The notes beneath the pieces are model-generated. The model did no database searches. It was not told where the DNA came from and saw only the letters and a program-made list of their open reading frames with translations. Of a stretch of 64,000 nt of DNA, positions 1 to 64,000 are shown piece after piece. The translations under genes and the position numbers were made by a program. Positions within the stretch are counted from its first letter, which is position 1. Every line of letters starts with the position of its first letter. The DNA is from Fidelibacterota bacterium (GTDB lineage: Bacteria > Fidelibacterota > Marinisomatia > SCGC-AAA003-L08 > JACNLC01): assembly GCA_014381725.1 (NCBI GenBank), contig JACNLC010000045.1, forward strand, positions 1 through 64,000. The letters are read 5' to 3'.

Positions 1-300
1 AATCTGCTCAGAAACAAAGATTTGCGGTTCAGCATCAAGTTCGCTTTCGGAAAATTCTGCCGCAACACAACTTATAGATTGCGAACGCTTTGTCCACATT
101 GGCACAGCAGCAGATTTGAAATAATGATTTCCCTCATAGGCAGTTTCACCGCTTCCAATCCCCCAACAGTTTTGATCGTCGTAACCCCAACCTGACAAAT
201 CTTCAGTTTCTGCTCCTGGATTAGTGAGTAAATTAACCTGAGCATACCCGGTTGCAGCAACAATCAGCAAAATTCCTGTAAAATAATTAAATCTACGCAT
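1..300 (-). CDS. Secreted protein, N-terminal fragment (cut by left edge)
   Basis: The first 100 codons of a gene that continues past the left edge. The start is well supported: an AGGAGG ribosome binding site lies just upstream (about 308-313). The product begins MRRFNYFTGILLIVAATGYA, a clear signal peptide with a likely cut after 'GYA'. It continues with 'NLLTNPGAETEDLSGW', a pattern I know from the start of beta-sandwich carbohydrate-binding-like modules in extracellular proteins. That suggests an exported, possibly surface-anchored protein. The catalytic or sorting part is outside the window, so the function is unknown. A shorter overlapping reading in another frame is a shadow of this gene. 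Confidence 0.8.
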   Translation of the reverse strand, partial: MRRFNYFTGILLIVAATGYAQVNLLTNPGAETEDLSGWGYDDQNCWGIGSGETAYEGNHYFKSAAVPMWTKRSQSISCVAAEFSESELDAEPQIFVSEQI

Positions 301-351
301 TTTAAAACCTCCTAAATTAAACTAATAAATTACAAATTTGGTGTTAGCGGT

Positions 352-537
352 TTAGTTTGTTCTTTTCGCATTTTCCGACGGATTTTTTTCAACTTTTTCC
401 TGATTTATATTATCCGTACTCTCCGTCAAAAAATCTTCCAATATTTGTTTTTTCATCTTCAAGTTTTCAATGATGCTATTAATGCTATCATCAAACTTAT
501 TCTTTTTCTCTTTGGATGAAGAGTGTCTATCCCGCAT
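352..537 (-). CDS. Small charged hypothetical protein
   Basis: A 61-residue protein, Lys/Glu/Asn-rich, with no signal peptide or membrane segment. Residues about 15-42 look able to form a short helix or coiled coil ('SINSIIENLKMKKQILEDF'). A GGGAG motif sits about 4 bases before the ATG. It lies between the TPR-LuxR regulator and the left-edge secreted protein on the same strand, but a terminator separates it from the regulator. I do not recognise a family. It could be a real small gene or chance; the ribosome binding site is the main support. Confidence 0.5.
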   Translation of the reverse strand: MRDRHSSSKEKKNKFDDSINSIIENLKMKKQILEDFLTESTDNINQEKVEKNPSENAKRTN

Positions 538-630
538 TTTTCTCCCGCTTAACTATTTTTTGTTATATTCTTTGATATAAAATTATTACTTTTAACAATA
601 ATTGTCAACTCTACAAAACCTCTACTGCGT

Positions 631-659
631 AAAAAAAGGACACATTTTTCTGTGTCCTT
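631..659 (-). terminator. Intrinsic terminator after the TPR-LuxR gene
   Basis: A perfect 9-bp stem (636-644 with 651-659, AAGGACACA/TGTGTCCTT) with a 6-base loop. Read on the minus strand it is followed by a run of seven T (631-637). It lies about 40 bases past the stop codon of the regulator gene. Confidence 0.85.
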
Positions 660-698
660 AGTCCTTATAAAGTATCTACAAAGAAATAGGAGAACAAC

Positions 699-2207
699 TT
701 ACAAGTTTAAAATAAACTTCACGAGGTTATCGCACTTTGGAATTTTCAGTTTTTTTCGTATTCTATAGCGGTAATTCTCAATCGTCTCTACGCGTAGATA
801 TGTTAGGCGGGCAATATCCTTAGTGTTCAAATTTAATTTTAGAAAAGCACAAATCTTTTGCTCTCGCGGGGAAAGTTTGGGAAATTTAACAGAAAGTTTT
901 TCGAAAAAATCTTCATGTATTTCCTGAAACCACTGTTCAAATTCTTCCCAATTATCCTCTGTTTTTATGTGGGCTTGGATGTTTTTAGTAATTTGTTTGG
1001 CGGCAGTTTTAATTTCTTCCACATCATCTGATTGAAGTGCCAATAAATCCTTGGAAAAATGCAAAAGCAGTTCGTTTTTCTGAACCATTGCCATTGCTTT
1101 TGTAGTTAGTTCTCTTGATTTATGGTCAAGCTCAAGCTGTAACCTTTCGTTTTCTCGCAGAATTCTTTCGGTTTCCAAATTTGTTTTCAATTCCTCAATT
1201 GCTTTTTGTTTTTCAGCGATAAACCGACTTTTTTCAATGTTTAACAATTCATCTTTAATCGTTACATATTGAACAAGATAATCAACCGCCTTTTTGTGTT
1301 CGCCAATCTCTTGGTAAATTGAAAAAAGCTTTTCCAAAGAATATTTCATCCTCTCCTTACAACCATATTTTTTGCCGATTACCAATGCTTTTTGCAAGGA
1401 TACGATTGCATCTTTGTAGTTACTCTGTTTGATAAAAATATTTCCAAGATGATTGTGTGCCACACAAACACCTTCATAATTATTCAAATTCTCTTTGATT
1501 TTAAGCGACTTTTTCACAAATTTATAGGCTTCATCAAGCTTTCCAGTTGTCTCATAAACTCCTGCTATATTCATTAATGTTTTTGACAAACTTATTTTGT
1601 CTGATAATTTTTCCTTTTCCTTCAATGCTGTTTGAAAATGTTTCAATGCACTTTCAAAACCACCTAATTTAGCAAACACAATACCTAAATTATTCATACA
1701 GCTCGCAGCTAATTGTTTGTCGTTTATCTCTTCGGCAACATTCATCGCTGATTGGTACGATTTTTTGGCATCTTCGTATTCTTCTAGCTTTTCGCTAAGA
1801 GAACCTATGTTAAGCAAACATTTTGCTTGCCACACTTTATTTTTTCTAACAACAAACTCATTCATCGCTAACTGATATGATTGGATTGCCCTGCGATAAT
1901 TCCCTTGAACAAGAAAAACATTCCCCAAATTATTCAAAATTATACCGTGTTCTTCGTGCTTTCCAATCATTTCAGATAACTCAAGTGCTTTTTCAAAGTA
2001 TTTTTGCGCCTTGTTATATTTGCTTAACGCAAAATGTACTTGCCCGAGCATATTATTCGCATTGCATTCTAAATTCTTATCATTTTTTGATAAAGAAAGA
2101 TTTAGTAATTTTAGAGCAATTGCCTGTGCATTTTTTGAGTCATCTTTAACTGTATGCTCGAAGTTTCGAATTAATTTATTTAGATTGTTATCAGTTTTTT
2201 GATTCAT
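699..2207 (-). CDS. TPR-repeat regulator with C-terminal LuxR-type HTH
   Basis: A 502-residue cytoplasmic protein with no signal peptide or membrane segment. Residues about 30-320 are tandem tetratricopeptide repeats (for example 'NNLGNVFLVQGNYRRAIQSY'). A long charged coiled coil follows (about 330-400). The last 60 residues are a LuxR/GerE-like helix-turn-helix ('LSPREQKICAFLKLNLNTKD', then 'VETIENYRYRIRKKLKI'). This architecture is common in FCB bacteria as a one-component or partner-controlled regulator; its signal is unknown. I chose the internal ATG at 2207 because the longer reading to 2297 would be encoded by the terminator hairpin of the upstream gene. It may respond to a partner through its TPRs; a link to the giant neighbour is conjecture. 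Confidence 0.85.
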   Translation of the reverse strand: MNQKTDNNLNKLIRNFEHTVKDDSKNAQAIALKLLNLSLSKNDKNLECNANNMLGQVHFALSKYNKAQKYFEKALELSEMIGKHEEHGIILNNLGNVFLVQGNYRRAIQSYQLAMNEFVVRKNKVWQAKCLLNIGSLSEKLEEYEDAKKSYQSAMNVAEEINDKQLAASCMNNLGIVFAKLGGFESALKHFQTALKEKEKLSDKISLSKTLMNIAGVYETTGKLDEAYKFVKKSLKIKENLNNYEGVCVAHNHLGNIFIKQSNYKDAIVSLQKALVIGKKYGCKERMKYSLEKLFSIYQEIGEHKKAVDYLVQYVTIKDELLNIEKSRFIAEKQKAIEELKTNLETERILRENERLQLELDHKSRELTTKAMAMVQKNELLLHFSKDLLALQSDDVEEIKTAAKQITKNIQAHIKTEDNWEEFEQWFQEIHEDFFEKLSVKFPKLSPREQKICAFLKLNLNTKDIARLTYLRVETIENYRYRIRKKLKIPKCDNLVKFILNL

Positions 2208-2275
2208 TATTGAGTGTAATTTACAAAGAATTACTACATATTGTATAAAGTGAATGAGAATTTGTAAAGATACTA

Positions 2276-2305
2276 AAAACCCCTCAGATTGCTCCAAGGG
2301 GTTTT
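2276..2305 (-). terminator. Bidirectional-looking terminator after the giant surface-protein gene
   Basis: Stem 2276-2284 with 2297-2305 (AAAACCCCT/AGGGGTTTT), loop of 12 bases, flanked by T runs when read on the minus strand. It ends the 2169-residue gene and overlaps the spurious N-terminal extension of the TPR-LuxR reading frame. Confidence 0.85.
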
Positions 2306-2319
2306 GGTTTCTAAACCTT

Positions 2320-2404
2320 CACAACGAAATCATCCACCTGAAAACCATTGGCGGACAAGCCGAAATTACGAACTTGCTTTATTTCGTCAGTTCGTTGTTT
2401 ATTT
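2320..2404. repeat. Dispersed intergenic repeat, copy A
   Basis: About 85 bases that closely match a second intergenic stretch at 17038-17130. Shared blocks include CGGACAAGCCGAA, TTACGA, TTTATTTCGTC and CGTTGTTTATTT. This copy sits between the stop codon of the giant gene and its terminator, so it is transcribed as 3' untranslated RNA. Confidence 0.75.
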
Positions 2405-2408
2405 CTTA

Positions 2409-5400
2409 CTACTTCAACAACAACACTTTTTGTGTTCCAACATAATCACTAGCAGTCATTCTAACAAAATACAATCCACTGGGTTGATTATCTGCATTCC
2501 AAGTTACTTGATGATAACCAGCTTCTACTTGACCTGTTACCAAAGTTTCTACCAATTGACCTTGAACATTGTAAACATCTAATCTAACATCGCTATTAAC
2601 TTCTAACTGATAACCAATAACTGTTTTTGGGTTAAATGGATTTGGATATGCTTTTGATAATCCAAATGTTGTAGGTTTCTGTTCTGTTTTAAATAGCACA
2701 GGTTCAAAATCATTGCCTAAATTCGCATTTATCTCAAATGTGACTATATTTGTTAAATCAATTACTTCACCAGATTGAAATGCTTTGAAACTAACTTCAT
2801 CTCCATTTTCACCATAAATCACTAGATTGATTGTATAACTATTTGTAAGTGGGAAGTGTGTAGCTTTTGAAACTCCTCTTACCTCATCACCTACAAATGC
2901 AACTAATTCATCAAATTCGTTAGTTTCTTCAAATACTGCAGTTAAAGTCATATTATGCTCAAATTGATGTGGGTTAACGCTCCAATGGAGTTCAATAACT
3001 TCATTGTCAATTCTAACTAGACCATTAGGAGTTGGGTAAATCAATTCTGCAGGTTCAGACATTTCAAGCATATATCCAATCCCAGGTTCCATAATTGCTA
3101 AACCATACCAACCAAAACCATCGTAATAAGTTGCAAATCCTGTTTGATTCTTAATGATAATTCCATTAGAACCAATTGTTGCTAAAGCTTCATTCAAGTC
3201 ATTTGACTGTTGTGGTAAATATCCAATCCAGTTCCATCCTGCCATAAGATCGATAGGTGTAATAGTAACATCAACGGGATATCCAACAAATGACAATGTA
3301 GCATCTGTTGACATTTGAATCATATACATACTCATCACATCTAACTCATTAAGTCCATACCAACCAAAACCATCGTAATAAGTTGCAAATCCTGTTTGAT
3401 TCTTGATAATAATACCATTAGAACCTAGAGTAGCCAAGACAGTATTCAAACTCATATCTTCCATTTCTACATTAAGCGAGAACCAGTTCCAACCGGCTAA
3501 CTGACTAACAACTTGCTGAACAGTAAGCACAACAACTACAGATTCTGAATTTTCACTTTCATTTCCGTGAATATCTGTTGAAGTTATACAATAAGAAATA
3601 TCTCCTGTAGCAGATACATCAAATTCAGTAAATTGTGATTCGGTAGCATAACCAACTATTTCACCATCTCTAAATATTGAGAAATATTGGAAATCTTCAT
3701 CAGTCGAAGCATCCCAAGATAACATCACAGTATTGCCTTCATTATCTGCAAGAAGTCCTGTTGGAATCGCAGGAGCTATGTTGTCAACTGAAAAACCTTC
3801 GCCAACTTCAGAAATCCATATACCCTCTTCGAGCGAAGCTATCACTCTAAATTGTGTAATAGCATCTTCTGTTTCTGTAGCATCTTGGAGAGTTGTAACT
3901 TCAGCAACATATAGATCTTGCCCGTAAGCAACATAAGTCATTACGCCAACCCAACCTTCTTCATCTAATCGCTCGATTGTGTAGTATTCAGTTCTTAGTT
4001 GTTCATCAAAATATGCGGGTTCGAATTTCACATAAACTCGCCCACCTTGATCATTAGGAATATCAACAATCTCAGTGATAACCGGTCTAAGTTCAAGAAC
4101 AACCAAAACAAATTCTGAAAATACTGTATCTTCGCCATCTGAGACTTCAACTGCAAATACAAATACTCCTTCAAAAGGAGCATCACCCGACAACAAATTA
4201 CCATTTAAAGCTAACCATTCAGGTTGATTGACCACGCCAAATGTTAACTCAGGAGAATCTATATCATCAGCTTCTAAAATAATTGATACTGCATCTCCGA
4301 CACCAGCCATAGTCTCCATAGATTCCATTGTGAAAAATGGTAAATCGTTGATCGAATTAATTGTGAGAGTGAGAATTTCCTCATCACTTGCTCCATCCGT
4401 ATCAATTACAGCAACAGTTAGTTCAACTATACCGTTTTGATTATCGAAAACATCAATATTAATTTGAGCTAATTGATCATCAGTTTGTTCGATAGTAATT
4501 TCAGCTATTCCTTCACTTATTGAAGAAACTGTAAAATTAAGTGATTGCTCATTTGTTTCTATATCAATATCGGTTGCAGATATTTCAATAGAGAAATCTA
4601 CATCTTCATCAGTTACTAAATTACCAATTGGATTTAGAACAGGTGTATCATTAACAGATTCAACAATTACTTCAACATCGTCGGATGCGATTGCTCTTCC
4701 TTGATTATCGTTTACAGTAAAGGTTAGTACTTCTGTTCCGAACCAGTTATCTGGACCATTGACAGCAACATTGTATCCATCAATATCAACTGTTAAATTT
4801 GTATTTCCTGAAACTGATAGTGTTAATTCATCACCATCAACATCACTTAGATAATTGGTAAAATCAACATTCAAATTTCCATCCTCTTCAAAAGTAACAA
4901 TATCAGGAAGATTAATTACGGGTGCATCGTTAACTGGATTGACAGTTATTGTTACAATTCCCATCTCTGAATTTACCTCTCCATCGTTAGCAATGTATGT
5001 AAATGTATCTATTCCATTATAATTTTCATTAGGATAGTAAAATCCGTCAGAATACATTCCGTTAAGAGGAGAATCGACTACTGAAAAAGTCAACACATCA
5101 CCATCAACATCAGAACCAGATAATTCAATTGCTAATTCAATATCTTCATTTGTCTCAACTGATACTTCATCTACAACAGGAGTATCGTTTACTGCTAAAA
5201 CACTAACCTCTACATCTGCAGTTACAATATCATAACCATCATCAATGTTAAAAGTGATATTTTCAGAGCCATACCAATTTTCTTGTGTTGTGCTAAATGT
5301 AACTAACATTTCACTAATAACAACAGAAATGTCAGAAAATCCATTAGCAGATAGGGTTAACTCATCTCCGTCAGCATCACCAACATAATCTCCAAACTCA

Positions 5401-8400
5401 AATTCAACAGAAGTATCTTCATCAAACGAAATATCAGTTGGTAGTGCAATCCAAGGTAAATCGTTAACAGGAATAACTTCTATTTCAACAGCTGTAGATT
5501 GTGAATAAAGTTCACCGTCAAATACTTTATATGTAAAAACATCTGTTCCAAAGTAATTCAGATTTGGTATATAATTAAAAGAACCATCTTCATTTAGATA
5601 AACCGAACCATTTTCAGCATCATCATCTAAAACTGCAAGCAATGATACATTCATAAATTGCACTGGATCTATATCGTTTCCGTGAATATCATTCGCAACA
5701 AAAGTAACTGAGTAACCAGACATATTATAAACAGCGTCTTCGCTTGCATCATATGCTTTGAAGGTCATTGTTTCACCATTTGTGTTTGCATATAGCATCA
5801 TATTTACGGTAAATCGACCAGAAATGGGGAAATATGATGGAGAAGAAACACCACGCACTTCGTCACCCACAAACGCAGCTAGAATATCGTTTTCATCAGT
5901 TGATTCAATGCCATTAAAAATAATAACACTAGAACAAGTTGCATTAAATTCAAAATCAGGTGGGCTGCAAGTCCAGTCTGGCTCTTCCCTATTATTTATT
6001 AAATCAACATCATAGTCGTTTTCTAAAACACCTGGAGATTCAATATACAATTCAGTATCTTCATTTGTTGAATAAAAATCTGTAACACCATTAGGAGCAT
6101 CATTAACAGGTAACACATCTATCTGAACATTATCACTTACAGCTGTTCTATCAACATTATCATTAACTGTGAAGGTCAAAGTTTCAGATCCATACCAGTT
6201 TTGGTTATTTGTTCCAAAATTTACATACAAACCATCAATATCAACTGAGATATTTGAATTCCCTAAAACTGTTAATATTAATGGATCACCATCTGCATCT
6301 TCAATGAATTCATTGAAATCTACAAATAGAGCATTATCCTCATCAAATGTAAAATTATTTGGTAATAATATTGTAGGAATATCATTAACAGGATTAACCG
6401 TTATTGAAGCTAAAGTAATATCAGAGTAAAGTTCACCATCAAATACTCGATAACTAAAAGTATCAGAGCCAAAATAATTTATTGAAGGTGTATAAACGAA
6501 AGAACCATCGCTATCGAGAATTAAATTACCATTTTGGACATCAGAATATAATTCCACAGATAACGAATAACAATTTAGTTCAATAGGATTCATATCGTTT
6601 CCAATATTATCGTTTGCAGTAAATTCGTAAGAATATCCTCCAACACTATAAACAATATCTTCACTTGAATCATACGCTTTAAATGTCATTGTTTCTCCAT
6701 TTGTGTTAGCATAAATCATCATATTTACTGTAAATCTATCCGTAATCGGGAAATAAGTAGGTTGAGCAACTCCACGACATTCCTCTCCAACAAACACAGC
6801 CAGAATATCATTTTCATCGGCAGATTCCTCACCATCAAATGTTAAAACACTTGTAAATGTAGAATTGAATTCAAAATTAGGTGCGTGAACTGACCAATTC
6901 GGAATTTCTCTTATCAGAAAATCTATATCATAATCATTACCCAACACTCCAGGTGATTCTATTTCTAAGGTAATATCCTCATCTATTTCGTAATAATCAG
7001 ATTCTCCTGTGGGTGCATCATTAACTGGTAAAACATTAATTACAACATCCTCTGTTGTTTCAAATACACCATCAGAGACTATGAATGTAACATCCTCAGA
7101 ACCAAACCAATTTTCTGTAATTGTACCAAATAAGACATCAAACTCATTAACAACAATTGATATTTGAGAATTACCTTCAACAGACAGTGATAATTGATCT
7201 CCATCAACATCTCCAATCAAGTTATTAAAATTTAGATTTAATTCAGTATCTTCATCGAAGTTGATATCAGAAGTAGAAACCCAAGGTGCATCGTTAACTG
7301 GATTAATCACAATTTCAACACTAGCAATTCCGGAATAATCAGTTCCATCAAATGCCCGATAACTGAAAGAATCTGAACCAAAATAATTTAATGAAGGTGT
7401 GTAAACGAAAGAACCATCGCTATCGAGATTTAAATTACCATTTTGGACATCAGAATATAATTCCACAGCTAACGAATAACAATTTAGTTCAATGGGATTC
7501 ATATCGTTTCCAATATTATCGTTTGCAGTAAATTCGTAAGAATATCCTCCAACACTATAAACAATATCTTCACTTGAATCATACGCTTTAAATGTCATTG
7601 TTTCTCCATTTGTGTTAGCATAAATCATCATATTTACTGTAAATCTATCCGTAATCGGGAAATAAGTAGGTTGAGCAACTCCACGACATTCCTCTCCAAC
7701 AAACACAGCCAGAATATCATTTTCATCGGCAGATTCCTCACCATCAAATGTTAAAACACTTGTAAATGTAGAATTGAATTCAAAATTAGGTGCGTGAACT
7801 GACCAATTCGGAATTTCTCTGATTAAAAAATCAACATCAAAGTCATTTTCTAAAACACCAGGAGATACAACTTGAAAATAATTATCCTCGTCTATTTCAA
7901 AAAAGTCATCTTCTGCAACAGGAGGGTCATTCACAGGAAGGACATTAACAATTATAATTTCTGAAGTTTCATCAATCCCATCAGAAACTGTAAAAGTTAC
8001 ATCCTCAGAACCAAACCAATTTTCTGTAATTGTACCAAATAAGACATCAAATTCATTAACGATAATTGATATTTGAGAATTACCTTCAACAGACAGCGAT
8101 AATTGATCTCCATCAACATCTCCAATAAAATCTGTAAAACTTAGATTTAATTCTGTATCTTCATCGAAGTTGATATCAGAAGTAGAAATCCAAGGTGCAT
8201 CGTTAACCGAGTTGATTGTAATATTAACTGAAGCAATATTTGAATAGTCAATTCCATCGAATGCAACATAAGTAAACGAATCTAAGCCATTAAAATTCTC
8301 AATTGGAATGTAATTGAATGAGCCATCAGAATTTAAAGTAAGTTCTCCATATTCTGCATCACTTTCTAGAATAGCTGACATTGTAAAACAGTTCATTTCC

Positions 8401-8918
8401 AAAGGGACCATATCGTTGCCTGACATTTCGTTTGCAGTAAATGTGTAAGAATATCCAGCTACAGAATATACTTTGTCTTCACTTGCATCATACGCTTTAA
8501 ATGTCATTGTTTCTCCATTTGTGTTAGCATAATTCATCAAGTTTACTGTGTATCTACCATTTACTGGAAAAAATGTAGGTTGAGCAACACCTCTGCATTC
8601 TGCACCAACGAATGCTGCTAGAATATCGTTACTATCTACAGATTCCTCACCATCAAAAATTAACACACTAGTCATTGTTGCATTAAATTCGTAGCTTGGA
8701 GGATGAACTGACCAATTCGGAATATCTCTGCCTGGATTCATATCCTCATCATTGTCATTTCCCAAAATACCCGGTGCGCTTACAATAAGTTCGGTATCCT
8801 CCTCAATTACATAAGCATCATCACTTGCCACAGGTGCATAATTTCGCACTCCAGCTCCAAATAACTGACTAAGCGTAATTCCAAAAACCGCTATTATTAA
8901 AACCCATTTATTTTTCAT
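2409..8918 (-). CDS. Giant secreted multi-domain surface protein with type IX-like sorting domain
   Basis: 2169 residues. A signal peptide (MKNKWVLIIAVFGITLSQLFG) is followed by four tandem super-repeats of about 303 residues (roughly 30-1250). Each has a Big_9-type Ig/cadherin-like domain interrupted by a module of about 110 residues ('WSVHPPSYEFNATMTSV...FVGAECRGVAQPT'), then a second cadherin-like domain with 'DVDGD' calcium-type loops. More cadherin-like domains without the module follow (about 1250-1700), then an FN3-like domain (about 1716-1796), two 'GWNW' repeats (about 1806-1962), a free copy of the module (about 1978-2080) and a C-terminal sorting domain beginning 'KAYPNPFNPKTVIGYQL'. 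A strong AAGGAG precedes the ATG. It is likely a calcium-stabilised adhesin or stalk exported by a type IX-like system. No catalytic domain is seen. Confidence 0.9.
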   Translation of the reverse strand: MKNKWVLIIAVFGITLSQLFGAGVRNYAPVASDDAYVIEEDTELIVSAPGILGNDNDEDMNPGRDIPNWSVHPPSYEFNATMTSVLIFDGEESVDSNDILAAFVGAECRGVAQPTFFPVNGRYTVNLMNYANTNGETMTFKAYDASEDKVYSVAGYSYTFTANEMSGNDMVPLEMNCFTMSAILESDAEYGELTLNSDGSFNYIPIENFNGLDSFTYVAFDGIDYSNIASVNITINSVNDAPWISTSDINFDEDTELNLSFTDFIGDVDGDQLSLSVEGNSQISIIVNEFDVLFGTITENWFGSEDVTFTVSDGIDETSEIIIVNVLPVNDPPVAEDDFFEIDEDNYFQVVSPGVLENDFDVDFLIREIPNWSVHAPNFEFNSTFTSVLTFDGEESADENDILAVFVGEECRGVAQPTYFPITDRFTVNMMIYANTNGETMTFKAYDSSEDIVYSVGGYSYEFTANDNIGNDMNPIELNCYSLAVELYSDVQNGNLNLDSDGSFVYTPSLNYFGSDSFSYRAFDGTDYSGIASVEIVINPVNDAPWVSTSDINFDEDTELNLNFNNLIGDVDGDQLSLSVEGNSQISIVVNEFDVLFGTITENWFGSEDVTFIVSDGVFETTEDVVINVLPVNDAPTGESDYYEIDEDITLEIESPGVLGNDYDIDFLIREIPNWSVHAPNFEFNSTFTSVLTFDGEESADENDILAVFVGEECRGVAQPTYFPITDRFTVNMMIYANTNGETMTFKAYDSSEDIVYSVGGYSYEFTANDNIGNDMNPIELNCYSLSVELYSDVQNGNLILDSDGSFVYTPSINYFGSDTFSYRVFDGELYSDITLASITVNPVNDIPTILLPNNFTFDEDNALFVDFNEFIEDADGDPLILTVLGNSNISVDIDGLYVNFGTNNQNWYGSETLTFTVNDNVDRTAVSDNVQIDVLPVNDAPNGVTDFYSTNEDTELYIESPGVLENDYDVDLINNREEPDWTCSPPDFEFNATCSSVIIFNGIESTDENDILAAFVGDEVRGVSSPSYFPISGRFTVNMMLYANTNGETMTFKAYDASEDAVYNMSGYSVTFVANDIHGNDIDPVQFMNVSLLAVLDDDAENGSVYLNEDGSFNYIPNLNYFGTDVFTYKVFDGELYSQSTAVEIEVIPVNDLPWIALPTDISFDEDTSVEFEFGDYVGDADGDELTLSANGFSDISVVISEMLVTFSTTQENWYGSENITFNIDDGYDIVTADVEVSVLAVNDTPVVDEVSVETNEDIELAIELSGSDVDGDVLTFSVVDSPLNGMYSDGFYYPNENYNGIDTFTYIANDGEVNSEMGIVTITVNPVNDAPVINLPDIVTFEEDGNLNVDFTNYLSDVDGDELTLSVSGNTNLTVDIDGYNVAVNGPDNWFGTEVLTFTVNDNQGRAIASDDVEVIVESVNDTPVLNPIGNLVTDEDVDFSIEISATDIDIETNEQSLNFTVSSISEGIAEITIEQTDDQLAQINIDVFDNQNGIVELTVAVIDTDGASDEEILTLTINSINDLPFFTMESMETMAGVGDAVSIILEADDIDSPELTFGVVNQPEWLALNGNLLSGDAPFEGVFVFAVEVSDGEDTVFSEFVLVVLELRPVITEIVDIPNDQGGRVYVKFEPAYFDEQLRTEYYTIERLDEEGWVGVMTYVAYGQDLYVAEVTTLQDATETEDAITQFRVIASLEEGIWISEVGEGFSVDNIAPAIPTGLLADNEGNTVMLSWDASTDEDFQYFSIFRDGEIVGYATESQFTEFDVSATGDISYCITSTDIHGNESENSESVVVVLTVQQVVSQLAGWNWFSLNVEMEDMSLNTVLATLGSNGIIIKNQTGFATYYDGFGWYGLNELDVMSMYMIQMSTDATLSFVGYPVDVTITPIDLMAGWNWIGYLPQQSNDLNEALATIGSNGIIIKNQTGFATYYDGFGWYGLAIMEPGIGYMLEMSEPAELIYPTPNGLVRIDNEVIELHWSVNPHQFEHNMTLTAVFEETNEFDELVAFVGDEVRGVSKATHFPLTNSYTINLVIYGENGDEVSFKAFQSGEVIDLTNIVTFEINANLGNDFEPVLFKTEQKPTTFGLSKAYPNPFNPKTVIGYQLEVNSDVRLDVYNVQGQLVETLVTGQVEAGYHQVTWNADNQPSGLYFVRMTASDYVGTQKVLLLK
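6469..6911. repeat. Internal near-identical repeat, copy 2
   Basis: Matches 7378-7820 at a fixed offset of 909 bases (303 codons). I counted five differences in 443 bases and none between 6586 and 6911. It encodes the inserted module and flanking Ig-like strands of the giant protein. Confidence 0.9.
7378..7820. repeat. Internal near-identical repeat, copy 1
   Basis: Partner of 6469-6911. The offset is exactly 303 codons, so duplication or conversion keeps the reading frame. The first (about 8390-8720) and fourth (about 5640-5980) units of the same series are clearly diverged. Confidence 0.9.
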
Positions 8919-9081
8919 TAGATGTTCTCCTTCTGTTACATCTGTATTGTTAGTTAACTAATTCATTTCAAATTAAAATGAATATATTAAATCTTTGAGT
9001 GTAAATCCTCCTTCAGGATTTGTTCGAAGTTACCAAAAATATTTTACTATTCCAAATAACCACATCACATAATTGTATTTT

Positions 9082-9858
9082 TTATTTCTTTTTCCATTCT
9101 GCTGTTCTTTTTTCTACAAAAGCTTTGATACCTTCTTCTCGATCAATTGTATTCTGAGTAAATTCGAACGCTTCTTTTTCTTTTTGCAAACCTAATGTAA
9201 TATTTAATTTAATACCTTCATCAATTGATTTTTTTGCAGATTCTAAAGCAAGTGGAGCATTCTTTATAAATTCACTTGCAATTTCGATTGCAGTTTCTAA
9301 TAATTCGTTGTCATCTGCTATAAAATCTACAACTCCATCTGATAAAGCTTCCTCTGCAGAAAATAGTTGTCCAGAGAATATCCAGTATTTTGCTTTAGAA
9401 GTTCCTATTAGCCTTGGTAACCGTTGAGTTCCTCCAGCACCTGGAATTAAACCTAATCCTACTTCAGGAAATCCAATTCTAGCATTCTCGCCACAAACGC
9501 GAATATCTGTGCTAAGAGTTAACTCACCACCACCACCTGCAGCAACTCCATTAATAGCACATATTGTTGGAACTGAAAATGACACAATTTCATTAAAACA
9601 GTCATTCATTTTTACTACAACTTGATTTCCATCTTCAATAGATAATGCAGTTTGTTCTTTCAAATCCATTCCAACACAAAATTGTTTTTGAGATGAAGAA
9701 ATAACTACAACTCTAGTATTATTGTTATCTTTTACAGATTTTACTGCTAAATGTAAATCTGCTATAAATTGAGATGATAGTGCATTCACTGGAACGCTAT
9801 TTAAAGTAATAAAAGCCATTCCATCTTCTTGTACTGTCCAATTAACTAATGCAGACAT
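9082..9858 (-). CDS. Enoyl-CoA hydratase/isomerase (crotonase) family protein
   Basis: 258 residues, the usual crotonase length. It has the oxyanion-hole segments 'CVGMDLKEQ' (61-69) and 'NGVAAGGGGELTLSTDIRV' (103-121). Both acids used by enoyl-CoA hydratases are present: Glu112 in the GGGGEL segment and Glu132 in 'GFPEVGLGLIPGAGGTQRL'. Hydration of a trans-2-enoyl-CoA is therefore the best guess; the substrate is not readable. AGGAG lies upstream of the ATG. It lies just downstream of the DUF35-thiolase pair on the same strand, but a terminator hairpin separates them, so it may have its own promoter. It probably acts in fatty or branched acyl-CoA breakdown. Confidence 0.88.
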   Translation of the reverse strand: MSALVNWTVQEDGMAFITLNSVPVNALSSQFIADLHLAVKSVKDNNNTRVVVISSSQKQFCVGMDLKEQTALSIEDGNQVVVKMNDCFNEIVSFSVPTICAINGVAAGGGGELTLSTDIRVCGENARIGFPEVGLGLIPGAGGTQRLPRLIGTSKAKYWIFSGQLFSAEEALSDGVVDFIADDNELLETAIEIASEFIKNAPLALESAKKSIDEGIKLNITLGLQKEKEAFEFTQNTIDREEGIKAFVEKRTAEWKKK

Positions 9859-9890
9859 ATTATTCTCCTAATTTTCTTTGTTAAATAAAA

Positions 9891-9928
9891 GGCAGAAACC
9901 AAGATATTATATTATCTTAATTTCTGCC
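9891..9928 (-). terminator. Terminator after the thiolase-DUF35 operon
   Basis: Long hairpin GGCAGAAA/TTTCTGCC, extended by AAGATA/TATCTT after a two-base mismatch, followed by TTTT on the minus strand. It lies between the DUF35 stop codon and the crotonase start. Confidence 0.8.
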
Positions 9929-9956
9929 AGTTTATGTTTCATTATCAACTAATTGA

Positions 9957-10553
9957 TTATCCGAAAGTGAAACCTTCTGGAAGTTGTGATTCGTTAGTTC
10001 CTTCTGGCACCCACGATAAATCCAAAATTGTAAAAGTTGGATTCTTCGTTTGGAAAATAGGAACAACTTTCATTCCCATTCTAGGTTCACCAACAGAGAG
10101 GTATCCCATCAGAATTGTTGGAACACCTTCAAATTCTACATTTACAAATCGAATTGGTTTTTCAAGTGTATTGAAAGCGCCTGTTCTTTCAGTTGTCATA
10201 AATGTATAAACTTTAGCCCCTTTGTTTGCCACTTCTGTCATATCCACAACAGTATTCTTTGCTAAGCAATCTGGGCAATGAATTCTAAATGGAATAAATA
10301 TTGAACCATTAGCTTCACAATCTGGATTTTCACATTTTGTACCCAATAATTTACCTTTACTCAAAGATTCAAAGAAGATTGATTCTCCACCGTAAGCATG
10401 AATATGTGTGAGACTTCTAGGATTTGTAACTCCCATAAGCACATCAGATTCATTGTAAATTGGGGTATTTGCTTCGATTGTGTGAAAATGTCCATTTGGT
10501 TTATATTTTCCACCAATAACTTTTACTGTAGCTTTGTCTTTTCCACAACTCAT
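9957..10553 (-). CDS. DUF35 zinc-ribbon/OB-fold acyl-CoA-associated protein
   Basis: 198 residues. A rubredoxin-like zinc ribbon uses Cys74, Cys79, Cys93 and Cys96 ('CENPDC' and 'CPDC'). It is followed by the OB-fold part ('YTFMTTERTGAF', 'VPTILMGYLSVGEPRMGMKV'). DUF35 proteins are known partners of thiolase-fold enzymes: in archaea they join thiolase and HMG-CoA synthase, and in steroid-degrading bacteria they join Ltp2-type retro-aldolases. Here the start codon overlaps the stop of the thiolase-fold gene (TAATG), so the two are translationally coupled and very likely form a complex. The 60-residue stretch before the zinc ribbon is longer than I expect for a minimal DUF35 protein. Confidence 0.85.
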   Translation of the reverse strand: MSCGKDKATVKVIGGKYKPNGHFHTIEANTPIYNESDVLMGVTNPRSLTHIHAYGGESIFFESLSKGKLLGTKCENPDCEANGSIFIPFRIHCPDCLAKNTVVDMTEVANKGAKVYTFMTTERTGAFNTLEKPIRFVNVEFEGVPTILMGYLSVGEPRMGMKVVPIFQTKNPTFTILDLSWVPEGTNESQLPEGFTFG

Positions 10554-11977
10554 TATTTACCTCCTTCTAACAGATGATCAGGATGTGCTAAAATTGTAGC
10601 AGTAACATGTGAACCAACTCCAGCGTGACTAATAGCCATACCGCGTTTTGCATCTTTCACTTGTAAGTCTTTCCAATCTTTTGGTTTTTCTCTACCAAAC
10701 TCATCCCATTTTTTCTGGTCTCCGTGCATTTCAGACCAACGCCCCCAAATGTGATGTCCAACTTCAATAGCTTGCATAATTCCAGTTGCACCAACTGCGT
10801 GCATAGTACCAATTAAACCTCCTGACAAGTTTGCAGGCAATTGACCTGGTTTGCCAGTTAGTGGGTTCGTATGATAACATTCACCAGATTCAACATAAGT
10901 TCTACCTTCACCATAAGGGCGAATTCCAACATCTTCATAAGTTTGAATATCGCTAATTGTGAACGCATCGTGTAGTTCAACTAAATCGAAATCTACATTT
11001 GGATCAACAACACCAGCCATATGATACGCATAATATGCAGCCATTCTAGCAGCTAGAAATCCAGTAAATCCAGGATATCTATCACCACCAGGGAATCGGT
11101 CTCCTAGATCTTTATACTGATCTGCAGATTCATTTGGTAACAATGGAATTTCCATATCTCTACGGTCTGCAACTCTTAGTGTGTGGCTTCCTGCAGAAAC
11201 ATACATCTTTAATGGATTATCTGTCAATTCATAAGCAGTTTTTTCATCACAGAGAATAGTGCAAGCTGCACCAACGCTCATCAAACAACAATCTAAAGCT
11301 CGTAATGGATAAGCAACTACAGGTGAATTTAGAACATCATCAACCGTAATATCCATTGGCGCCTGTGCGTGTGGATTCATTCGTGCATAACCATGGTTTT
11401 TCACAGAAATTTCAGCCATTGTTCTACGGAATGATTCTTCTTCTTTCCCAAATACATTCCAATACTTCTGAGCCATCACAGCATAATAACCTGTGTAAAT
11501 ATGACCAAGTGGAGTTTCCCAATCTTTATCTGCGGCACAAGAAATATAGTTGTTTCCTTCGTCTGTAGGAACTTCATCCATTCTTTCCCAACCCATTGCT
11601 AAAACCGTGTCAGAATATCCTGATGCAACTGCTTTGTAAGCTTCCCAAAGGGTAGAACCTCCTGTTGCTCCACCTGTTTTTATACCAACATTACCTAAAG
11701 GATCCAATCCTAAACGGTCGTGGATTACTGACTCGCCTAATAATTGGTCACCAAAATGATCAGCGAAATGTCCGTAGTAACAACTGTGGATATATTGTTT
11801 TAATTCTGCAGGTGTTTTACCAATGAATTCTGCAGCTTCGGTAAATGCATCTATTACCAACTCTTCTGTTCTTTTTTCAGGAATTGCTCTACCAAATTTA
11901 GACATACCACCGGTTACCATATAAACCGGTCGCATCATCTTTGGAATTCTGAGCTGTCTCTCACTGAATTTTATCAT
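10553..11977 (-). CDS. Thiolase-fold protein (SCP-x/lipid-transfer type) lacking the nucleophilic cysteine
   Basis: 474 residues. It has the thiolase fold landmarks: 'VELHDAFTISD', 'GGLIGTMHAVGATG' and a C-terminal 'SHAGVGSHVTATILAH'. At the position of the acylated cysteine (N-x-x-C-A-T-G-S in SCP-x thiolases) it reads 'TGGATGGST', with Gly103 where Cys is expected. The proline of GHPxGATG is Ala as well. Ordinary thiolytic chemistry is therefore unlikely. Known Cys-less relatives such as Ltp2 work with a DUF35 partner as retro-aldolases on beta-hydroxyacyl-CoA, which is my favoured role; a non-catalytic scaffold is the alternative. A ribosome binding site AGGAG precedes the ATG. It is the first gene of a two-gene operon. 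Confidence 0.82.
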   Translation of the reverse strand: MIKFSERQLRIPKMMRPVYMVTGGMSKFGRAIPEKRTEELVIDAFTEAAEFIGKTPAELKQYIHSCYYGHFADHFGDQLLGESVIHDRLGLDPLGNVGIKTGGATGGSTLWEAYKAVASGYSDTVLAMGWERMDEVPTDEGNNYISCAADKDWETPLGHIYTGYYAVMAQKYWNVFGKEEESFRRTMAEISVKNHGYARMNPHAQAPMDITVDDVLNSPVVAYPLRALDCCLMSVGAACTILCDEKTAYELTDNPLKMYVSAGSHTLRVADRRDMEIPLLPNESADQYKDLGDRFPGGDRYPGFTGFLAARMAAYYAYHMAGVVDPNVDFDLVELHDAFTISDIQTYEDVGIRPYGEGRTYVESGECYHTNPLTGKPGQLPANLSGGLIGTMHAVGATGIMQAIEVGHHIWGRWSEMHGDQKKWDEFGREKPKDWKDLQVKDAKRGMAISHAGVGSHVTATILAHPDHLLEGGK

Positions 11978-12178
11978 ACGCTATCTCCTATTCTATTTTA
12001 ATTTATACGATTTCATTATTAGTAAAATTTATTTTTGGGAATTGAAATACAAATATATAGTTGTATTATAGAGAACGAAATTTACAACAATTAATCCTAC
12101 TTCTTCAAACATCAGATTGATCTTCATAATAAAATTTCGTAAACTCAAAGAAGTGATAATGCTAGTTTGTGAAAAACT

Positions 12179-13651
12179 TTATTTTTTCCAAAAACTTCTA
12201 CTCAAGAACACCATAACTGTAAAGATTTCAAGTCTGCCTAACAACATGCAAAACGACAATAGCCATTTGCCAAGTGGATGTAGTAGAGCATAATTGTCTG
12301 ATGGTCCGAAATTTCCAAGTGCTGGGCCAATATTCCCTAAAGCTGACGCCGAGGCACCAATTGAAGAAATCAAATCAACATTCATCATCGTGAGTAATAA
12401 AGTAGTAAGCGCAAAAATAAAAATGTAGAATAAGAAAAAACCAAGTGTATTTCGCACAACATCAGAACTTACATGTTTCCCACCAATCTGCATTGGAATA
12501 ATTGCTCTTGTATGAAGCAATCTCCTCGTTTCCATTGCTATATATTTGAGGATTAGCATCACACGAACAATTTTTATTCCACCACCAGTTGAACCTCCCA
12601 TTCCTCCTATAAACATCAAAGATAAAAGAAGGAATTTTGCTACAGGTAACCAAAGCTCATAATCAGCTGATCCATAACCAGTTGTTGTTACAATCGATAC
12701 AGTTTGAAATAGTGAATCTCTTATATTTTCGTGATTAAACTCTTGAGTTTGTACTAATCTACTTATAAAAATAACCATTGTAACAAATAAAGCTAATCCA
12801 AGGAAATTACGAAATTCTCTGTCTTTTATATATGATTTCACATCTCCCCTAAGAGCACGAAAATGAAGAGAGAAATTTATACCTGCCGCAAACATGAAAA
12901 ATATAATAATATAGTGGATTACAGAATTATCATAAAAAGCAATGCTCGCATTTTTTGTAGAAAATCCACCTGTTGGCATTGTTGTAAGCGAATGGCATAC
13001 TGAATCGAACCAGTCCATACCGCTTACACCTAAAAGAAATATTTCCGCTAAAGTAAAACCGACATAAATCAACCATAGATACTTTGCTGTTTCACGAACG
13101 CGAGGGCTTATTTTATCTGCAACTGGACCGGGAACTTCTGCTTTGAACAATTGAACTCCACCAACTCCTAACAAAGGTAAAATTGCGATAGTAAATACAA
13201 TAATACCCATTCCTCCTATCCACTGTATAAATGAACGCCAAAATAGAATTGCATGAGATAAGCTTTCAATCCCATTTTCTAAATGTGGTGAAGTCTGAAT
13301 ATTACCTAAAATTGATGCTCCAGTGGTAGTTACACCTGACATTGACTCAAAAAAAGCATCTGTAAAGTTCGGTATATATCCGCTTAGATAAAAAGGAAAG
13401 GCACTAGCCAACGCAGTAACGACCCAAGTAAGAGTTACTATAGCAAAACCATCTTTGGTTGATAATGCAATTTTTCCGCGTGTAAGCCAAGCAGTAATAA
13501 TTCCAATACTTAATGTTCCAATGGCAGATTGAATAAAGGCGTAAAAATCATTTTCTCCATAGAGTAAACTAAGTCCAGAAGTCAGTAGCATAAAAACTCC
13601 AAGAAATATTAGAATAATCCCAAGGATATGAACTATAAATTTGTTATGCAT
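12179..13651 (-). CDS. trkH: Trk-type potassium uptake channel subunit
   Basis: 490 residues, many membrane helices. It carries the four pore-loop repeats typical of TrkH/KtrB: 'SGVTTTGAS', 'TTMPTGGFS', 'TTTGYGS' and 'SALGNIGPALGNFGP'. The segment 'IQWIGGMGIIVFTIAILP' and 'VGGVQLFKAEVPGP' are also characteristic of TrkH. It conducts K+ inward across the cytoplasmic membrane. It starts three bases after trkA stops, so channel and regulatory ring are co-transcribed with trkA first. Length and motifs are complete; nothing is missing. Confidence 0.95.
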   Translation of the reverse strand: MHNKFIVHILGIILIFLGVFMLLTSGLSLLYGENDFYAFIQSAIGTLSIGIITAWLTRGKIALSTKDGFAIVTLTWVVTALASAFPFYLSGYIPNFTDAFFESMSGVTTTGASILGNIQTSPHLENGIESLSHAILFWRSFIQWIGGMGIIVFTIAILPLLGVGGVQLFKAEVPGPVADKISPRVRETAKYLWLIYVGFTLAEIFLLGVSGMDWFDSVCHSLTTMPTGGFSTKNASIAFYDNSVIHYIIIFFMFAAGINFSLHFRALRGDVKSYIKDREFRNFLGLALFVTMVIFISRLVQTQEFNHENIRDSLFQTVSIVTTTGYGSADYELWLPVAKFLLLSLMFIGGMGGSTGGGIKIVRVMLILKYIAMETRRLLHTRAIIPMQIGGKHVSSDVVRNTLGFFLFYIFIFALTTLLLTMMNVDLISSIGASASALGNIGPALGNFGPSDNYALLHPLGKWLLSFCMLLGRLEIFTVMVFLSRSFWKK

Positions 13652-13654
13652 AAT

Positions 13655-15007
13655 CTATTGAAAAAGATTTTCTGCTTTTTGTACGCAAGATGGTTTTGTA
13701 AATAATAAAAGTTTATCGTTGGGTTGAATTACAGAATGTGGGTTTGGAATTTCGATAATATCTCCACGAATTATAGCTCCAAGAGAAACATTTTCAGGAA
13801 TTTTATGAATCCCATATTTCTTACGAACATATTTACTATCTAAACCTGCTGTTAACTCGAGTGCTTCAATATCAAGTTCATCGAATCGTGATACTGTATA
13901 ACTCTTTCCCTTTTCACTACGGATGAAATTTATTATTTCATTTACCGCAGATATATTTTTGCTAACTACAACATCAACTCCTATTCTACGAACGGCATGG
14001 AGATAGCTTGTTGTTGTAATATGTGGAAATACCTGTTTAGCACCTAAATGTTTTGCAAGCATCGCTGATAAAATATTGGTTTGTTCATTATCTGTAACAG
14101 CAATGAAAATATCAGTTTCATTAATACCTTCAGATTCCAAAAATGCAATATCTGTCCCACTACCATTTAATACAAGTGTGTCTGGATACTTCATACCCAT
14201 TTCAATTGCTTTGTCTTTGTCCTTTTCAATCAACTTTACATTAAAATCTTTTTGTAGAGATCTCGCTAATAATCGTCCAATTTTACTAGCACCCAAAATA
14301 ATGATACTATTTACATCGATCGCCGGTTTACCTGCCATTTGCTGGATTTTAGAAATATCTTTTGCTTTTCCCACAAAATACACAATATCATTCTTTTTAT
14401 AAACTATATCTTGATGTGGTATAAAAGTAGATTCTCCTCTATTTACAACAACAAGTTTATGATGTATAAATGGATTAGACAACTCAATATTCTGGACAGT
14501 TCTTCCAATCAAGGGTGAAGATGGTTCTAATTTAATGCCAACCATCATAATTTTTCCATCGCTGAATTCTTGTATTTCAACAGCTGACGACTGCCGAATT
14601 AATCGTTCAATTTCTCGTTGAGCGGCTCTTTCAGGATAAGTTACATGGTCAATTCCAAATTGTTCTGGTGTAATAACTGCATCTTTATGGCAATATTCTG
14701 TACTTCTTAAGCGACAAATGATTTTTTTCGCTCCGAGTTTTCTGCCAATTCTCGCAGCAACAATATTGACTTCATCAACTCTTGTAAGCCCAAGAAGAAT
14801 GTCTATCTCTTCCATGTTCACTTGTTGAAGAACTCGTTGTGAAGTACCATCACCTTCAAAAACTTTAGCATCAAGCGTGCTTCCAACATATTCACATTTT
14901 TTTGGATCATTATCCACAATCGTAATTTCATAATCTTCTCCACTAAGAGTTTTAGCAAGATTATATCCAACTTCTCCAGCTCCGATTATGAGTACTTTTT
15001 TTTCCAT
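13655..15007 (-). CDS. trkA: Trk system potassium uptake regulatory protein
   Basis: 450 residues, the normal full-length TrkA with two RCK_N-RCK_C units. The first NAD-binding Rossmann motif is 'VLIIGAGEVGYNLAKTL' near the N-terminus; the second is 'IIILGASKIGRLLARSL' near residue 235. Each RCK_C domain follows ('MMVGIKLEPSSPLIGRTV', 'KLLLFTKPS'). It forms the cytoplasmic ring that gates TrkH according to nucleotide binding. It lies directly upstream of trkH in one operon. Confidence 0.95.
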   Translation of the reverse strand: MEKKVLIIGAGEVGYNLAKTLSGEDYEITIVDNDPKKCEYVGSTLDAKVFEGDGTSQRVLQQVNMEEIDILLGLTRVDEVNIVAARIGRKLGAKKIICRLRSTEYCHKDAVITPEQFGIDHVTYPERAAQREIERLIRQSSAVEIQEFSDGKIMMVGIKLEPSSPLIGRTVQNIELSNPFIHHKLVVVNRGESTFIPHQDIVYKKNDIVYFVGKAKDISKIQQMAGKPAIDVNSIIILGASKIGRLLARSLQKDFNVKLIEKDKDKAIEMGMKYPDTLVLNGSGTDIAFLESEGINETDIFIAVTDNEQTNILSAMLAKHLGAKQVFPHITTTSYLHAVRRIGVDVVVSKNISAVNEIINFIRSEKGKSYTVSRFDELDIEALELTAGLDSKYVRKKYGIHKIPENVSLGAIIRGDIIEIPNPHSVIQPNDKLLLFTKPSCVQKAENLFQ

Positions 15008-15087
15008 AGTGTAATTATTCTAATTTCCCTAAGTTCAATGCCCAATATTATTCACATATTTTCTTACAAAACAAGTTTTACAGTAAA

Positions 15088-15112
15088 ATAAAAAACCTCC
15101 ATTTCGGAGGTT
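15088..15112 (-). terminator. Terminator after the cohesin-like secreted protein gene
   Basis: Stem AACCTCC (15094-15100) with GGAGGTT (15106-15112), loop of five bases, followed on the minus strand by a T-rich run (TTTTTATTTT). It lies about 25 bases past the stop codon. Confidence 0.85.
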
Positions 15113-15136
15113 ATAATATGTTTATATATTTAGATT

Positions 15137-15895
15137 TCACTGTCTATAAAGTGTCATTATTCTCATTTTCTCAAAATCATCTGTTTTCATTTTTAAGAAG
15201 TACATTCCGTTTGGCATAGTTCTACCGTACTGGTCAATACCATCCCACACTACACTGTAAGACCCTTTGTCAATAAAATCGTCAACTAATGTTGTTACTT
15301 CGTTTCCATCATCATCAAGAATTGTTATTTTTACCATTCCAGAAGTAGAAATTGTGTAATCAATCTGAGTAGAATAGTCAAATGGATTTGGATAATTTTG
15401 ATACAACTCAGTTCTAAAATCTGAAAACAGATCTGTTTGATAAGTAACTGGGATATTTATTTCAAAACTAGGAGTAGTTATTTCAGTTTCTAAACCTTCT
15501 CCATGTTGCCCTGCAATTATAGTTTCAGTAAAAGAAACTAAACTTACTCCAGTAAAACTATCAATTCCGGAGAATTTAGCATTAACAATATTTGCAGTAT
15601 TTTCACCAGATAAAAGTTCAATCCCCTTCAAACTGAAAATAAATCCGTTGATAGTTCCTTTTTTTTCTTCTACAAATTCAAAAGTAAATCCGTCAATTAA
15701 AGGAGACATTTCATCTAACATAATTTCATTTGGATTATATCTAATTTGAAATTGAACACCATAAATATCATATTCTGAATCAATAATTAAATTTACTGAA
15801 GATTGATCATCTACTTTTTGGAAGAATCCTATTGTACTTTCTTCAGCAAAAAGAAATGATAATCCAAACAACAACCCTATAACGCTCTTTTTAAT
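15137..15895 (-). CDS. Secreted cohesin-like protein with type IX-like C-terminal domain, apparent AUU start
   Basis: The mature part has a cohesin-like beta-sandwich ('GVQFQIRYNPNEIML', about residues 40-145). A C-terminal sorting/FlgD-like domain follows ('LYQNYPNPFDYSTQIDYTIS ... GMYFLKMKTDD'). Read from the first in-frame TTG (15874) the signal peptide would lack its basic start. Upstream in frame the codons are TAG (stop), ATT, ATT, then AAA AAG AGC. This gives (M)KKSVIGLLFGLSFLFA, a textbook signal peptide, if ATT at 15895 is the start. AGGAGG lies 7 bases before that ATT. I therefore annotate a rare AUU start (252 residues). A base-call error (ATG to ATT) is the alternative. It is probably a surface-attached binding protein. 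Confidence 0.8.
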   Translation of the reverse strand: MKKSVIGLLFGLSFLFAEESTIGFFQKVDDQSSVNLIIDSEYDIYGVQFQIRYNPNEIMLDEMSPLIDGFTFEFVEEKKGTINGFIFSLKGIELLSGENTANIVNAKFSGIDSFTGVSLVSFTETIIAGQHGEGLETEITTPSFEINIPVTYQTDLFSDFRTELYQNYPNPFDYSTQIDYTISTSGMVKITILDDDGNEVTTLVDDFIDKGSYSVVWDGIDQYGRTMPNGMYFLKMKTDDFEKMRIMTLYRQ

Positions 15896-15902
15896 AATCT
15901 AT

Positions 15903-15908
15903 CCTCCT
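15903..15908 (-). promoter_or_regulatory. Perfect Shine-Dalgarno that decides an AUU start
   Basis: AGGAGG on the minus strand, 7 bases upstream of ATT (15895-15893) and 4 bases upstream of the preceding ATT. It is about 28 bases from the first TTG, too far to serve it. No in-frame ATG or GTG with suitable spacing exists after the upstream stop TAG. Confidence 0.75.
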
Positions 15909-15969
15909 AGACAATATCAAAACTTAATACAGTTTTAATATACTAAAACAAAATAATTCTTTGCTTCAA

Positions 15970-16434
15970 TTATTCCAAATTCTTCTTCATATCTTCAGTT
16001 AAATAACCGGTTTGATATTCATCTTCTTTTAAATTTCCAGTTGCTTTTTGTATAGCTTTTAAAATATCTCTACGACTTATAATGCCAACCAATTTTTTGT
16101 TTTCTAAAACTGGTGCTCTTCTATACATACTATGCAAAAACATATCAACTGCGGTATAAATATCATCATTTGGATGAAGAGTTTTACAGGGTTCGGTCAT
16201 ATAATCTGACACTAAACCACAAGGAAAATCGTGAAAACTCTCATTTGCCATAATTTGTATGCAATCTTTTTCTGACAAAATTCCTACAAGTTCGTTGTCA
16301 TTATTCACTACAGGTGCCCCAGAAATTTTATTATCTAATAGAAGTTCAATTGCTCTACAAACATCAATATCAGGTTTAACACTAACAACTTTAGATGTCA
16401 TATAATCTCTTACTTTTGGAAGGATATTATTCAT
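15970..16434 (-). CDS. CBS-domain pair protein
   Basis: 154 residues, essentially only two CBS domains: about 10-65 ('VRDYMTSKVVSVKPDIDVCR', 'ISGAPVVNNDNELVGILSEK') and about 80-140 ('VSDYMTEPCKTLHPNDDIYT', 'LVGIISRRDILKAI'). Such stand-alone pairs bind adenosine nucleotides and sense energy state; the controlled partner is not evident. I chose the ATG at 16434, which has AAGGGA just upstream, over one 14 codons earlier that has no ribosome binding site. It lies next to the repeat-rich gap and upstream of the cohesin-like protein. Confidence 0.85.
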   Translation of the reverse strand: MNNILPKVRDYMTSKVVSVKPDIDVCRAIELLLDNKISGAPVVNNDNELVGILSEKDCIQIMANESFHDFPCGLVSDYMTEPCKTLHPNDDIYTAVDMFLHSMYRRAPVLENKKLVGIISRRDILKAIQKATGNLKEDEYQTGYLTEDMKKNLE

Positions 16435-16647
16435 TGCATCCCTTTCATTTAATTTTAAAGTAAATACTTGTAACATAAATTAACAACCTATTTGATAATA
16501 ATCACTAACTAATGTATAAAATTTTGTAGGAACAATAGTATGATATGAAAAATCTGTAACTGTGAATAATTAAATTTACTTTTTGTTTAAATTTGTCTGA
16601 ATCTGGATTTGCAGTATGAATTGATTTTAAGGATTATCAAAATATTT

Positions 16648-16712
16648 TTTGTCCTGTTCATCCTGGCTCTCCCGCCTGAGGGGTAATCCTGGTTATCCTG
16701 ATTCTGACAATC
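16648..16712. repeat. Tandem 'TCCTG' repeat block
   Basis: Short repeated words TTCATCCTGG, TAATCCTGG and TTATCCTGA surround the insert CTCCCGCCTGAGGGG and end in TTCTGACAAT. The ending recurs at about 17016-17025. The motif resembles dispersed intergenic repeats I know from FCB and planctomycete genomes. Confidence 0.55.
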
Positions 16713-16811
16713 TTTATCACTTACCATATTTTATTATTAGTATTTTATTGAATTTGGCCTTACTCAATTTGCGTATAAAAACAAAAGTTGAATTCCGTTT
16801 AAAAAGAAATG

Positions 16812-16844
16812 CTGTCTGAAGTACGTCAACTGACGGACAAGTTT
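16812..16844. repeat. Partial, diverged copy of the dispersed repeat
   Basis: The words CTGAAGTACGT and CGGACAAG occur in the same order as in 17052-17079 and, more weakly, 2338-2361. This is a degenerate third occurrence. Confidence 0.4.
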
Positions 16845-16904
16845 ATTTCTTTTAGGAATGAAAGTATTTGTTTTAGCAAATTGAGTGTTGCCTTGACCTT
16901 TTTG

Positions 16905-16932
16905 GTTCTTTTTCTGTCAAGAGAAAAAGAAC
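16905..16932. repeat. Perfect 11-bp inverted repeat hairpin
   Basis: GTTCTTTTTCT (16905-16915) pairs with AGAAAAAGAAC (16922-16932) across a six-base loop. It could form an RNA hairpin on either strand but lacks a following T run and is not placed at a gene end, so I class it as a repeat and not a terminator. Confidence 0.65.
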
Positions 16933-17037
16933 AAGTAACTCAACTAATAATTGAGATAAATCTAGTGTATCTATTAATCCTGCCTGCCCCGTAAGGAGCT
17001 TGCGACTGTACAGGGATTCTGACAATGTTTCAAGGTC

Positions 17038-17130
17038 CACAACGACAACACCCGCCTGAAATACGTTGTCGGACAAGCCGAAGTTACGAGTTTGTTTTAT
17101 TTCGTCTGTTCGCCCCTTCGTTGTTTATTT
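17038..17130. repeat. Dispersed intergenic repeat, copy B
   Basis: Matches 2320-2404 over nearly its whole length with scattered differences and a few extra bases (CCCCTT before CGTTGTTTATTT). It lies just downstream of the comEC stop codon, as copy A lies just downstream of the giant gene. Confidence 0.75.
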
Positions 17131-17157
17131 ATTAACAAGTTGATCTCCTTTTCTATC

Positions 17158-19482
17158 TCACTTCCTCTTCACCACTACTTCATCAATAATCACTTTTAAC
17201 TCTAAACTTTCTTCTTTTGACTCTACTATAACAGCTCCGTTTTTATCTGTTCTATAAATTATAGTTCCGGAGTTTTCCCATCTATCAATAATCATCTGCG
17301 ATGGATGTCCAAATTTATTCTTCTTCCCACAAGATATTATACCAATTTCAGCTGAACATAAATCTACTATTTGTTGAGATGAACTAGTTTTTGAACCGTG
17401 ATGTCCGACTTTTATTACATCAACATCAATAGATTCTCCGAGTTTCCGATATACTTTTTCTGCTTTCTCCTCTGCATCACCTGTAAACAAAAATGAATTT
17501 CCTCTGTGATCAATTCTAAGAACCAACGACGCATTATTGATATTTCTAGCGTTTACAGAATGTAAACTATCAGGATACAAAATTGTAAATTTTAACTCAC
17601 CAAACTCATATATTTCACCCGGTTTTGGAATGTGTATCTGGATTCTATCTCGATTTAATTTCTTAAGAATATTTTCATATAACTTCGATTGATAATCGTT
17701 ATGAGTATCCCAAACTTGTCCAATATCCACTTCATTAACCAAAGTTTTGAATCCACCAATATGGTCTGCGTGAGGATGCGACATAATCGCCAAATCAATT
17801 TTAGATATTCCACGATATTTTAGATACGGAAGAATCACCCATTTCCCGTAATCTTTACCAAAACCACAATATCCAGCATCAATCAAAATTGTATGATTTC
17901 CATCTTCAATTATACATGCATCGCCTTGCCCAACATCCAAAAATGTAAACTGAACAGGTGGATTAATAAATATCATTTGCCAAATATAAATGTTGGTGAT
18001 TATCAGTCCTGCAAACAGCACTCTTTTACGATAATTACTATAACCAAAACTACAAATTATAATAATAAAAACAAGAATCAGTATTAGATTTACAAATGAG
18101 ATTCCGCCTATCATCATTTTTGATTGTGGTAATTGCTCCAACCCGAAACTTATATAATCGAGACCTCTCAACAATAACCACCCAGAATTTCCATAAATTG
18201 ATGCTAACGAAGTTGAAATCATATCCGCAAACAAAGTTATCAACCCGGCAATTACTGAAATCCCTGCAAGCGGAACCGCGAACAAATTTCCGAATACTGC
18301 CCAAACTGGAATCGCAAAAAATGTTAGCGAAATTGGAAGAAAGGTTCCTACCTGTGCTCCGAGCGAAACAAACGACAAATCGAATATCCAACGAGAAACT
18401 TTTCTAGCTCTGATTCTTCTAACAATTTTCGATTTTTCCTGCAATTTATCAATTTGTGGATGTAAATATAAAATCCCAGCAACCGCTCCAAATGATAGCT
18501 GAAACCCTAAATCAAATAATTGTGATGGATTCCAAAGCAGAATGACAAAACCAACCACACCCAAAATATTCCACGGATGTAAAATTTTATTCCGATATTT
18601 CCCGACAATATACAAAATAGCCATCATTCCAGCACGAACTACACTCGTTGGAAATCCTGTTAATGCCATATAAAACAGTAACCCGAAAATGATAAAAAGC
18701 ATCTTCAACAAATCATTTAATCTAAACACTACTGATAGCGACATCAGGATTATTAAAATATATCCTAAGTGCAAACCTGAAACAGCTAGAATATGCACCA
18801 CTCCAATTTGCTGAAATCTCTGGAATATTTCTGGATGAATCTCTCCTTTTTCACCCAAAAGCAATCCAGTCATCAAACCTGAATACGGTTTCCCAATATA
18901 ATTATGGATTTTTTGTATAATATTTTGCCGAATTTTGTAGAAAGTAGCTGAAACGTTCCAACTATCATTTTCCCTAACTTCGATAATCTCATAACCTTTT
19001 GATACAAAATGAGAAATTCCTTTTCTCTCGAGAAATTTTCGATAATCAAATGCACCGGGATTTCTAGCTACCGATGGTCGTTCAAGCTTGCATTTTAGTA
19101 TAAGTGTGTCAGATGGAATAACATTTAGACTATCATTTGAACGCAATAGTAATTTTGTTGGATTATTTATAATTCTCAATTCATAGTTTATAGAATTTTG
19201 TTTTTGTTTAATATCATCGATAATTGAAATAATTTTGTAGTCTTTTTCGTTATCATATTCGATGATATCAATATTTGTTTGTTGAACACGCATTCCCATT
19301 ATAAGCAATAAAATTAATGGAATTACAAATCCATAATATCTCGTATACAGAATTGTGGAAAATAGAATCAATAATCCAAACAACCACGCAAATGGTAAAT
19401 TGAATTGCGAAAAAAATAAAATTGCTAATATCTGGAATGGAAGCAAGCGAAAAACGGGATGGTTTTGTAAGAAGACGCTCAT
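17158..19482 (-). CDS. comEC: DNA uptake channel protein ComEC/Rec2
   Basis: 774 residues. The N-terminal half has a DUF4131 region and the many-helix Competence domain ('LLLGEKGEIHPEIFQRFQQI', 'LAVSGLHLGYILIILM'). The C-terminal third is a metallo-beta-lactamase domain ('FLDVGQGDACIIEDG', then 'SHPHADHIGG' with the metal-binding His/Asp set, and 'VIKVGHHGSKTSSS'). ComEC carries single-stranded DNA through the inner membrane; the beta-lactamase-like domain is thought to degrade the other strand. A ComEA-like protein is encoded at 47.5 kb. The gene is followed by a dispersed repeat and starts close to the nadE stop. Confidence 0.93.
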   Translation of the reverse strand: MSVFLQNHPVFRLLPFQILAILFFSQFNLPFAWLFGLLILFSTILYTRYYGFVIPLILLLIMGMRVQQTNIDIIEYDNEKDYKIISIIDDIKQKQNSINYELRIINNPTKLLLRSNDSLNVIPSDTLILKCKLERPSVARNPGAFDYRKFLERKGISHFVSKGYEIIEVRENDSWNVSATFYKIRQNIIQKIHNYIGKPYSGLMTGLLLGEKGEIHPEIFQRFQQIGVVHILAVSGLHLGYILIILMSLSVVFRLNDLLKMLFIIFGLLFYMALTGFPTSVVRAGMMAILYIVGKYRNKILHPWNILGVVGFVILLWNPSQLFDLGFQLSFGAVAGILYLHPQIDKLQEKSKIVRRIRARKVSRWIFDLSFVSLGAQVGTFLPISLTFFAIPVWAVFGNLFAVPLAGISVIAGLITLFADMISTSLASIYGNSGWLLLRGLDYISFGLEQLPQSKMMIGGISFVNLILILVFIIIICSFGYSNYRKRVLFAGLIITNIYIWQMIFINPPVQFTFLDVGQGDACIIEDGNHTILIDAGYCGFGKDYGKWVILPYLKYRGISKIDLAIMSHPHADHIGGFKTLVNEVDIGQVWDTHNDYQSKLYENILKKLNRDRIQIHIPKPGEIYEFGELKFTILYPDSLHSVNARNINNASLVLRIDHRGNSFLFTGDAEEKAEKVYRKLGESIDVDVIKVGHHGSKTSSSQQIVDLCSAEIGIISCGKKNKFGHPSQMIIDRWENSGTIIYRTDKNGAVIVESKEESLELKVIIDEVVVKRK

Positions 19483-19506
19483 TATTAATTATCAATTGTA
19501 AATTAT

Positions 19507-21117
19507 TTAATCATCTCTAAACTGATTTACAACTGGGTATCTGCGACCTACACCAAATGCTTTCACAGAAATTCTAATTCCTGGAGCAGATTGTCGTCGT
19601 TTGTATTCAGATAAACGAATTTTACGAAGCATATCCTTGACTATTTCAGGTTCATATCCGTCAGAAATCAATTCATCAACATATTTTCGTTCCATCACAA
19701 TTTTGTCAACTAACGGACTAACCAAATCATAGTCAAACGGATCAACTTGGTTTGGTTTGAGTTCTGCTGACGGAGGTTTTGAAAGTGTATTTTCTGGAAT
19801 AATTTCTTTTCCATAAAATTTGTTTATCCATCGAGAAACTGCATAAACTTGTGTTTTATTCAAATCGCTTATGACTCCTAAAGCTCCTGCCATATCTCCA
19901 TACATTGTGCAATATCCGAGGGCAGTTTCAGTTTTATTGCCGGTATTCAAAAGCAATGCATTTTTCTTGTTGGTAATCGCCATTAAAATATTCCCACGAA
20001 TTCGAGCTTGCAAATTCTCTTCTGCTAATCCAAATTCTGTATCAGCAAATACAGGTTTGAGAGATTTCAACATTTCAGCATTGATATTTTTTATAGGGAT
20101 GACATTGTAATTGATACTTAAATTTTCAGCTAATAACTGTGCATCCGCAACACTATGGTCAGAAGAAAATTCCGATGGAAGTGCAACTCCCAATACATTT
20201 TCAGGTTTTAGAGCGTTGGATGCAATAACTGCAGTGAGAGCTGAGTCAATGCCACCGCTCAGACCGATAACGGCTTTTGTATGCCCTGTTTTGGCAAAAT
20301 AATCTCTAACACCAAGAGTAAGTGCTTTGAATATCTGCTCTTCCTCGCTTGGAGTTGTTACAGAAGTTTTATCTGTATTCTCAGTATCAAATATGATAAT
20401 TTCAGATTCAAATGAGTTTGCTAATCCAATAATTATCCCACTAGAATTTACAGCAAACGAAGCACCATCAAATACAAGTTCATCTTGACCTCCAACCAAA
20501 TTACAATAGATAAAGTGTTTCTTTAAGTGTTTAACCTTATCCCTCACATTATCTATGCGTTTAGTTAATCTGTTAATGCTAAACGGAGATGCAGAAATAT
20601 TGATAATTAAATCAACATTTTTACTGACTAATTCATCTGTAACTTTGGTTGAATAATCTTCGTCCCATAAATCTTCACAGACTTGTATCCCAAGCGAAAC
20701 TTGTTGGATATTAACATCTATTTTAATTGGTTCAATTGTTTTAGCAGGAGTAAAATATCTGTCTTCATCAAAAACATCATAAGTTGGTAAAAGAGTTTTG
20801 TCTCTGTACCCAATTATTTTTCCATTTTGAAATATAACTGCTGTGTTAAATAATTGATTTCCTTCTTTTCGGATAGCTCCAATTATGACTGGAGTTTCTA
20901 CAACACAAGTTGCAATTGATTGCAAATACTCTTCTGTTTTTTTAATAAATTTAGGTTCAAATAGTAGGTCTTGTGGAGGATAACCTGTTAGCGCCATCTC
21001 TGGGAATACTATAATATCTGCTTTGGGAGAATATTGCGTAATAATCTCTTTTATCGCTTTTGTGTTTTGCGATAAAGCTCCAACTGTAGTATTTATCTGT
21101 GCACAAGCTATTTTCAT
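19507..21117 (-). CDS. nadE: Glutamine-dependent NAD+ synthetase
   Basis: 536 residues from the ATG at 21117. I reject a start 35 codons earlier because it would run into asnS and lacks homologous sequence. The N-terminal nitrilase-type glutaminase has the triad Glu40, Lys107 and Cys147 ('FPEMALTGYP', 'YRDKTLLPTYDVFDEDRYF', 'IQVCEDLWDE'). The C-terminal synthetase has the P-loop 'GLSGGIDSALTAVIA' (285-299). It converts deamido-NAD+ to NAD+ using glutamine. It follows asnS by about 32 bases, probably in one transcript. NadD, the preceding pathway step, is encoded at 55.5 kb. Confidence 0.95.
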   Translation of the reverse strand: MKIACAQINTTVGALSQNTKAIKEIITQYSPKADIIVFPEMALTGYPPQDLLFEPKFIKKTEEYLQSIATCVVETPVIIGAIRKEGNQLFNTAVIFQNGKIIGYRDKTLLPTYDVFDEDRYFTPAKTIEPIKIDVNIQQVSLGIQVCEDLWDEDYSTKVTDELVSKNVDLIINISASPFSINRLTKRIDNVRDKVKHLKKHFIYCNLVGGQDELVFDGASFAVNSSGIIIGLANSFESEIIIFDTENTDKTSVTTPSEEEQIFKALTLGVRDYFAKTGHTKAVIGLSGGIDSALTAVIASNALKPENVLGVALPSEFSSDHSVADAQLLAENLSINYNVIPIKNINAEMLKSLKPVFADTEFGLAEENLQARIRGNILMAITNKKNALLLNTGNKTETALGYCTMYGDMAGALGVISDLNKTQVYAVSRWINKFYGKEIIPENTLSKPPSAELKPNQVDPFDYDLVSPLVDKIVMERKYVDELISDGYEPEIVKDMLRKIRLSEYKRRQSAPGIRISVKAFGVGRRYPVVNQFRDD

Positions 21118-21149
21118 TTTTAGTTTACTTCTGTCGCAATTTGTAAATC

Positions 21150-22442
21150 TTACGGTCTTAATCTCCCAAGCATTCTCGGATATGGAATTGTTTCCCTTAC
21201 ATGTGGAAGTTTGCAAATCCACGCAACAACTCGTTCAATTCCCATTCCAAAACCGGAATGTTGTACCGATCCATATCGACGCAAATCCAAATACCATTCA
21301 AAATCTTCTTTTGGTAAATTTTCTTTTTCTACTCTCTCTAACAAAGTGTTGTAATCTGATTCTCGTTCTGCACCACCGATAATTTCCCCATAACCTTCTG
21401 GAGCTAATATATCCATACCTAAAGCTAGCTTATCATTTTCAGGGTCTCGTTTCATATAAAATGCTTTTATTTGTGAGGGAAAACGATGAACTATAACTGG
21501 TTTGTCGTAGTGCTCGGCAATAAAAGTTTCGTCAGGAGCACCAAAATCTCCACCCCATTCGAAATCAAATCCACCTTTTTGTAACATTTCAACGCATTCA
21601 TCATACGAAACTCTAGGAAATGGTGCTTTAATTTTTTCTAACGGTGCAATATCGCGTTCCAAAACTGCAAGTTCGTTTTGCCGATTTTCCAAAACTTGCC
21701 TAACGATATACTCCACCATTCTCTCTGCCCATTGCATGTTTTCTTCAAAATCGCAGAAAGTAATTTCAGGTTCAACCATCCAAAATTCTGTTAAATGGCG
21801 TCTTGTTTTGCTTTTTTCTGCACGAAATGTTGGTCCAAAATTATATTGCCTACCCATCGCCATCGCATTAGCTTCACCATATAATTGTCCGGATTGTGCC
21901 AGATAAGCGGTCTCTCCAAAGTATTCTGTTCCAAACAGTGTTGTAGTCCCCTCGCAAGCGTTCGGAGTGAATATGGGGGTATCAACCAATGTGAAATCGT
22001 GTGAATCTAAAAAGTCTCGTGTAGCTTTAATAATTTGGTGGCGGATTCTTAAAATAGCATGCTGTCGTTTAGAACGAAGCCATAGATGCCTTTTATTCAT
22101 CAAAAAATCTGTTCCATGTTCTTTGGGAGTGATTGGATATCCATCAGACAATTGAATAATTGTAAAATCTTCAGTTTGGATTTCAAATCCACCAGGAGCA
22201 CGATCGTTTTTTGCAACTGTCCCAATGACTGATATTGATGTTTCCTGAGTTAATCGCTTAAAATCTTCAAACTTCTCTTCGCCAAGATCATTTTTAACAA
22301 CCACACATTGGATAATTCCAAATCCATCACGGAGCATTAGAAATCCAATTTTGCCACTCCTACGCGAATTATAAACCCAACCATTCAGTTGGACTTTTTG
22401 ACCATCAAATTCTTTTATTCTGTTTACTCTTGCTATTTGCAT
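21150..22442 (-). CDS. asnS: Asparaginyl-tRNA synthetase
   Basis: 430 residues. An N-terminal OB-fold anticodon-binding domain ('[19 protein letters not shown]') is followed by a class II catalytic core. Core motifs include '[20 protein letters not shown]' (motif 2) and '[15 protein letters not shown]' (motif 3), ending in '[12 protein letters not shown]'. The core signature fits AsnRS and not AspRS (no long GAD insertion). Its presence implies direct Asn-tRNA charging. It precedes nadE on the same strand. Confidence 0.95.
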
Positions 22443-22541
22443 TTAGTTTAGTTTAGCTCTGAGCTAATACTTCTCCATATTATTTTAATTAATTCGTAAT
22501 TCCTAATGTGTAATTTACAATTAGATATTATCTACTTCCCA

Positions 22542-23102
22542 TTACCAAGTTGAAGTGATTTCATTTATGATATCCTCTGAGAGTTTTCTGATTGCAACTT
22601 CTAATGCACTTTCCCTTGGTGAACCAAATTCGTCGTCATCATCACTGTCAACTAATCCATCGCCATCGTTATCAATATTGTCTGTGCTAATATCAGCTCC
22701 TGTTCCGTAAGCACCCCAAGATGAAATTGTTTTATCGAAGAATGCTTCATCTTTTGTCAAATCGTACCATACAACTTTTGCTTTTAATGTAATTCGCCAT
22801 TCTTCAACTTGTTCATAAGTATCACCGGCTGAATAAGTGTACGGTTTGTCTAAAACAGATTTTATTGTAACATTCAATCTACTATCTGCAACATCCTCGT
22901 TGGTAACACTCAAAACATTCTCGGAAATCAGCATTTCAGAAATTTGCTCGCCGACATTTTCACTCACACCAAATTCAGGTGACTCATTCACTACTGGAGA
23001 AATTGATATGCTTTTTATATGTGCAGGCAATGAACCTTTAAGAGAATAAAATCCACAATTGTATAATAAAACAAGTGATATGGCTAATATAAATTTCTTC
23101 AT
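22542..23102 (-). CDS. LptE-like lipoprotein with a calcium-loop-like insertion
   Basis: 186 residues. A lipoprotein signal ends in 'LLYNC' with the lipidated Cys at 16, then 'GFYSLKGSLPAHIKSISISP', typical of LptE (LPS-assembly, partner of LptD in the outer membrane). The C-terminal helix 'ESALEVAIRKLSEDIINEIT' and final Trp also fit. Residues about 138-158 hold an acidic stretch ('DNIDNDGDGLVDSDDDDE') that follows the thrombospondin type 3 / EF-loop pattern and is not a usual part of LptE. The start codon overlaps the stop of the sigma-54 activator, so the two are coupled. No other lpt gene is in the window. Confidence 0.8.
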   Translation of the reverse strand: MKKFILAISLVLLYNCGFYSLKGSLPAHIKSISISPVVNESPEFGVSENVGEQISEMLISENVLSVTNEDVADSRLNVTIKSVLDKPYTYSAGDTYEQVEEWRITLKAKVVWYDLTKDEAFFDKTISSWGAYGTGADISTDNIDNDGDGLVDSDDDDEFGSPRESALEVAIRKLSEDIINEITSTW

Positions 23103-24337
23103 TAATTGTTCCCTTCCTCATCTTTCTGAATTTTATACTCTTGAATTTTCCTATAAAGTGTTCGTTCTGAAATATCCAAAGATTTTGCAGTTTTACGCCG
23201 ATTATGATTAAAGTGAATTAGTGTCCGTTCAATCATTTCGTGCTCTAAATCACTCATAGTAGCTTCGCCAATAGCGTCATCATAAATCGATATAGCTTTA
23301 CCATCTTCAATGTCACGATGTCCATCAACAGGAATTTCGTGCACTTCCGGACACGGTTTAGTTGGAGGAAGATATAATGCAGAATTTGATGGTTGGATTG
23401 CATCAGATGGTTCAATTTTACCTTTAAACATCATTTGTTTGATTTCATTTACATCTTGCCTCAAAAACAATAATTGCTTTAACATTAATTCGTGTTCGAT
23501 TTGTTCAGTATCATTATCAACTAAAATCGGTAAATTTGGATTGAAGTCATTAGGACTAATTCCAAGTGATTTTCTAACCATTTCCTCTTGTATCCGTTCT
23601 CCACGGTGCATTACAACAAGGCTCTCAACTAAATTTTTCAATTCTCGTATATTCCCCGGCCAATGATAAGAACGCAAAACTTTCATCGCTTCAGCAGAAA
23701 ATCCCTTAAATGCAATATCGTTTTTTGCACAGAATTCCAATCCAAACCGTTCAACAAAAAGATGAATATCGGAAATATGGTCTTTGAGAGAAGGAACTTT
23801 TACCAAAATAGTTTTTAGACGAAAATATAAATCCTTTCTGAAATTTCCCTTACGAACTTCCTCTGCTAAATCTTTATTTGTAGCGGCAACCACTCGAACA
23901 TCCACTCGCTGAGTTTTAGTATCACCGACTTTGATAAACTCACCCTCTTCAATCACTCGCAGTAATTTTGCTTGAGTTTCAAGTGGAGTTTCACCAATCT
24001 CATCAAGGAAAATAGTACCTTTGTGAGATGCTTCAAAATATCCCTTTCTATCTTCACTAGCACCAGTAAATGAGCCCTTTTTATGCCCGAATAATTCGCT
24101 TTCAATAATACCAGATGGAATTGCACTGCAATTTACTGCAATATATGGTTCAAACTTTCTGCGACTGTTTTTATGCACAGCTTTTGCTACCATTTCCTTA
24201 CCCGAGCCTGAATCGCCTGTAATCAATACAGAAATATCTGTATTGGCAACTTGTCCAATTAACATCAGCATATCGCGAATCTCTTCAGATTCCCCAATCA
24301 TACTAACTGAGCGTTGAATTTTATCGATATTTATCAT
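23102..24337 (-). CDS. Sigma-54-dependent transcriptional activator without receiver domain
   Basis: 411 residues. It begins directly with the AAA+ sigma-54 interaction domain: Walker A 'GDSGSGKE' (41-48), the sigma-54 contact loop 'GSFTGA' (88-93, Ser in place of the common Ala), Walker B 'IFLDEIGE' (109-116), and 'WPGNIRELKN'. A linker (about 250-360) leads to a Fis-type helix-turn-helix ('HNRRKTAKSLDISERTLYRK'). There is no phosphorylation receiver, GAF or PAS domain, so control must come from expression level or another protein (as with PspF). It shares an ATG/TAA overlap with lptE and abuts purD. Confidence 0.9.
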   Translation of the reverse strand: MINIDKIQRSVSMIGESEEIRDMLMLIGQVANTDISVLITGDSGSGKEMVAKAVHKNSRRKFEPYIAVNCSAIPSGIIESELFGHKKGSFTGASEDRKGYFEASHKGTIFLDEIGETPLETQAKLLRVIEEGEFIKVGDTKTQRVDVRVVAATNKDLAEEVRKGNFRKDLYFRLKTILVKVPSLKDHISDIHLFVERFGLEFCAKNDIAFKGFSAEAMKVLRSYHWPGNIRELKNLVESLVVMHRGERIQEEMVRKSLGISPNDFNPNLPILVDNDTEQIEHELMLKQLLFLRQDVNEIKQMMFKGKIEPSDAIQPSNSALYLPPTKPCPEVHEIPVDGHRDIEDGKAISIYDDAIGEATMSDLEHEMIERTLIHFNHNRRKTAKSLDISERTLYRKIQEYKIQKDEEGNN

Positions 24338-24338
24338 T

Positions 24339-25616
24339 TTATTTCTCCGAGATATATTTTAATCCTCTTTGACCAATATCTTTACGATAAGATTTACCAC
24401 TAAAATCTATTGAATCTACAATTCGATAAGCGTCGTCAATTGCTTTTTGTAGATTTTCCCCGAAACCAACAACATTTATCACTCGCCCTCCGCAGGTGAT
24501 AATTTTCTCATTTGACAATTTAGTTCCAGCGTGATAAACCAAATCATTTTGCAAGTTATCTAAACCGTGAATTTCCATCCCTTTTGGATAACCTCCTGGA
24601 TAACCCTCAGCAGACAATACAACAGTGACTGCTGTCCGATTTGAGATTTTTATTTCAGCTTTGGATATATCACCCATAGATGAATAATAAAGTAAATCAA
24701 ACAACGAAGATTCCAATAACGGTAAAATTACCTGTGCTTCGGGGTCGCCCATTCGGACATTAAACTCTATCACAAATGGTTCTGCGTCCACTATCATAAT
24801 TCCAACATACAAAAATCCTTTGAATGGATATCCTTCATTTTTCATTCCATCAAGAGTAGGTTTAATAATGGTCTCACCGACTTTTTCTAGCATTTCCGGA
24901 GTGGACAATGGAGTTGGGGAATATGCGCCCATTCCTCCCGTATTTGGACCTTGATCACCATCATAAGCTCGTTTATGATCTTGTGCAGAATTAAGTATGA
25001 CATAATCTGTTCCATCACAAACTGCAAAAACTGAAAGTTCTTCTCCAATCAAGCATTGTTCTAATGATACTTTTTCTCCAGCATCACCAAATGATTTTTC
25101 GTCAAACATAGTAATCATAGCACTTTTGAAATCCATTTCAGTATCACAGATAATTACACCTTTACCAGCAGCAAGTCCATCTGCTTTAACTACCACAGGA
25201 AGGCCAATATCGTTTTTCGCTATTTCTGCTTCATCCCGACTTGAACAAGCGACATATTTCGGTGATGGGACATTGTATTTCGCCATAATATCCCGAGCAA
25301 ATATTTTACTACTTTCCAACTGCGCACCATATTTATCAGGACCAACAATTAATTGACCTGCTTTTTGAAATTCATCAACAATTCCATTGGCTAACGGTGC
25401 TTCTGGTCCGACGACTGTTAAATCGATATTCTTCTCATTGACAAATTTCAGTAATTCAATTGCGTTAAGAATATCCAAATTAACATTTTCACAAATGGAA
25501 GCTGTGCCACCATTTCCGGGAGCACAATAAATTTTCGATACATTTTTATCATTCGCTAGCGAAACAGCAAATGCATGCTCTCGTCCACCAGAACCTAATA
25601 TGAGTATATTTTTCAT
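24339..25616 (-). CDS. purD: Phosphoribosylamine-glycine ligase
   Basis: 425 residues, the normal length. It has the N-terminal 'ILILGSGGREHAFAVSL' and the ATP-grasp core with 'VVVKADGLAAGKGVIICDT' and 'GGMGAYSPTP'. It also has 'EFNVRMGDPEAQVILPLLES', the metal/ATP-binding signature of PurD. It makes glycinamide ribonucleotide in purine synthesis. The gene lies between uvrB and the sigma-54 activator, one base from the latter, and not in a pur operon; purF is at 45-46.7 kb. Confidence 0.96.
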   Translation of the reverse strand: MKNILILGSGGREHAFAVSLANDKNVSKIYCAPGNGGTASICENVNLDILNAIELLKFVNEKNIDLTVVGPEAPLANGIVDEFQKAGQLIVGPDKYGAQLESSKIFARDIMAKYNVPSPKYVACSSRDEAEIAKNDIGLPVVVKADGLAAGKGVIICDTEMDFKSAMITMFDEKSFGDAGEKVSLEQCLIGEELSVFAVCDGTDYVILNSAQDHKRAYDGDQGPNTGGMGAYSPTPLSTPEMLEKVGETIIKPTLDGMKNEGYPFKGFLYVGIMIVDAEPFVIEFNVRMGDPEAQVILPLLESSLFDLLYYSSMGDISKAEIKISNRTAVTVVLSAEGYPGGYPKGMEIHGLDNLQNDLVYHAGTKLSNEKIITCGGRVINVVGFGENLQKAIDDAYRIVDSIDFSGKSYRKDIGQRGLKYISEK

Positions 25617-25637
25617 TTTTCTTTTCTTCTTTCGAGG

Positions 25638-27632
25638 TTACCTACTAAATTTCTTCTCTAATTCTTCAATCTTATCCCGTAAAATTGCTGCTTGCTCAAA
25701 CTGGAGTTCTCTTGCACATTTTAACATCCTCTTTTTAATAGTTTCTAGTATATCTTGTTCCTCAATATCTTCGAGTGTCAGCTCAGATAGATCTAGATTT
25801 TCTTTAGTAATGTATTCCGATTGCTCATCAGCAACTGCAGTAGAAATCTTTATATCGTCTACGCTTTTATAAATTGTTTTTGGTGTGATGCCATTTTTCT
25901 TATTGTAATCGTCTTGGATTTTACGACGATTGGTAGTCTCGTCAATCACAAACTGCATAGATTTGGTTATTCTTTCCGCATAGAAAATTACTTTACTGTT
26001 GGCATTTCTTGCCGCACGCCCTGCAACCTGCATTAACGAAGTTTTCGATCTCAAAAATCCTTCCTTGTCAGCATCCAACACTAACACACGAGATACTTCA
26101 GGTAAATCAAGTCCTTCACGCAATAAGTTAATCCCTACTAATACATCAAATTCTTTCAAGCGTAGTCCACGCAAAATTTGCACTCGTTCTACAGTAGCTA
26201 TTTCATCGTGGAGATATTTTGCTTGAATATTCGCATTCATCAAATAATCCGTTAAATTTTCTGCCATTTTTTTTGTTAGTGTTGTTATCAGCACTCTCTC
26301 ATTATTTTGGACTACTGAATTAATTTCACCAATCACATTGTCAATCTGACCATTCGTTTTTCGAACTTCAATCCTAGGGTCAAGTAATCCTGTAGGACGA
26401 ATAATTTGCTCAACAATCACACCATTGGATTTTTCTAGCTCATAATCTGATGGTGTTGCCGAAACAAACACCGCTTGATTTACACGATTTTCAAATTCTG
26501 GAAATCGCAAAGGACGGTTATCAAACGCTGATGGTAATCTGAAACCATAATCTACTAAATTTTCTTTACGAGCACGGTCGCCGTTGTGCATCCCACGAAC
26601 CTGTGGCATTGAAACATGAGATTCATCTACAAATAACAAATAGTCATCAGGAAAAAAATCCATAAGAGTTTGTGGAGGTTCACCTGCTTTTCGTCCATCA
26701 ATATGTCGAGAATAATTCTCAATTCCTGAACAATAACCGAGTTCTGTCATCATTTCCAAATCAAACCAAGTTCGTTGTTCGAGTCGTTGTGCTTCCAATA
26801 ATTTATTTTCGTTACGTAAAAGTTCCAATCGTTCACCAAGTTCTTTTCTGATATCATTCATCGCTCGTTTCAAATTATCTGAAGTTGTTACAAAATGTTT
26901 GGCAGGATAAATAAAAACAGAATCAACTGAATTATTGATTTCACCGGTTAATGGGTCAAAATAGTGAATTGCTTCCACTTCATCACCAAAAAGTTCAATC
27001 CTAATTGCAATATTCTCATACGCTGGAAAGATTTCCAATATATCACCACGCATACGAAATACTCCCGGCTCTAACACCAAATCATTGCGACCATAATGGA
27101 TATTTACCAATTCTCGTAATTTGGATTTGACTTCAACAGTTTGCCCGACGGTAAATCGCACCATCATTTTTTTGTAATCATCACGAGAACCTATTCCATA
27201 AATGCAACTTACACTTGCCACTATTATCACATCTCTGCGAGCCATTAAAGATGCAGTTGCCTTGAGTCGAAGTCTGTCAATTTCTTCATCAATTGAAGAA
27301 TCTTTTTCAATAAATGTATCAGAGACTGGCATATATGCTTCCGGTTGGTAATAGTCATAATACGAAATGAAAAACTCAACAGCATTATCTGGAAATAGCG
27401 ACTTAAACTCACCATACAATTGTGCTGCCAAAACTTTATTATGTGAGAAAATTAGCGTTGGTCTTTGTAACTCTTGTATGATGTTAGCCATCGTAAAAGT
27501 TTTACCAGAACCAGTAATGCCAAGTAGCGTTTGTGCTTTGTCGCCATTTAAGATACCATTGACAATCTGGCGAATTGCCCGTGGTTGGTCTCCTGTCGGA
27601 TTAAATGGTGATTGGATATTAAAGTCTGCCAT
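25638..27632 (-). CDS. uvrB: UvrABC excinuclease subunit B
   Basis: 664 residues, full length. It opens '[17 protein letters not shown]' and has Walker A '[14 protein letters not shown]' and the beta-hairpin region '[20 protein letters not shown]'. Next are '[13 protein letters not shown]' (DExH box) and the helicase C-terminal motif 'VAGRAARN'. It ends in a UVR motif ('[20 protein letters not shown]') that binds UvrC. It loads at DNA lesions in nucleotide excision repair. uvrC is about 0.8 kb away on the same strand, separated by one oppositely oriented gene. Confidence 0.97.
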
Positions 27633-27762
27633 AATGTCCCATAATTTACAACTATTTTATAAATTGAGAAAATGACTATTTTTAGCATGGAGAATTTACA
27701 ATTTAGGAATTTGAAAAATAAATTTGTCTGCTCTCCTATTTCGATTTAACTTTTGACTAATT

Positions 27763-28395
27763 ATGGCTATGATATTTTGGTTAACAGTTGCTTTCGGCAC
27801 TTCAGTATTAGGAAATAATAATTCTGAACTTGTCAATTTATCTAAATCAGATACTAAAAAACTGATCGGCGGGGAAATAGTTATTACTGAATCTCGTGAA
27901 ACTGAAAACACAGAGCAAACCTATTCTCTTAATGCACTCATAAACGCCCCTATAAAAGTAGTCTATGATGTCATCGTTGATTATGAATCCTACAATGATT
28001 TTATGCCAAATATAGAAAATGTTGAAGTCACAGAAATTAGTGATTCAACAAGCTACATGGATTACACGATTCTACTCCCTTTGAATTATAAAAAGTATTA
28101 CCGGGTTAGAATGCTACACAAGTTCACAGAAACAGAAGCCAATATTAGTTGGAAATTGGTCAAATATCCTACTTACATTGAACCGGTTAAAACGATAAGA
28201 AACACAACAGGTTATTGGACTTTATCGAAATATGAAGATTCAGATTATACTACTCTTTTGGAGTATCATATTTATACCGATCCTGGAGAAATTCCATTCG
28301 GTTGCGGATGGATTGTAGATTTCTTAACTAAACAACAATTACCAAATATTTTGAATGCGTTGCGGAACAGAGTTAGCCAAATTACTAAAGAGTAA
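27763..28395 (+). CDS. SRPBCC/START-like domain protein, probably exported
   Basis: 210 residues, one of only two + strand genes. The N-terminus (MAMIFWLTVAFGTSVLG) looks like a signal peptide. Residues about 55-205 fit a polyketide-cyclase/START-like SRPBCC domain ('INAPIKVVYDVIVDYESYND' is the usual opening, with later 'TGYWTLSKYEDSDYTTLLEY' and 'LNALRNRVSQ' as the closing helix). Such domains hold hydrophobic ligands. The role is unknown. It diverges from uvrB across 130 bases and converges on uvrC with six bases between stop codons. The ribosome binding site is weak; ATG at 27769 is an alternative start. Confidence 0.8.
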   Translation: MAMIFWLTVAFGTSVLGNNNSELVNLSKSDTKKLIGGEIVITESRETENTEQTYSLNALINAPIKVVYDVIVDYESYNDFMPNIENVEVTEISDSTSYMDYTILLPLNYKKYYRVRMLHKFTETEANISWKLVKYPTYIEPVKTIRNTTGYWTLSKYEDSDYTTLLEYHIYTDPGEIPFGCGWIVDFLTKQQLPNILNALRNRVSQITKE

Positions 28396-28401
28396 TGAAT
28401 G

Positions 28402-30225
28402 TTATAATTCTTTTAGAATATTCTCACACACTTTTATTGGAATCCCAGTTTTTAGATTGATTTCTTCAGCAGAATCATTTTTCAACTCATCAAGTGATTT
28501 ATAGTTTTTCCATATTGAGTCAATTCGTTTCTGTCCCATTCCGTTAACATTTTCTAATACAGATTTCACCATCGCTTTCCCTCGTTTTTGCCTGTGGAAT
28601 GTAATCGCAAAACGATGAGCTTCATCGCGAATTTTCCGAAGTAAAAACAATCCAGGTGATGTTTTGGGAATATTCTGAGGTTCGCTGACTCCCGGAACAA
28701 AAACTTCTTCCAGTTTTTTTGCCAAACCAACAATTATTATATGCGATAAACCAAGTTCATCTAACGACTTTTTTGCTGAAGATAGTTGTCCTTTCCCTCC
28801 GTCAATTAAAATTAAATCCGGTAGAGGTTTCTTTTCTTCCTGCACTCTTTTGTATCTCCTATAAACAACTTCCGTCATAGATTCAAAATCATCAACTCCG
28901 CTAACAGTTTTGATGTTAAATTTTCGATACTCTTTTTTACTTGGTTTCCCATCAATAAAACAAACCATTGATGCGACTGGATACGAACCTTGAATATTAG
29001 AATTATCAAATCCTTCAATTCTCCTTGGAGGAACCGACAACCCCAAATCATCCTGTAGTTGCATAACCATTTTAGGAATAAACTCATTTCGTTTGACTTT
29101 TCTTAAACGAACTTCTCCAAGTAACAAATCTGAGTTTCTTTTACTCATTTGCACCAATTTCTTTTTTTCTCCGCGTTCCGGAATAAGTATCTGAACTTTT
29201 CTACCAACGATATTGGTCAACCAATTTTCGTAATTGGATATCTCATCAATCTGAAATTCAAGCAAAATTTCACGAGGGATATCATTTGTTGAAGTATAAT
29301 ACTGAACTATAAATTGAGATAGATTTTCTAAATTTTCATCAGCATCAATAATTTTTAAGTAAAATTTTTCTCTTCCGATTAATAATCCATTTCTAATTCG
29401 TAATACTACACCTACTCCGTAATTATTTTCTGCAGATACAGTTACAATATCTCTATCAGTTGTGTCGGCTATTACCTTTTTTTGATATTTGGTGAAATGA
29501 TCAACCGCAATGAGTTGGTCTCGGTATCGTGTCGCATCTTCAAATCGCATTTCTGTACTGGCATTAGACATCTGATTTTGAAGATATTCTCTGATTGACT
29601 TATTCCTGCCTTTCAAAAATTGCTCAATTTGATTAACCATTGCTCTATAATCTTCGGTAGAAATTAAACCTTCACACGGACCATCACACCGCTTGATGTG
29701 AAAATCCAAACAGACTTTCACTTTCTTTTCTTGGATCGTTTTTTCATTTATGATATGCAAACAAGTTCTAAGATGAAATATATCGTGTGTGGCTTTCATA
29801 ATTTTTCTTAGATAGCGGACATCTGTATAAGGTCCGTAGTATTTCGCTCCGTCTTTAGGGAGAGTTTTCGTCCTAATAATTTTAACTTGTGGAAATGGTT
29901 CATCTGTAATTTGGATATACGGAAATGTTTTATCATCCTTCATCAGAACATTGTAATATGGCCGGTGTTCTTTAATTAAATTTGCTTCAGTGAGAAATGC
30001 CTCTACTTCGTTTCTGACGACAATCCACTCCAAATCTGCAATATGTTTAACCATTATTCGAGTTTTATCATCTTTGGTTGCTTGTTTTTGGAAATATGAT
30101 CGAACCCTGTTTTTCAGAACTTTAGCTTTACCTATGTAAATAATTACATTTTTATCATTTCGGAAAATGTAAACTCCAGGTAATTTTGGTAATTCTTGTA
30201 TTTTTTTTCTTATCATCTCTTTCAT
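28402..30225 (-). CDS. uvrC: UvrABC excinuclease subunit C
   Basis: About 607 residues. GIY-YIG nuclease domain first ('LPGVYIFRNDKNVIIYIGKA'), then a Cys-rich segment ('DFHIKRCDGPCEGL') and a UVR motif ('EMRFEDATRYRDQLIAV'). The RNase H-like nuclease comes next ('RIEGFDNSNIQGSYPVASMV', 'LILIDGGKGQLSSA'), then a C-terminal helix-hairpin-helix. It makes both incisions flanking a lesion. I prefer the ATG at 30225 over a TTG 13 codons earlier; neither has a good ribosome binding site and ATG at 30216 is also possible. Confidence 0.95.
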   Translation of the reverse strand: MKEMIRKKIQELPKLPGVYIFRNDKNVIIYIGKAKVLKNRVRSYFQKQATKDDKTRIMVKHIADLEWIVVRNEVEAFLTEANLIKEHRPYYNVLMKDDKTFPYIQITDEPFPQVKIIRTKTLPKDGAKYYGPYTDVRYLRKIMKATHDIFHLRTCLHIINEKTIQEKKVKVCLDFHIKRCDGPCEGLISTEDYRAMVNQIEQFLKGRNKSIREYLQNQMSNASTEMRFEDATRYRDQLIAVDHFTKYQKKVIADTTDRDIVTVSAENNYGVGVVLRIRNGLLIGREKFYLKIIDADENLENLSQFIVQYYTSTNDIPREILLEFQIDEISNYENWLTNIVGRKVQILIPERGEKKKLVQMSKRNSDLLLGEVRLRKVKRNEFIPKMVMQLQDDLGLSVPPRRIEGFDNSNIQGSYPVASMVCFIDGKPSKKEYRKFNIKTVSGVDDFESMTEVVYRRYKRVQEEKKPLPDLILIDGGKGQLSSAKKSLDELGLSHIIIVGLAKKLEEVFVPGVSEPQNIPKTSPGLFLLRKIRDEAHRFAITFHRQKRGKAMVKSVLENVNGMGQKRIDSIWKNYKSLDELKNDSAEEINLKTGIPIKVCENILKEL

Positions 30226-30292
30226 AGCAAGGAGTGTGGAAAATCGAGAATCTTCAATTGGCAATTATACAGTGCCTACTGCAACTACTTCT

Positions 30293-30712
30293 CTATTCCA
30301 TACATAGTTCTATCAACACTCCATTTGTTGATTTAGGATGCAGAAATGCAATAAATAATCCTTCTGCACCTTTTCGTGGAGTTTCATCAATCAAACGAAC
30401 TCCGTTAGACTTTAGATAAGCCAAAGCGGAATGAATATCGTCAACTTTAAAAGCAATGTGGTGGATTCCCTCTCCCCTTTTGTTGAGAAATTTAGCAATA
30501 GGAGAAACATCAGAAACCGATTGAAGCAATTCTACTTTTCCATTTCCTGTGTCGTAGATATCAGTTAGAACTTTTTGCTCTTTTATTTCTTCAGTTGAAG
30601 AATGGTTGATTCCCAACAACTGTCCAAATAGATTTGCTGGATCATTTAAATCGTTGACTGCAATAGCAATATGCTCTATTGATAAGATTTTAAATGGTAT
30701 TTTATGTGACAT
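30293..30712 (-). CDS. mce: Methylmalonyl-CoA epimerase / glyoxalase-fold protein
   Basis: 139 residues from the ATG at 30712 (GAGG four bases upstream; an ATG six codons earlier is less likely). The vicinal-oxygen-chelate fold is clear: 'IEHIAIAVNDLNDPANLFGQ', 'KVELLQSV', 'GIHHIAFKVDDIHSALAYL', 'NGVLIELC'. These supply the metal-binding His/Glu set of methylmalonyl-CoA epimerases. The assignment is supported by meaB, the methylmalonyl-CoA mutase chaperone, five genes upstream. The mutase itself is not in the window. It probably serves propionyl-CoA/succinyl-CoA interconversion. Confidence 0.87.
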   Translation of the reverse strand: MSHKIPFKILSIEHIAIAVNDLNDPANLFGQLLGINHSSTEEIKEQKVLTDIYDTGNGKVELLQSVSDVSPIAKFLNKRGEGIHHIAFKVDDIHSALAYLKSNGVRLIDETPRKGAEGLFIAFLHPKSTNGVLIELCME

Positions 30713-30746
30713 ATATCCTCTTTCTCTCAATAAAAATTAACCACGA

Positions 30747-30770
30747 ATAAAAAGCAGAGAGCACTTTTTT
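30747..30770. repeat. Short dispersed word, copy 1
   Basis: The word AAAAAGCAGAGAGCACTTTT recurs with few changes at 42834-42857, both times in an intergenic gap next to ACCAC(G/A)AA. It is too short to class further. Confidence 0.4.
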
Positions 30771-30795
30771 ATTACAAACTTTTGACTTTGACCTG

Positions 30796-32088
30796 TTATT
30801 CTACTTCTCCTTGCAATTCATAGTCAGTAGCTTGAGTAAATGTAACATCTACAAACTCTCCCAACTGATGTTCACCCGTAACAATTACACGATTATCCAC
30901 TTCTGGAGAATCTCTGAATGTTCGTCCAATAGAATGTCCATCTGTCGTGTGAGAATCTATTAGCACCGTTTCAGTTGTGCCAATTAATTTTTCGTTTTTC
31001 ATCAGACTAATATCCTGCTGGAGCATCATCAGTGCATCCATTCTATCAATTTTTATTTGCTCAGGTACATCATTTTTCATTGTAGCTGAAAATGTATCTT
31101 CTTCTTCGGAATAAGTAAACACTCCCAATCGGTCAAACTCGAATTCATAAATAAATTTGTATAGCTCGTCAAAATCTTTGTCCGTTTCAGTTGGATGCCC
31201 AACAATAACAGATGTTCGAATTGCAATATTTGGATTTGTATTTCGTAGAGCGTCTAATCGTTTTTTTATTCCATTAATTCCCAATCCTCTTCGCATTAGT
31301 TTTAATAATCTGTCCGATGTGTGTTGAATTGGAATATCAATATAAGGCACCAATTTTTCAGTATTTTTGAATAACTCAATTACCTCTCTCTGCAAATGTG
31401 ATGGATGGGCATAATGCAAACGTAACCAATCTAAATCATCAATTTTGTTCAATTCTCTTATTAGTTCGTGTAATCCTTTTCTCGGATTCAAATCCCAACC
31501 ATAAGATGTTGTGTCTTGTGCGATAAGTAAAATTTCTTTCACTCCAGTATCAACCAATCGTTGTGCTTCGCCTACACACCAATCAATGGATTTGCTTTTT
31601 TGCACACCTCGAATCAGTGGAATTGAGCAGAATGAGCAACCATTATCACATCCTTCTGCAATTTTTAGATATGCGTAGTGGTTCGGAGTAAGCAACGACC
31701 GGAAAAACTCAGGGTCATTTTTGGAGTATGGTTTTCCAGTTAAAAACGATACAATCTTAGCATGGTCATTAATACCAAAGAATTCATCCACTTCTGGTAA
31801 CTCTTTCCGGAGTTCTGAGCCATACCTTTGAGAAAAACATCCCATCACAATTAACTGTTCAACATTGGCTGTTTTTTTTAGTTCGGCTGCATCTAAAATT
31901 ACTTCTATAGATTCCTTCCGAGCGGCATCTAAAAATCCACAAGTATTAACAATTACTATATTAGAATCTTCTGGATTATCAACGATATTCAGTTTTCCTG
32001 TTCGTAAACCACCAAGTAGAATCTCAGAATCCACCAAATTTTTCGCACAACCCAAACTGATTAGTGAAATTGATTTATTTTTACTCAT
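30796..32088 (-). CDS. rimO: Ribosomal protein S12 methylthiotransferase
   Basis: 430 residues. The N-terminal UPF0004 domain carries Cys14, Cys50 and Cys84 for the auxiliary [4Fe-4S] cluster ('LGCAKNLVDSE' is the RimO form). The radical-SAM motif is 'EGCDNGCSFCSIPLIRG' with Cys147, Cys151 and Cys154. A TRAM domain closes the protein. 'SISLISLGCAKNLVDSE' separates it from MiaB. It methylthiolates an Asp of ribosomal protein S12. Its start overlaps the end of ftsY by eight bases. Confidence 0.95.
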   Translation of the reverse strand: MSKNKSISLISLGCAKNLVDSEILLGGLRTGKLNIVDNPEDSNIVIVNTCGFLDAARKESIEVILDAAELKKTANVEQLIVMGCFSQRYGSELRKELPEVDEFFGINDHAKIVSFLTGKPYSKNDPEFFRSLLTPNHYAYLKIAEGCDNGCSFCSIPLIRGVQKSKSIDWCVGEAQRLVDTGVKEILLIAQDTTSYGWDLNPRKGLHELIRELNKIDDLDWLRLHYAHPSHLQREVIELFKNTEKLVPYIDIPIQHTSDRLLKLMRRGLGINGIKKRLDALRNTNPNIAIRTSVIVGHPTETDKDFDELYKFIYEFEFDRLGVFTYSEEEDTFSATMKNDVPEQIKIDRMDALMMLQQDISLMKNEKLIGTTETVLIDSHTTDGHSIGRTFRDSPEVDNRVIVTGEHQLGEFVDVTFTQATDYELQGEVE

Positions 32089-32971
32089 TTTCTATCCCAA
32101 TCAATCCTTTGAGATATGAATCCATATCAAATGGTACTAGGTCATCCACTTGTTCGCCAACGCCAATATAATAGACAGGTAAATTTAGTTCCAGCATTAT
32201 AGGAACAGCAATTCCACCTCGTGCAGTTCCATCCATTTTAGTCAGAATGACACCATCTATTGGTAGATATTTATTAAATTCGCGTGCTTGCTGAATTCCG
32301 TTTTGTCCTGTGTTAGCATCAATAGTTATCAATACATCAACTTCATCGGTCATTTTTCTAACGACTCGATTTATCTTCTCAAGCTCTTTCATTAAATTTA
32401 GTGATGTATGCAATCTACCTGCAGTATCAACTATGATTCTATCCACATTTTTGGATAAACCTGAGTTTACACCATCAAACGCAACTGCTGCAGGATCACT
32501 AGTTCCCTCGTTTGCAACTAATTGGACTTTTAATCGTTTAGACCATTCGCGAATCTGTTCAACTGCGGCAGCACGGTAAGTATCTCCTGCAACTAACAAA
32601 ACTGATTCACCGTCTTTGGAAAATTCACCTGCTAGTTTTGCTGCTGATGTGGTTTTTCCCGTGCCATTAATTCCAACTAATAGAATCGTTTTTCTAAGGG
32701 GTTTTGTTTGAATTTTCCCGTTAAGAAGCAAGTCCATTGAATTTAGAAATCGTTCTTCCCAAGCCAAATTTTTATCATCAGATTTTGACAGAGAATCGAC
32801 GATATTATCCACAACTTCCCAGCCCAAATCTGCTTGTAGTAATGCTTCTTCTAGTTTTTCTAAATCATCTGCCGAAAGATGTTTCTTACCGGAAATTCCT
32901 GTAAACATATTCGCAATTTTGGTTCTTGTCTTTTTGAGCCCAGAATAAGTCTTTTTGAAAAATTTGAACAT
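32081..32971 (-). CDS. ftsY: Signal recognition particle receptor
   Basis: 296 residues: the NG core with only a short basic N-terminal tail, without the long acidic A domain of E. coli FtsY. GTPase motifs: 'LVGINGTGKTTSAAKLAG' (P-loop 100-107), 'DTYRAAAVEQ', 'VDTAGRLHTS' and 'LTKMDGTARGG'. It docks SRP-ribosome complexes at the membrane. It overlaps pgsA (TAATG) upstream and rimO downstream. Confidence 0.95.
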   Translation of the reverse strand: MFKFFKKTYSGLKKTRTKIANMFTGISGKKHLSADDLEKLEEALLQADLGWEVVDNIVDSLSKSDDKNLAWEERFLNSMDLLLNGKIQTKPLRKTILLVGINGTGKTTSAAKLAGEFSKDGESVLLVAGDTYRAAAVEQIREWSKRLKVQLVANEGTSDPAAVAFDGVNSGLSKNVDRIIVDTAGRLHTSLNLMKELEKINRVVRKMTDEVDVLITIDANTGQNGIQQAREFNKYLPIDGVILTKMDGTARGGIAVPIMLELNLPVYYIGVGEQVDDLVPFDMDSYLKGLIGIENE

Positions 32972-33582
32972 TATATATTATGCTTCCCGAAATATTGAAA
33001 ATATCTTTTCATGTAGTAGTAAGTGCTAATTCCCATCAAAACTAACGAAACTGCGTATAACAATTCTTGCATAATTCCTATAAATTTTGGAAAAATACTC
33101 GGTTCAATTAGAATATACATCATCATCATCAAAGTTGTAGAAACTATGAAAAACTTCCCTGTCCAGTTTGCCTGAAACACTTCACTACCTTTGCGCATTA
33201 GATAAATTCCAGTTACACCAATAATAATATCACGGATAGCTAATAATCCGAAAAATATAGAAAAACGAATTGGATAGAGATAAATCAGATAAATTGCAAC
33301 AACTAGCAAACATATCTTATCTGCAACTGGGTCAATTATTTTACCGAATTTTGTGACTTCTCCAGCTTTTCTTGCAACAAAACCATCTATCATATCTGAC
33401 AAAATAATCAACACGAAATAAACTAATATTTGTGTCCAATTCTTCTGCTCTTGGTATAATGCAATGGTAAGCGGGATTGCCATAAATATCCGGCTGATAC
33501 TGATCAGATTTGCAAGCGTCAATATTCTATCTTCTCGGGTTTGTAATCTCTTTCGTAATATTTTCTTTTTCGATTGATTCAT
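32971..33582 (-). CDS. pgsA: CDP-alcohol phosphatidyltransferase, probably phosphatidylglycerophosphate synthase
   Basis: 203 residues, several membrane helices. The CDP-alcohol phosphotransferase signature is complete: Asp63, Asp66-Gly67, Ala70-Arg71, Gly80, Asp84 and Asp88 ('SDMIDGFVARKAGEVTKFG'). Opening with 'LANLISISRIFMAIPLTIAL' and its length fit PgsA, which makes phosphatidylglycerophosphate from CDP-diacylglycerol and glycerol-3-phosphate. The family is certain; the acceptor alcohol is inferred. It lies two bases from the polyprenyl synthase gene and overlaps ftsY. Confidence 0.9.
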   Translation of the reverse strand: MNQSKKKILRKRLQTREDRILTLANLISISRIFMAIPLTIALYQEQKNWTQILVYFVLIILSDMIDGFVARKAGEVTKFGKIIDPVADKICLLVVAIYLIYLYPIRFSIFFGLLAIRDIIIGVTGIYLMRKGSEVFQANWTGKFFIVSTTLMMMMYILIEPSIFPKFIGIMQELLYAVSLVLMGISTYYYMKRYFQYFGKHNI

Positions 33583-33584
33583 TA

Positions 33585-34574
33585 TTAGTGGTTCCGTTGA
33601 ATATTAAAATCTAAAATTTCCAACAAAGACGATTTATATTCAGAAGACGGAAAAATATTAAGTTCTGTTTTAGCTTGCTCGGTGATTTCGTTCAACTTTT
33701 GCTCAGTATATTCTATTCCACCTTCGGAAATAATCACTTCTCGTATTTTATCCAAATCACTTTTCCGAGCATATTTCTTTATCATTCGTTTCAATTTTCT
33801 TTGTTCAAATGAAGATAATGAAGAAAACAGATGAATTAATGGTAGAGTTAGCATATTTTTCTTAACATCAAATCCAAGTGGTTTGCCGACTTGAGTTACA
33901 TTGCCTATAATGTCGAAAAGGTCGTCTTTAATTTGAAATGCAATTCCCAATTTTTCCCCAAAACTTCGCAAAGCTGAACGAAGTTTCTCATCTTTAGTAA
34001 CTGTTATCGCTCCAACCTCACACGATGCTGCAAATAATGAAGCTGTTTTATCAGATACCATTTTAAAGTAAATGTCTTCGGTAATATCCTTTTTAATGGC
34101 TTTCTCAATTTGCAATATCTCACCTTGACTCAATCTCTCAGCAGTTTCTGATAAAACTTTAAGAGCATCAAAATCTTTTAAATGAACCATATTGGTTAGT
34201 GCTTTGGAAAACATATAATCACCAACTAAAATCGCTATTTTATTTTTCCACACTCGCTTTACCGAAGGCCAACCTCGTCGAGTATCTGCACTATCAACCA
34301 CATCATCGTGGATAAGAGTTGCTGTATGAATCATCTCTATAAGTGCAGATGCACGATAAGTTAACTCGTTTGCTTCTCCGCACATTCTAGCTGATAACAG
34401 AGCTAATCTCGGACGCAACTGCTTCCCTTTTTGACGAGAAATATATTTGATAACAGTATTTATTAATTTTACATCAGATGAAAGTGATTCATCAAAATAT
34501 TTGCTAAATTTCTGAATATCATCTTTAATCGGTATTGCAGATTTCTCTAATAATGCTTTGATATCTTTCATCAT
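33585..34574 (-). CDS. Long-chain all-trans polyprenyl diphosphate synthase
   Basis: 329 residues. First aspartate-rich motif DDVVD (90-94, in 'LIHDDVVDSADTRRG'), substrate motif 'KGKQLRPRLALLSAR', and second aspartate motif in 'IAFQIKDDLFDIIG'. The residue five before the first Asp is Ala85, small and not aromatic, which in this family favours long products (C40 or so) over FPP or GGPP. A quinone side chain is the likely use. Adjacent genes are pgsA and meaB with almost no spacing, an operon of otherwise unrelated functions. Confidence 0.9.
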   Translation of the reverse strand: MMKDIKALLEKSAIPIKDDIQKFSKYFDESLSSDVKLINTVIKYISRQKGKQLRPRLALLSARMCGEANELTYRASALIEMIHTATLIHDDVVDSADTRRGWPSVKRVWKNKIAILVGDYMFSKALTNMVHLKDFDALKVLSETAERLSQGEILQIEKAIKKDITEDIYFKMVSDKTASLFAASCEVGAITVTKDEKLRSALRSFGEKLGIAFQIKDDLFDIIGNVTQVGKPLGFDVKKNMLTLPLIHLFSSLSSFEQRKLKRMIKKYARKSDLDKIREVIISEGGIEYTEQKLNEITEQAKTELNIFPSSEYKSSLLEILDFNIQRNH

Positions 34575-35513
34575 CTAATCTTCCTGATGCAATTTTTGAA
34601 CAAGTTGATATGGTGATAGGCGTTTTTGTCTGTCTTTTGCGATTTCTTTGTCTAATATTTTTTGATTTTCGTCATTCCAAAATTCTAATTCAAATTTAGA
34701 AACTATGAGTTCTTTAATTTTACGAATATATCTTTGTTTTAGTTTCCGATGATGATGGCCAGTTGAAATGATATGTTTTCTATGTTCTTCAGATGCTTGG
34801 ACTAATTCGTCAATTCCATCGTTTTGTATGGCAATTGTTTTTACAACTTTTGGCTTCCAAACATCTGGATTATTTGGTAATACTGATAACAAATTTTTCA
34901 GTGTAATTGCTAACTTATTTGCACCTTCTCTGTCAGCTTTGTTGATCACGAACACATCTGCTATCTCCATTAAACCTGCTTTCATCATTTGGATTTCATC
35001 ACCTGATTCTGGAACCAAAACTACAAAAACAGTATCAGTTGCTTGAATCACATCCAATTCGACTTGTCCAACTCCAACAGTTTCAAAAAGAATAACATCA
35101 TATCCTGCGGCATCAAAAACATCACCTACTTCACGAGTGCTTTGAGCTAAACCTCCTTGTCCACCTCGACTCGCCATACTACGGATAAATACTCCTGCAT
35201 CTTTATGGTGATTTAACATTCGGATTCTATCACCCAACAATGCACCGCCGGTAAATGGACTGCTTGGGTCAACACCAATTACTGCAACGGTTTTATTTTG
35301 GTTTCTAAATGATTTTATTATTTTATCCGTTAGAGAACTTTTTCCTGAACCTGGTGGCCCTGTAATTCCAATACGATATGCCTTCCCAGTAAATGGAAAT
35401 ATTGCTGACAGAATTTCTCTACTAACTTCATTTTCACTTTCAATTATTGAAATAGCTCTAGCAATAGATATTCGCTCTCTTGATTGAATTCCTTTTATTA
35501 AATCACTGGTCAT
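34575..35513 (-). CDS. meaB: Methylmalonyl-CoA mutase-associated GTPase
   Basis: 312 residues. 'GITGPPGSGKSSLTDKI' is the P-loop, then 'VDPSSPFTGGALLGDRIRM', the MeaB/ArgK signature, 'FETVGVGQVELDV' and 'INKADREGANK'. MeaB guards and reloads the B12-dependent methylmalonyl-CoA mutase. With the epimerase at 30.3 kb it implies a functional methylmalonyl pathway whose mutase lies outside the window. Its end abuts the polyprenyl synthase start. Confidence 0.94.
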   Translation of the reverse strand: MTSDLIKGIQSRERISIARAISIIESENEVSREILSAIFPFTGKAYRIGITGPPGSGKSSLTDKIIKSFRNQNKTVAVIGVDPSSPFTGGALLGDRIRMLNHHKDAGVFIRSMASRGGQGGLAQSTREVGDVFDAAGYDVILFETVGVGQVELDVIQATDTVFVVLVPESGDEIQMMKAGLMEIADVFVINKADREGANKLAITLKNLLSVLPNNPDVWKPKVVKTIAIQNDGIDELVQASEEHRKHIISTGHHHRKLKQRYIRKIKELIVSKFELEFWNDENQKILDKEIAKDRQKRLSPYQLVQKLHQED

Positions 35514-35556
35514 AATGAATGTTTATGGAATATTTGAGAATATTTACGATTTGTAT

Positions 35557-36246
35557 TTAGGAAAATTTCTTTCCAAAAGCTTTTCTGAAATATAAATAAT
35601 CTGGAATAATCAAAGTATGTCCATCTTTTAACAAAACATGCCTTTCTTCCAGAATTTTAAATACCCGAGAAACAGTTTCTCTAGATGTTCCTGCCATACT
35701 TGCAATATCTTGTTGGTATGGGAGGTTTGGAATAGTTACTCTTCCATTTCTTATCACACCTCGATCTTCGGCAAGACTTAGGATAGAAACACCAATCCTA
35801 TGTTCAGCATCAGATAGTGATAAAGCTTCAATTTGTTGATCTGACTTTCGTATTCTTCTAGCAAGTTCTCCTAATAATAAATATGTAATCTTAAAGTTCT
35901 TTTTCAAAAGTTCAACAAAATTACTTTGACTCATTGCGTAAACCTCGCAATCTTCTTGTGCCATAGCATTTGCAGAACGAGCTTCCCCATCAAGGATTGC
36001 CATTTCACCAAAGAACTCACCTGTTCCAAGAAGAGCAAGAATAACTTCTTTTCCCTCTTCGTTTAAACGAGTAATTTTTACGGTACCACTTTTGATAAAA
36101 TATACAATGTCTCCGTATTCTTCCTCAATGATAATCATGCTTCGTTTTGGATATTTACGAAGACTAAGAACTTTTTCAACTTGTTCTGTCACTTCATCTG
36201 AAAGATCACGAAATATCGGAATTGTCCTTAGAAATTCATCTACCAT
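35557..36246 (-). CDS. Crp/Fnr-family transcriptional regulator
   Basis: 229 residues. An N-terminal cyclic-nucleotide-binding fold (about 10-125, 'GDIVYFIKSGTVKITRLNEE', 'GEFFGEMAILDGEARSANAM') joins a dimerisation helix and a C-terminal winged helix ('YQQDIASMAGTSRETVSRVF'). 'FGEMAILDGEARSA' keeps the phosphate-binding-cassette form, so a cyclic nucleotide ligand is possible. There is no Fnr-type cysteine cluster. Targets are unknown. It heads the leftward run containing meaB and is divergent from rpsT across a 323-base gap. Confidence 0.9.
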   Translation of the reverse strand: MVDEFLRTIPIFRDLSDEVTEQVEKVLSLRKYPKRSMIIIEEEYGDIVYFIKSGTVKITRLNEEGKEVILALLGTGEFFGEMAILDGEARSANAMAQEDCEVYAMSQSNFVELLKKNFKITYLLLGELARRIRKSDQQIEALSLSDAEHRIGVSILSLAEDRGVIRNGRVTIPNLPYQQDIASMAGTSRETVSRVFKILEERHVLLKDGHTLIIPDYLYFRKAFGKKFS

Positions 36247-36569
36247 ATATGATAATCCCCCACTTTGGTATAAAAATAAGTATCTAAAAATACGAATTAT
36301 TTTTCATTAAAAACCCCATTAGAGTAAAGAAATAAAAAGTTATTTATTTTTTTAATAATCCTCTTAGAAAATCCAATCGAACCTCTTTCTCAACAATTTA
36401 ACTCTTTATCAAACAGAATTGATCCGCTAGATGGTCGAGCAATCAATCAATTGATGAAGTAGTTTATCCATAAAATTTTATTTTAGAATAAGAATTGGTA
36501 AATTCACATAAAACTGCATAAATTATTGGGCTATTTTCGAGATAACATTTAGAATTCAAAGGAAATTTA
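36247..36569. other. Divergent intergenic region between crp-like gene and rpsT
   Basis: 323 bases, AT-rich. It must hold the promoters for both divergent genes, but I cannot assign convincing -35/-10 pairs. No small gene or strong hairpin is visible. A TATTTTCG at 36532-36539 resembles the Bacteroidetes -7 element TAnnTTTG imperfectly. AAAGGA just before 36570 is the rpsT ribosome binding site. Confidence 0.4.
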
Positions 36570-36824
36570 ATGAGTATTAATAAATCAGTAATGAAACGCA
36601 TTCGACAAGCAAGAAAAGCGCAAGCTAGCAACAAACATTATAAATCGATGATGAAAACCGCTATCAAGAAAACGATGGCGTTAACAACTAAAGAAAATTC
36701 AGAATCAATTTTGAAAGATACTATTTCAATTATTGATAAAGTCGCTGGAAAGGGAATTATCCACAAAAATAAAGCAGCGAGACAAAAATCTAGAGTAACT
36801 TCTTACATAAATAGTTTGAGTTAA
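36570..36824 (+). CDS. rpsT: 30S ribosomal protein S20
   Basis: 84 residues, strongly basic, with the S20 pattern 'MKRIRQARKAQASNKHYKSM', 'KKTMALTTKENSESILKDTI' and 'GIIHKNKAARQKSRVTSYIN'. AAAGGA precedes the ATG by seven bases. It binds 16S rRNA early in small-subunit assembly. It is the only ribosomal gene here, monocistronic, and ends at a strong bidirectional terminator shared with guaB. Confidence 0.96.
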   Translation: MSINKSVMKRIRQARKAQASNKHYKSMMKTAIKKTMALTTKENSESILKDTISIIDKVAGKGIIHKNKAARQKSRVTSYINSLS

Positions 36825-36842
36825 TTTAATTTGTATTAATAT

Positions 36843-36874
36843 AAAAAAGGGGCTGAAGTTCAGCCCCTTTTTTT
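36843..36874. terminator. Bidirectional terminator between rpsT and guaB
   Basis: GGGGCTGA and TCAGCCCC around a three-base loop, flanked by AAAAAA on the left and TTTTTTT on the right. It can therefore stop transcription from both convergent genes. Confidence 0.93.
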
Positions 36875-36897
36875 ATATATTCAGCAATTACTATTTA

Positions 36898-38346
36898 CTA
36901 TTGTGGTTTTCTATAATTCGGTGATTCTTTTGTAATATTTACATCGTGAGGATGATTCTCTTTTACTCCAGAACTAGTAATTTTTACAAATTTAGCGTTT
37001 TTATGAAACTTATCTATTGTTCTAACACCACAATAACCCATTGAAGCTCTTAATCCTCCAACCAATTGATGTACCGTATCTTTTAGTGGTCCTTTATAAG
37101 GCACCATACCTTCTATTCCTTCTGGAACTAATTTATTAGCTTCGCTACCATCTTGAAAATATCGGTCTTTACTTCCTGCTTTCATCGCAGCGAGAGATCC
37201 CATTCCTCGATATGATTTAAAACTACGACCTTCGTATAAAATATATTCACCAGGACTTTCGTCGGTTCCTGCAAAAACTCCACCGAGCATTACTGAACTC
37301 GCACCTGCTGCTATTGATTTTGCTACATCGCCTGAGTATCGAATTCCTCCATCGGAAATTACTGAAATCCCATATTTTGCAGTAAGTTCACATACATTCT
37401 GAATTGCAGTTAATTGTGGCACTCCAACACCAGCAATCACACGAGTTGTACATATCGAACCAGCACCAATACCTACTTTCACAGCATCAACTCCTGCATC
37501 AATTAATGCCATCGCTCCATCGCCGGTAGCTACATTCCCGGCAATCAATTCAATGTTGGAATATTGCTTTCTGATTTTTTTAATTGTATCCAACACACCT
37601 TTGGAATGTCCGTGAGCAGTATCTACAATTAAAATATCCACTTGTGCTTCTACTAATGCTGAAGCTCTGTCCATAGTATCATCAGAAACTCCAACGGCTG
37701 CACCGACTAATAATCTTCCGTGTTTATCTGCGGAAGCATTGGGATGGCTTTCCTTTTTCAGAATATCTTTAACGGTAATAAGTCCGCACAATGTACCATC
37801 ATCGTCAACGACAAGCAATTTTTCAATTCTGTTTTCCTGAAGGACCGCTTTCGCTTTTTCTAATGTTGTACCCTTTTTTACTGTTACAAGATTCTCACTA
37901 GTCATTCTAGATGTTATTGGTAAATCCAAATTCGTTTCAAAACGGATATCTCGATTAGTCAGGATACCAACAAGCTTTCCTTCATCAACAACTGGTACTC
38001 CAGAAATATGATAAGTTGCCATAATTTCTACTGCATCTCGAATCGTTTTGGTTGAAGGAAGCGTAATCGGATCTAAAATCATTCCACTCTCGGAACGCTT
38101 AACTTTATCCACTTCTTTTGCTTGTTGTTCGATAGACAAATTTTTATGAATAATGCCAACTCCACCTTCTCGAGCTAATGCGATTGCAAGGCGACTTTCT
38201 GTAACGGTATCCATTGCGGCACTGATAATCGGAATGTTCAATGATATTTTGTTGGTTAGTTTTGCTTTAATATCAACTTCTTTCGGTAAAACTTCCGAAT
38301 ATGCCGGTTCTAACAATACATCATCGAATGTTAGTGCTTCTTTCAT
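36898..38346 (-). CDS. guaB: Inosine-5'-monophosphate dehydrogenase
   Basis: 482 residues. A TIM-barrel core ('[20 protein letters not shown]') is interrupted by a CBS pair (about 90-200). The active-site loop is '[17 protein letters not shown]' with catalytic Cys299, and the flap contains '[12 protein letters not shown]'. It oxidises IMP to XMP, the committed step to GMP. It overlaps the upstream ammonia-lyase gene by four bases (ATGA), so the two are co-translated although unrelated in pathway. Confidence 0.97.
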
Positions 38347-39866
38347 TCTAAACTCCCTATTACTTTTTCTACTTCTTCAAGTATTTCACAAGATTTAACT
38401 AATTCTTGCATCCGAGTATGATCCGGATACAATGGACGGTCAATATCAAGAAAATCTACATATTTACGGATAATTTCTTTAGCTTTTGTTACTCCAGTGC
38501 CAAAATTATAATCTCTAAAATCTAACGCTTGTGCTGCGGCCATAAATTCAATTCCGAGAATACCGTAAGCATTATCTAATATTTGGAAATTTTTGATTGC
38601 TGTATTCATTCCCATAGACACAAAATCTTCTTGATCTGCGGCGGCTGGTATTGACTGTATTGATGCAGGAGCAGACAATATTCTCTGCTCGACAATCTGC
38701 ATATCAGCAGTATATTGAGACAACATCAAGCCGGAAAACATTCCAGCACCTTTTGTTAAAAAAGCAGGTAACCCCACACTCAAAGCAGGATTATTCAATC
38801 TGTTCATTCTTCGTTCGGATACAACACTCACCATAGTGATTGATACACCAACCATATCCATAGGCAATGATACCGGTGAACCCTGAAAATTCGCGCCAGA
38901 TAATTGCATATTTTCTTCAGGGAAGAAAACAGGATTATCCCCCACACCATTTAATTCAATCTCAACCTGTGAACGAGCATATTCCAATGCGTCATGTGCT
39001 GCACCAATAACTTGAGGAGTAGATCGCATAGAGTAAGCATCCTGCACTTTGCACTTGATTTTGTCTTCTGCAAGGTCTCCATTTTCTACTAATTTTCTGA
39101 TTGCTTTTGCAGACCTGATAGCTCCAACAAATCCGCGTGCTTGATGAAGTTTTGGTAGATACGGTTTCATATTTGCTTTGAGTGCTTCTAACGACATTGC
39201 ACAGGCAATTTCTGCCTGTTTGAACCAACGATTTGTATCATAAATCAAAATTGCACTCATCGCCGTAAGCAAATTGGAACCGTTTATAGTGGCCAAGCCA
39301 TCTCTGGCTTCGAGCCCCGGAACAGGAATCCCGGCTCTGTCTAACGCTTCTTTGCCTTCTAATAATTCACCTTTATAATATGCTTTTCCTTCTCCTAACA
39401 TAAGAAGTGCAATTTGCGACATCGGAGATAAATCACCACACGCACCTACGGAACCCTTTTGACAAACGAACGGAGTTACACCTTTATTCAACATTTCGAT
39501 TAAAGTAATTGTTATTTCGGGTCGGCACCCTGATCGACCTTTTGCGTGAACATTTATCCTACCAGCCATTGCACCACGGACATATTCAATTGGAGCAGGA
39601 TCACCAATACCTGCGGCGTGGTTATAAATCAAATATTTCTGAAAATCTTTTATCTGACTGTCATCCAATACTACTTCAGAAAATTCTCCTATGCCAGTAT
39701 TCACGCCATACATAATTTCGTGTGCTTTAATTTTCTCTTCGAGCATTGCTCTACATTTTTTAATTCGTTCGAGAGCATCAGGATGAAGTTCTACTTTTTC
39801 ATTTAACCGTGCTATGCTAACTAATTTCTCAATTGTTAAGCCTGATCCGTTTAAAATTACTGCCAT
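38343..39866 (-). CDS. Histidine/aromatic amino acid ammonia-lyase with ACG cofactor triad
   Basis: 507 residues, aligning with histidine ammonia-lyase with hardly any gaps in the first half: Tyr53 ('[12 protein letters not shown]'), His83 ('[10 protein letters not shown]') and the MIO site at 142-144. The MIO tripeptide reads Ala-Cys-Gly ('[14 protein letters not shown]') where the family norm is Ala-Ser-Gly. MIO can in principle form from a Cys precursor, as a Ser-to-Cys change in a bacterial HAL is known to keep activity. His83 favours histidine as substrate; an aromatic lyase or aminomutase is possible. No other hut gene is nearby. GAGGAG precedes the ATG. Confidence 0.88.
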
Positions 39867-39915
39867 TTTAACTCCTCAATTATGTTTATTAAATTAAAGT
39901 ATATTGATATTTCTC

Positions 39916-39942
39916 CTTAAAACAGCAAAAACCACTGTTTCC
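39916..39942 (-). terminator. Possible weak terminator after dinG
   Basis: AAACAG (39920-39925) pairs with CTGTTT (39935-39940); read on the minus strand the hairpin ends in TTTT. The stem is only six pairs, so this is tentative. Confidence 0.35.
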
Positions 39943-39977
39943 AGATGCGCAAATTTATTTTGAGTTTATGTTCTTTT

Positions 39978-42806
39978 CTAAAGGAAATTTTTAGAGCCAA
40001 TAATTACAGATTCAATATCAGTGTATGGCTTTGTAATTGTAACTGGCAAAGAATTTAAAATTACACTTCCATATTGAGACTTTAATAGACGAGGATCTGT
40101 TAATATACAAATCCCGGAATCTTCCATACTTCTAATAAGTCTTCCAAATCCTTGCTTAAATCGAACCGTTGCATCTGGAACCTGAAATCCCATAAACGCA
40201 TTTTCTCCCATTTGTTTATATTTTTCAATATTAGCAATTACTAAAGGTTCTTTTGGATTAGCAAATGGAATTTTTACAATCATTAGAATTTCAACTAAAT
40301 CACCAGGAAAGTCAACTCCTTCCCAAAAACTTGCAGTTCCGATAAGTATTGAATGAGGATGCTTTTTATAACCACGAATCAATGATTTACGATTTCCACC
40401 TGGTAATTGGACAAATAATTTTCTCTCACTCTGAAACATGTTAGAATGCAATAATTCTCGCAATGCTCTAGTTTGGCTATATGCTGTGCATAGCACTAGC
40501 ATTCTACGAGGAATTTCCTTAGATAATCTATCAATTTGTTCTGCAACTGCTCGCATATACTCTGGACTATTTACATTGAGATTTGATGCAAAAGTGAATA
40601 CACTCATTTGATCTTCATAGAAAAACGGAGAATGATAAATTTTCTCTTTTACAGTTTTTTCTTCTGACAATTGATCAATTCCTAAAGATTTTTTTAAGTA
40701 TTTGAATTCATTATCAACAGCTAAGGTTGCTGAACAAACTACTCCGCCAGCTTCTCTGGAAAATATCGTATTTGCTAAAATCGGACTGACATCACGCGGA
40801 GCACAATTCAGAAAAGAATAAATTTTTCTACCTTGCTGAATGAATGAAGACCAAACAATATCTGAGCTATCTACATTCAAAGTGCGTTCGACGATTGTAA
40901 TCAATTCTTGTATATTGTTGAATCTAACTCCAAGCTCTCTGATAAAAGAACGATTTGCTTCTTCGCAATTTTTTTGCAATATTTCGTAAAAATATTCAGT
41001 TTTTTTCTGATAGTCTTTTAGCAATTTCAAAAAGTCAAACGGAGTTGGATATACATCACTAAACTCCGTTTCACCCGAATAATATGTAAATTTTTCTTCG
41101 TAATAAGTAAACTTCTTTCCTGTTTGAAGCTTGTTGTCCCTATATGAATGAAAAAATTCCGTTAATGCTAATTTCAACTCTTTTGAATGATTTTCCAACT
41201 CAATCAAATTATCTTCTAATTCAGGATAATTATTTATCAAATCTTCTATCTTATTTTTGAACAATTTGTTTTTACGAGAAATGAATGAAAATATATCGTT
41301 GAAAGATCTATCTCCCATTTGACAAATCAGTTGATCCCATGCTGCCGCAACTAAATTGTGGCCCTCGTCTATCACATAATTAAATGTATCCGGAAGACCA
41401 GATGTTTTACGCATAACTTCATTGATAAATAACGAATGGTTCACAACAATTACATCGGCTTTGTGAATCTTCTGCCTGATTTTACCAAGAAAACAACCGT
41501 CATTCTTTTCACAGCGATTATTTGTGCAATATCCAGGTTCGCTACGGATTAACCTCCAAACGCGACCAGAATTTCGTAAATTAAATCCTGTGCATTCACT
41601 AATATCACCGGATTTAGTATGTTTTTCCCAAACGAGAATAGGAATGAGACTTTCACAATCGGTTGAAGTTAGAATACTGCTATTATCCAAAATATTTTGT
41701 AGGCGAGTTTTACACAAATAATTTCTGCGACCTTTCAAAATCACAACATTCAAATCCACATTTACGATTTCTGCAAGTTGCGGAATGTCCTTATAAAATA
41801 ATTGATCTTGTAAATTTTTAGTATATGTTGAAACTACAAGCGGTATATCAGTTTGTTTGCGATTTAATATGCCAGCTGATAAATACGCCAAAGATTTCCC
41901 TAATCCTGTTCCAGCTTCGGCAAGTAATATTTCACCTCTCTGAAAAGCATTAAATACATCATCTGCCATATTTATCTGCGTTTTTCTCGGTTCATATCCA
42001 TCCCATTTTTTGGATATTGCTCCACCTTCATCAAACCAATTATTTACAGAATCTGGAATATCTTGATGCTCATCTGAAGATTTGTGTTGAAATATAGAAT
42101 TATTCAATTCTTTTTTTATTGTAGATGAAATAAGTCCGTTAACATTTTTTTCTATTACAGCAGATCGAATTATATTCTTGAACAAGGTTTCATTATAAAT
42201 ACCTGAATTCTGAATAACATCGTAAATTTCTTGAATCACTTGTAATGGATAAGATGATGCTTCGCAGACGAGTTCAGTGAATATCTTGCCAGTGTTTAGA
42301 GTATCAGCTCCTGCTCGATGTGCTCCTTCGCTCGAAATTCCAAAATATTCGCTAATTCCACCCAAATTGAACTCGTGATGAAAAAATAGAAACGCTCGAG
42401 ATAAAGTGTGGGTATCGTAGCATTCAATATTTTCAGGCAAGCGTAAATCGTTTTTATTAAGCTGATTCTCAATAAATCCAATATCAAATCCCACATTATG
42501 CCCAACAAGAGGTGTTGTTCCTATAAAGTCCAATAATTTGGGAAGAATTGTTGCAATTTTTGGAGCATTGTTGACCATCCCGTTTGTTATTCCTGTCAAT
42601 TCTACAATTTCATCAGGAATACGAATTGTTGGTTTTACTAAAGTTGAATACTCTTCTGCTGGTTTTCCATCAACAAAACGATATGCTGATATTTCTGTTA
42701 TTGAATCATTTTGTGGATTTAATCCTGTTGTTTCAAGATCGAAAGCAATGAATTCACTCAGTTTGAGCGATTTCAATAATTCTTTGATATTAAGTTTGTT
42801 TACCAT
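39978..42806 (-). CDS. dinG: DnaQ-like exonuclease fused to DinG-type helicase
   Basis: 942 residues. Residues about 15-180 are a DEDD 3'-5' exonuclease ('FIAFDLETTGLNPQNDSITE', 'LVGHNVGFDIGFIENQL', 'AHRAGADTLNTG'). The rest is an XPD/DinG superfamily 2 helicase: Walker A 'LAEAGTGLGKSLAYLSAG', 'VVNHSLF', DEGH box 'YVIDEGHNLVAAAWDQL', and C-terminal 'QGFGRLIRS'. Several cysteines between Walker A and the DEGH box ('YCTNNRCEKNDGCF') suit an iron-sulfur cluster. The fusion matches the Firmicutes DinG type and not E. coli DinG. The role is probably repair or R-loop/overhang processing. Confidence 0.9.
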   Translation of the reverse strand: MVNKLNIKELLKSLKLSEFIAFDLETTGLNPQNDSITEISAYRFVDGKPAEEYSTLVKPTIRIPDEIVELTGITNGMVNNAPKIATILPKLLDFIGTTPLVGHNVGFDIGFIENQLNKNDLRLPENIECYDTHTLSRAFLFFHHEFNLGGISEYFGISSEGAHRAGADTLNTGKIFTELVCEASSYPLQVIQEIYDVIQNSGIYNETLFKNIIRSAVIEKNVNGLISSTIKKELNNSIFQHKSSDEHQDIPDSVNNWFDEGGAISKKWDGYEPRKTQINMADDVFNAFQRGEILLAEAGTGLGKSLAYLSAGILNRKQTDIPLVVSTYTKNLQDQLFYKDIPQLAEIVNVDLNVVILKGRRNYLCKTRLQNILDNSSILTSTDCESLIPILVWEKHTKSGDISECTGFNLRNSGRVWRLIRSEPGYCTNNRCEKNDGCFLGKIRQKIHKADVIVVNHSLFINEVMRKTSGLPDTFNYVIDEGHNLVAAAWDQLICQMGDRSFNDIFSFISRKNKLFKNKIEDLINNYPELEDNLIELENHSKELKLALTEFFHSYRDNKLQTGKKFTYYEEKFTYYSGETEFSDVYPTPFDFLKLLKDYQKKTEYFYEILQKNCEEANRSFIRELGVRFNNIQELITIVERTLNVDSSDIVWSSFIQQGRKIYSFLNCAPRDVSPILANTIFSREAGGVVCSATLAVDNEFKYLKKSLGIDQLSEEKTVKEKIYHSPFFYEDQMSVFTFASNLNVNSPEYMRAVAEQIDRLSKEIPRRMLVLCTAYSQTRALRELLHSNMFQSERKLFVQLPGGNRKSLIRGYKKHPHSILIGTASFWEGVDFPGDLVEILMIVKIPFANPKEPLVIANIEKYKQMGENAFMGFQVPDATVRFKQGFGRLIRSMEDSGICILTDPRLLKSQYGSVILNSLPVTITKPYTDIESVIIGSKNFL

Positions 42807-42833
42807 TTAATATTATGTTTTCTCTTTTCATTA

Positions 42834-42857
42834 GCAAAAAGCAGGGAGCATTTTCAA
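42834..42857. repeat. Short dispersed word, copy 2
   Basis: GCAAAAAGCAGGGAGCATTT matches the word at 30747-30770. It lies in the 175-base gap between dinG and the reductase gene, followed by AATTATCAATTGTCATTTACAA. A close form of that tail (TTATCAATTGTAAATTATTT) occurs at about 19490-19508. Confidence 0.4.
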
Positions 42858-42981
42858 TTATCAATTGTCATTTACAAGTGCTAATAACCTCTCTTTTTTA
42901 CCACAAAGAAATAAAGTTGAAAGTCATTGATTATAAATCGCAATTCTTCAATCATTATTATTATATCCTTTAAACTTTCTC

Positions 42982-44160
42982 TCAAATTCCAGTAAACACT
43001 TTCACCACATCCAAAATTAATGATGGTTTTTTGGAAACCGCCGCTTTAAATATTTTGGTTAAAGTTCGATTACCAACGGGAATTTTCGCTATTTTTTCAG
43101 CAATACCGTTAAGGTCAGCATCGGAAAATTCGGAAATAGTTTCTTTTATTCTATAAAATCTTTTGTGATTATCGCCAAAAGCTTTCTTTACTTCTTTAGC
43201 ATATTTCTGAAGTTGTTCCGCCGAAGTATCATTTTTCTTGATTGATTCGCTGGCTACTTGTCCTGCAATCCAACCTGATTTCATAGCAGATATAATTCCA
43301 CCTCCGGTCATTGGATTCACAAAATGTGCGGCATCTCCAATCAACATCAAATTATCAGTTATGGGATTTTTCATAGGTTTAGCACACGGAACTCCACCAC
43401 AAACAGTTGTTAGAATTGAAGCGTTAGGATATTCTCTGTCCATAAATTCATCTAACCATTTTTTGGCAGATTTCTGACCATTGAATTTGCCACTAATTCC
43501 AAGTCCGATATTCGCCATACCATTTCCTTTTGGGAATACCCATAAATATCCTCCTGGAGAATATGTTTCGCCCATGTAAAAATCAATTCTGTTTGGATGA
43601 ACATCAACATTGGCAACTGTGTATTGAACACAGGATTCAATATCTTTCATTTTTAACTGCGTTCTAAGTCCAGCCCATCTACCAATACGAGATTCTACTC
43701 CATCAGCACCAATAACTAGTTTTGCACGAATATCTTTTTCTTCTCCAAAATGTTCGACTTTTACACCACAGATTTTATTGTTCTCGACAATTAAATCACT
43801 AACATACGCTTTGGTATATATTTCTGTACCTTTGTCGGATGCAATTTGTGCTAAATCGTAATCAAATATTCGCCTGTTTAAAATAAATCCTTGTTGTGAT
43901 GTTAAATGAGCATCAATTTTTGTTCCATTTGGAGATATTAATCTAAACTCTGATATTTTAGTAGCAATCCACGAATCTCTTGGCTCTACGAATTGACGAA
44001 GACCGCCCTCACTAACTGCCTCCCCACATCTGACAGGATAACCAATATCTCTATCCTTTTCGAGAATGCAAACGCTAACACTGGATTCTGCAATCATTTT
44101 ACCAGCAATTGAACCAGCAGGACCACCACCTACAATTATAACATCATAATTAGTTTTCAT
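42982..44160 (-). CDS. Geranylgeranyl-reductase-family flavoprotein
   Basis: 392 residues. N-terminal FAD-binding 'DVIIVGGGPAGSIAGKM' (6-22), the family hallmark 'GYPVRCGEAVSEGGL' (CGE 45-47), and the second FAD motif 'LMLIGDAAHFVNPMTGGGII'. Members reduce double bonds of geranylgeranyl chains: in archaeal ether lipids, in chlorophyll, or in menaquinone side chains (MenJ). The start overlaps the end of a ferredoxin gene by 11 bases, so the electron donor is probably made with it. A UbiA prenyltransferase follows upstream in the same transcript. Which isoprenoid is reduced cannot be read from sequence. Confidence 0.88.
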   Translation of the reverse strand: MKTNYDVIIVGGGPAGSIAGKMIAESSVSVCILEKDRDIGYPVRCGEAVSEGGLRQFVEPRDSWIATKISEFRLISPNGTKIDAHLTSQQGFILNRRIFDYDLAQIASDKGTEIYTKAYVSDLIVENNKICGVKVEHFGEEKDIRAKLVIGADGVESRIGRWAGLRTQLKMKDIESCVQYTVANVDVHPNRIDFYMGETYSPGGYLWVFPKGNGMANIGLGISGKFNGQKSAKKWLDEFMDREYPNASILTTVCGGVPCAKPMKNPITDNLMLIGDAAHFVNPMTGGGIISAMKSGWIAGQVASESIKKNDTSAEQLQKYAKEVKKAFGDNHKRFYRIKETISEFSDADLNGIAEKIAKIPVGNRTLTKIFKAAVSKKPSLILDVVKVFTGI

Positions 44161-44329
44161 CTACAACCTCCAATACTTCGATTGGACAAATTTCTACACA
44201 GAGTTTACAATCTGTGCATATTTCGTTGTTTATTGAAATTGATGCTTCTTTTAATTCGATGCAGTCCACAGGACAAACAGAAACACAAGTCCCACAAAAA
44301 TCACATTTATTTTTTTTTATGTTTATCAT
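44150..44329 (-). CDS. 2[4Fe-4S] ferredoxin, small gene
   Basis: A 59-residue ferredoxin beginning MINIKKNKCDFCGTCVSVCP. The two cluster motifs are complete: Cys9-x2-Cys12-x2-Cys15-x3-Cys19-Pro and Cys38-x2-Cys41-x2-Cys44-x3-Cys48-Pro. It sits between the UbiA gene (stop 19 bases upstream of its start) and the reductase gene, which it overlaps by 11 bases. In Methanosarcina a ferredoxin gene next to geranylgeranyl reductase is known to supply electrons for full saturation, and the same arrangement here suggests the same job. No strong Shine-Dalgarno is visible; translation may couple to ubiA. Confidence 0.9.
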   Translation of the reverse strand: MINIKKNKCDFCGTCVSVCPVDCIELKEASISINNEICTDCKLCVEICPIEVLEVVDEN

Positions 44330-44348
44330 ATTATTTTTATTGTTGTAT

Positions 44349-45350
44349 CTAACCTTCTACTACAAAAGTAGGGTAATGCAAATCAAATCTATGCCAATAA
44401 TAGTATTTACTCAAATAAAACACAATAAATACCGCTGGAAATAACCACGGATAAACAACCATCACAAAAAATGATAGTAAGAAAATAGAATAGCGAATTG
44501 TTCTAAGAACATCACTTTCTTTTCTTCTGAATATAGTTACAATGTAAAATGGTAGTGCTACAATCGTAGCTGTTGAACTAATTGGATCACTCAGTTTTAA
44601 CCCGACAACAAATGCGATTAAAACCAAAATAGTTGCTAATACAATTGTTGGAAGAAATCCGAATTTCACTGCAAATGTAGTCGCATTAGTTTCAGAATCC
44701 CCTTTTCTATCTGGGATTGTGGTCAATAGCGATACAGCAATAAAACACAAGATATACGGAGATAGCGAAGTGAATAAGTCCAAATTGATTGATGAGAAAA
44801 ATCCAATGCCTTCTTCCGAAAACGCCATAACCCATCCAGCAAAATAGAGAAGGAATCCTGCTATCGCATTGATTACAGCACCAATAATCGGTTTCTTTTT
44901 GGCTTCGAGTGGTTTCAGATTGTATAAAACTCCCCAAAATAAAAATAATAACAAACCTATTAGTAGAATTCCAAAGTTCACAATTATTAAAGATAATATT
45001 CCAATGCCCAACGAAATTTTCATTATCAGTTCAGCTTTTGTTATTTTAATCTTATTTCCAACAATAAATAATTTTTTATTGACATTGTCGCTATCTACAT
45101 CTTTAATCTGATTTAAAATAAATGTACTCGCAGAAATAAATGAAAATCCAATAAACAGAATAAACACTTTCACATCAAATGCAACCAACCAAATCGGATA
45201 TTCAGTAAATTGCATTTTTGCCATTGCCATTCCAACGACAATCATCACCCAAACCGGAAAAAATAGCGTTGGTCTTAACAAAAATAATATATCAAATACC
45301 GGTACTATTTTTCTGTGGATCGGATTATTTTTCAAAAACTTTTTTATCAT
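44349..45350 (-). CDS. UbiA-superfamily prenyltransferase
   Basis: 333 residues with about nine membrane helices. First aspartate motif 'NQIKDVDSDNVNKK' (Asp84 and Asp88), second 'TIPDRKGDSETNATTFAVKF' (Asp214 and Asp218). These bind the prenyl diphosphate through Mg2+. The ATG at 45350 has AGAGGA upstream; a longer reading would lie deeper inside purF. Relatives include menaquinone MenA, chlorophyll synthase and archaeal digeranylgeranylglyceryl-phosphate synthase. The acceptor is not identifiable by eye. The first motif lacks the RP..R that often follows it. Its neighbours (ferredoxin, geranylgeranyl reductase) favour a lipid or quinone whose prenyl chain is later saturated. Confidence 0.87.
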   Translation of the reverse strand: MIKKFLKNNPIHRKIVPVFDILFLLRPTLFFPVWVMIVVGMAMAKMQFTEYPIWLVAFDVKVFILFIGFSFISASTFILNQIKDVDSDNVNKKLFIVGNKIKITKAELIMKISLGIGILSLIIVNFGILLIGLLLFLFWGVLYNLKPLEAKKKPIIGAVINAIAGFLLYFAGWVMAFSEEGIGFFSSINLDLFTSLSPYILCFIAVSLLTTIPDRKGDSETNATTFAVKFGFLPTIVLATILVLIAFVVGLKLSDPISSTATIVALPFYIVTIFRRKESDVLRTIRYSIFLLSFFVMVVYPWLFPAVFIVFYLSKYYYWHRFDLHYPTFVVEG

Positions 45351-46701
45351 TTTGTCCTCTAATTTTAATTGGATAGCTCCCAGAAAAACACGCCGTACAG
45401 AAATTATCTCCGTCAATACTCATTGATCTCAACAATCCCTCAAGGGATAGGTATTGAAGGGTATCTACATCAATAACTTTTTTAATATCTTCAAGCTCGC
45501 GACCATTTGCTACTAATTCTTCTTTGGTTGGAAAATCCATTCCATAAAAACAAGGATATCGAACAGGTGGTGAGCTTATTCGGACATGAACCTTTTTCAC
45601 ACCACCATCACGAAGAAGTTTTGCGAGCTTTTTTAGAGTAGTTCCACGGACTATGGAATCATCCACAATTACCACTTCCCTATCGTTGAGCACTCCTTTA
45701 ACTGTATTGAATTTCAATCTAACAGATAAGTCACGAAGTTTCTGTGAAGGAAATATAAATGTCCTCCCCACATAATGATTTCGGATTAGACCGATATCAT
45801 ATTTTGTATCCGACCGACGAGAATATCCCAATGCACAAGTATTGCTTGAGTCTGGAACAGAAATCACAATATCTGCAGTATCAATACTACTTTCTTCTGC
45901 TAACACTTTCCCAAATTTCCGCCGGAGTTTATCCACATTTTCTCCAAATATTTTAGAATCCGGGCGAGAAAAGTAGATATATTCAAATATACAATGCTTC
46001 GTTGGTTTCTTCTCGGTAAATTGTTTTGAACGCAACCCGTTTTTGTCAATTATTACCATTTCACCAGGTTCTATATCGCGTATAAAATAAGCACCGAGTA
46101 AATCCAAAGCACAAGTTTCTGATGCTAAAATTGTAGTCTCTCCGAGTTTTCCCAAACACAAAGGTCTTATTCCGTGTGGATCTCTTGCAGCAATTAGTTC
46201 ATTTTCAGTAATCACGAGTAATGAATAAGCACCTTCAATTTTCTGAAGTGCTTTTTCTAATCGTACATCAACCGTTTCGCCTTCTTCGTGAGCCATAAGA
46301 TGAATTATAATCTCTGTATCGGTAGTAGTTTGGAAAATTGCTCCGTTTTTTTGAAGTTCCTTCCTAATCTCAGCAATATTCACTAAGTTACCATTATGAG
46401 CAATTGAAATCGTGGAATCATCAATATTGAACATTAACGGACCAACATTTTTGGGGTCGTCATTACCAGTAGTTGAATATCTTGTATGTCCAATTGCACA
46501 ATCACCGGGAAGTTCATTAAATATGTCGTGATTATGAAATACATCAGACACCAATCCAAGCCCCATATGGCGATGGAGGCTACCGTCATTTGAGGAGACA
46601 ATTCCAGCACCCTCTTGACCACGATGTTGTTGGGCATATAAGCCCATATAAGTCAATGTTGATGCTTCAGGATTTCCAAATATCCCCATTATACCGCACA
46701 T
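45325..46701 (-). CDS. purF: Amidophosphoribosyltransferase
   Basis: 458 residues. It begins MCGIMGIFG, so the nucleophile Cys2 becomes N-terminal after Met removal without a propeptide. The class II glutaminase domain ('QHRGQEGAGIVS', 'GHTRYSTTG') is followed by the PRTase motif 'VVIVDDSIVRGTTLKKLAKL'. Cysteines in 'KHCIFEYIYFSRP', 'RYPCFYGMDFP' and 'NFCTACFSGSYP' correspond to the [4Fe-4S] ligands of the Bacillus-type enzyme. It catalyses the first step of purine synthesis. Its 3' end overlaps the ubiA start by 26 bases. Confidence 0.96.
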   Translation of the reverse strand: MCGIMGIFGNPEASTLTYMGLYAQQHRGQEGAGIVSSNDGSLHRHMGLGLVSDVFHNHDIFNELPGDCAIGHTRYSTTGNDDPKNVGPLMFNIDDSTISIAHNGNLVNIAEIRKELQKNGAIFQTTTDTEIIIHLMAHEEGETVDVRLEKALQKIEGAYSLLVITENELIAARDPHGIRPLCLGKLGETTILASETCALDLLGAYFIRDIEPGEMVIIDKNGLRSKQFTEKKPTKHCIFEYIYFSRPDSKIFGENVDKLRRKFGKVLAEESSIDTADIVISVPDSSNTCALGYSRRSDTKYDIGLIRNHYVGRTFIFPSQKLRDLSVRLKFNTVKGVLNDREVVIVDDSIVRGTTLKKLAKLLRDGGVKKVHVRISSPPVRYPCFYGMDFPTKEELVANGRELEDIKKVIDVDTLQYLSLEGLLRSMSIDGDNFCTACFSGSYPIKIRGQNDKKVFEK

Positions 46702-46702
46702 A

Positions 46703-47137
46703 TTATTCTCTCTCCGTATCTAATTCAATCGTTTGATTTTCTATTTTCGAAGTATCCATTTCACTTTCTGTAAAATTTTCTGCTATTACATTCTTTTTTG
46801 GGAAAGTAGATAACTGGGCATCTACATAAGCATCCAGCATTCCCATTACAAATAATCCAACCATCCACCACGCCCAAGTGTTTCGTTTCCCGATTGATGT
46901 TGAATTTTTATATTCTACAAATTTACTTGTGGCGTAATATTCTGCGGACATAAACCCAACTGCTTTGATGTATTTACCATTGTAAATTTGACCAAGTCCT
47001 GGAATAACGCTTAATTTCCAAGCCAGTTTCGGATTTTTTATTTTTGTCGAATCAATATAACTTTCCTGCGAAAAACTGAAATTAATCAGAAATAATCCGA
47101 TTATCATAAAAATAAGCAGTTTAGTTAATAGTTTCAC
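46703..47137 (-). CDS. DUF5683-like small membrane protein
   Basis: 144 residues. Signal peptide or first helix (residues 5-24), then 'SVIPGLGQIYNGKYIKAVGF', which is the landmark of this family, and a second hydrophobic stretch ending 'MGMLDAYVDAQLS'. A charged tail follows. Function is not established; such proteins sit in the cell envelope of FCB bacteria. It lies one base from purF and three from ridA. A larger protein with the same landmark is encoded at 56.9-57.9 kb. Confidence 0.8.
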   Translation of the reverse strand: MKLLTKLLIFMIIGLFLINFSFSQESYIDSTKIKNPKLAWKLSVIPGLGQIYNGKYIKAVGFMSAEYYATSKFVEYKNSTSIGKRNTWAWWMVGLFVMGMLDAYVDAQLSTFPKKNVIAENFTESEMDTSKIENQTIELDTERE

Positions 47138-47140
47138 AGT

Positions 47141-47536
47141 TTATTTTTCCACCAATGCAATAGCTTCTATTTCTACATTTGCACCTTTAGGGAGTGCAGA
47201 TACTTCAACAGCAGATCGAGCTGGAAGTTCATCTGTAAAATATACTGAGAATACTCTATTGAGAATGTCATAATTTTTCAAATCAGTCAAATATACCGTG
47301 ATTTTTACAATTTTATTCATTGAACTTCCACCGGCTTCGATAATTGCTTTGAGGTTGTCCATTGCTTGTCGAATTTCCGATGCAAAGTCATCTTGAACCA
47401 TCTCTCCAGTTTCGGGATTTATTGCAATCTGTCCTGAAGTGAAAATTAAGTTGTCGGTTTTGATTCCTGGAGAATAGGTTCCAATCGGTGTAGGAGAATC
47501 GTTTGTTGATATTACTTCGCGAATTTCATTCTTCAT
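47141..47536 (-). CDS. ridA: RidA-family enamine/imine deaminase
   Basis: 131 residues, the standard length. 'PIGTYSPGIKTDNLIFTSGQ', 'GSSMNKIVKITVYLTD' and 'PARSAVEVSALPKGANVEIE' contain the conserved arginine of active RidA and the surrounding cleft. It hydrolyses reactive 2-aminoacrylate made by PLP enzymes. Downstream gene: DUF5683 protein; upstream gene: ComEA-like protein, eight bases away. Confidence 0.94.
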   Translation of the reverse strand: MKNEIREVISTNDSPTPIGTYSPGIKTDNLIFTSGQIAINPETGEMVQDDFASEIRQAMDNLKAIIEAGGSSMNKIVKITVYLTDLKNYDILNRVFSVYFTDELPARSAVEVSALPKGANVEIEAIALVEK

Positions 47537-47544
47537 ATTTCACC

Positions 47545-47928
47545 TCATTCAAAAGTTATATATGGCAATATTTTTCTGAATTTCTTAGGTCCAATTCCAG
47601 ACACTTTCAATAAATCATCTAAATCCTTAAACCCACCCATCTCTTTTCTCTTCTCAATTATCCTTTTTGCAAGAACCGGTCCAACGCCAGGTAAATCAAC
47701 CATTTCAATTTCATCAGCTGTGTTAATGTTAATAGAATATTCCTCATTAGAATCTTTCTCAATGTTAGAATAAATTTTAGAAATTTCTTCCGATATCCCA
47801 ACAAGTCTAAGATTGTCAGAATTCCCATCGAACATATATTTTTTTGCAATTAATCCAATAATACCCACTACAAGCAGAGAAGACAATACCAAAATTATAC
47901 TTTTCTCTTGCTTAGTAAATATCTTCAT
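47545..47928 (-). CDS. ComEA-like membrane-anchored helix-hairpin-helix protein
   Basis: 127 residues. An N-terminal membrane helix (about 11-28, 'IILVLSSLLVVGIIGLIA') is followed by a linker and a ComEA-type double helix-hairpin-helix ('INTADEIEMVDLPGVGPVLA', 'GFKDLDDLLKVSGIGPKKFR'). Such proteins bind DNA non-specifically; ComEA receives incoming DNA for ComEC, which is encoded at 17-19 kb. A repair or housekeeping role is possible for small HhH proteins. Its start overlaps the dnaJ stop. Confidence 0.85.
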   Translation of the reverse strand: MKIFTKQEKSIILVLSSLLVVGIIGLIAKKYMFDGNSDNLRLVGISEEISKIYSNIEKDSNEEYSININTADEIEMVDLPGVGPVLAKRIIEKRKEMGGFKDLDDLLKVSGIGPKKFRKILPYITFE

Positions 47929-49031
47929 TAACTGAATTTTTCAAATTTTGGTTCAACTGGTAATTCTTGTTTCAAGGACTTTAGTAAATCTTTTACTTTT
48001 CCACTTAATTTTGATGGAGTTAGAATTTGGACTTTAACTAACAAATCTCCTTGTCTGTGACTATTCAATTCTGGAATCCCTTTACCTTTTAGTCGTAACA
48101 CTTGCCCTGATTTGATTCCTGCAGGTATTTTGAGTTTGACTTTTCCAGCAAGAGTTGGGATTTCTATTGTTTCACCAAAGACAGCTTGAGGATATTGTAT
48201 CCATGTCTCTAGCAAAATATTGTTTCCATCGCGAGTAAATAATTGATGTGTTTTCTCATCAAAATACACTATCAGATTACCCGGAATACTACCTTTAGGT
48301 CCGTGATTTCCCTCGTTTTGTTTTGTCATGTAATTTCCGGTAGAAACGCCTTGTGGAATTTCGATTTCAATAGTAGAAGTTTTCTTGACTCTACCGTCGC
48401 CACGGCACGAACGACATGGATTAGAAATAATTTCTCCACTTCCTTTACATTGATAACAGGGTTGAACATTAATAACTTGACCTAAAAATGACTGCTGAAC
48501 TTGGCGAACTTCACCATTTCCGTGGCAAGTAGGGCAAGTAGTTGGTTTTGTGCCTGGTCTAGCTCCACTTCCGTTGCAATCTCCACAAGCTTCTAATCGC
48601 TTTATTTTTACAGTTTTAGTTGTGCCTTTTTGGATTTCTTCTAAAGTTAGTCCTATAGATATTTTAAGGTCACTACCCTTTTGGTGGTACTGTCTCCCTT
48701 GAGTTCTTCTCCCGAAAATATCACCAAAACCACCTCCTGAAAAGATATCTCCAAAAGTACTAAAAATATCGTTTATGTCAGTAAAACCACCACCACCAAA
48801 TCCACTTGCATTTTCAAAACCAGAATGTCCAAACTGATTATATCTTGCTCTTTTATTATCATCCTTGAGAATTGAATATGCTTCAGCAGCTTCTTTGAAA
48901 TTCTTCTCAGCTTGTTCATCTTCTGGATTTTTATCAGGATGATATTTCATCGCTACTTTCCGATAAGCTTTTTTGATTTCATTACTGGAAGCATTCTTAT
49001 CAACACCTAATATCTCGTAATAATCTCTCAT
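47928..49031 (-). CDS. dnaJ: Chaperone DnaJ
   Basis: 367 residues, type I. J domain with 'HPD' ('MKYHPDKNPEDEQAEKNFKE'), a Gly/Phe region (about 75-110), four CxxCxGxG zinc repeats ('CGDCNGSG', 'CPTCHGNG', 'CYQCKGSG', 'CRSCRGDG'), and a C-terminal substrate domain. It delivers unfolded proteins to DnaK, which is not in the window. It overlaps grpE by four bases. Confidence 0.96.
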   Translation of the reverse strand: MRDYYEILGVDKNASSNEIKKAYRKVAMKYHPDKNPEDEQAEKNFKEAAEAYSILKDDNKRARYNQFGHSGFENASGFGGGGFTDINDIFSTFGDIFSGGGFGDIFGRRTQGRQYHQKGSDLKISIGLTLEEIQKGTTKTVKIKRLEACGDCNGSGARPGTKPTTCPTCHGNGEVRQVQQSFLGQVINVQPCYQCKGSGEIISNPCRSCRGDGRVKKTSTIEIEIPQGVSTGNYMTKQNEGNHGPKGSIPGNLIVYFDEKTHQLFTRDGNNILLETWIQYPQAVFGETIEIPTLAGKVKLKIPAGIKSGQVLRLKGKGIPELNSHRQGDLLVKVQILTPSKLSGKVKDLLKSLKQELPVEPKFEKFS

Positions 49032-49606
49032 TTGTTAACAATCGCTTTATTTACAATAACTTTAGCATGACGAATAATTTTATCATGATATTTATAACCT
49101 TTTTCAAATTCCTCTAAAATAATTCCATCTTCTTCTTCTGTTTCTTTGCTCATAAGAGCATCATGAAGTTCTGCATCAAATTTTTCACCTTTAGATTTAA
49201 AACCAACAATATCGTTTTTTGTTAATGTGATTTCGAACTTTTCTTTAACAAGCTTGATACCATCTAACAGTTTATTAAGATCTTTTGAGTTAGATGTTGA
49301 TTCAATTGTTCTCTGCAAATCGTCCATTATTGGCAGAATATCCTTAACTAATTTTTGTGCTGCATATTTGAGTAGATCGCTTTTCTCATTTATTGTGCGA
49401 CGCTTGTAATTATCAAACTCAGCAAGCAAACGAACATTTTTTTCTTTTAACAAATCTCGATCTTTGGTTAGTAAATTTAATTTATCATGGGTATCTTTAT
49501 TTTTTTTCTCAATTTTTTTTATAGAAATACTATCCTTAGACTTTTTGGACTTTAAATTATTTTTAACTTTAGATTTTGTGTCTTTGTTAGACTTTTTAAC
49601 TGTCAT
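49028..49606 (-). CDS. grpE: Nucleotide exchange factor GrpE
   Basis: 192 residues. A Lys/Ser-rich tail (1-35) and a long coiled coil (about 30-85, 'RDLLKEKNVRLLAEFDNYKR') lead to the beta domain ('ELHDALMSKETEEEDGIILE', 'GYKYHDKIIRHAKVIVNK'). It releases ADP from DnaK. The gene order grpE-dnaJ without hrcA or dnaK is seen here. I see no CIRCE element (TTAGCACTC-N9-GAGTGCTAA) in the 130 bases upstream. Confidence 0.94.
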   Translation of the reverse strand: MTVKKSNKDTKSKVKNNLKSKKSKDSISIKKIEKKNKDTHDKLNLLTKDRDLLKEKNVRLLAEFDNYKRRTINEKSDLLKYAAQKLVKDILPIMDDLQRTIESTSNSKDLNKLLDGIKLVKEKFEITLTKNDIVGFKSKGEKFDAELHDALMSKETEEEDGIILEEFEKGYKYHDKIIRHAKVIVNKAIVNK

Positions 49607-49736
49607 CTAATTTTTCCTTAATTTTTCAATATCAAATGTACAAATTACTTCTTAATAAAGATTCTAAATTTAATAAAATAGACTATTCTTAACCAAGAGA
49701 TGAGAGAGCCAACTGGAACATTTTGAATTAATTCAG

Positions 49737-50606
49737 TTATTTTAAGTATTTTGAAATTCCCCTGTAACTTCCAACTAGTCCCAAGAAAGTTCCAATACAT
49801 AAGTTTCCTGATATAATAAAATTAGGATTTATTAAATCAATTGGAACAAAAGGAGTTACGATATAATCCAATAGTGCTTTTAAAAGCCATAATATTCCTA
49901 TAGAAAATCCTGCGCCGATGAGTCCTTGATACACTCCTTCAAGAAGAAATGGGATTTTTATAAATATATTACTCGCACCTAAAAGATGAAGGGTTGCAAT
50001 ATTATCCTCTTTCGAATGTATAATAAGGCGAATTGTGTTTGATACTAAAATTACCGATACCAGAAATATTATAATTCCTGCAATGACACTACTTCCAAGA
50101 ACATTTTCAATGATTTTATCCACGCGAGCAATCATTCCTGATTGATATGTTGCTTGCTCAACTTTGGGAATTAATCTAATTTCGTTGACAATAGTTCGCA
50201 GTCCATTAGGATTACGCTGTTCAATTGATAGTTCAAATTTCCCACCCATTGGTAGTGGATTATACCCAATTATTTGTTCAACATCTTCGGTAAAGTACGA
50301 TTCAAATATTCGTGAAGCGTCATCTTTATCTACAAAACTGCCTTGTTCAATCCCATCAATAAGTAAAATCGAGTTAAAAACATTTAAGCTCTCTGAGCGA
50401 TCTAAATCAGTATCGAAAAACACATCAATTTGATACTGTTTTTTGAAATCATATGAAAACCCAACAAGATTGATATAACTGAAGTAAGAAATGCTAAATA
50501 TAACTAATGTAATTGTAATTGTAGCAGACGAAATCAACGCAGGTATTTTTGCCCTAAAGAGACCTCTTACACTCTCGTATATCAAAAAAATAGCTTTGCT
50601 GAACAT
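49737..50606 (-). CDS. ftsX: Cell division protein FtsX
   Basis: 289 residues. One membrane helix near the N-terminus (about 20-45), a periplasmic domain (about 50-165), then three helices ('SSVIAGIIIFLVSVILVSNT', 'GLIGAGFSIGILWLLKALLD', and the last near the C-terminus). It is the permease-like partner of FtsE, transmitting a signal across the inner membrane to cell-wall hydrolases during division. Its start overlaps the ftsE stop by one base. Confidence 0.93.
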   Translation of the reverse strand: MFSKAIFLIYESVRGLFRAKIPALISSATITITLVIFSISYFSYINLVGFSYDFKKQYQIDVFFDTDLDRSESLNVFNSILLIDGIEQGSFVDKDDASRIFESYFTEDVEQIIGYNPLPMGGKFELSIEQRNPNGLRTIVNEIRLIPKVEQATYQSGMIARVDKIIENVLGSSVIAGIIIFLVSVILVSNTIRLIIHSKEDNIATLHLLGASNIFIKIPFLLEGVYQGLIGAGFSIGILWLLKALLDYIVTPFVPIDLINPNFIISGNLCIGTFLGLVGSYRGISKYLK

Positions 50607-51253
50607 TATAATAAACGGCCTTTACTTAATTCCAAAAAATTCTTTTTTCTTGGTCGAACCAATGGAAAATTATGTGTACACATTAAAACTGAAGTTCCTG
50701 ACTTGGTTACCATTTCCATAATATCCAATATTTCATCAGAGATATTCAAATCAAGATTTCCAGTAGGTTCATCAGCAAGTATGATAATTGGATCTTTAAC
50801 CAAAGCTCTAGCAATTGAGACTCTTTGTTGTTCTCCCCCACTTAGTTGGTTAGGTAGTTCTTTCCATTTATCTACTAAGCCAACTTTATCAAGTGTATCG
50901 CGTACTTTCTGTACGATAATTTTTTTTGGTGTTCCAAGAATTCTCAAAGGAAGAGCAACATTTTCGAACAAAGTACGGTCTGGTAATAATTTGAAATCTT
51001 GGAATATCATACCAATTTTCCTTCTGTAATACGGAATTTGCCTTTGTTTTAGTTTTGTGATATCTTCACCATCAACAATAATCTTTCCATTTGAAATTTG
51101 AATATCATTGTAAATTGCTCGGAGGACTGTTGACTTTCCAGCTCCTGTTGGTCCCATGATAAATACCATTTCCCCACTTGGAATGTGAAAAGATAAATTG
51201 AATATCCCAACATCTTTAGAGTATGTTGCTGTTACATTTTCGAAACTAATCAT
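50606..51253 (-). CDS. ftsE: Cell division ATP-binding protein FtsE
   Basis: 215 residues. ABC ATPase with Walker A 'GPTGAGKSTVLRAI', Q-loop 'KIGMIFQDFKLLPDRTLFEN', signature 'LSGGEQQRVSIARALV', Walker B 'IIILADEPTGNLD' and the H-loop 'LMCTHNF'. Co-transcribed with ftsX. Complete and ordinary for the family. Confidence 0.95.
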   Translation of the reverse strand: MISFENVTATYSKDVGIFNLSFHIPSGEMVFIMGPTGAGKSTVLRAIYNDIQISNGKIIVDGEDITKLKQRQIPYYRRKIGMIFQDFKLLPDRTLFENVALPLRILGTPKKIIVQKVRDTLDKVGLVDKWKELPNQLSGGEQQRVSIARALVKDPIIILADEPTGNLDLNISDEILDIMEMVTKSGTSVLMCTHNFPLVRPRKKNFLELSKGRLL

Positions 51254-51321
51254 TGGGTAAAATTACTCAGATAAGGGGACATTAAACAACGAAAGATAAT
51301 TAGATATTTGGCAAAATATTA

Positions 51322-51351
51322 TTTCAGATTATTATCTCAAATAATCTGAAA
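51322..51351 (-). terminator. Hairpin after the propeller regulator gene
   Basis: Perfect 12-bp stem (TTTCAGATTATT with AATAATCTGAAA), loop of six, starting about 10 bases past the stop codon. The following minus-strand sequence is AT-rich (TAATATTTT) but not a pure T run, so the terminator call is probable and not certain. Confidence 0.65.
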
Positions 51352-51361
51352 GAGTCCTATT

Positions 51362-54226
51362 CTATTTTCTAAGATAAGATTGTGATTTGATAACTTGCAG
51401 TTTGTCGATTTTATAACATAGATCAATTGTATCTTTATTTGAAATTTCTTTTTCATGAGATAATATATAAGATGCAGCTATTTTAGCATTTTGAAGAAAC
51501 TCTCTTCGATAAGTTAATATCAACGGATTATCACTTTCTATAAGAAGACCTGAAGAGCCATGCAGAATAACAGCTTTTTGGTAAAACTCAACAGCTCTTG
51601 AAATACTCTGTTGCTTAACGAATTTTTCTCCTAATTTGAAACATTTTATAAAATCAAGAACATCACAATAAACAAAATTACTATCAAGATCTAGGATATA
51701 ATAACCATCATTTATAGAGATTACTTGACCATGTTTCTTTTTATCAAACACAGAACGAATTTTTGATATAGCTACATTACGCCTGTTTTTCTTCTGTGCT
51801 GATGTTCCTGTTGGCCAAAACTGTTTCATGACAATTGTCTGTTCTATTCCTTTTTCTTCTATTAGACTGTATAATACAATTAGTTCAAATAATGATCTAA
51901 TTTTGTTTGATTGAATAATTGTACTCGATAAAATATTACCTAAAACTCTAATACAAAATTTTTCTCTGAAAAAATAAAATTCAACTTTGCGCTTTAATTT
52001 TTCGTCCTGTCTTTTTCTAAATAATAAAACAAAATGCCAAGTTAAAAGTATTGTTAAAATTAGTAATCCAAAATAGAAAAATGGACTCTCAAAGATATTG
52101 AGACTTATTGAAAAGGATATTTCAACAATTTCACTTTGATTCTTAGGTGATAATCTTCCAACTACTTGGAATTTATATTGTCCACCTTTAAGACTACCAT
52201 ATACAGCTTCGTCTGATTCTGTCCATCGCCATTCATCTTCAAGTCCAAGCAATCTGATACCATACTCTATTGGATCTGATCGATTTAATAAAACCGACCC
52301 ATAATCAAAGTTAAATATCGAAGGTGATTCGCTAAATTTGATGCTCTCACTAAAATCAATATATTTTTGAGATTTCGTTGATAAAGAATGAATATAGACT
52401 TTTGGGCTTACATCAGACTCTTCTTCTGTCCCTAAATATTGCGATACTCCATCAATTGTTCCAATCCATACTGAACCTTTATGATCGATCGCGACTGCTC
52501 GTGCATTGGTTTCATTTCCTATCAATCCGTGTTTTTGAGTGAAATAGTGAAATTCACCATTTGACTTTTCGCATATAACTCCGTTATCCGTGCCATACCA
52601 AATATTGTTTTGAAAGTCTTCCTTTACAAAATATACTGTAAATAGAGAATCTACATTAGTTTGAGGTCTAATAAATTCATTACCAAATAATTGCCAAACT
52701 CCTTCATCCGAACCAATGATTATTTCACCATTTTCAAGAATTTCAAAATCATATATTTTAATACCGTTCAAATAAAATGAATCCCAAAAATTATTATTTT
52801 TTCTTGCAATATAGTTATCTGATGCTATCCACATATCACCAGAGGAATCAAACTCAATATCTTTAACAATATCTTCATCAAAGTTCTTCCCAAAATCATA
52901 TGGAGTCCAATTCCCATCAAAAGAATATTTTAATATGTTCGGATGATAATCTGTACCAACCCATAAATTTTCTTCGTTATCAAATTTAAGTGTATGAATT
53001 ATAGCACTTTTAGATAAAGACATCTCCGATTGATTGAACTGTTTTACGGTTTTTCTATCAGGACTAACATAATCTAAATACAAGTCAGTCCCTATAAACA
53101 AACCACCATTATTATCAATTTCTATTGCGTTGATAGATAAATTAGAAAGTTCCTTATTGAAGTCATGGTATTGCACCCCAGTATCAGAAATTTCAACAAT
53201 ACCATTATAAGTACCGACATAAGTTGTTTGATTATTAGTATCAGATTTCACTGACCAAATAATATTATCAGGAAGCCCGTTATCTGTTGTATAAGATTTG
53301 AAACTATTTTTTGTAACGAGATATAATCCTCCACCATCTGTTCCAATCCAATAATTGGATTCTTCATCAATAAATATCCTTCTGATAGCTGGAGATATTT
53401 TATCTGAAGATATTTTTTTAATGATCTCAAACTTTTCATCTAAAATATATATTCCGTCATAAAGTGTTCCCAGAATATAATTATTACCATTTTTAACAAT
53501 ATCAAAACAATTAATATCTAACATATTTTTAATCTTGGCACCATTTTCAGTAATAGCCAAATTGGTGACGGAGGGTACAATTAAAGTAGCTGATTCCGGA
53601 TTTAAATATGAATGAAACGATATTCCAATATCGTAGGGTAATTTCGTAATCTCATAGTTTAAGCCAATTTTATAATAACTAGATGATGAATAACAGACGA
53701 TTTTGTTTCTTTTATCATCCATAAATTCAATCATCAAACAATCTTCCTCATTTTCAATATTAAGATGATGTCTTTGTTTTGGATGTAAAATATCTAAAAA
53801 ATTGTAAACCCCATTGGAAGTTGCTACAAATATTTCATTTGAATCAATCAGTATATCAAAAACGACTTTATTCTTAACAAATGGACCAACTCCACCTGAT
53901 ATCTGTCCGTCAGATTGTACATCAATCCCAAAAAATCCATTATCTGTAGCAACCCAAACTCTGTTATTCTTATCAACTTGAACATCTCTTATTGAATTAC
54001 TTGAAAATACTGGGTGAGAGGATTTTGTATATTTTATAAATGCATCACCGTCGAATCTGTCCAGCCCTTTTCTGGTTCCTATCCACAAATAACCCATTTT
54101 ATCTTGGTTTATCGCCATAACCTGACTTTGGCTCAAACCATCATTTACAGAATATTTTTTTACTAGATATTCAGGTTGGCACCAAATCAGACTACAAATA
54201 ACACAAAGTTGTATAATTGATTTCAT
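51362..54226 (-). CDS. Membrane-spanning propeller regulator with SARP-like DNA-binding domain
   Basis: 954 residues. A signal peptide (about 1-17) is followed by a long two-component-regulator-type propeller (about 20-600; repeats such as 'MGYLWIGTRKGLDRFDG', 'NNRVWVATDNGFFGID', 'GSVWIGTIDGVSQY'), a Y_Y_Y Ig-like domain (about 640-712) and one membrane helix (about 715-736). The cytoplasmic part has no histidine kinase. It resembles SARP-type regulators: a winged helix (about 756-850, 'QFWPTGTSAQKKNRRNVAIS', 'VISINDGYYILDLDS') and a BTAD-like helical domain. It may sense an extracytoplasmic ligand and act on DNA from the membrane. It stands alone between ftsE and the exchanger. Confidence 0.85.
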   Translation of the reverse strand: MKSIIQLCVICSLIWCQPEYLVKKYSVNDGLSQSQVMAINQDKMGYLWIGTRKGLDRFDGDAFIKYTKSSHPVFSSNSIRDVQVDKNNRVWVATDNGFFGIDVQSDGQISGGVGPFVKNKVVFDILIDSNEIFVATSNGVYNFLDILHPKQRHHLNIENEEDCLMIEFMDDKRNKIVCYSSSSYYKIGLNYEITKLPYDIGISFHSYLNPESATLIVPSVTNLAITENGAKIKNMLDINCFDIVKNGNNYILGTLYDGIYILDEKFEIIKKISSDKISPAIRRIFIDEESNYWIGTDGGGLYLVTKNSFKSYTTDNGLPDNIIWSVKSDTNNQTTYVGTYNGIVEISDTGVQYHDFNKELSNLSINAIEIDNNGGLFIGTDLYLDYVSPDRKTVKQFNQSEMSLSKSAIIHTLKFDNEENLWVGTDYHPNILKYSFDGNWTPYDFGKNFDEDIVKDIEFDSSGDMWIASDNYIARKNNNFWDSFYLNGIKIYDFEILENGEIIIGSDEGVWQLFGNEFIRPQTNVDSLFTVYFVKEDFQNNIWYGTDNGVICEKSNGEFHYFTQKHGLIGNETNARAVAIDHKGSVWIGTIDGVSQYLGTEEESDVSPKVYIHSLSTKSQKYIDFSESIKFSESPSIFNFDYGSVLLNRSDPIEYGIRLLGLEDEWRWTESDEAVYGSLKGGQYKFQVVGRLSPKNQSEIVEISFSISLNIFESPFFYFGLLILTILLTWHFVLLFRKRQDEKLKRKVEFYFFREKFCIRVLGNILSSTIIQSNKIRSLFELIVLYSLIEEKGIEQTIVMKQFWPTGTSAQKKNRRNVAISKIRSVFDKKKHGQVISINDGYYILDLDSNFVYCDVLDFIKCFKLGEKFVKQQSISRAVEFYQKAVILHGSSGLLIESDNPLILTYRREFLQNAKIAASYILSHEKEISNKDTIDLCYKIDKLQVIKSQSYLRK

Positions 54227-54271
54227 AGTTATTTAAGTTTAATTCCTACAACGCATATAGTTTAAGATAGG

Positions 54272-54319
54272 AAAAGCGTGGCGAACAACTACTATTGTAA
54301 CAGTTTGCCACGCTTTTTT
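54272..54319. terminator. Bidirectional-looking terminator hairpin
   Basis: AAAAGCGTGGC (54272-54282) pairs with GCCACGCTTTT (54307-54317), with an inner AT-rich loop. TTTTTT follows on the + strand and TTTT on the minus strand. It lies between the regulator start and the exchanger gene, and would end leftward transcription from the exchanger. Confidence 0.75.
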
Positions 54320-54368
54320 CGTTTATAGGCAGGAGCAATAAATTTACTATTATCATATTTTAATTCCT

Positions 54369-54384
54369 GTAATAAATTTATTAC
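54369..54384. promoter_or_regulatory. Perfect 16-bp palindrome, candidate operator
   Basis: GTAATAAATTTATTAC is its own reverse complement. It lies about 145 bases upstream of the propeller regulator gene. A palindromic dimer site is plausible, including autoregulation, but AT-rich palindromes arise by chance in such DNA. Confidence 0.35.
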
Positions 54385-54516
54385 TGTTCCATTACGAGTT
54401 AGATTACAATTATTGGATATCTACAAATAATGTTAAAATATTATTTTTGAATACTATTCCTGTTATTAGACGAGGAATACTATCTTTTAACTAACTAATA
54501 CCGATTACTAAATGGA

Positions 54517-55455
54517 TTACGGAATGAGTGGATTTGATATTGTAAAATATATTGCAATGAAGTACAAAGATAATAAGAATAATCCAACAAATCTGTTGAG
54601 ACCGTTTTGAAGTTTAAGAAATAGTATCAATAAAATAGTTAGAAATACCATTATACCAGTATTTAAAGCAATTTCTGCAAACTCAAATTTAATTTCTCTA
54701 ACAAATAGGGTAATGCCCAATACTGCAAGAATATTAAATAAATTAGATCCGATAATATTCCCAACTGCAATTTCAGGTTTCCCCTTTGATGCAGCAACAA
54801 CAGAAGTAGCTAATTCAGGAAGTGAGGTTCCTAACGCAACCAAACTCATTCCAATCACAGCTGAAGATACACCAAATATTTCGGCAATTCTTATAGCTCC
54901 CATCAAAAACAGTTCTGAACCTAACCATAATCCGAGAACACCCAAAATAAGCAATACAACAACTTTTAATGGTAATGATTTGTTACTTTCTACATCATTA
55001 TAATTATTCTTTTTGAAAAGATAGAAACAAAATCCAAGCAATAAGAGAATGAAAATAATCCCTTCGATTCTAAACAAATATCCAGGAATCAAGAAAAAAG
55101 TAAACAATAATGTAACACCACCAAGAATGTATAAATCTTTTCTTGATTCCTTAAAATTGAAAATAATAGGAGTTATCAGAGCTGAAGTTCCTAGAACTAA
55201 ACCAATATTGGCGATATTTGAGCCAATTACATTACCAAGTACAATTCCTGTTTCTCCTCGCATATTAGCTGAAATACTAACAATTAATTCAGGTAAACTT
55301 GTTCCAAATGCAACAACTGTAATACCAATTACGACTGAAGATACACCGAATTTCTTAGCGATCTCCACCCCACTGCTTATCAAATATTCAGCACCAAAAT
55401 ACAATAGTCCAGCTCCAAGACTAAAAATAATAATGTTTTGTAATATATCCATCAT
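54517..55455 (-). CDS. Calcium/sodium antiporter (CaCA family)
   Basis: 312 residues, about ten membrane helices. The two alpha repeats are clear: 'VAFGTSLPELIVSISANM' with 'GNVIGSNIANIGLVLG', and 'VALGTSLPELATSVVAAS' with 'GNIIGSNLFNILAVLG'. The length fits bacterial YrbG-type exchangers. It moves Ca2+ out against Na+ (or K+). Its start overlaps the nadD stop by four bases. Start could be either of two adjacent ATG codons. Confidence 0.93.
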   Translation of the reverse strand: MMDILQNIIIFSLGAGLLYFGAEYLISSGVEIAKKFGVSSVVIGITVVAFGTSLPELIVSISANMRGETGIVLGNVIGSNIANIGLVLGTSALITPIIFNFKESRKDLYILGGVTLLFTFFLIPGYLFRIEGIIFILLLLGFCFYLFKKNNYNDVESNKSLPLKVVVLLILGVLGLWLGSELFLMGAIRIAEIFGVSSAVIGMSLVALGTSLPELATSVVAASKGKPEIAVGNIIGSNLFNILAVLGITLFVREIKFEFAEIALNTGIMVFLTILLILFLKLQNGLNRFVGLFLLSLYFIAIYFTISNPLIP

Positions 55456-56012
55456 AAGTATAATTGTTTTCTCTTTATAAAATTATAAACTTTATTATCT
55501 AAATATTTATGTACTTTTGTGTTATTTTGAGCTAACAATTTCCGTATTTCTGTTGATGATACAACAATCTTGAAATCTGGTATAATTTCTACTTTGTCCA
55601 AGTTGTTTTTTTCAATTCCATCTCGATTAAAACAAATTACTTTTACTCTTTTTAACAAACTATTTATTTTATACCATTCTTTAATTCTTTTCAATTGATC
55701 CAGACCAATAACCATAGTCAGCTCAGATTGTGGGTATTTTTCCTCTAAATGTTCAACAGTATGTAAAGTGTAGTTTGTTGAATTAGATTCAATTTCAAAT
55801 GTATCAATCTCAATTTTAGGATTACTTTTTGACATAATATCCAACATTGCAATTCTATCATTATTCGATGCAAAAGGTATATTTTCTTTATGTGGAGATT
55901 GTTTTGCTGGAATAAATAAGAATTTATCACAGTGAGGAATGCAATATTCCGCAATTCCTAAATGACCTAAATGAGGAGGGTCAAACGAACCACCTAAAAA
56001 ATATATTTTCAC
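55452..56012 (-). CDS. nadD: Nicotinate-nucleotide adenylyltransferase
   Basis: 186 residues. Nucleotidyltransferase motif 'FLGGSFDPPHLGHLGIAEYC' (5-24) with the (H/T)xGH pair. It also has 'FIPAKQSPHK', typical of NadD, and the C-terminal 'VSSTEIRKLL' (ISSTxIR). It adenylates nicotinate mononucleotide to deamido-NAD+, feeding NadE at 19.5 kb. It overlaps bamD upstream and the antiporter downstream by four bases each. Confidence 0.95.
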   Translation of the reverse strand: MKIYFLGGSFDPPHLGHLGIAEYCIPHCDKFLFIPAKQSPHKENIPFASNNDRIAMLDIMSKSNPKIEIDTFEIESNSTNYTLHTVEHLEEKYPQSELTMVIGLDQLKRIKEWYKINSLLKRVKVICFNRDGIEKNNLDKVEIIPDFKIVVSSTEIRKLLAQNNTKVHKYLDNKVYNFIKRKQLYL

Positions 56013-56794
56013 TTATATAATCTCATATATTCTGACATTGTCAATTTACCTGCTTTAGTATTTGTCAGAATTGTTTGAGCTTCTCTATATTTCTCTGGAG
56101 ATGCAAAATTATACTGATTCTCTAACAGATACAATTCAGCTTTTTCTCGTTTATTATTCAAAATATAAGTGAAAACTATCCCAATTCTAGAATCATCAGC
56201 ATATTGAGTATCATAATACAAATTAAGAACAGATTGGAAATAAATAAGTGCACCCTCATATTCCTCAAGTTTAAGGTATAATCGGGCAGTTTCATACTCT
56301 TTTTTAGCTAATTTATTTCTAACACTTTCAATCGAAAGTCCAGCTTCCTTTACATATTTAGATTCTGGATAATCCTCAATAAACGCTTGAAACTCATCAA
56401 GAGCTCTCGTACTGCCAGATTGATCTTTTTGATACTCCATAGACGAATTTAAGGCACATTCACACATTCTAAACCTAGCAAGTTCCACTTTTTCTGGATC
56501 TCTTGATAATCTGATATATCGAGCAAACTCAACGCTAGATTCTATATATTTTTCTTGTTTGAATAACAATTCTCCCAAATAGTACTGAGCATTAACAGCT
56601 AATTGTGTTCCTCTACTTTTCATTGTAATAAAATCAAATTCTACCTTTGCTTTATTATATTTTTCTTTTTCGTAATACTCTTTGCCTTTTTCAAATCTAG
56701 CTGTTAAATCTTCTTTATCAGCTGATTTTTTGTGTGCACAATTAAACGCTAAGAGTAGAGTTAAAATTATTATTATAGTTTTTGTTATTTTCAT
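56009..56794 (-). CDS. bamD: BamD-like outer-membrane assembly lipoprotein
   Basis: 261 residues. A lipoprotein signal peptide ends in 'LLAFNC' with the lipidated Cys at 19. The mature part is five TPR-like repeats ('ARFEKGKEYYEKEKYNKAKV', 'AQYYLGELLFKQEKYIESSV', 'EDYPESKYVKEAG'), the BamD/YfiO pattern. It sits on the periplasmic face of the outer membrane and helps BamA insert barrel proteins. A closely related Tol-Pal lipoprotein is a less likely alternative. BamA is not in the window. Confidence 0.88.
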   Translation of the reverse strand: MKITKTIIIILTLLLAFNCAHKKSADKEDLTARFEKGKEYYEKEKYNKAKVEFDFITMKSRGTQLAVNAQYYLGELLFKQEKYIESSVEFARYIRLSRDPEKVELARFRMCECALNSSMEYQKDQSGSTRALDEFQAFIEDYPESKYVKEAGLSIESVRNKLAKKEYETARLYLKLEEYEGALIYFQSVLNLYYDTQYADDSRIGIVFTYILNNKREKAELYLLENQYNFASPEKYREAQTILTNTKAGKLTMSEYMRLYK

Positions 56795-56856
56795 TGATTC
56801 ACTCCGTAATTAATACCAATATTCTTTTGATATTTAAACACTAAATTCAAATCTTG

Positions 56857-57942
56857 CTACCACTTGAAAGATACTTCAAGTCCGCCAATACCATATTTGT
56901 TTTTTGGATTATACTGTAATCTCGCAGAAAAATTCTGTTCTCGTTTTCTATTACTGTTTCTGGTTACAAATACTGCATCTATCATACTTGCAACGTGATT
57001 TAAAAGTACAGCTGATACTGCATATCCCGCAATAGTCTTAAAATCATTTGCTTGTTTTCGCATATCTCTGTATTTCCATTTATTAGGAGATTTAGCTACA
57101 AGGTAACCGTCATTGTCGAAAATTGAAATAGAAGAGTAAGATACTTCTATTGAGGAATACTCATAATCCGTTGTCAATTCTCCTGTTGTAGAATTATATT
57201 GAAAATGTTCTGTAATATCATTTCCATCTGCATCTTTAATATAAAAATATGTACACTCCGTTCCTATATAGATTTGATTATTATTATCAATTGATAGTGT
57301 GTTCCAAGCATCATCCCAACCTGCAAAAAAGTGATTATATTTTCCTATATTTTCATAATAAGCATTATCTTTATCAACAACCACACTATCAAGATTAAAA
57401 TCATCATAATTTTCTTTAAAATACTCATCGGTAGTTGAATGCCAACCACCATCATAATAAAATGACATACTGTGGCTACCTTCAAATATTGCTTCGTAAG
57501 ATGTATCACTTATTTCACCATATGTGTCGATTTTCTCAAAAAGAATTCTGTACTCTGAATCAACATCATCCCAACTATTATAATCAGTTACCCATTCCTT
57601 AAAGCTCCAATGATCATCCGCATACTGTTCAAATAGTAGTGTTTGATCGTCTCCTTGTTGATTATAATAATACCAAGTTGACCAAGATGCTACTTCTAAT
57701 CCTGCAAATAATAGTGCTCGTTTCCAATCGCCATTGTATAGTTCACCTAAACCAGGCACGATTCCTGAAAATATCATAGCTTTACCTGGGTATTTTACAG
57801 TATTCTTCTGTGAATACATTACTGAATCTTGAAGAGTTAAAGAAGAATCATTGAGTGTGTTTAACATATTAAATTTATCGAAATTATCCGGTATTTCTGC
57901 AAATAGAAATCCTAATGCTAAAATCATAATTATTTTTTTCAT
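56857..57942 (-). CDS. DUF5683-like envelope protein, long form
   Basis: 361 residues from the ATG at 57942 (AAGGA upstream; an in-frame start nine codons earlier would overlap the upstream gene). A signal peptide (MKKIIMILALGFLFA) is followed by 'FSGIVPGLGELYNGDWKRAL' (about 58-77), the same landmark as in the 144-residue protein at 46.7 kb. A central Tyr/Asp-rich region (about 100-270) looks beta-rich. A hydrophobic helix pair lies near 285-310 ('YAVSAVLLNHVASMIDAVFV'). The C-terminus 'GIGGLEVSFKW' ends in aromatic residues. Function unknown; probably a cell-envelope protein made with the neighbouring surface proteins. Confidence 0.75.
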   Translation of the reverse strand: MKKIIMILALGFLFAEIPDNFDKFNMLNTLNDSSLTLQDSVMYSQKNTVKYPGKAMIFSGIVPGLGELYNGDWKRALLFAGLEVASWSTWYYYNQQGDDQTLLFEQYADDHWSFKEWVTDYNSWDDVDSEYRILFEKIDTYGEISDTSYEAIFEGSHSMSFYYDGGWHSTTDEYFKENYDDFNLDSVVVDKDNAYYENIGKYNHFFAGWDDAWNTLSIDNNNQIYIGTECTYFYIKDADGNDITEHFQYNSTTGELTTDYEYSSIEVSYSSISIFDNDGYLVAKSPNKWKYRDMRKQANDFKTIAGYAVSAVLLNHVASMIDAVFVTRNSNRKREQNFSARLQYNPKNKYGIGGLEVSFKW

Positions 57943-57965
57943 AAAATTTCCTTCTCCTTCTCTAA

Positions 57966-60941
57966 TCAAAAATCAAATAACAAAGTAAAATAGTGTTTTC
58001 CATTCTCATCCAAATCAGTTATAGCTTGATGATATTCATAAGTTATTGCAGTTGGATAAGCATAAAATGAAAATCCACTCAATCTCAACTCAACGCCTGC
58101 AGAACTTTTAAAATCTCTACTATCAATATAATTTCTCAATTTTCCACTAAATGCTCCGCCTGCCTGTCCAATTACCCCAACGGACAAATTCTGAAAATTT
58201 AGATGTGCAACAGAAATACTCTTTTCTTTGAACAAAGGAAATCTAACTACACCAGTTCCAATAACTTTATATGGACCTGTAAGCGTCGAATCAAAATAAG
58301 TATAACCTTTTATCCCGGGTAATCCACCACCGAAATAGTGAAAGAAATCATCAATTTCAGGGTTAGATATTACCCCAATTTGAGAAGAAATCGAAGCTAC
58401 TATTTTATTTGCGTGGTTAAATGTGAAATGTTTTTCAGCATCAATCTCTAAACGGTAAGTATGATTTGGTGCAAACTCTGTACGAATGGTTCCTTCATCA
58501 AAATTCAATCCTTCCATAAATTGATTGTTTTCGTAGGAAAATTGATAATCCAATTCATATCCGTTAGATGGCAACATATTCCCTGCATATTCAGGTTTTC
58601 TTGCTCTGTATTTACCCTTAATTTTAAGTGAATGTCCTCGATAATAATCAAAGCCAAATCCTGGCTGATGGACAGTTAAATCTGCTATTTTGTTAATATA
58701 GACTGTTTGGTGATAATTCTGATAAGAATATTCTAAATGTATTTTATGAGATTTAATTGGAAAACGAAATCCTATATCAGATGCAAACAGAGTAAAACTA
58801 ATGTCAGAAATTTGTTGAGAACCAGAACCATAACCATCTAATTCAGTTCGCATATCATAAATATTTCTCTGAATTCCATAGATATTTGTGTAAAATGTTG
58901 GTTTCAACTTTTTGAATTCAAACATTAAAAATAAATCTTTATCTTTAAGTGTGTTAATTGAAGCACCACCAAATACAAATAATTTATCTAAAACATCTGT
59001 TGCATAAACATACGCCCCGAACTTTACTGTTCCGTAATCAAACATCACTCGCGGCAACACAAATGGTTTGGACATTGTATCTTTATATGGTTTGGCTTCT
59101 GATTTATTTTGCTCTGTAATCAACTCTGAGTTTGGAATAGATTGCCAAAACTCACTCGAATAACCCACATATTTTTCATTTATTATTTCAAAGTTCTCAA
59201 CCAAAGCAATTCTATATCTACCATTTTCATACAGACTATACAGAATTTTTCCAGCTTCGGATACATCCGGCATAAATGCACCGCCGGTAACATTTGTGAT
59301 GTATCCTTTTCCACTTAAGTATAAATTGAATATTCCGCTTTTATCGTCTGAATTAACTAGTTGATTTTGAGAACTCACAACATCTCGAGTATCCCAATAT
59401 TCATCAATTATCGTCTTAATATCTCCGTTAGAAATATCAAGTTGATAAATCTGTCTTCCGTGATTGTCAACTGCATCAACCAAAATATTTTCATCTTTCC
59501 AACTCAAAGAGAACATCTGTAAGCCGTTATTCAAATTGGTAATTGGGTTAAAATCAATCGAATCAGCATCACTAACCATAATATTGGATGTTCCGTCATA
59601 CGAAGTAATAGAAGCAATCAAATTCAACTTTTTATTGAATACAGGAGATGTCAACCGTGCATCAGTTGTTAATCTCTCTTCCTCTTCTTCAATTAAATCT
59701 AATTTATACAAATCGTAATATTTTGAACCATTTTTATTAGGTTTACTTTTTTTAGAATAAATTAAAGTAGAATCGTTTAGCCAAGTCGGTGCTGTTTGAA
59801 CTCCACCCATAATTTTTTTTGAAGAGGAATCATCAAATGAATAAATAAATAAATCTGTTTGACTGAAATAATCGTTATCTTTATTCGATAAAAACGCAAA
59901 TTGAGATTCATTCGGAGACCAAACCGGATGAACATTAGTTGTGCCAGTATCTTCAAGAATTATTCCTGTAGTTTGGTCATCAATTACTCCACACATTGCG
60001 CACATATATTTCTTCATAAGATAAAGTTTCCACTCATCGTAGAGAACCTGGCCATCAATCCCGGTAGCATCTTTCATAGCTTTTCTGACTGAATAGTTAA
60101 ACGGTTTTGCTAAAGATTCAGATATTTTACTCAATACTCCGATTCCAAATCGCTCAGCTAAATAGCTAACAAATGCAAATCCTTGATTGTAAATTGATTC
60201 ATTACCAATCCCTCGTTTACCAAACGAATTCATCTCAGAAAATGTTAAAAGATTATCGTTTAAAACTCTATCTCGAAGAATCATATCGCGATTTGTATCC
60301 CAAAAATCAAAATTTGCTCCTGGATACATATACTGCGCAGTTCCTTCAGCTAACCAAGGCGGAACAGCCGTCCCAGGAATTGGATAGGAAATGATGACAT
60401 TTGGATACCCGTAAAGGACATCTTTTCGCTTTTCCTTCTCATAACCCATCATTTGGAAATAAGCTCCGGGAAACTGGCGATTATACTTCATAGAAGCACC
60501 AATCTGAATAATATGCGTAAACTCGTGTGTAATTACATTTTGAATCCATCGATGAGATCCACGCAAATCAAAATCTAACGGTCTTGCCCAAATTTCGATT
60601 TTATTGTCGTAATAAAATGCCATTCCGTTTGAGCTGTCGTTTACATCTTTAATGATGATGTGAGTTTTAGAATCTGGCTCAAACTGATAAACTGCGGTTA
60701 TTGGTCCGTAAATGTGTTCGGCAACTATTGAAGCTTCACGGGCACTTCTTTCGCTATCATTATGGAAGTGGATTATAAAATGGTCGGTCTCGATTGTTTG
60801 CCAATTTAACTCAGAATGATTATACCAAGATTGTGAAAACACTATCGAAAATAGAACGAAGAAAATGGAAATTCGGAAGAATTTCAGAATTGAACTTGCC
60901 AGTCTCCGCTTCGCTCCAACTCGTAATTCGTAATTATTCAT
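57966..60941 (-). CDS. Gluzincin metalloprotease-propeller-outer membrane barrel fusion
   Basis: 991 residues. A basic N-terminus and hydrophobic segment (about 20-36) act as signal. Residues about 45-310 are a peptidase-MA-like zinc protease: 'HEFTH' at 139-143 and the third ligand Glu199 in 'PPWLAEGTAQYMYPG'. Residues about 325-620 are TolB-like propeller repeats ('HPVWSPNESQFAFLSNKDND'). From about 650 it is a beta-barrel ending in Phe ('HYFTLLFDF'). It contains 'GGLPGIKGYTYFDSTLTGPY', which looks like the RGY region of Omp85 barrels with Lys for Arg. It probably sits in the outer membrane with the protease exposed on one face. The start codon overlaps the upstream stop (ATGA). Confidence 0.82.
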   Translation of the reverse strand: MNNYELRVGAKRRLASSILKFFRISIFFVLFSIVFSQSWYNHSELNWQTIETDHFIIHFHNDSERSAREASIVAEHIYGPITAVYQFEPDSKTHIIIKDVNDSSNGMAFYYDNKIEIWARPLDFDLRGSHRWIQNVITHEFTHIIQIGASMKYNRQFPGAYFQMMGYEKEKRKDVLYGYPNVIISYPIPGTAVPPWLAEGTAQYMYPGANFDFWDTNRDMILRDRVLNDNLLTFSEMNSFGKRGIGNESIYNQGFAFVSYLAERFGIGVLSKISESLAKPFNYSVRKAMKDATGIDGQVLYDEWKLYLMKKYMCAMCGVIDDQTTGIILEDTGTTNVHPVWSPNESQFAFLSNKDNDYFSQTDLFIYSFDDSSSKKIMGGVQTAPTWLNDSTLIYSKKSKPNKNGSKYYDLYKLDLIEEEEERLTTDARLTSPVFNKKLNLIASITSYDGTSNIMVSDADSIDFNPITNLNNGLQMFSLSWKDENILVDAVDNHGRQIYQLDISNGDIKTIIDEYWDTRDVVSSQNQLVNSDDKSGIFNLYLSGKGYITNVTGGAFMPDVSEAGKILYSLYENGRYRIALVENFEIINEKYVGYSSEFWQSIPNSELITEQNKSEAKPYKDTMSKPFVLPRVMFDYGTVKFGAYVYATDVLDKLFVFGGASINTLKDKDLFLMFEFKKLKPTFYTNIYGIQRNIYDMRTELDGYGSGSQQISDISFTLFASDIGFRFPIKSHKIHLEYSYQNYHQTVYINKIADLTVHQPGFGFDYYRGHSLKIKGKYRARKPEYAGNMLPSNGYELDYQFSYENNQFMEGLNFDEGTIRTEFAPNHTYRLEIDAEKHFTFNHANKIVASISSQIGVISNPEIDDFFHYFGGGLPGIKGYTYFDSTLTGPYKVIGTGVVRFPLFKEKSISVAHLNFQNLSVGVIGQAGGAFSGKLRNYIDSRDFKSSAGVELRLSGFSFYAYPTAITYEYHQAITDLDENGKHYFTLLFDF

Positions 60942-63568
60942 CTAATTACAACCACTTTAACCAATATGGCTTCTCCGTTATTTGGGTTCACTTCAGCGAA
61001 GTATAATCCCGAATCAAATTTTTCAGCATTCCATCTAATCTCATTGTATTCGTGAGGAGTTAATCCACTTTGAGATAATTCGTCAACTTTAAATCCAGTA
61101 GCATCATAAATTGTAATTTTAACAGATGATGCTTCACCAAAATAGTAGCGGAAAGTGGTTTCTCCATCCATTATTGGATTTGGATAGTTGTATGCTATAA
61201 TTTGGTTTTGGCTCGATTGTGAGCTAGGTTCAAAATGTTTGCCCGTAACCAACGGATAATTTGATGGACGACTATGCTGATTCAACCAATAATTGTGATC
61301 AGAATCCTGTGGAAACAGAAGTAAACGATGACCGTCAACTAATGCCACTAAAGTGTCATTTTCTGTGATTCGCCAATTTGGAACTATACTCAATTCTGCG
61401 GAAGAATAAACTGAAGCAATTTCCATTTCTCGTTGTCCTGCATTAGACAAAATAACTATATCATCATCCTCACGGCAGATAATTTCTGGTTTTTCATCTC
61501 CAAGAATATTTGCAATTAGAGGAGGATGGAACGAAAAATCTCCTTCAACAGGAAATCCATTTGTAAAAGTGCCATTGTAATTTTTGACTTTAATATCAAA
61601 ATCGGTTGTTCTAGTGATAATTTCATCAAGGCCATCGCCATCAATGTCGCCCAATGATAACGCACCAACTATTTCTTCCAAATTATCTACTGATTGAACA
61701 TAACCCATTGGGTGGATTGGTTCGTCTTCAAACCAATGACTTTCCCCATTTTCGCCGAACCACCAAAATCCATTACCAGTATCAAGCTTTGTTGTAAAAT
61801 AACCAAGCGAATCTAAAACAAAAACATCTCCACTTACTTCTTGGATAAATTTGTCCATTGTGGTGGATGCAGAATCATATACTGAAAATAAACTGTCGTT
61901 TCTTGTGTAAAATATCTGACCCTTTCCATTATAAACTCCATTACCAATAATTTCCTGTCCTGCTTCTCCCCAGTTTACAACTTCAAATTCTGATGTTATT
62001 GAAAAAATTAAACTCATTGTATCGCCTGCAGAGCTTATATCAGATAATGAAATATAAGTCGATGAACCAGAATTTGAACGAGTATTTGGTCTAGTTATAT
62101 TGTCAAAACGAACATCGTCTTCCGTTGGATTAGAATCAATATAACCGCTATTATTATCATACCACATATCCCAAGTCCAACCAACAGTTGGATCAGCAAA
62201 CAGTGCATAATTTGTGAAACCAATATCAACAGCACCATCTGCTTCTTCTAAGTGTATTTTTCGATTATTCGGATCTTTATTTACTCCATTAGTTATATCA
62301 TTTTCATTTGGTTCAGTAATATGCCAAATCAATAATCCTGAAGTTGGTAATCCATAATCGTAGTTATCAAAACCAATAATAACTGAATCTTCAGAAAATG
62401 ATATACTATCAGAATATTCTATGAATGTGTCAAACCAGTGTCCGAGTTTTTCATCGGAAATCAAATTATCTGACCGAAGTGTTTCTATGTCTTTTTCATT
62501 TACTATCCAATTATTTCGATTTTCAATCAGAAAATACTCATTTTCTGTAATTGGAATTTTATAGATTTTATCTTCTAAATCTCGTGCAATAATATTGATA
62601 GTATCAGAATTTTCAACTTGTAATATTTCAGGTTCTTGCCACCCATTATAAATTCTCGTCCAAGCAGTTGGTGGTGCAGGAATAACTCCATGACCATTAT
62701 TGGAACCGTGATCCATTAACCCGAATATACCTACTCCCGGCTCGCCTGTGTCTGTGTTAAAAAGAGGAGTTAATCCAAAATGATACCCTAATAAAAATGC
62801 GAATGTACCAGTTAAGCCAACTTGATAATCACAATAATCTGTTTCATTCCAAAATATATCCTCAATTGCATCGTAGTAGATATGATTTTGAGTTTCCGGT
62901 AGTAAAAGACCACAATTAATTTCAATTCCATTGACAACAGGTTTATCATTGATTTTTTCTAACATAGTTTCATCTATGTAAGCACTTGGAATATCATAAG
63001 GAGCAGGATCCAAGAACGGATACTCAAAATCTTCTCCAATACCAGCGTGAAATACTACAATCAGAGATTGGCTTGTGATTAGTGTGTCAATTTCTAAATT
63101 TGCTAAATTGACTGCATCTACAAACAACTTACCCAACAATGAATCAGAATCAGCATTTTCGTTTTGTATTGAATTTGGAGAATATGAAGCTAATGGTTTA
63201 GGTAGTGTATAAACTGAATCAATCATATGAAATCCAATACTAACATTTTCATTTGAAACAGAAGAATAATAGTTTGCAACAGCATCTAATTGAGCTTCAA
63301 AATAAAGTCGATTATGTGGAGGTCTGTCAACAAAATATCCATCGCATCGCTCATTTGCTTCTGAATATTCAGTTAGAAATATCCCATTACCACAAGTATT
63401 TAGATCATCAACAACTTCCTCTTGGAATTCCACCATAATTCCAATTAAATGTATATCTGTTTCGTTGTTTGGTTTTGGAGTAGCTTTTTGTAAATTTGAG
63501 TAGAAATTATTACCAAATACAATTTGGAGAAATAAAATAACAAGTAGGATTTGATTAATCTTTAACAT
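60938..63568 (-). CDS. M6-like secreted protein with destroyed zinc site and type IX-like C-terminal domain
   Basis: 876 residues from the ATG at 63568, which gives a signal peptide (MLKINQILLVILFLQIVFG); a start 29 codons earlier puts a Cys/Lys-rich stretch in front of it. The N-terminal half aligns with M6 immune-inhibitor-A-like proteases ('IVVFHAGIGEDFEYPF', 'PGVGIFGLMDHGSNN', 'PPTAWTRIYNGW'). Where HEFGHALGL is expected it reads 'FLLGYHFGL' (258-266), so all three catalytic residues are gone. FG-GAP-like repeats follow ('LGDIDGDGLDEIITR'). The C-terminal sorting domain begins 'NYPNPIMDGETTFRYYF'. It is probably a non-enzymatic surface protein. It is coupled to the protease-barrel gene. 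Confidence 0.87.
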   Translation of the reverse strand: MLKINQILLVILFLQIVFGNNFYSNLQKATPKPNNETDIHLIGIMVEFQEEVVDDLNTCGNGIFLTEYSEANERCDGYFVDRPPHNRLYFEAQLDAVANYYSSVSNENVSIGFHMIDSVYTLPKPLASYSPNSIQNENADSDSLLGKLFVDAVNLANLEIDTLITSQSLIVVFHAGIGEDFEYPFLDPAPYDIPSAYIDETMLEKINDKPVVNGIEINCGLLLPETQNHIYYDAIEDIFWNETDYCDYQVGLTGTFAFLLGYHFGLTPLFNTDTGEPGVGIFGLMDHGSNNGHGVIPAPPTAWTRIYNGWQEPEILQVENSDTINIIARDLEDKIYKIPITENEYFLIENRNNWIVNEKDIETLRSDNLISDEKLGHWFDTFIEYSDSISFSEDSVIIGFDNYDYGLPTSGLLIWHITEPNENDITNGVNKDPNNRKIHLEEADGAVDIGFTNYALFADPTVGWTWDMWYDNNSGYIDSNPTEDDVRFDNITRPNTRSNSGSSTYISLSDISSAGDTMSLIFSITSEFEVVNWGEAGQEIIGNGVYNGKGQIFYTRNDSLFSVYDSASTTMDKFIQEVSGDVFVLDSLGYFTTKLDTGNGFWWFGENGESHWFEDEPIHPMGYVQSVDNLEEIVGALSLGDIDGDGLDEIITRTTDFDIKVKNYNGTFTNGFPVEGDFSFHPPLIANILGDEKPEIICREDDDIVILSNAGQREMEIASVYSSAELSIVPNWRITENDTLVALVDGHRLLLFPQDSDHNYWLNQHSRPSNYPLVTGKHFEPSSQSSQNQIIAYNYPNPIMDGETTFRYYFGEASSVKITIYDATGFKVDELSQSGLTPHEYNEIRWNAEKFDSGLYFAEVNPNNGEAILVKVVVIR

Positions 63569-63697
63569 TGACAAAAATGAAAACCATTGAAATGGTTGAT
63601 AGTAACATTTAGTTTTGACAACCCACAACTTAAGTCGTGTGTTACTAATGAACAAAACTCATGATTGGCTTTAATCCATTTATAATAAATACTCAAT

Positions 63698-64000
63698 TTA
63701 GAATTCCATATTAATTGAGAAGAACATCGTGTTTGCTCTTGGGTGACCTTCTTCACCTGCTGTATAACCAAAATCGAACCCGTATTGAGCAAACCTGATA
63801 CCTGCACCGAATGTTGGTACTTTTATACTTCCAGCTTCATCATAAATAAATCCACCTCTGAGTACAAAATAATCGGTGTACCAATATTCCAAACCAAAAT
63901 TGTAAACTATTTCTTCTAATTCTGCGGAGAATTTGCGCTCATCTCCAGTACCTTTTTCTTTTACGCCAAATTCATTGTATTCTCCATTCGAATCTACAAC
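63698..64000 (-). CDS. PorV-like outer-membrane protein, C-terminal fragment (cut by right edge)
   Basis: The last 100 codons of a gene extending past the right edge. It reads 'NFGLEYWYTDYFVLRGGFIY', 'PTFGAGIRFAQYGFDFGYTA' and ends 'HPRANTMFFSINMEF'. This matches the closing beta-strands of the PorV (LptO) family of FadL-like barrels. PorV carries type IX secretion cargo from the translocon to the attachment machinery. Three proteins in this window have the matching C-terminal sorting domain. PorQ or another FadL-like relative cannot be excluded without the N-terminal part. Confidence 0.8.
   Translation of the reverse strand, partial: VVDSNGEYNEFGVKEKGTGDERKFSAELEEIVYNFGLEYWYTDYFVLRGGFIYDEAGSIKVPTFGAGIRFAQYGFDFGYTAGEEGHPRANTMFFSINMEF

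Follow-up and report, generated by a model that had tools for sequence, protein, structure and literature searches.

Gene and domain layout

The window, by which we mean the whole stretch of 64,000 nucleotides analysed here, carries on its minus strand the gene of a predicted surface protein of 2,169 amino acids from a marine-type bacterium (Table 1). Behind an N-terminal hydrophobic leader, four units, each made of a Big_9 Ig-like domain split by a module, alternate with cadherin-like domains at a super-repeat period of 303-306 residues. The C-terminal part comprises more Ig-like domains, a tandem 'GWxW' domain, a free-standing copy of the module and a type IX secretion (T9SS) sorting domain. 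Apart from the hosts of the modules, much of the stalk also consists of Big_9 (PF17963) / tandem-95 repeat (NF012211) domains.

Table 1. Features of the gene, with positions in the window
Feature	Position	Residues	Strand	Basis or remark
Predicted surface protein gene, 2,169 aa	2409..8918		minus	single ORF; domain matches
N-terminal hydrophobic leader	start of the protein			by eye
Super-repeat 1, Big_9 split by module 1	8205..8837		minus	excision test
Super-repeat 2, Big_9 split by module 2	7296..7925		minus	excision test; stretch used for structure model
Super-repeat 3, Big_9 split by module 3	6387..7016		minus	excision test
Super-repeat 4, Big_9 split by module 4	5466..6098		minus	excision test
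Module 1	8379..8723	66-180	minus	
Module 2	7470..7814	369-483	minus	
Module 3	6561..6905	672-786	minus	
Module 4	5643..5984	about 979-1093	minus	
Module 5, free-standing short form directly before sorting domain	2679..2993	about 1976-2083	minus	
Uninserted cadherin-like domain between units 1 and 2	7929..8204		minus	boundaries by eye, repeat alignment
Further uninserted cadherin-like domains	~7020-7295, 6102-6386, 5187-5465		minus	boundaries by eye, repeat alignment
Uninserted Big_9, empty host form in the same protein	4932..5180	about 1244-1329	minus	
Tandem 'GWxW' domain	2994..3503		minus	no Pfam match; boundaries by eye
T9SS C-terminal sorting domain (TIGR04183 / PF18962)	2421..2651	2091-2165	minus	

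The protein is predicted to be a type IX secretion substrate from the scores of its sorting domain, which exceeded the cut-offs of both PF18962 (33.6 bits, cut-off 27) and TIGR04183 (37.1 bits, cut-off 23). The translocon component SprA is encoded in the source genome, SprA_N being found above cut-off in an ORF of 2,175 codons on contig C75, and 61 sorting-domain matches were counted in this genome. No RTX family was present among the nine Pfam and nine NCBIfam matches of the protein; membership of the RTX (type I) adhesins was rejected on this ground, the C-terminus being a T9SS sorting domain instead.

Excision of the module

An earlier note on this DNA had described a module of about 110 residues interrupting Big_9 four times, a later Big_9 copy with no insertion and a free module ahead of the sorting domain. 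All three observations were reproduced, and the split follows an 'NDxDxD' turn in each of the four units. When the Big_9 profile was run against the intact stretches of 210-211 amino acids, the match started only at position 15-24 in all four copies; with the module excised, it extended from position 3 to 88/89 of 89, and the score rose in every case (units 1-4: 47.1 to 56.1, 52.1 to 60.1, 42.3 to 49.7 and 49.8 to 52.1 bits). The excised hosts, at 49.7-60.1 bits for a cut-off of 23.6 bits, are full-length members of Big_9 / tandem-95 repeat.

Flanks were also joined at a set of loci. All four Big_9-type loci tried gave a full-length Big_9 across the junction, and the single PKD-type locus gave a full-length PKD domain; no domain spanned the junction in three of three free-standing controls, and no Pfam family matched the two joined loci of type B, where the host is a cadherin-like Ig domain. 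It should be added that another locus, L113, also carries an uninserted Big_9.

Structure models

Structures were predicted with AlphaFold for one window unit (super-repeat 2; pLDDT 84.8, pTM 0.70) and for one type B unit (pLDDT 93.3, pTM 0.83). The composite alignment used for structure prediction had 59 rows, five uninserted host rows having been left out since MAFFT misplaced them onto the module. The upstream host half of the window model is weak, with pLDDT below 50 at residues 22-34. Structural matches of both models were mostly single known cadherin-type domains, aligned from residue ~1 to 210/213 with only 72-97 residues aligned. One such match of the window host had Z 10.2 and rmsd 2.2 over 77 aligned residues (model 2..210), and the type B host matched the SraP cadherin-like domain with Z 10.1 and rmsd 2.1 over 88 (model 1..213). 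The single continuous domain that the earlier note had named as an outcome against its reading was not what the prediction gave: in both host types, the models point to a discontinuous host Ig fold that skips and closes around an autonomous insert, which is the arrangement of a split domain.

The window host also matched Vibrio cholerae FrhA 9ybq, titled 'split domain' (Z 8.2, rmsd 2.4, 81 aligned, 28% identity), and the Marinomonas primoryensis adhesin 6x5w (Z 8.2, rmsd 2.5, 83 aligned, 30% identity), the matched residues of both chains being likewise spread, over ~310 residues; this level of similarity to RTX split domains is modest. By sequence, the host profile reached 9y9w/9ybq through its downstream half with E 0.0084 and, weakly, 6x5v with E 0.65; in the 9ybq / 6x5w chains the profile match begins only at position 49-51, on the downstream side of the window junction. 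Fold searches were dominated by the host, and only one of the 50 rows listed reached the module alone. This structure, 8qox (Z 6.5, rmsd 3.2, 86 aligned), was too weak a match to name the fold of the module.

Distribution of the module

The source genome holds 36 copies of the module, of which eight are nested in Big_9, in three genes on three contigs. The remaining 28 lie outside Big_9, so that the possibility raised in the earlier note, a module always found in this context as an integral part of the fold, does not apply. Non-nested copies, located at the N-terminus or ahead of either the sorting or the GWxW domain, are at least as common as nested ones, and direct tandems of two modules occur. 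The module was detected in 52/245 genomes of the phylum Neomarinimicrobiota and is also widespread in Bacteroidota, Ignavibacteria, KSB1 and Cloacimonadota. Outside the source genome, none among the matches listed covered the whole length of the composite of host and module. Furthermore, a viral contig encodes the module as a single-domain ORF, and the model matched that of a 136-aa viral protein over 113 columns (E 3.1e-9).

Searches of reference collections returned no family for it, nor was any known binding domain recognised. Pfam gave only stray matches for 32 source-genome modules (best E 0.027) and, for 55 FCB modules, nothing but two single weak ones, TDH (E 0.0038) and Ig_TMM62 (E 0.0044); NCBIfam gave no match for the same 55. 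There was no significant module match among PDB sequences (best E 0.1, TDH). TDH as an identity for the module was rejected, both E values being non-significant and the Pfam one coming from one of 59 rows. Neither of two proteins matched PHROGs, and tblastn with module 2 found nothing in INPHARED phage records. Contigs scanned with the source-genome module alignment gave nine pattern matches, none of which was confirmed; the successful contig scan used a tighter set of eight modules. The module is an autonomous domain forming an un-named, FCB-wide family.

Proposed role

We propose, with a probability of roughly 0.6, that a type IX-secreted stalk of split and intact Ig domains projects four heads sideways and that these most likely bind ligand. 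An autonomous beta-strand module would have been grafted into a loop of the Big_9 Ig domain, which, thus 'split', would close around it. Exported by type IX secretion, the protein would presumably be attached to the surface as a stalk, where four heads, spaced by roughly two Ig domains, would point sideways from the alternating split and intact Ig domains. They probably bind ligand as the inserts of RTX split Ig domains do, and their fourfold repetition could provide avidity. The sideways display, which we infer to be the working arrangement, is supported by the structure models; ligand binding is suggested by analogy with the RTX split domains.

By arrangement, the closest solved analogues are the RTX adhesins FrhA of V. 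cholerae, MpIBP of M. primoryensis and AhLap of Aeromonas hydrophila, in which, as in the window units, an autonomous domain breaks into an Ig-like stalk domain that closes around it. In the parts available of two papers on these adhesins, ligand-binding domains are recognised by their emergence from split domains, and the inserts studied are binders (PMC12077191, PMC10865825). The two systems differ in several respects: RTX adhesins are gammaproteobacterial and use type I secretion, whereas the window protein belongs to FCB bacteria and type IX secretion; no kinship has been recognised between the un-named window insert and the inserts of RTX adhesins, whether peptide-binding, sugar-binding, RTX or vWFA; and the same insert occupies four successive split domains, while the three described for AhLap in the available part of its source are each different (PMC12077191). 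In the literature searched, no split domain was reported for proteins of type IX secretion or of FCB bacteria.

The module might instead be a structural branch or spacer that binds no ligand and stiffens, widens or cross-links the stalk, e.g. by module-module pairing between neighbouring fibres. In two unrelated host types, split and intact Ig domains alternate regularly at ~303-310 residues; this is consistent with such a role, as are the direct two-module tandems and the few, partly core-like conserved positions (W, F, RG, F, G). A spacer would, however, not need insertion into a loop, since end-to-end addition suffices, as free modules of the same genome show; this and the binding function of the RTX inserts in the same available text (PMC12077191, PMC10865825) make it unlikely. 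The abundance of the module in non-nested positions is just as compatible with a generic building block as with a binding head.

Less probable again is that the module belongs to a cassette for type IX export or anchoring, in which a GWxW domain stands between two modules and a sorting domain follows, nested copies being by-products of the module's abundance. By simple motif rules, 14/33 distinct source-genome copies and 53/268 others lie within ~60 residues of a sorting motif, and 7/33 and 66/268, respectively, precede a GWxW domain. The nested copies, nevertheless, are distant from the sorting domain, a 253-residue ORF of the source genome (L022) has the module with no sorting domain, the viral copy stands alone, and by contig position only ~17 of the 61 sorting-domain matches are in ORFs with a listed module.

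Recurrence of nesting and copy relationships

Besides Big_9, two further hosts of the nested module were found. Type B was present in 13/245 genomes of the phylum, with the insertion one strand later than in Big_9. In type C, the host is a K319L-like PKD domain (PF22352; 4/124 genomes of the Cloacimonadota phylum), i.e. another host family in another lineage, the nested form of which is absent from the window. As the three host types form separate module clusters in the module trees and differ in host identity and insertion site, nesting seems to have arisen separately in Big_9, cadherin-like Ig and PKD hosts.

Neutral domain shuffling, in which recombination at acidic DxDG turns would place a common module in a permissive loop and tandem duplication would multiply it with no selection for display, appears slightly more improbable than the cassette. 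In Big_9 and PKD hosts alike, the insertion does follow a DxDG-like turn, module copies are undergoing homogenisation between sites, and nested and free copies within one gene are closely related. It is countered by the reading frame and both host halves, which are intact in all eight Big_9-nested copies of the genome, by retention of the insert in three different hosts and by the maintenance of type B across its 13 genomes.

More broadly, we tentatively suggest, at somewhat less than even odds, that this module is the first known example of an FCB-wide family of ligand-recognition heads, inserted at least three times independently into three different Ig-like stalk domains, and that type IX-secreting bacteria have generally converged on adhesins with split domains repeated in series. 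Split domains served as the criterion for finding RTX binding domains. The arrangement now occurs with a new insert, in serial copies and with seemingly separate origins in several hosts, which extends that criterion to FCB bacteria with type IX secretion, among them uncultured lineages from the sea and the gut. A widespread domain with no Pfam or NCBIfam entry thereby becomes a candidate binding head with exact expression boundaries.

Within the window protein, nested modules 1-4 share 62-100% pairwise identity, and module 5 shares 40-43% with them. Modules 2 and 3 are identical as protein and share 344/345 nt, and as such might be confused by short reads. An assembly artefact, either a collapsed repeat or a chimera of the metagenome assembly, was nonetheless considered and rejected: a single frame, open over 2,182 codons, runs through all junctions, nesting recurs on the three contigs mentioned above, empty host and free module each exist intact, and units 2 and 3 differ in their upstream host halves. 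The near-identical tract of these two units begins two residues ahead of the module, at residue 367, and extends ~30 residues into the downstream host half, excluding the upstream one. The newest duplication or conversion thus moved the module with only some of its host rather than a whole super-repeat. The earlier view of an insertion copied with its host therefore holds only in part for copies 2 and 3; in the sister gene L014, a whole unit was duplicated with 99.8% identity over 920 nt.

Insertion of the module into Big_9 domains

The split domains sit in a single 2,169-residue ORF on the minus strand. Pfam identified Big_9, Cadherin_4/5, FlgD_ig and the Por_Secre_tail sorting domain in its product, NCBIfam added tandem-95 repeats and a type IX sorting domain, and neither database gave any model for the region of the ca. 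110-residue module. The Big_9 host breaks after 'GVLxNDxDxD' and restarts at 'LxxxLxSDxxNGxLxLxxDGSFxYxP'. Intact stretches of all four window copies matched only the downstream part of Big_9, starting at profile position 15-24; once the module was excised, the match spanned positions 3 to 88 or 89 of 89 in each, with a gain of 2.3 to 9.0 bits. The earlier note had described four tandem Big_9 domains, each interrupted by the module, and this restoration in 4/4 copies bears the description out. When 100 residues of flank per side were joined with the module removed, full-length Big_9 appeared over the junction in all four Big_9-type loci tried, and joined flanks of free-standing control modules gave a domain there in 0/3. 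A similar Big_9 without insert, 'PAPGITENDSDIDEDVLTVILVADVTNGSLQLFGDGSFNYLP', occurs in a Marinimicrobia genome (locus L113).

Features of the window, with module positions in the 2,169-residue protein
Feature	Residues	Window position (strand)	Remarks
ORF of the protein		2409-8918 (-)	
Module	66-180		
Module	369-483		
Module	672-786		
Module	979-1093		
Module	1976-2083		
Tandem GWxW domain		2994-3503 (-)	'GWNWFS...GWNWIGY'; between two modules, ahead of the sorting domain
'R-[DE]-x-P-x-W'-like module entry		5466-8837	most Big_9-nested copies
Two more type IX sorting domains		15170-15394 and 60947-61186 (-)	open frames of ~253 and ~906 codons

The tandem GWxW domain, for which Pfam gave no match, takes the same place in many FCB proteins and is a second un-named building block of the C-terminal cassette.

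Nesting in other hosts

Apart from Big_9 nesting (type A), two further hosts were found. The type B host, 'IPDQTIGxGGSFxxxxLDxYLTExDGDxIxWSY...[module]...LxAGxLxVxI...WxGSExIxF', is Ig-like, differs from Big_9 and breaks one strand later; in other genomes the module occurs in it three times, alternating with an insert-free copy of that domain at a spacing of ~310 residues. The composite search gave 28 full-length matches in 13/245 genomes and none in the window's own, and type B nesting was also present in L078, a record labelled Bacteroidetes; these locus and genome counts are not independent, because some were judged to be the same MAGs (e.g., L084/G179 and L118/G180). In type C (Candidatus Stygibacter), the module lies within a PKD domain, after 'SYDPDG', and joined flanks matched K319L-like_PKD over 1-84 of 84 in the one locus tried. 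Its composite gave 14 strong matches (E <= 4.7e-68) across host and insert in 4/124 Cloacimonadota-phylum genomes, together with a few weaker ones covering parts of host and insert (e.g., G299, G322 and G268). PKD without insert gave a pair of matches, to query 22-58 and query 187-245, separated by three bases, e.g., G305:C21:2829-2939 and 2943-3119.

Distribution of the module

At E <= 0.001, 36 copies were counted in the window's own genome, eight nested in Big_9, in three genes on contigs C17 (four), C5 (three) and C8 (one), and 28 outside nesting. By simple motif rules, the 33 distinct copies comprise six nested, 14 before the sorting motif, seven before the GWxW domain, three N-terminal and three other. 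Phylum-wide, 52/245 genomes were matched, the window's genome counted. Among the matches listed for the Big_9 composite in these 245 genomes, eight covered it whole, all in the window's genome; those elsewhere were confined to the module plus short flanks or to the Ig part, except for one in G024 (35-210), which ran from the module into the Ig stretch behind it but lacked the upstream half of the host.

A GTDB genome scan confirmed 370 relatives, and the 80 loci retained carry 249 copies, under the labels Neomarinimicrobiota, Bacteroidetes (Flavobacterium, Prevotella, Bacteroides, Muribaculaceae), Ignavibacteria, Chlorobiota, KSB1 and Candidatus Stygibacter (Cloacimonadota). Two further retained records, labelled Alphaproteobacteria and Desulfobacteraceae, may be mis-binned. 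It should be added that a Candidatus Stygibacter genome (G245, that of L136) has 38 module matches in 2.4 Mb, about as many as the window's genome, and that ORFs of Prevotella, Muribaculaceae and Bacteroidaceae records (L124, L133, L135, L139, L141) hold 4-6 diverged modules in near-direct tandem. In the own-genome C5 gene (L014), a diverged domain 'MNLYAFSATLDGLNLTSEDEIGIFDGDYCVGAG...ITFKLWDASE' (~ORF residues 700-850 and 1090-1230) looks, by eye, like a distant module relative; similar domains stand ahead of PKD domains in L136 and L182.

Probable separate origins and recent copying

A tree of 121 modules placed type A copies with five free own-genome modules (SH-aLRT 97) and type C copies with free Cloacimonadota modules (93); type B copies formed one split (76), or a wider one (93) that takes in the N-terminal free modules of the type B proteins plus two others. 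Ten 'other' rows were left out: three had long branches or were oddly placed, and the remaining seven came from L133, L135, L139, L141 and L145. For types A and B, the first tree, of 107 rows, agreed with this one. AU tests, with groups named beforehand yet after the first tree was seen, rejected A+C (p-AU 1.8e-6) and A+B (p-AU 2.9e-4) as single clades. These data, from trees of only 108 columns and a short search, indicate separate origins of the three types. Nested copies could be drawn toward local free copies by homogenisation between sites within a gene, which L014 and L016 suggest, and host identity and insertion site are therefore the stronger argument. Units 2 and 3 of the window protein share a 326-nt perfect tract starting two residues before the module; likeness decays across the downstream host half to ~residue 516, and the upstream half lies outside the tract. 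In L014 the copying extended to an entire unit (99.8% of 920 nt identical).

The 'R-[DE]-x-P-x-W'-like entry also occurs in many Cloacimonadota copies (L170-L178), nested and free alike; the trees nonetheless separate type A from these.

Structure models and likeness to RTX adhesins

AlphaFold2 models of a type B unit and of the window unit, the latter a check proposed in the earlier note, showed a host fold discontinuous round the insert. For type B (modelled from 17 rows, each a nested unit, with pLDDT 93.3 and pTM 0.83), the host is predicted to close round an unmatched insert, since single cadherin-type PDB domains span model positions 1..213 with 81-97 aligned residues (best, SraP 4m00: Z 10.1, rmsd 2.1, 88 aligned). 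The window unit (59 rows, four nested and 55 module-only) reached pLDDT 84.8 and pTM 0.70, the module mostly >90 and the upstream host half weak; its host was matched best by an Ig domain from a phage collar (8fxr, with 77 residues aligned over 2..210, Z 10.2, rmsd 2.2). Foldseek alone gave no convincing PDB match to the whole model. Two weak matches to thermostable direct hemolysin were not significant (Pfam E 0.0038 in 1/59 rows of alignment A7; PDB E 0.1 with profile A2).

Two solved pieces of RTX adhesins, 9ybq and 6x5w, matched the host in the window-unit model at Z 8.2; their titles name a peptide-binding domain, one adding 'adjacent split domain'. By sequence, the excised-host profile found 9y9w/9ybq (E 0.0084) and 6x5v (E 0.65) in the downstream half only, and RTX protein 36gk over most of its length (E 8.6e-6). 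The literature searched, itself of limited coverage, yielded no paper describing split domains in proteins exported by type IX secretion.

Type IX export of the protein is supported by its own sorting domain, by SprA and by 61 matches to sorting domains across the genome. The exported protein would form a stalk in which split Ig domains alternate with intact ones, and from which four module heads would project sideways and bind something; we infer such binding by analogy with the RTX adhesins and from the retention of the module in a loop by three hosts. The main rival, a purely structural role, appears unlikely. The earlier observation is real and correctly described, and we class the protein as a new form of split-domain display with an un-named, putatively ligand-binding insert.

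The module also occurs alone, as a free-standing ORF of ~144-164 aa on viral contig IMGVR_UViG_3300033064_001947 (L161:3863-4357, +), adjoining an ORF that by eye resembles a tail fibre. In BFVD, a 136-aa marine-virus protein (A0A0F7L4H0) and the window-unit model match across 113 columns.

Follow-up and report, generated by a model that had tools for sequence, protein, structure and literature searches.

An orphan UbiA-family membrane protein beside a ferredoxin and an archaeal-type geranylgeranyl reductase, and the likely repeated loss of its active site in Neomarinimicrobiota

Gene order at the locus and in relatives

The window, the whole 64,000-nt stretch of DNA that we analysed, contains three closely packed genes on its minus strand. 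The first (44349–45350, ATG at 45350) encodes a 333-aa integral membrane protein of the UbiA family (PF01040, 71.5 bits), which we call UbiA4. It carries both aspartate motifs of the family, NQIKDVDSD at residues 80–88 (45087–45113, minus strand) and DRKGD at residues 214–218 (44697–44711, minus strand), and a C-terminal family signature, YYYWHRFDLHYPTF, at residues 316–329 (44364–44405, minus strand). Within UbiA4 sequence set A3, N80, D84, D214 and D218 are invariant and D88 is conserved in at least 90% of members. The second gene (44150–44329) encodes a 59-aa 2[4Fe-4S] ferredoxin with a Fer4 match and two CxxCxxCxxxCP motifs, the presumed electron donor of the third gene product, a 392-aa geranylgeranyl reductase (GGR) of the archaeal DGGGP-lipid-reductase type (42982–44160; GGR_cat, 94.2 bits). 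Its residues C45-G46-E47 (44020–44028, minus strand) occupy the position of the catalytic cysteine of archaeal GGRs, as judged from the sequence and an alignment with 3oz2. The GGR and ferredoxin frames overlap by 11 nt, and the UbiA4 frame overlaps by 26 nt the end of purF, its upstream neighbour (45325–46701, minus strand). A preliminary description had claimed a compact unit of a UbiA protein with both aspartate motifs, a 59-residue ferredoxin and a CGE-type flavoprotein; the open reading frames, their strand, near-overlap and order, and all three protein assignments were confirmed. Conservation across relatives rules out chance or mis-called reading frames.

About 9 kb from the GGR lies a gene for a PgsA-like CDP-alcohol phosphatidyltransferase (32971–33582, minus strand), and next to it one for a trans-polyprenyl synthase of the long-chain type (33585–34574, minus strand), in which the alanine previously pointed out sits five residues before the first aspartate motif. 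A probable methylmalonyl-CoA epimerase (30293–30730, with a weak HPPD-family match) and a MeaB GTPase (34575–35513) are encoded near these two genes.

The UbiA–ferredoxin–GGR order is kept in 29/29 other best-matching Neomarinimicrobiota relatives and in most of the named KSB1 and Calditrichota loci; the named loci also include UbiA4 homologs from one Zixibacteria bin and one Latescibacterota bin. Across the named loci, a GGR lies at most 3 kb downstream of UbiA4 in 58 of 67, and purF lies upstream in 58 of 67. At several KSB1 and Calditrichota loci the genes that come after the GGR are those for a CDP-alcohol phosphatidyltransferase, ftsY and rimO, and these three genes have the same order at 30.8–33.6 kb of the window. 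Within Neomarinimicrobiota we found three variant sites: the ferredoxin–GGR pair without UbiA, UbiA without GGR, and a short UbiA accompanied by a GGR of a second type (404–413 aa) but by no ferredoxin. UbiA4 is consequently not an obligate partner of GGR, as each occurs without the other. The earlier idea of a compact unit holds for the conserved order of the trio, but relatives with either part alone, and others whose UbiA lacks its motifs, show that the unit is not a self-contained pathway.

The second GGR type is deeply separate from the first and replaces the ferredoxin–GGR pair at the same site (L058, L065, L095, L096, L101 and others); it adjoins a short motif-less UbiA, and its MenJ and DGGGPL-reductase scores lie closer together. 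At the usual site, genomes of genus g83 (L048/L105 of G229, L109 of G223) have the ferredoxin–GGR pair but no UbiA, and some g83 genomes contain an additional UbiA4–ferredoxin–GGR cassette in a different neighbourhood, which suggests that the cassette moves as a unit. One genome, G174 (L145, L055/L093), has three UbiA4 homologs, namely two near-identical solo copies on separate contigs, for which duplicate contigs or mixed strains are possible, and a short homolog that forms a pair with a GGR of the second type. Two apparent UbiA-domain fusions of 628–634 aa (L228, L230) were rejected as artefacts, being long GC-rich open frames that run across purF.

The reductase and its pathway in the genome

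The GGR is the sole one found in a search of the genome, and it passes the superfamily threshold of TIGR02032 (241.6 bits, cut-off 158.8). Its best PDB match is the digeranylgeranylglycerophospholipid reductase of Thermoplasma acidophilum (3OZ2, E = 4.1e-82), followed by the Sulfolobus GGR (E about 1e-31). Its NCBIfam scores are 290 bits for DGGPL_Thplmales, 150 for BchP-ChlP, 76 for ChlP and 64 for MenJ, and it falls below the equivalog cut-offs of the named archaeal reductases, by a wide margin (NF041160, 290.5 vs 780). Following the motif definitions of PMC10821996, it has the active-site cysteine of RCGE and the cavity motif PxxYxWxFP, here SPGGYLWVFP. The Methanosarcina GGR requires an upstream-encoded ferredoxin for saturation in E. 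coli (reviewed in PMC4244643). A lipid-reductase role for the ferredoxin–GGR pair, as the preliminary description had read it, is supported by likeness to this Methanosarcina pair and by the PDB and NCBIfam scores, which place the GGR with the archaeal lipid reductases.

Which saturated prenyl lipid the pair would produce, an ether lipid or a quinone, can be weighed against the rest of the genome (2.18 Mb, 98% complete). The genome encodes one GGGP synthase (C70; TIGR01769, 193.2 bits, cut-off 161.55) and four UbiA-family proteins, which are a CtaB-like protein (L001), MenA (L002), a DGGGP synthase-like protein (L003, gene C74) and UbiA4. MenA scores over the TIGR00751 cut-off and lies between menC-like and menB-like frames, so the second MenA that had been sought exists. 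There are two trans-prenyl synthases; the one in the window has Ala at position −5 and the other (C28) has Phe, a difference that, under the known rule for chain length, points to long and short products, respectively. The C28 enzyme matches the IdsA and GGPP models with scores under their cut-offs. This short-chain-like synthase lies away from the window, where the earlier reading had expected one. A search for CarS gave no PF01864 match in the genome, and no G1P dehydrogenase was found there, PF13685 being matched by AroB alone. Because the genome has a GGGP synthase, a DGGGP synthase-like UbiA, a short-chain-like synthase and its own MenA, the ether-lipid reading of the ferredoxin–GGR pair has more in its favour than the quinone one. 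The archaeal type of the GGR points the same way; the missing CarS and G1P dehydrogenase count against it.

Co-occurrence across 245 genomes bears on the same choice. GGR is associated with GGGP synthase (phi = 0.57) and with L003-type UbiA (0.63), and less with MenA (0.19). These are raw values, uncorrected for phylogeny and compiled by hand from presence lists in which a gap in an incomplete genome scores as an absence. When the streamlined lineages are left out, they become 0.29, 0.26 and 0.17; much of the association comes from streamlined lineages that have none of these genes. GGR occurs without a detected GGGP synthase in 29 genomes, including all four of genus g6. The alternative, a MenJ-like role in which the ferredoxin–GGR pair and UbiA4 would produce or alter a partly saturated quinone, draws on the MenA and men locus of this genome and on the promiscuity of GGRs, of which the Archaeoglobus paralog AF_0648 reduces menaquinone (PMC10821996). 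We consider it unlikely: the scores of the GGR are much higher against archaeal lipid reductases than against MenJ, its association with MenA is weak, UbiA4 is rejected from the MenA clade (see below), and 80 of the genomes have a GGR and no match to MenA, the sole quinone route searched. By analogy, the most likely role of the ferredoxin–GGR pair is to saturate an isoprenoid lipid of archaeal type.

The UbiA4 clade and the loss of its active site

In a tree of UbiA-family proteins, L003 and its relatives join the DGGGP synthase of Methanocaldococcus jannaschii (support 98/96), whose structure 6M31 L003 matches with E = 1.7e-28. UbiA4 lies in a clade of its own (100/100) with KSB1, Calditrichota and other relatives. 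AU tests reject its placement within the MenA clade (p = 3.5e-5) and within the DGGGP synthase clade (p = 4.7e-6), and they single out no sister of the whole orphan clade (p = 0.43 for MenA, 0.22 for DGGGP synthase, 0.29 for ChlG). By its sequence, UbiA4 is neither MenA, which in this genome is L002 in the men locus, nor DGGGP synthase, the group that L003 joins, but belongs to a fourth, orphan UbiA clade. Of the two roles that the preliminary description had offered for it, that of DGGGP synthase of the unit is not supported, and a MenA-like one is unnecessary, since the genome encodes a MenA besides.

Profile comparisons place UbiA4 nearest to L003 (E = 2.4e-8), followed by MenA (5.5e-7), CtaB (8.8e-5) and E. 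coli UbiA (4.9e-4). With the UbiA4 sequence alone, phmmer found no match in the PDB; the best PDB match of the family profile is the M. jannaschii DGGGP synthase (E = 1.5e-16). A confident AF2 model (pLDDT 91.9) resembles DGGGP synthase, its closest fold, and the structures of archaeal UbiA homologs to much the same degree. The best NCBIfam match, homogentisate phytyltransferase (E = 6.5e-10), would fit an aromatic prenyltransferase, but its 38.8 bits compare with a cut-off of 226, and the search for 4-hydroxyphenylpyruvate dioxygenase in the genome returned a single 147-aa frame far under the cut-off; a tocopherol-like route was rejected for that reason, and we regard an aromatic substrate as very unlikely. 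With its complete motifs, the UbiA4 of the window is predicted to be, and probably is, a working prenyltransferase.

Many of its relatives have lost these motifs. In a non-random sample of 95 UbiA4 rows, 87 of them from Neomarinimicrobiota, both aspartate motifs are present in 39 (31 of the 87) and neither in 51, all from Neomarinimicrobiota (51/87); the remaining 5/95 have one motif by pattern, some by chance. The motif-less orthologs retain the fold and the C-terminal signature. Their homology extends beyond a profile that already contains them, because the window sequence alone finds many, including G166 at 36% identity over its full length. The motif-less L214 was modelled by AF2 as a UbiA fold with moderate confidence (pLDDT 84.3), from an alignment that also included intact relatives, and its best fold match is DGGGP synthase. 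For six motif-less proteins, Pfam gave no match. On the GGR tree the losses are scattered, requiring 12 changes by parsimony, 8 of them forced by well-supported branches; therefore, several separate losses of the aspartate motifs are likely. Between close motif-less pairs dN/dS is mostly 0.07–0.26, compared with 0.08–0.20 for intact pairs, and reaches 0.44 in genus g8. The values of 0.07–0.26 over several genera argue against motif-less UbiA4 being a pseudogene. In many relatives, UbiA4 is probably a non-catalytic membrane protein that is still under selection.

Streamlined genomes of family f16 (genera g40–42) have no detected GGR and keep a motif-less UbiA4 homolog; at the one locus read, L100 (G093), it lies at the same site, between sodium-symporter-like and DinG-like genes.

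A motif-less UbiA4 cassette is present in 20 genomes that we checked, and 19 of these have GGGP synthase, L003-type UbiA and GGR; therefore, UbiA4 catalysis is not required for the pathway. Likewise, 8 of 10 checked genomes with the ferredoxin–GGR pair and no UbiA4 at the site keep both GGGP synthase and L003-type UbiA. These counts, together with the grouping of L003 with the M. jannaschii enzyme and the exclusion of UbiA4 from that clade, make it quite unlikely that UbiA4 is the DGGGP synthase and L003 has another function, even though UbiA4 adjoins a lipid reductase and has DGGGP synthase as its best profile and closest fold match.

UbiA4 could instead be a membrane dock or lipid-presenting partner of the soluble GGR, with catalysis dispensable, comparable to the plant protein LIL3, which interacts with the GGR ChlP (PMC9066304). 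The tight, often overlapping order with ferredoxin–GGR across phyla and the loss of motifs while the cassette is kept under a dN/dS of about 0.07–0.26 would suit such a role. However, motif-less UbiA4 is also kept where no GGR adjoins it, and in some genomes in which no GGR was detected at all, and the ferredoxin–GGR pair occurs without UbiA4, which leaves docking a possible but doubtful function. Tentatively, then, the UbiA fold may have been repurposed several times in Neomarinimicrobiota as a catalytically dead, selected membrane protein, encoded next to the ferredoxin and GGR genes, that presents lipids or serves as a dock in an FCB-wide saturated isoprenoid lipid pathway.

Proposed pathway and comparison with known systems

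From the genes, their families and synteny, the tree placement and the motif loss under purifying selection, we infer the substrates, electron flow and products as follows. The ferredoxin would give low-potential electrons to the GGR, which would saturate the geranylgeranyl-type chains in a glycerol ether lipid of archaeal type. This lipid would be made elsewhere by the short-chain prenyl synthase (C28), the GGGP synthase (C70) and the DGGGP synthase-like UbiA (C74), with bacterial CDP-lipid and PgsA-type enzymes supplying the head group. UbiA4, here and in KSB1 and Calditrichota, would be catalytically complete and would most likely prenylate some other membrane-lipid acceptor; the motif-less UbiA4 of many Neomarinimicrobiota, with its metal- and diphosphate-binding aspartates gone, would have a non-catalytic membrane role. 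As a whole, this reading, in which the ferredoxin–GGR pair saturates an ether lipid built elsewhere and UbiA4 forms a separate clade, is our best explanation, with a probability of about 0.55.

An archaeal-type lipid pathway is of a known kind in FCB bacteria, which are reported to have one for ether lipids with GGGP and DGGGP synthases that function in E. coli (PMC7852524). The new part is the orphan UbiA and the repeated loss of its active site, of which we found no description in the open-licence papers searched. The candidate pathway would be extended to most of the sampled Neomarinimicrobiota (SAR406-type ocean bacteria) and would gain a ferredoxin–reductase step, so that mixed membranes in abundant marine bacteria become a question testable with a handful of genes. 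The orphan UbiA clade is unclassified and extends over several phyla; in one of them it has given rise to a membrane protein that lacks the motifs, is unannotated and matches no Pfam family.

The closest known pathway is that of Ca. Cloacimonetes (Villanueva et al., PMC7852524), which likewise has GGGP synthase, a DGGGP synthase-like UbiA, prenyl synthases and GGR, and in which CarS and G1P dehydrogenase are also missing. There, GGGP and DGGGP synthase genes are co-localised, whereas in our genome they are on different contigs, and the GGR is accompanied by a ferredoxin and an additional, orphan UbiA. The main text of that study mentions neither Marinimicrobia nor KSB1 nor Calditrichota. The Methanosarcina acetivorans GGR shares the upstream ferredoxin gene; in contrast, the present locus is bacterial and has a UbiA-family gene in front. 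The T. acidophilum reductase 3OZ2 is the closest solved relative by sequence and has RCGE in common with our GGR, which is far under the equivalog cut-off. MenA and UbiA4 share the UbiA superfamily and the pattern D-x3-D then T-x-A-V-x-x-G, although they fall into separate clades and a MenA is encoded elsewhere in the genome. The M. jannaschii DGGGP synthase (6M31, 7BPU) shares the UbiA fold and both aspartate motifs with UbiA4, which differs in belonging to another clade and in its C-terminal YYxxRFxxxYPxF signature.
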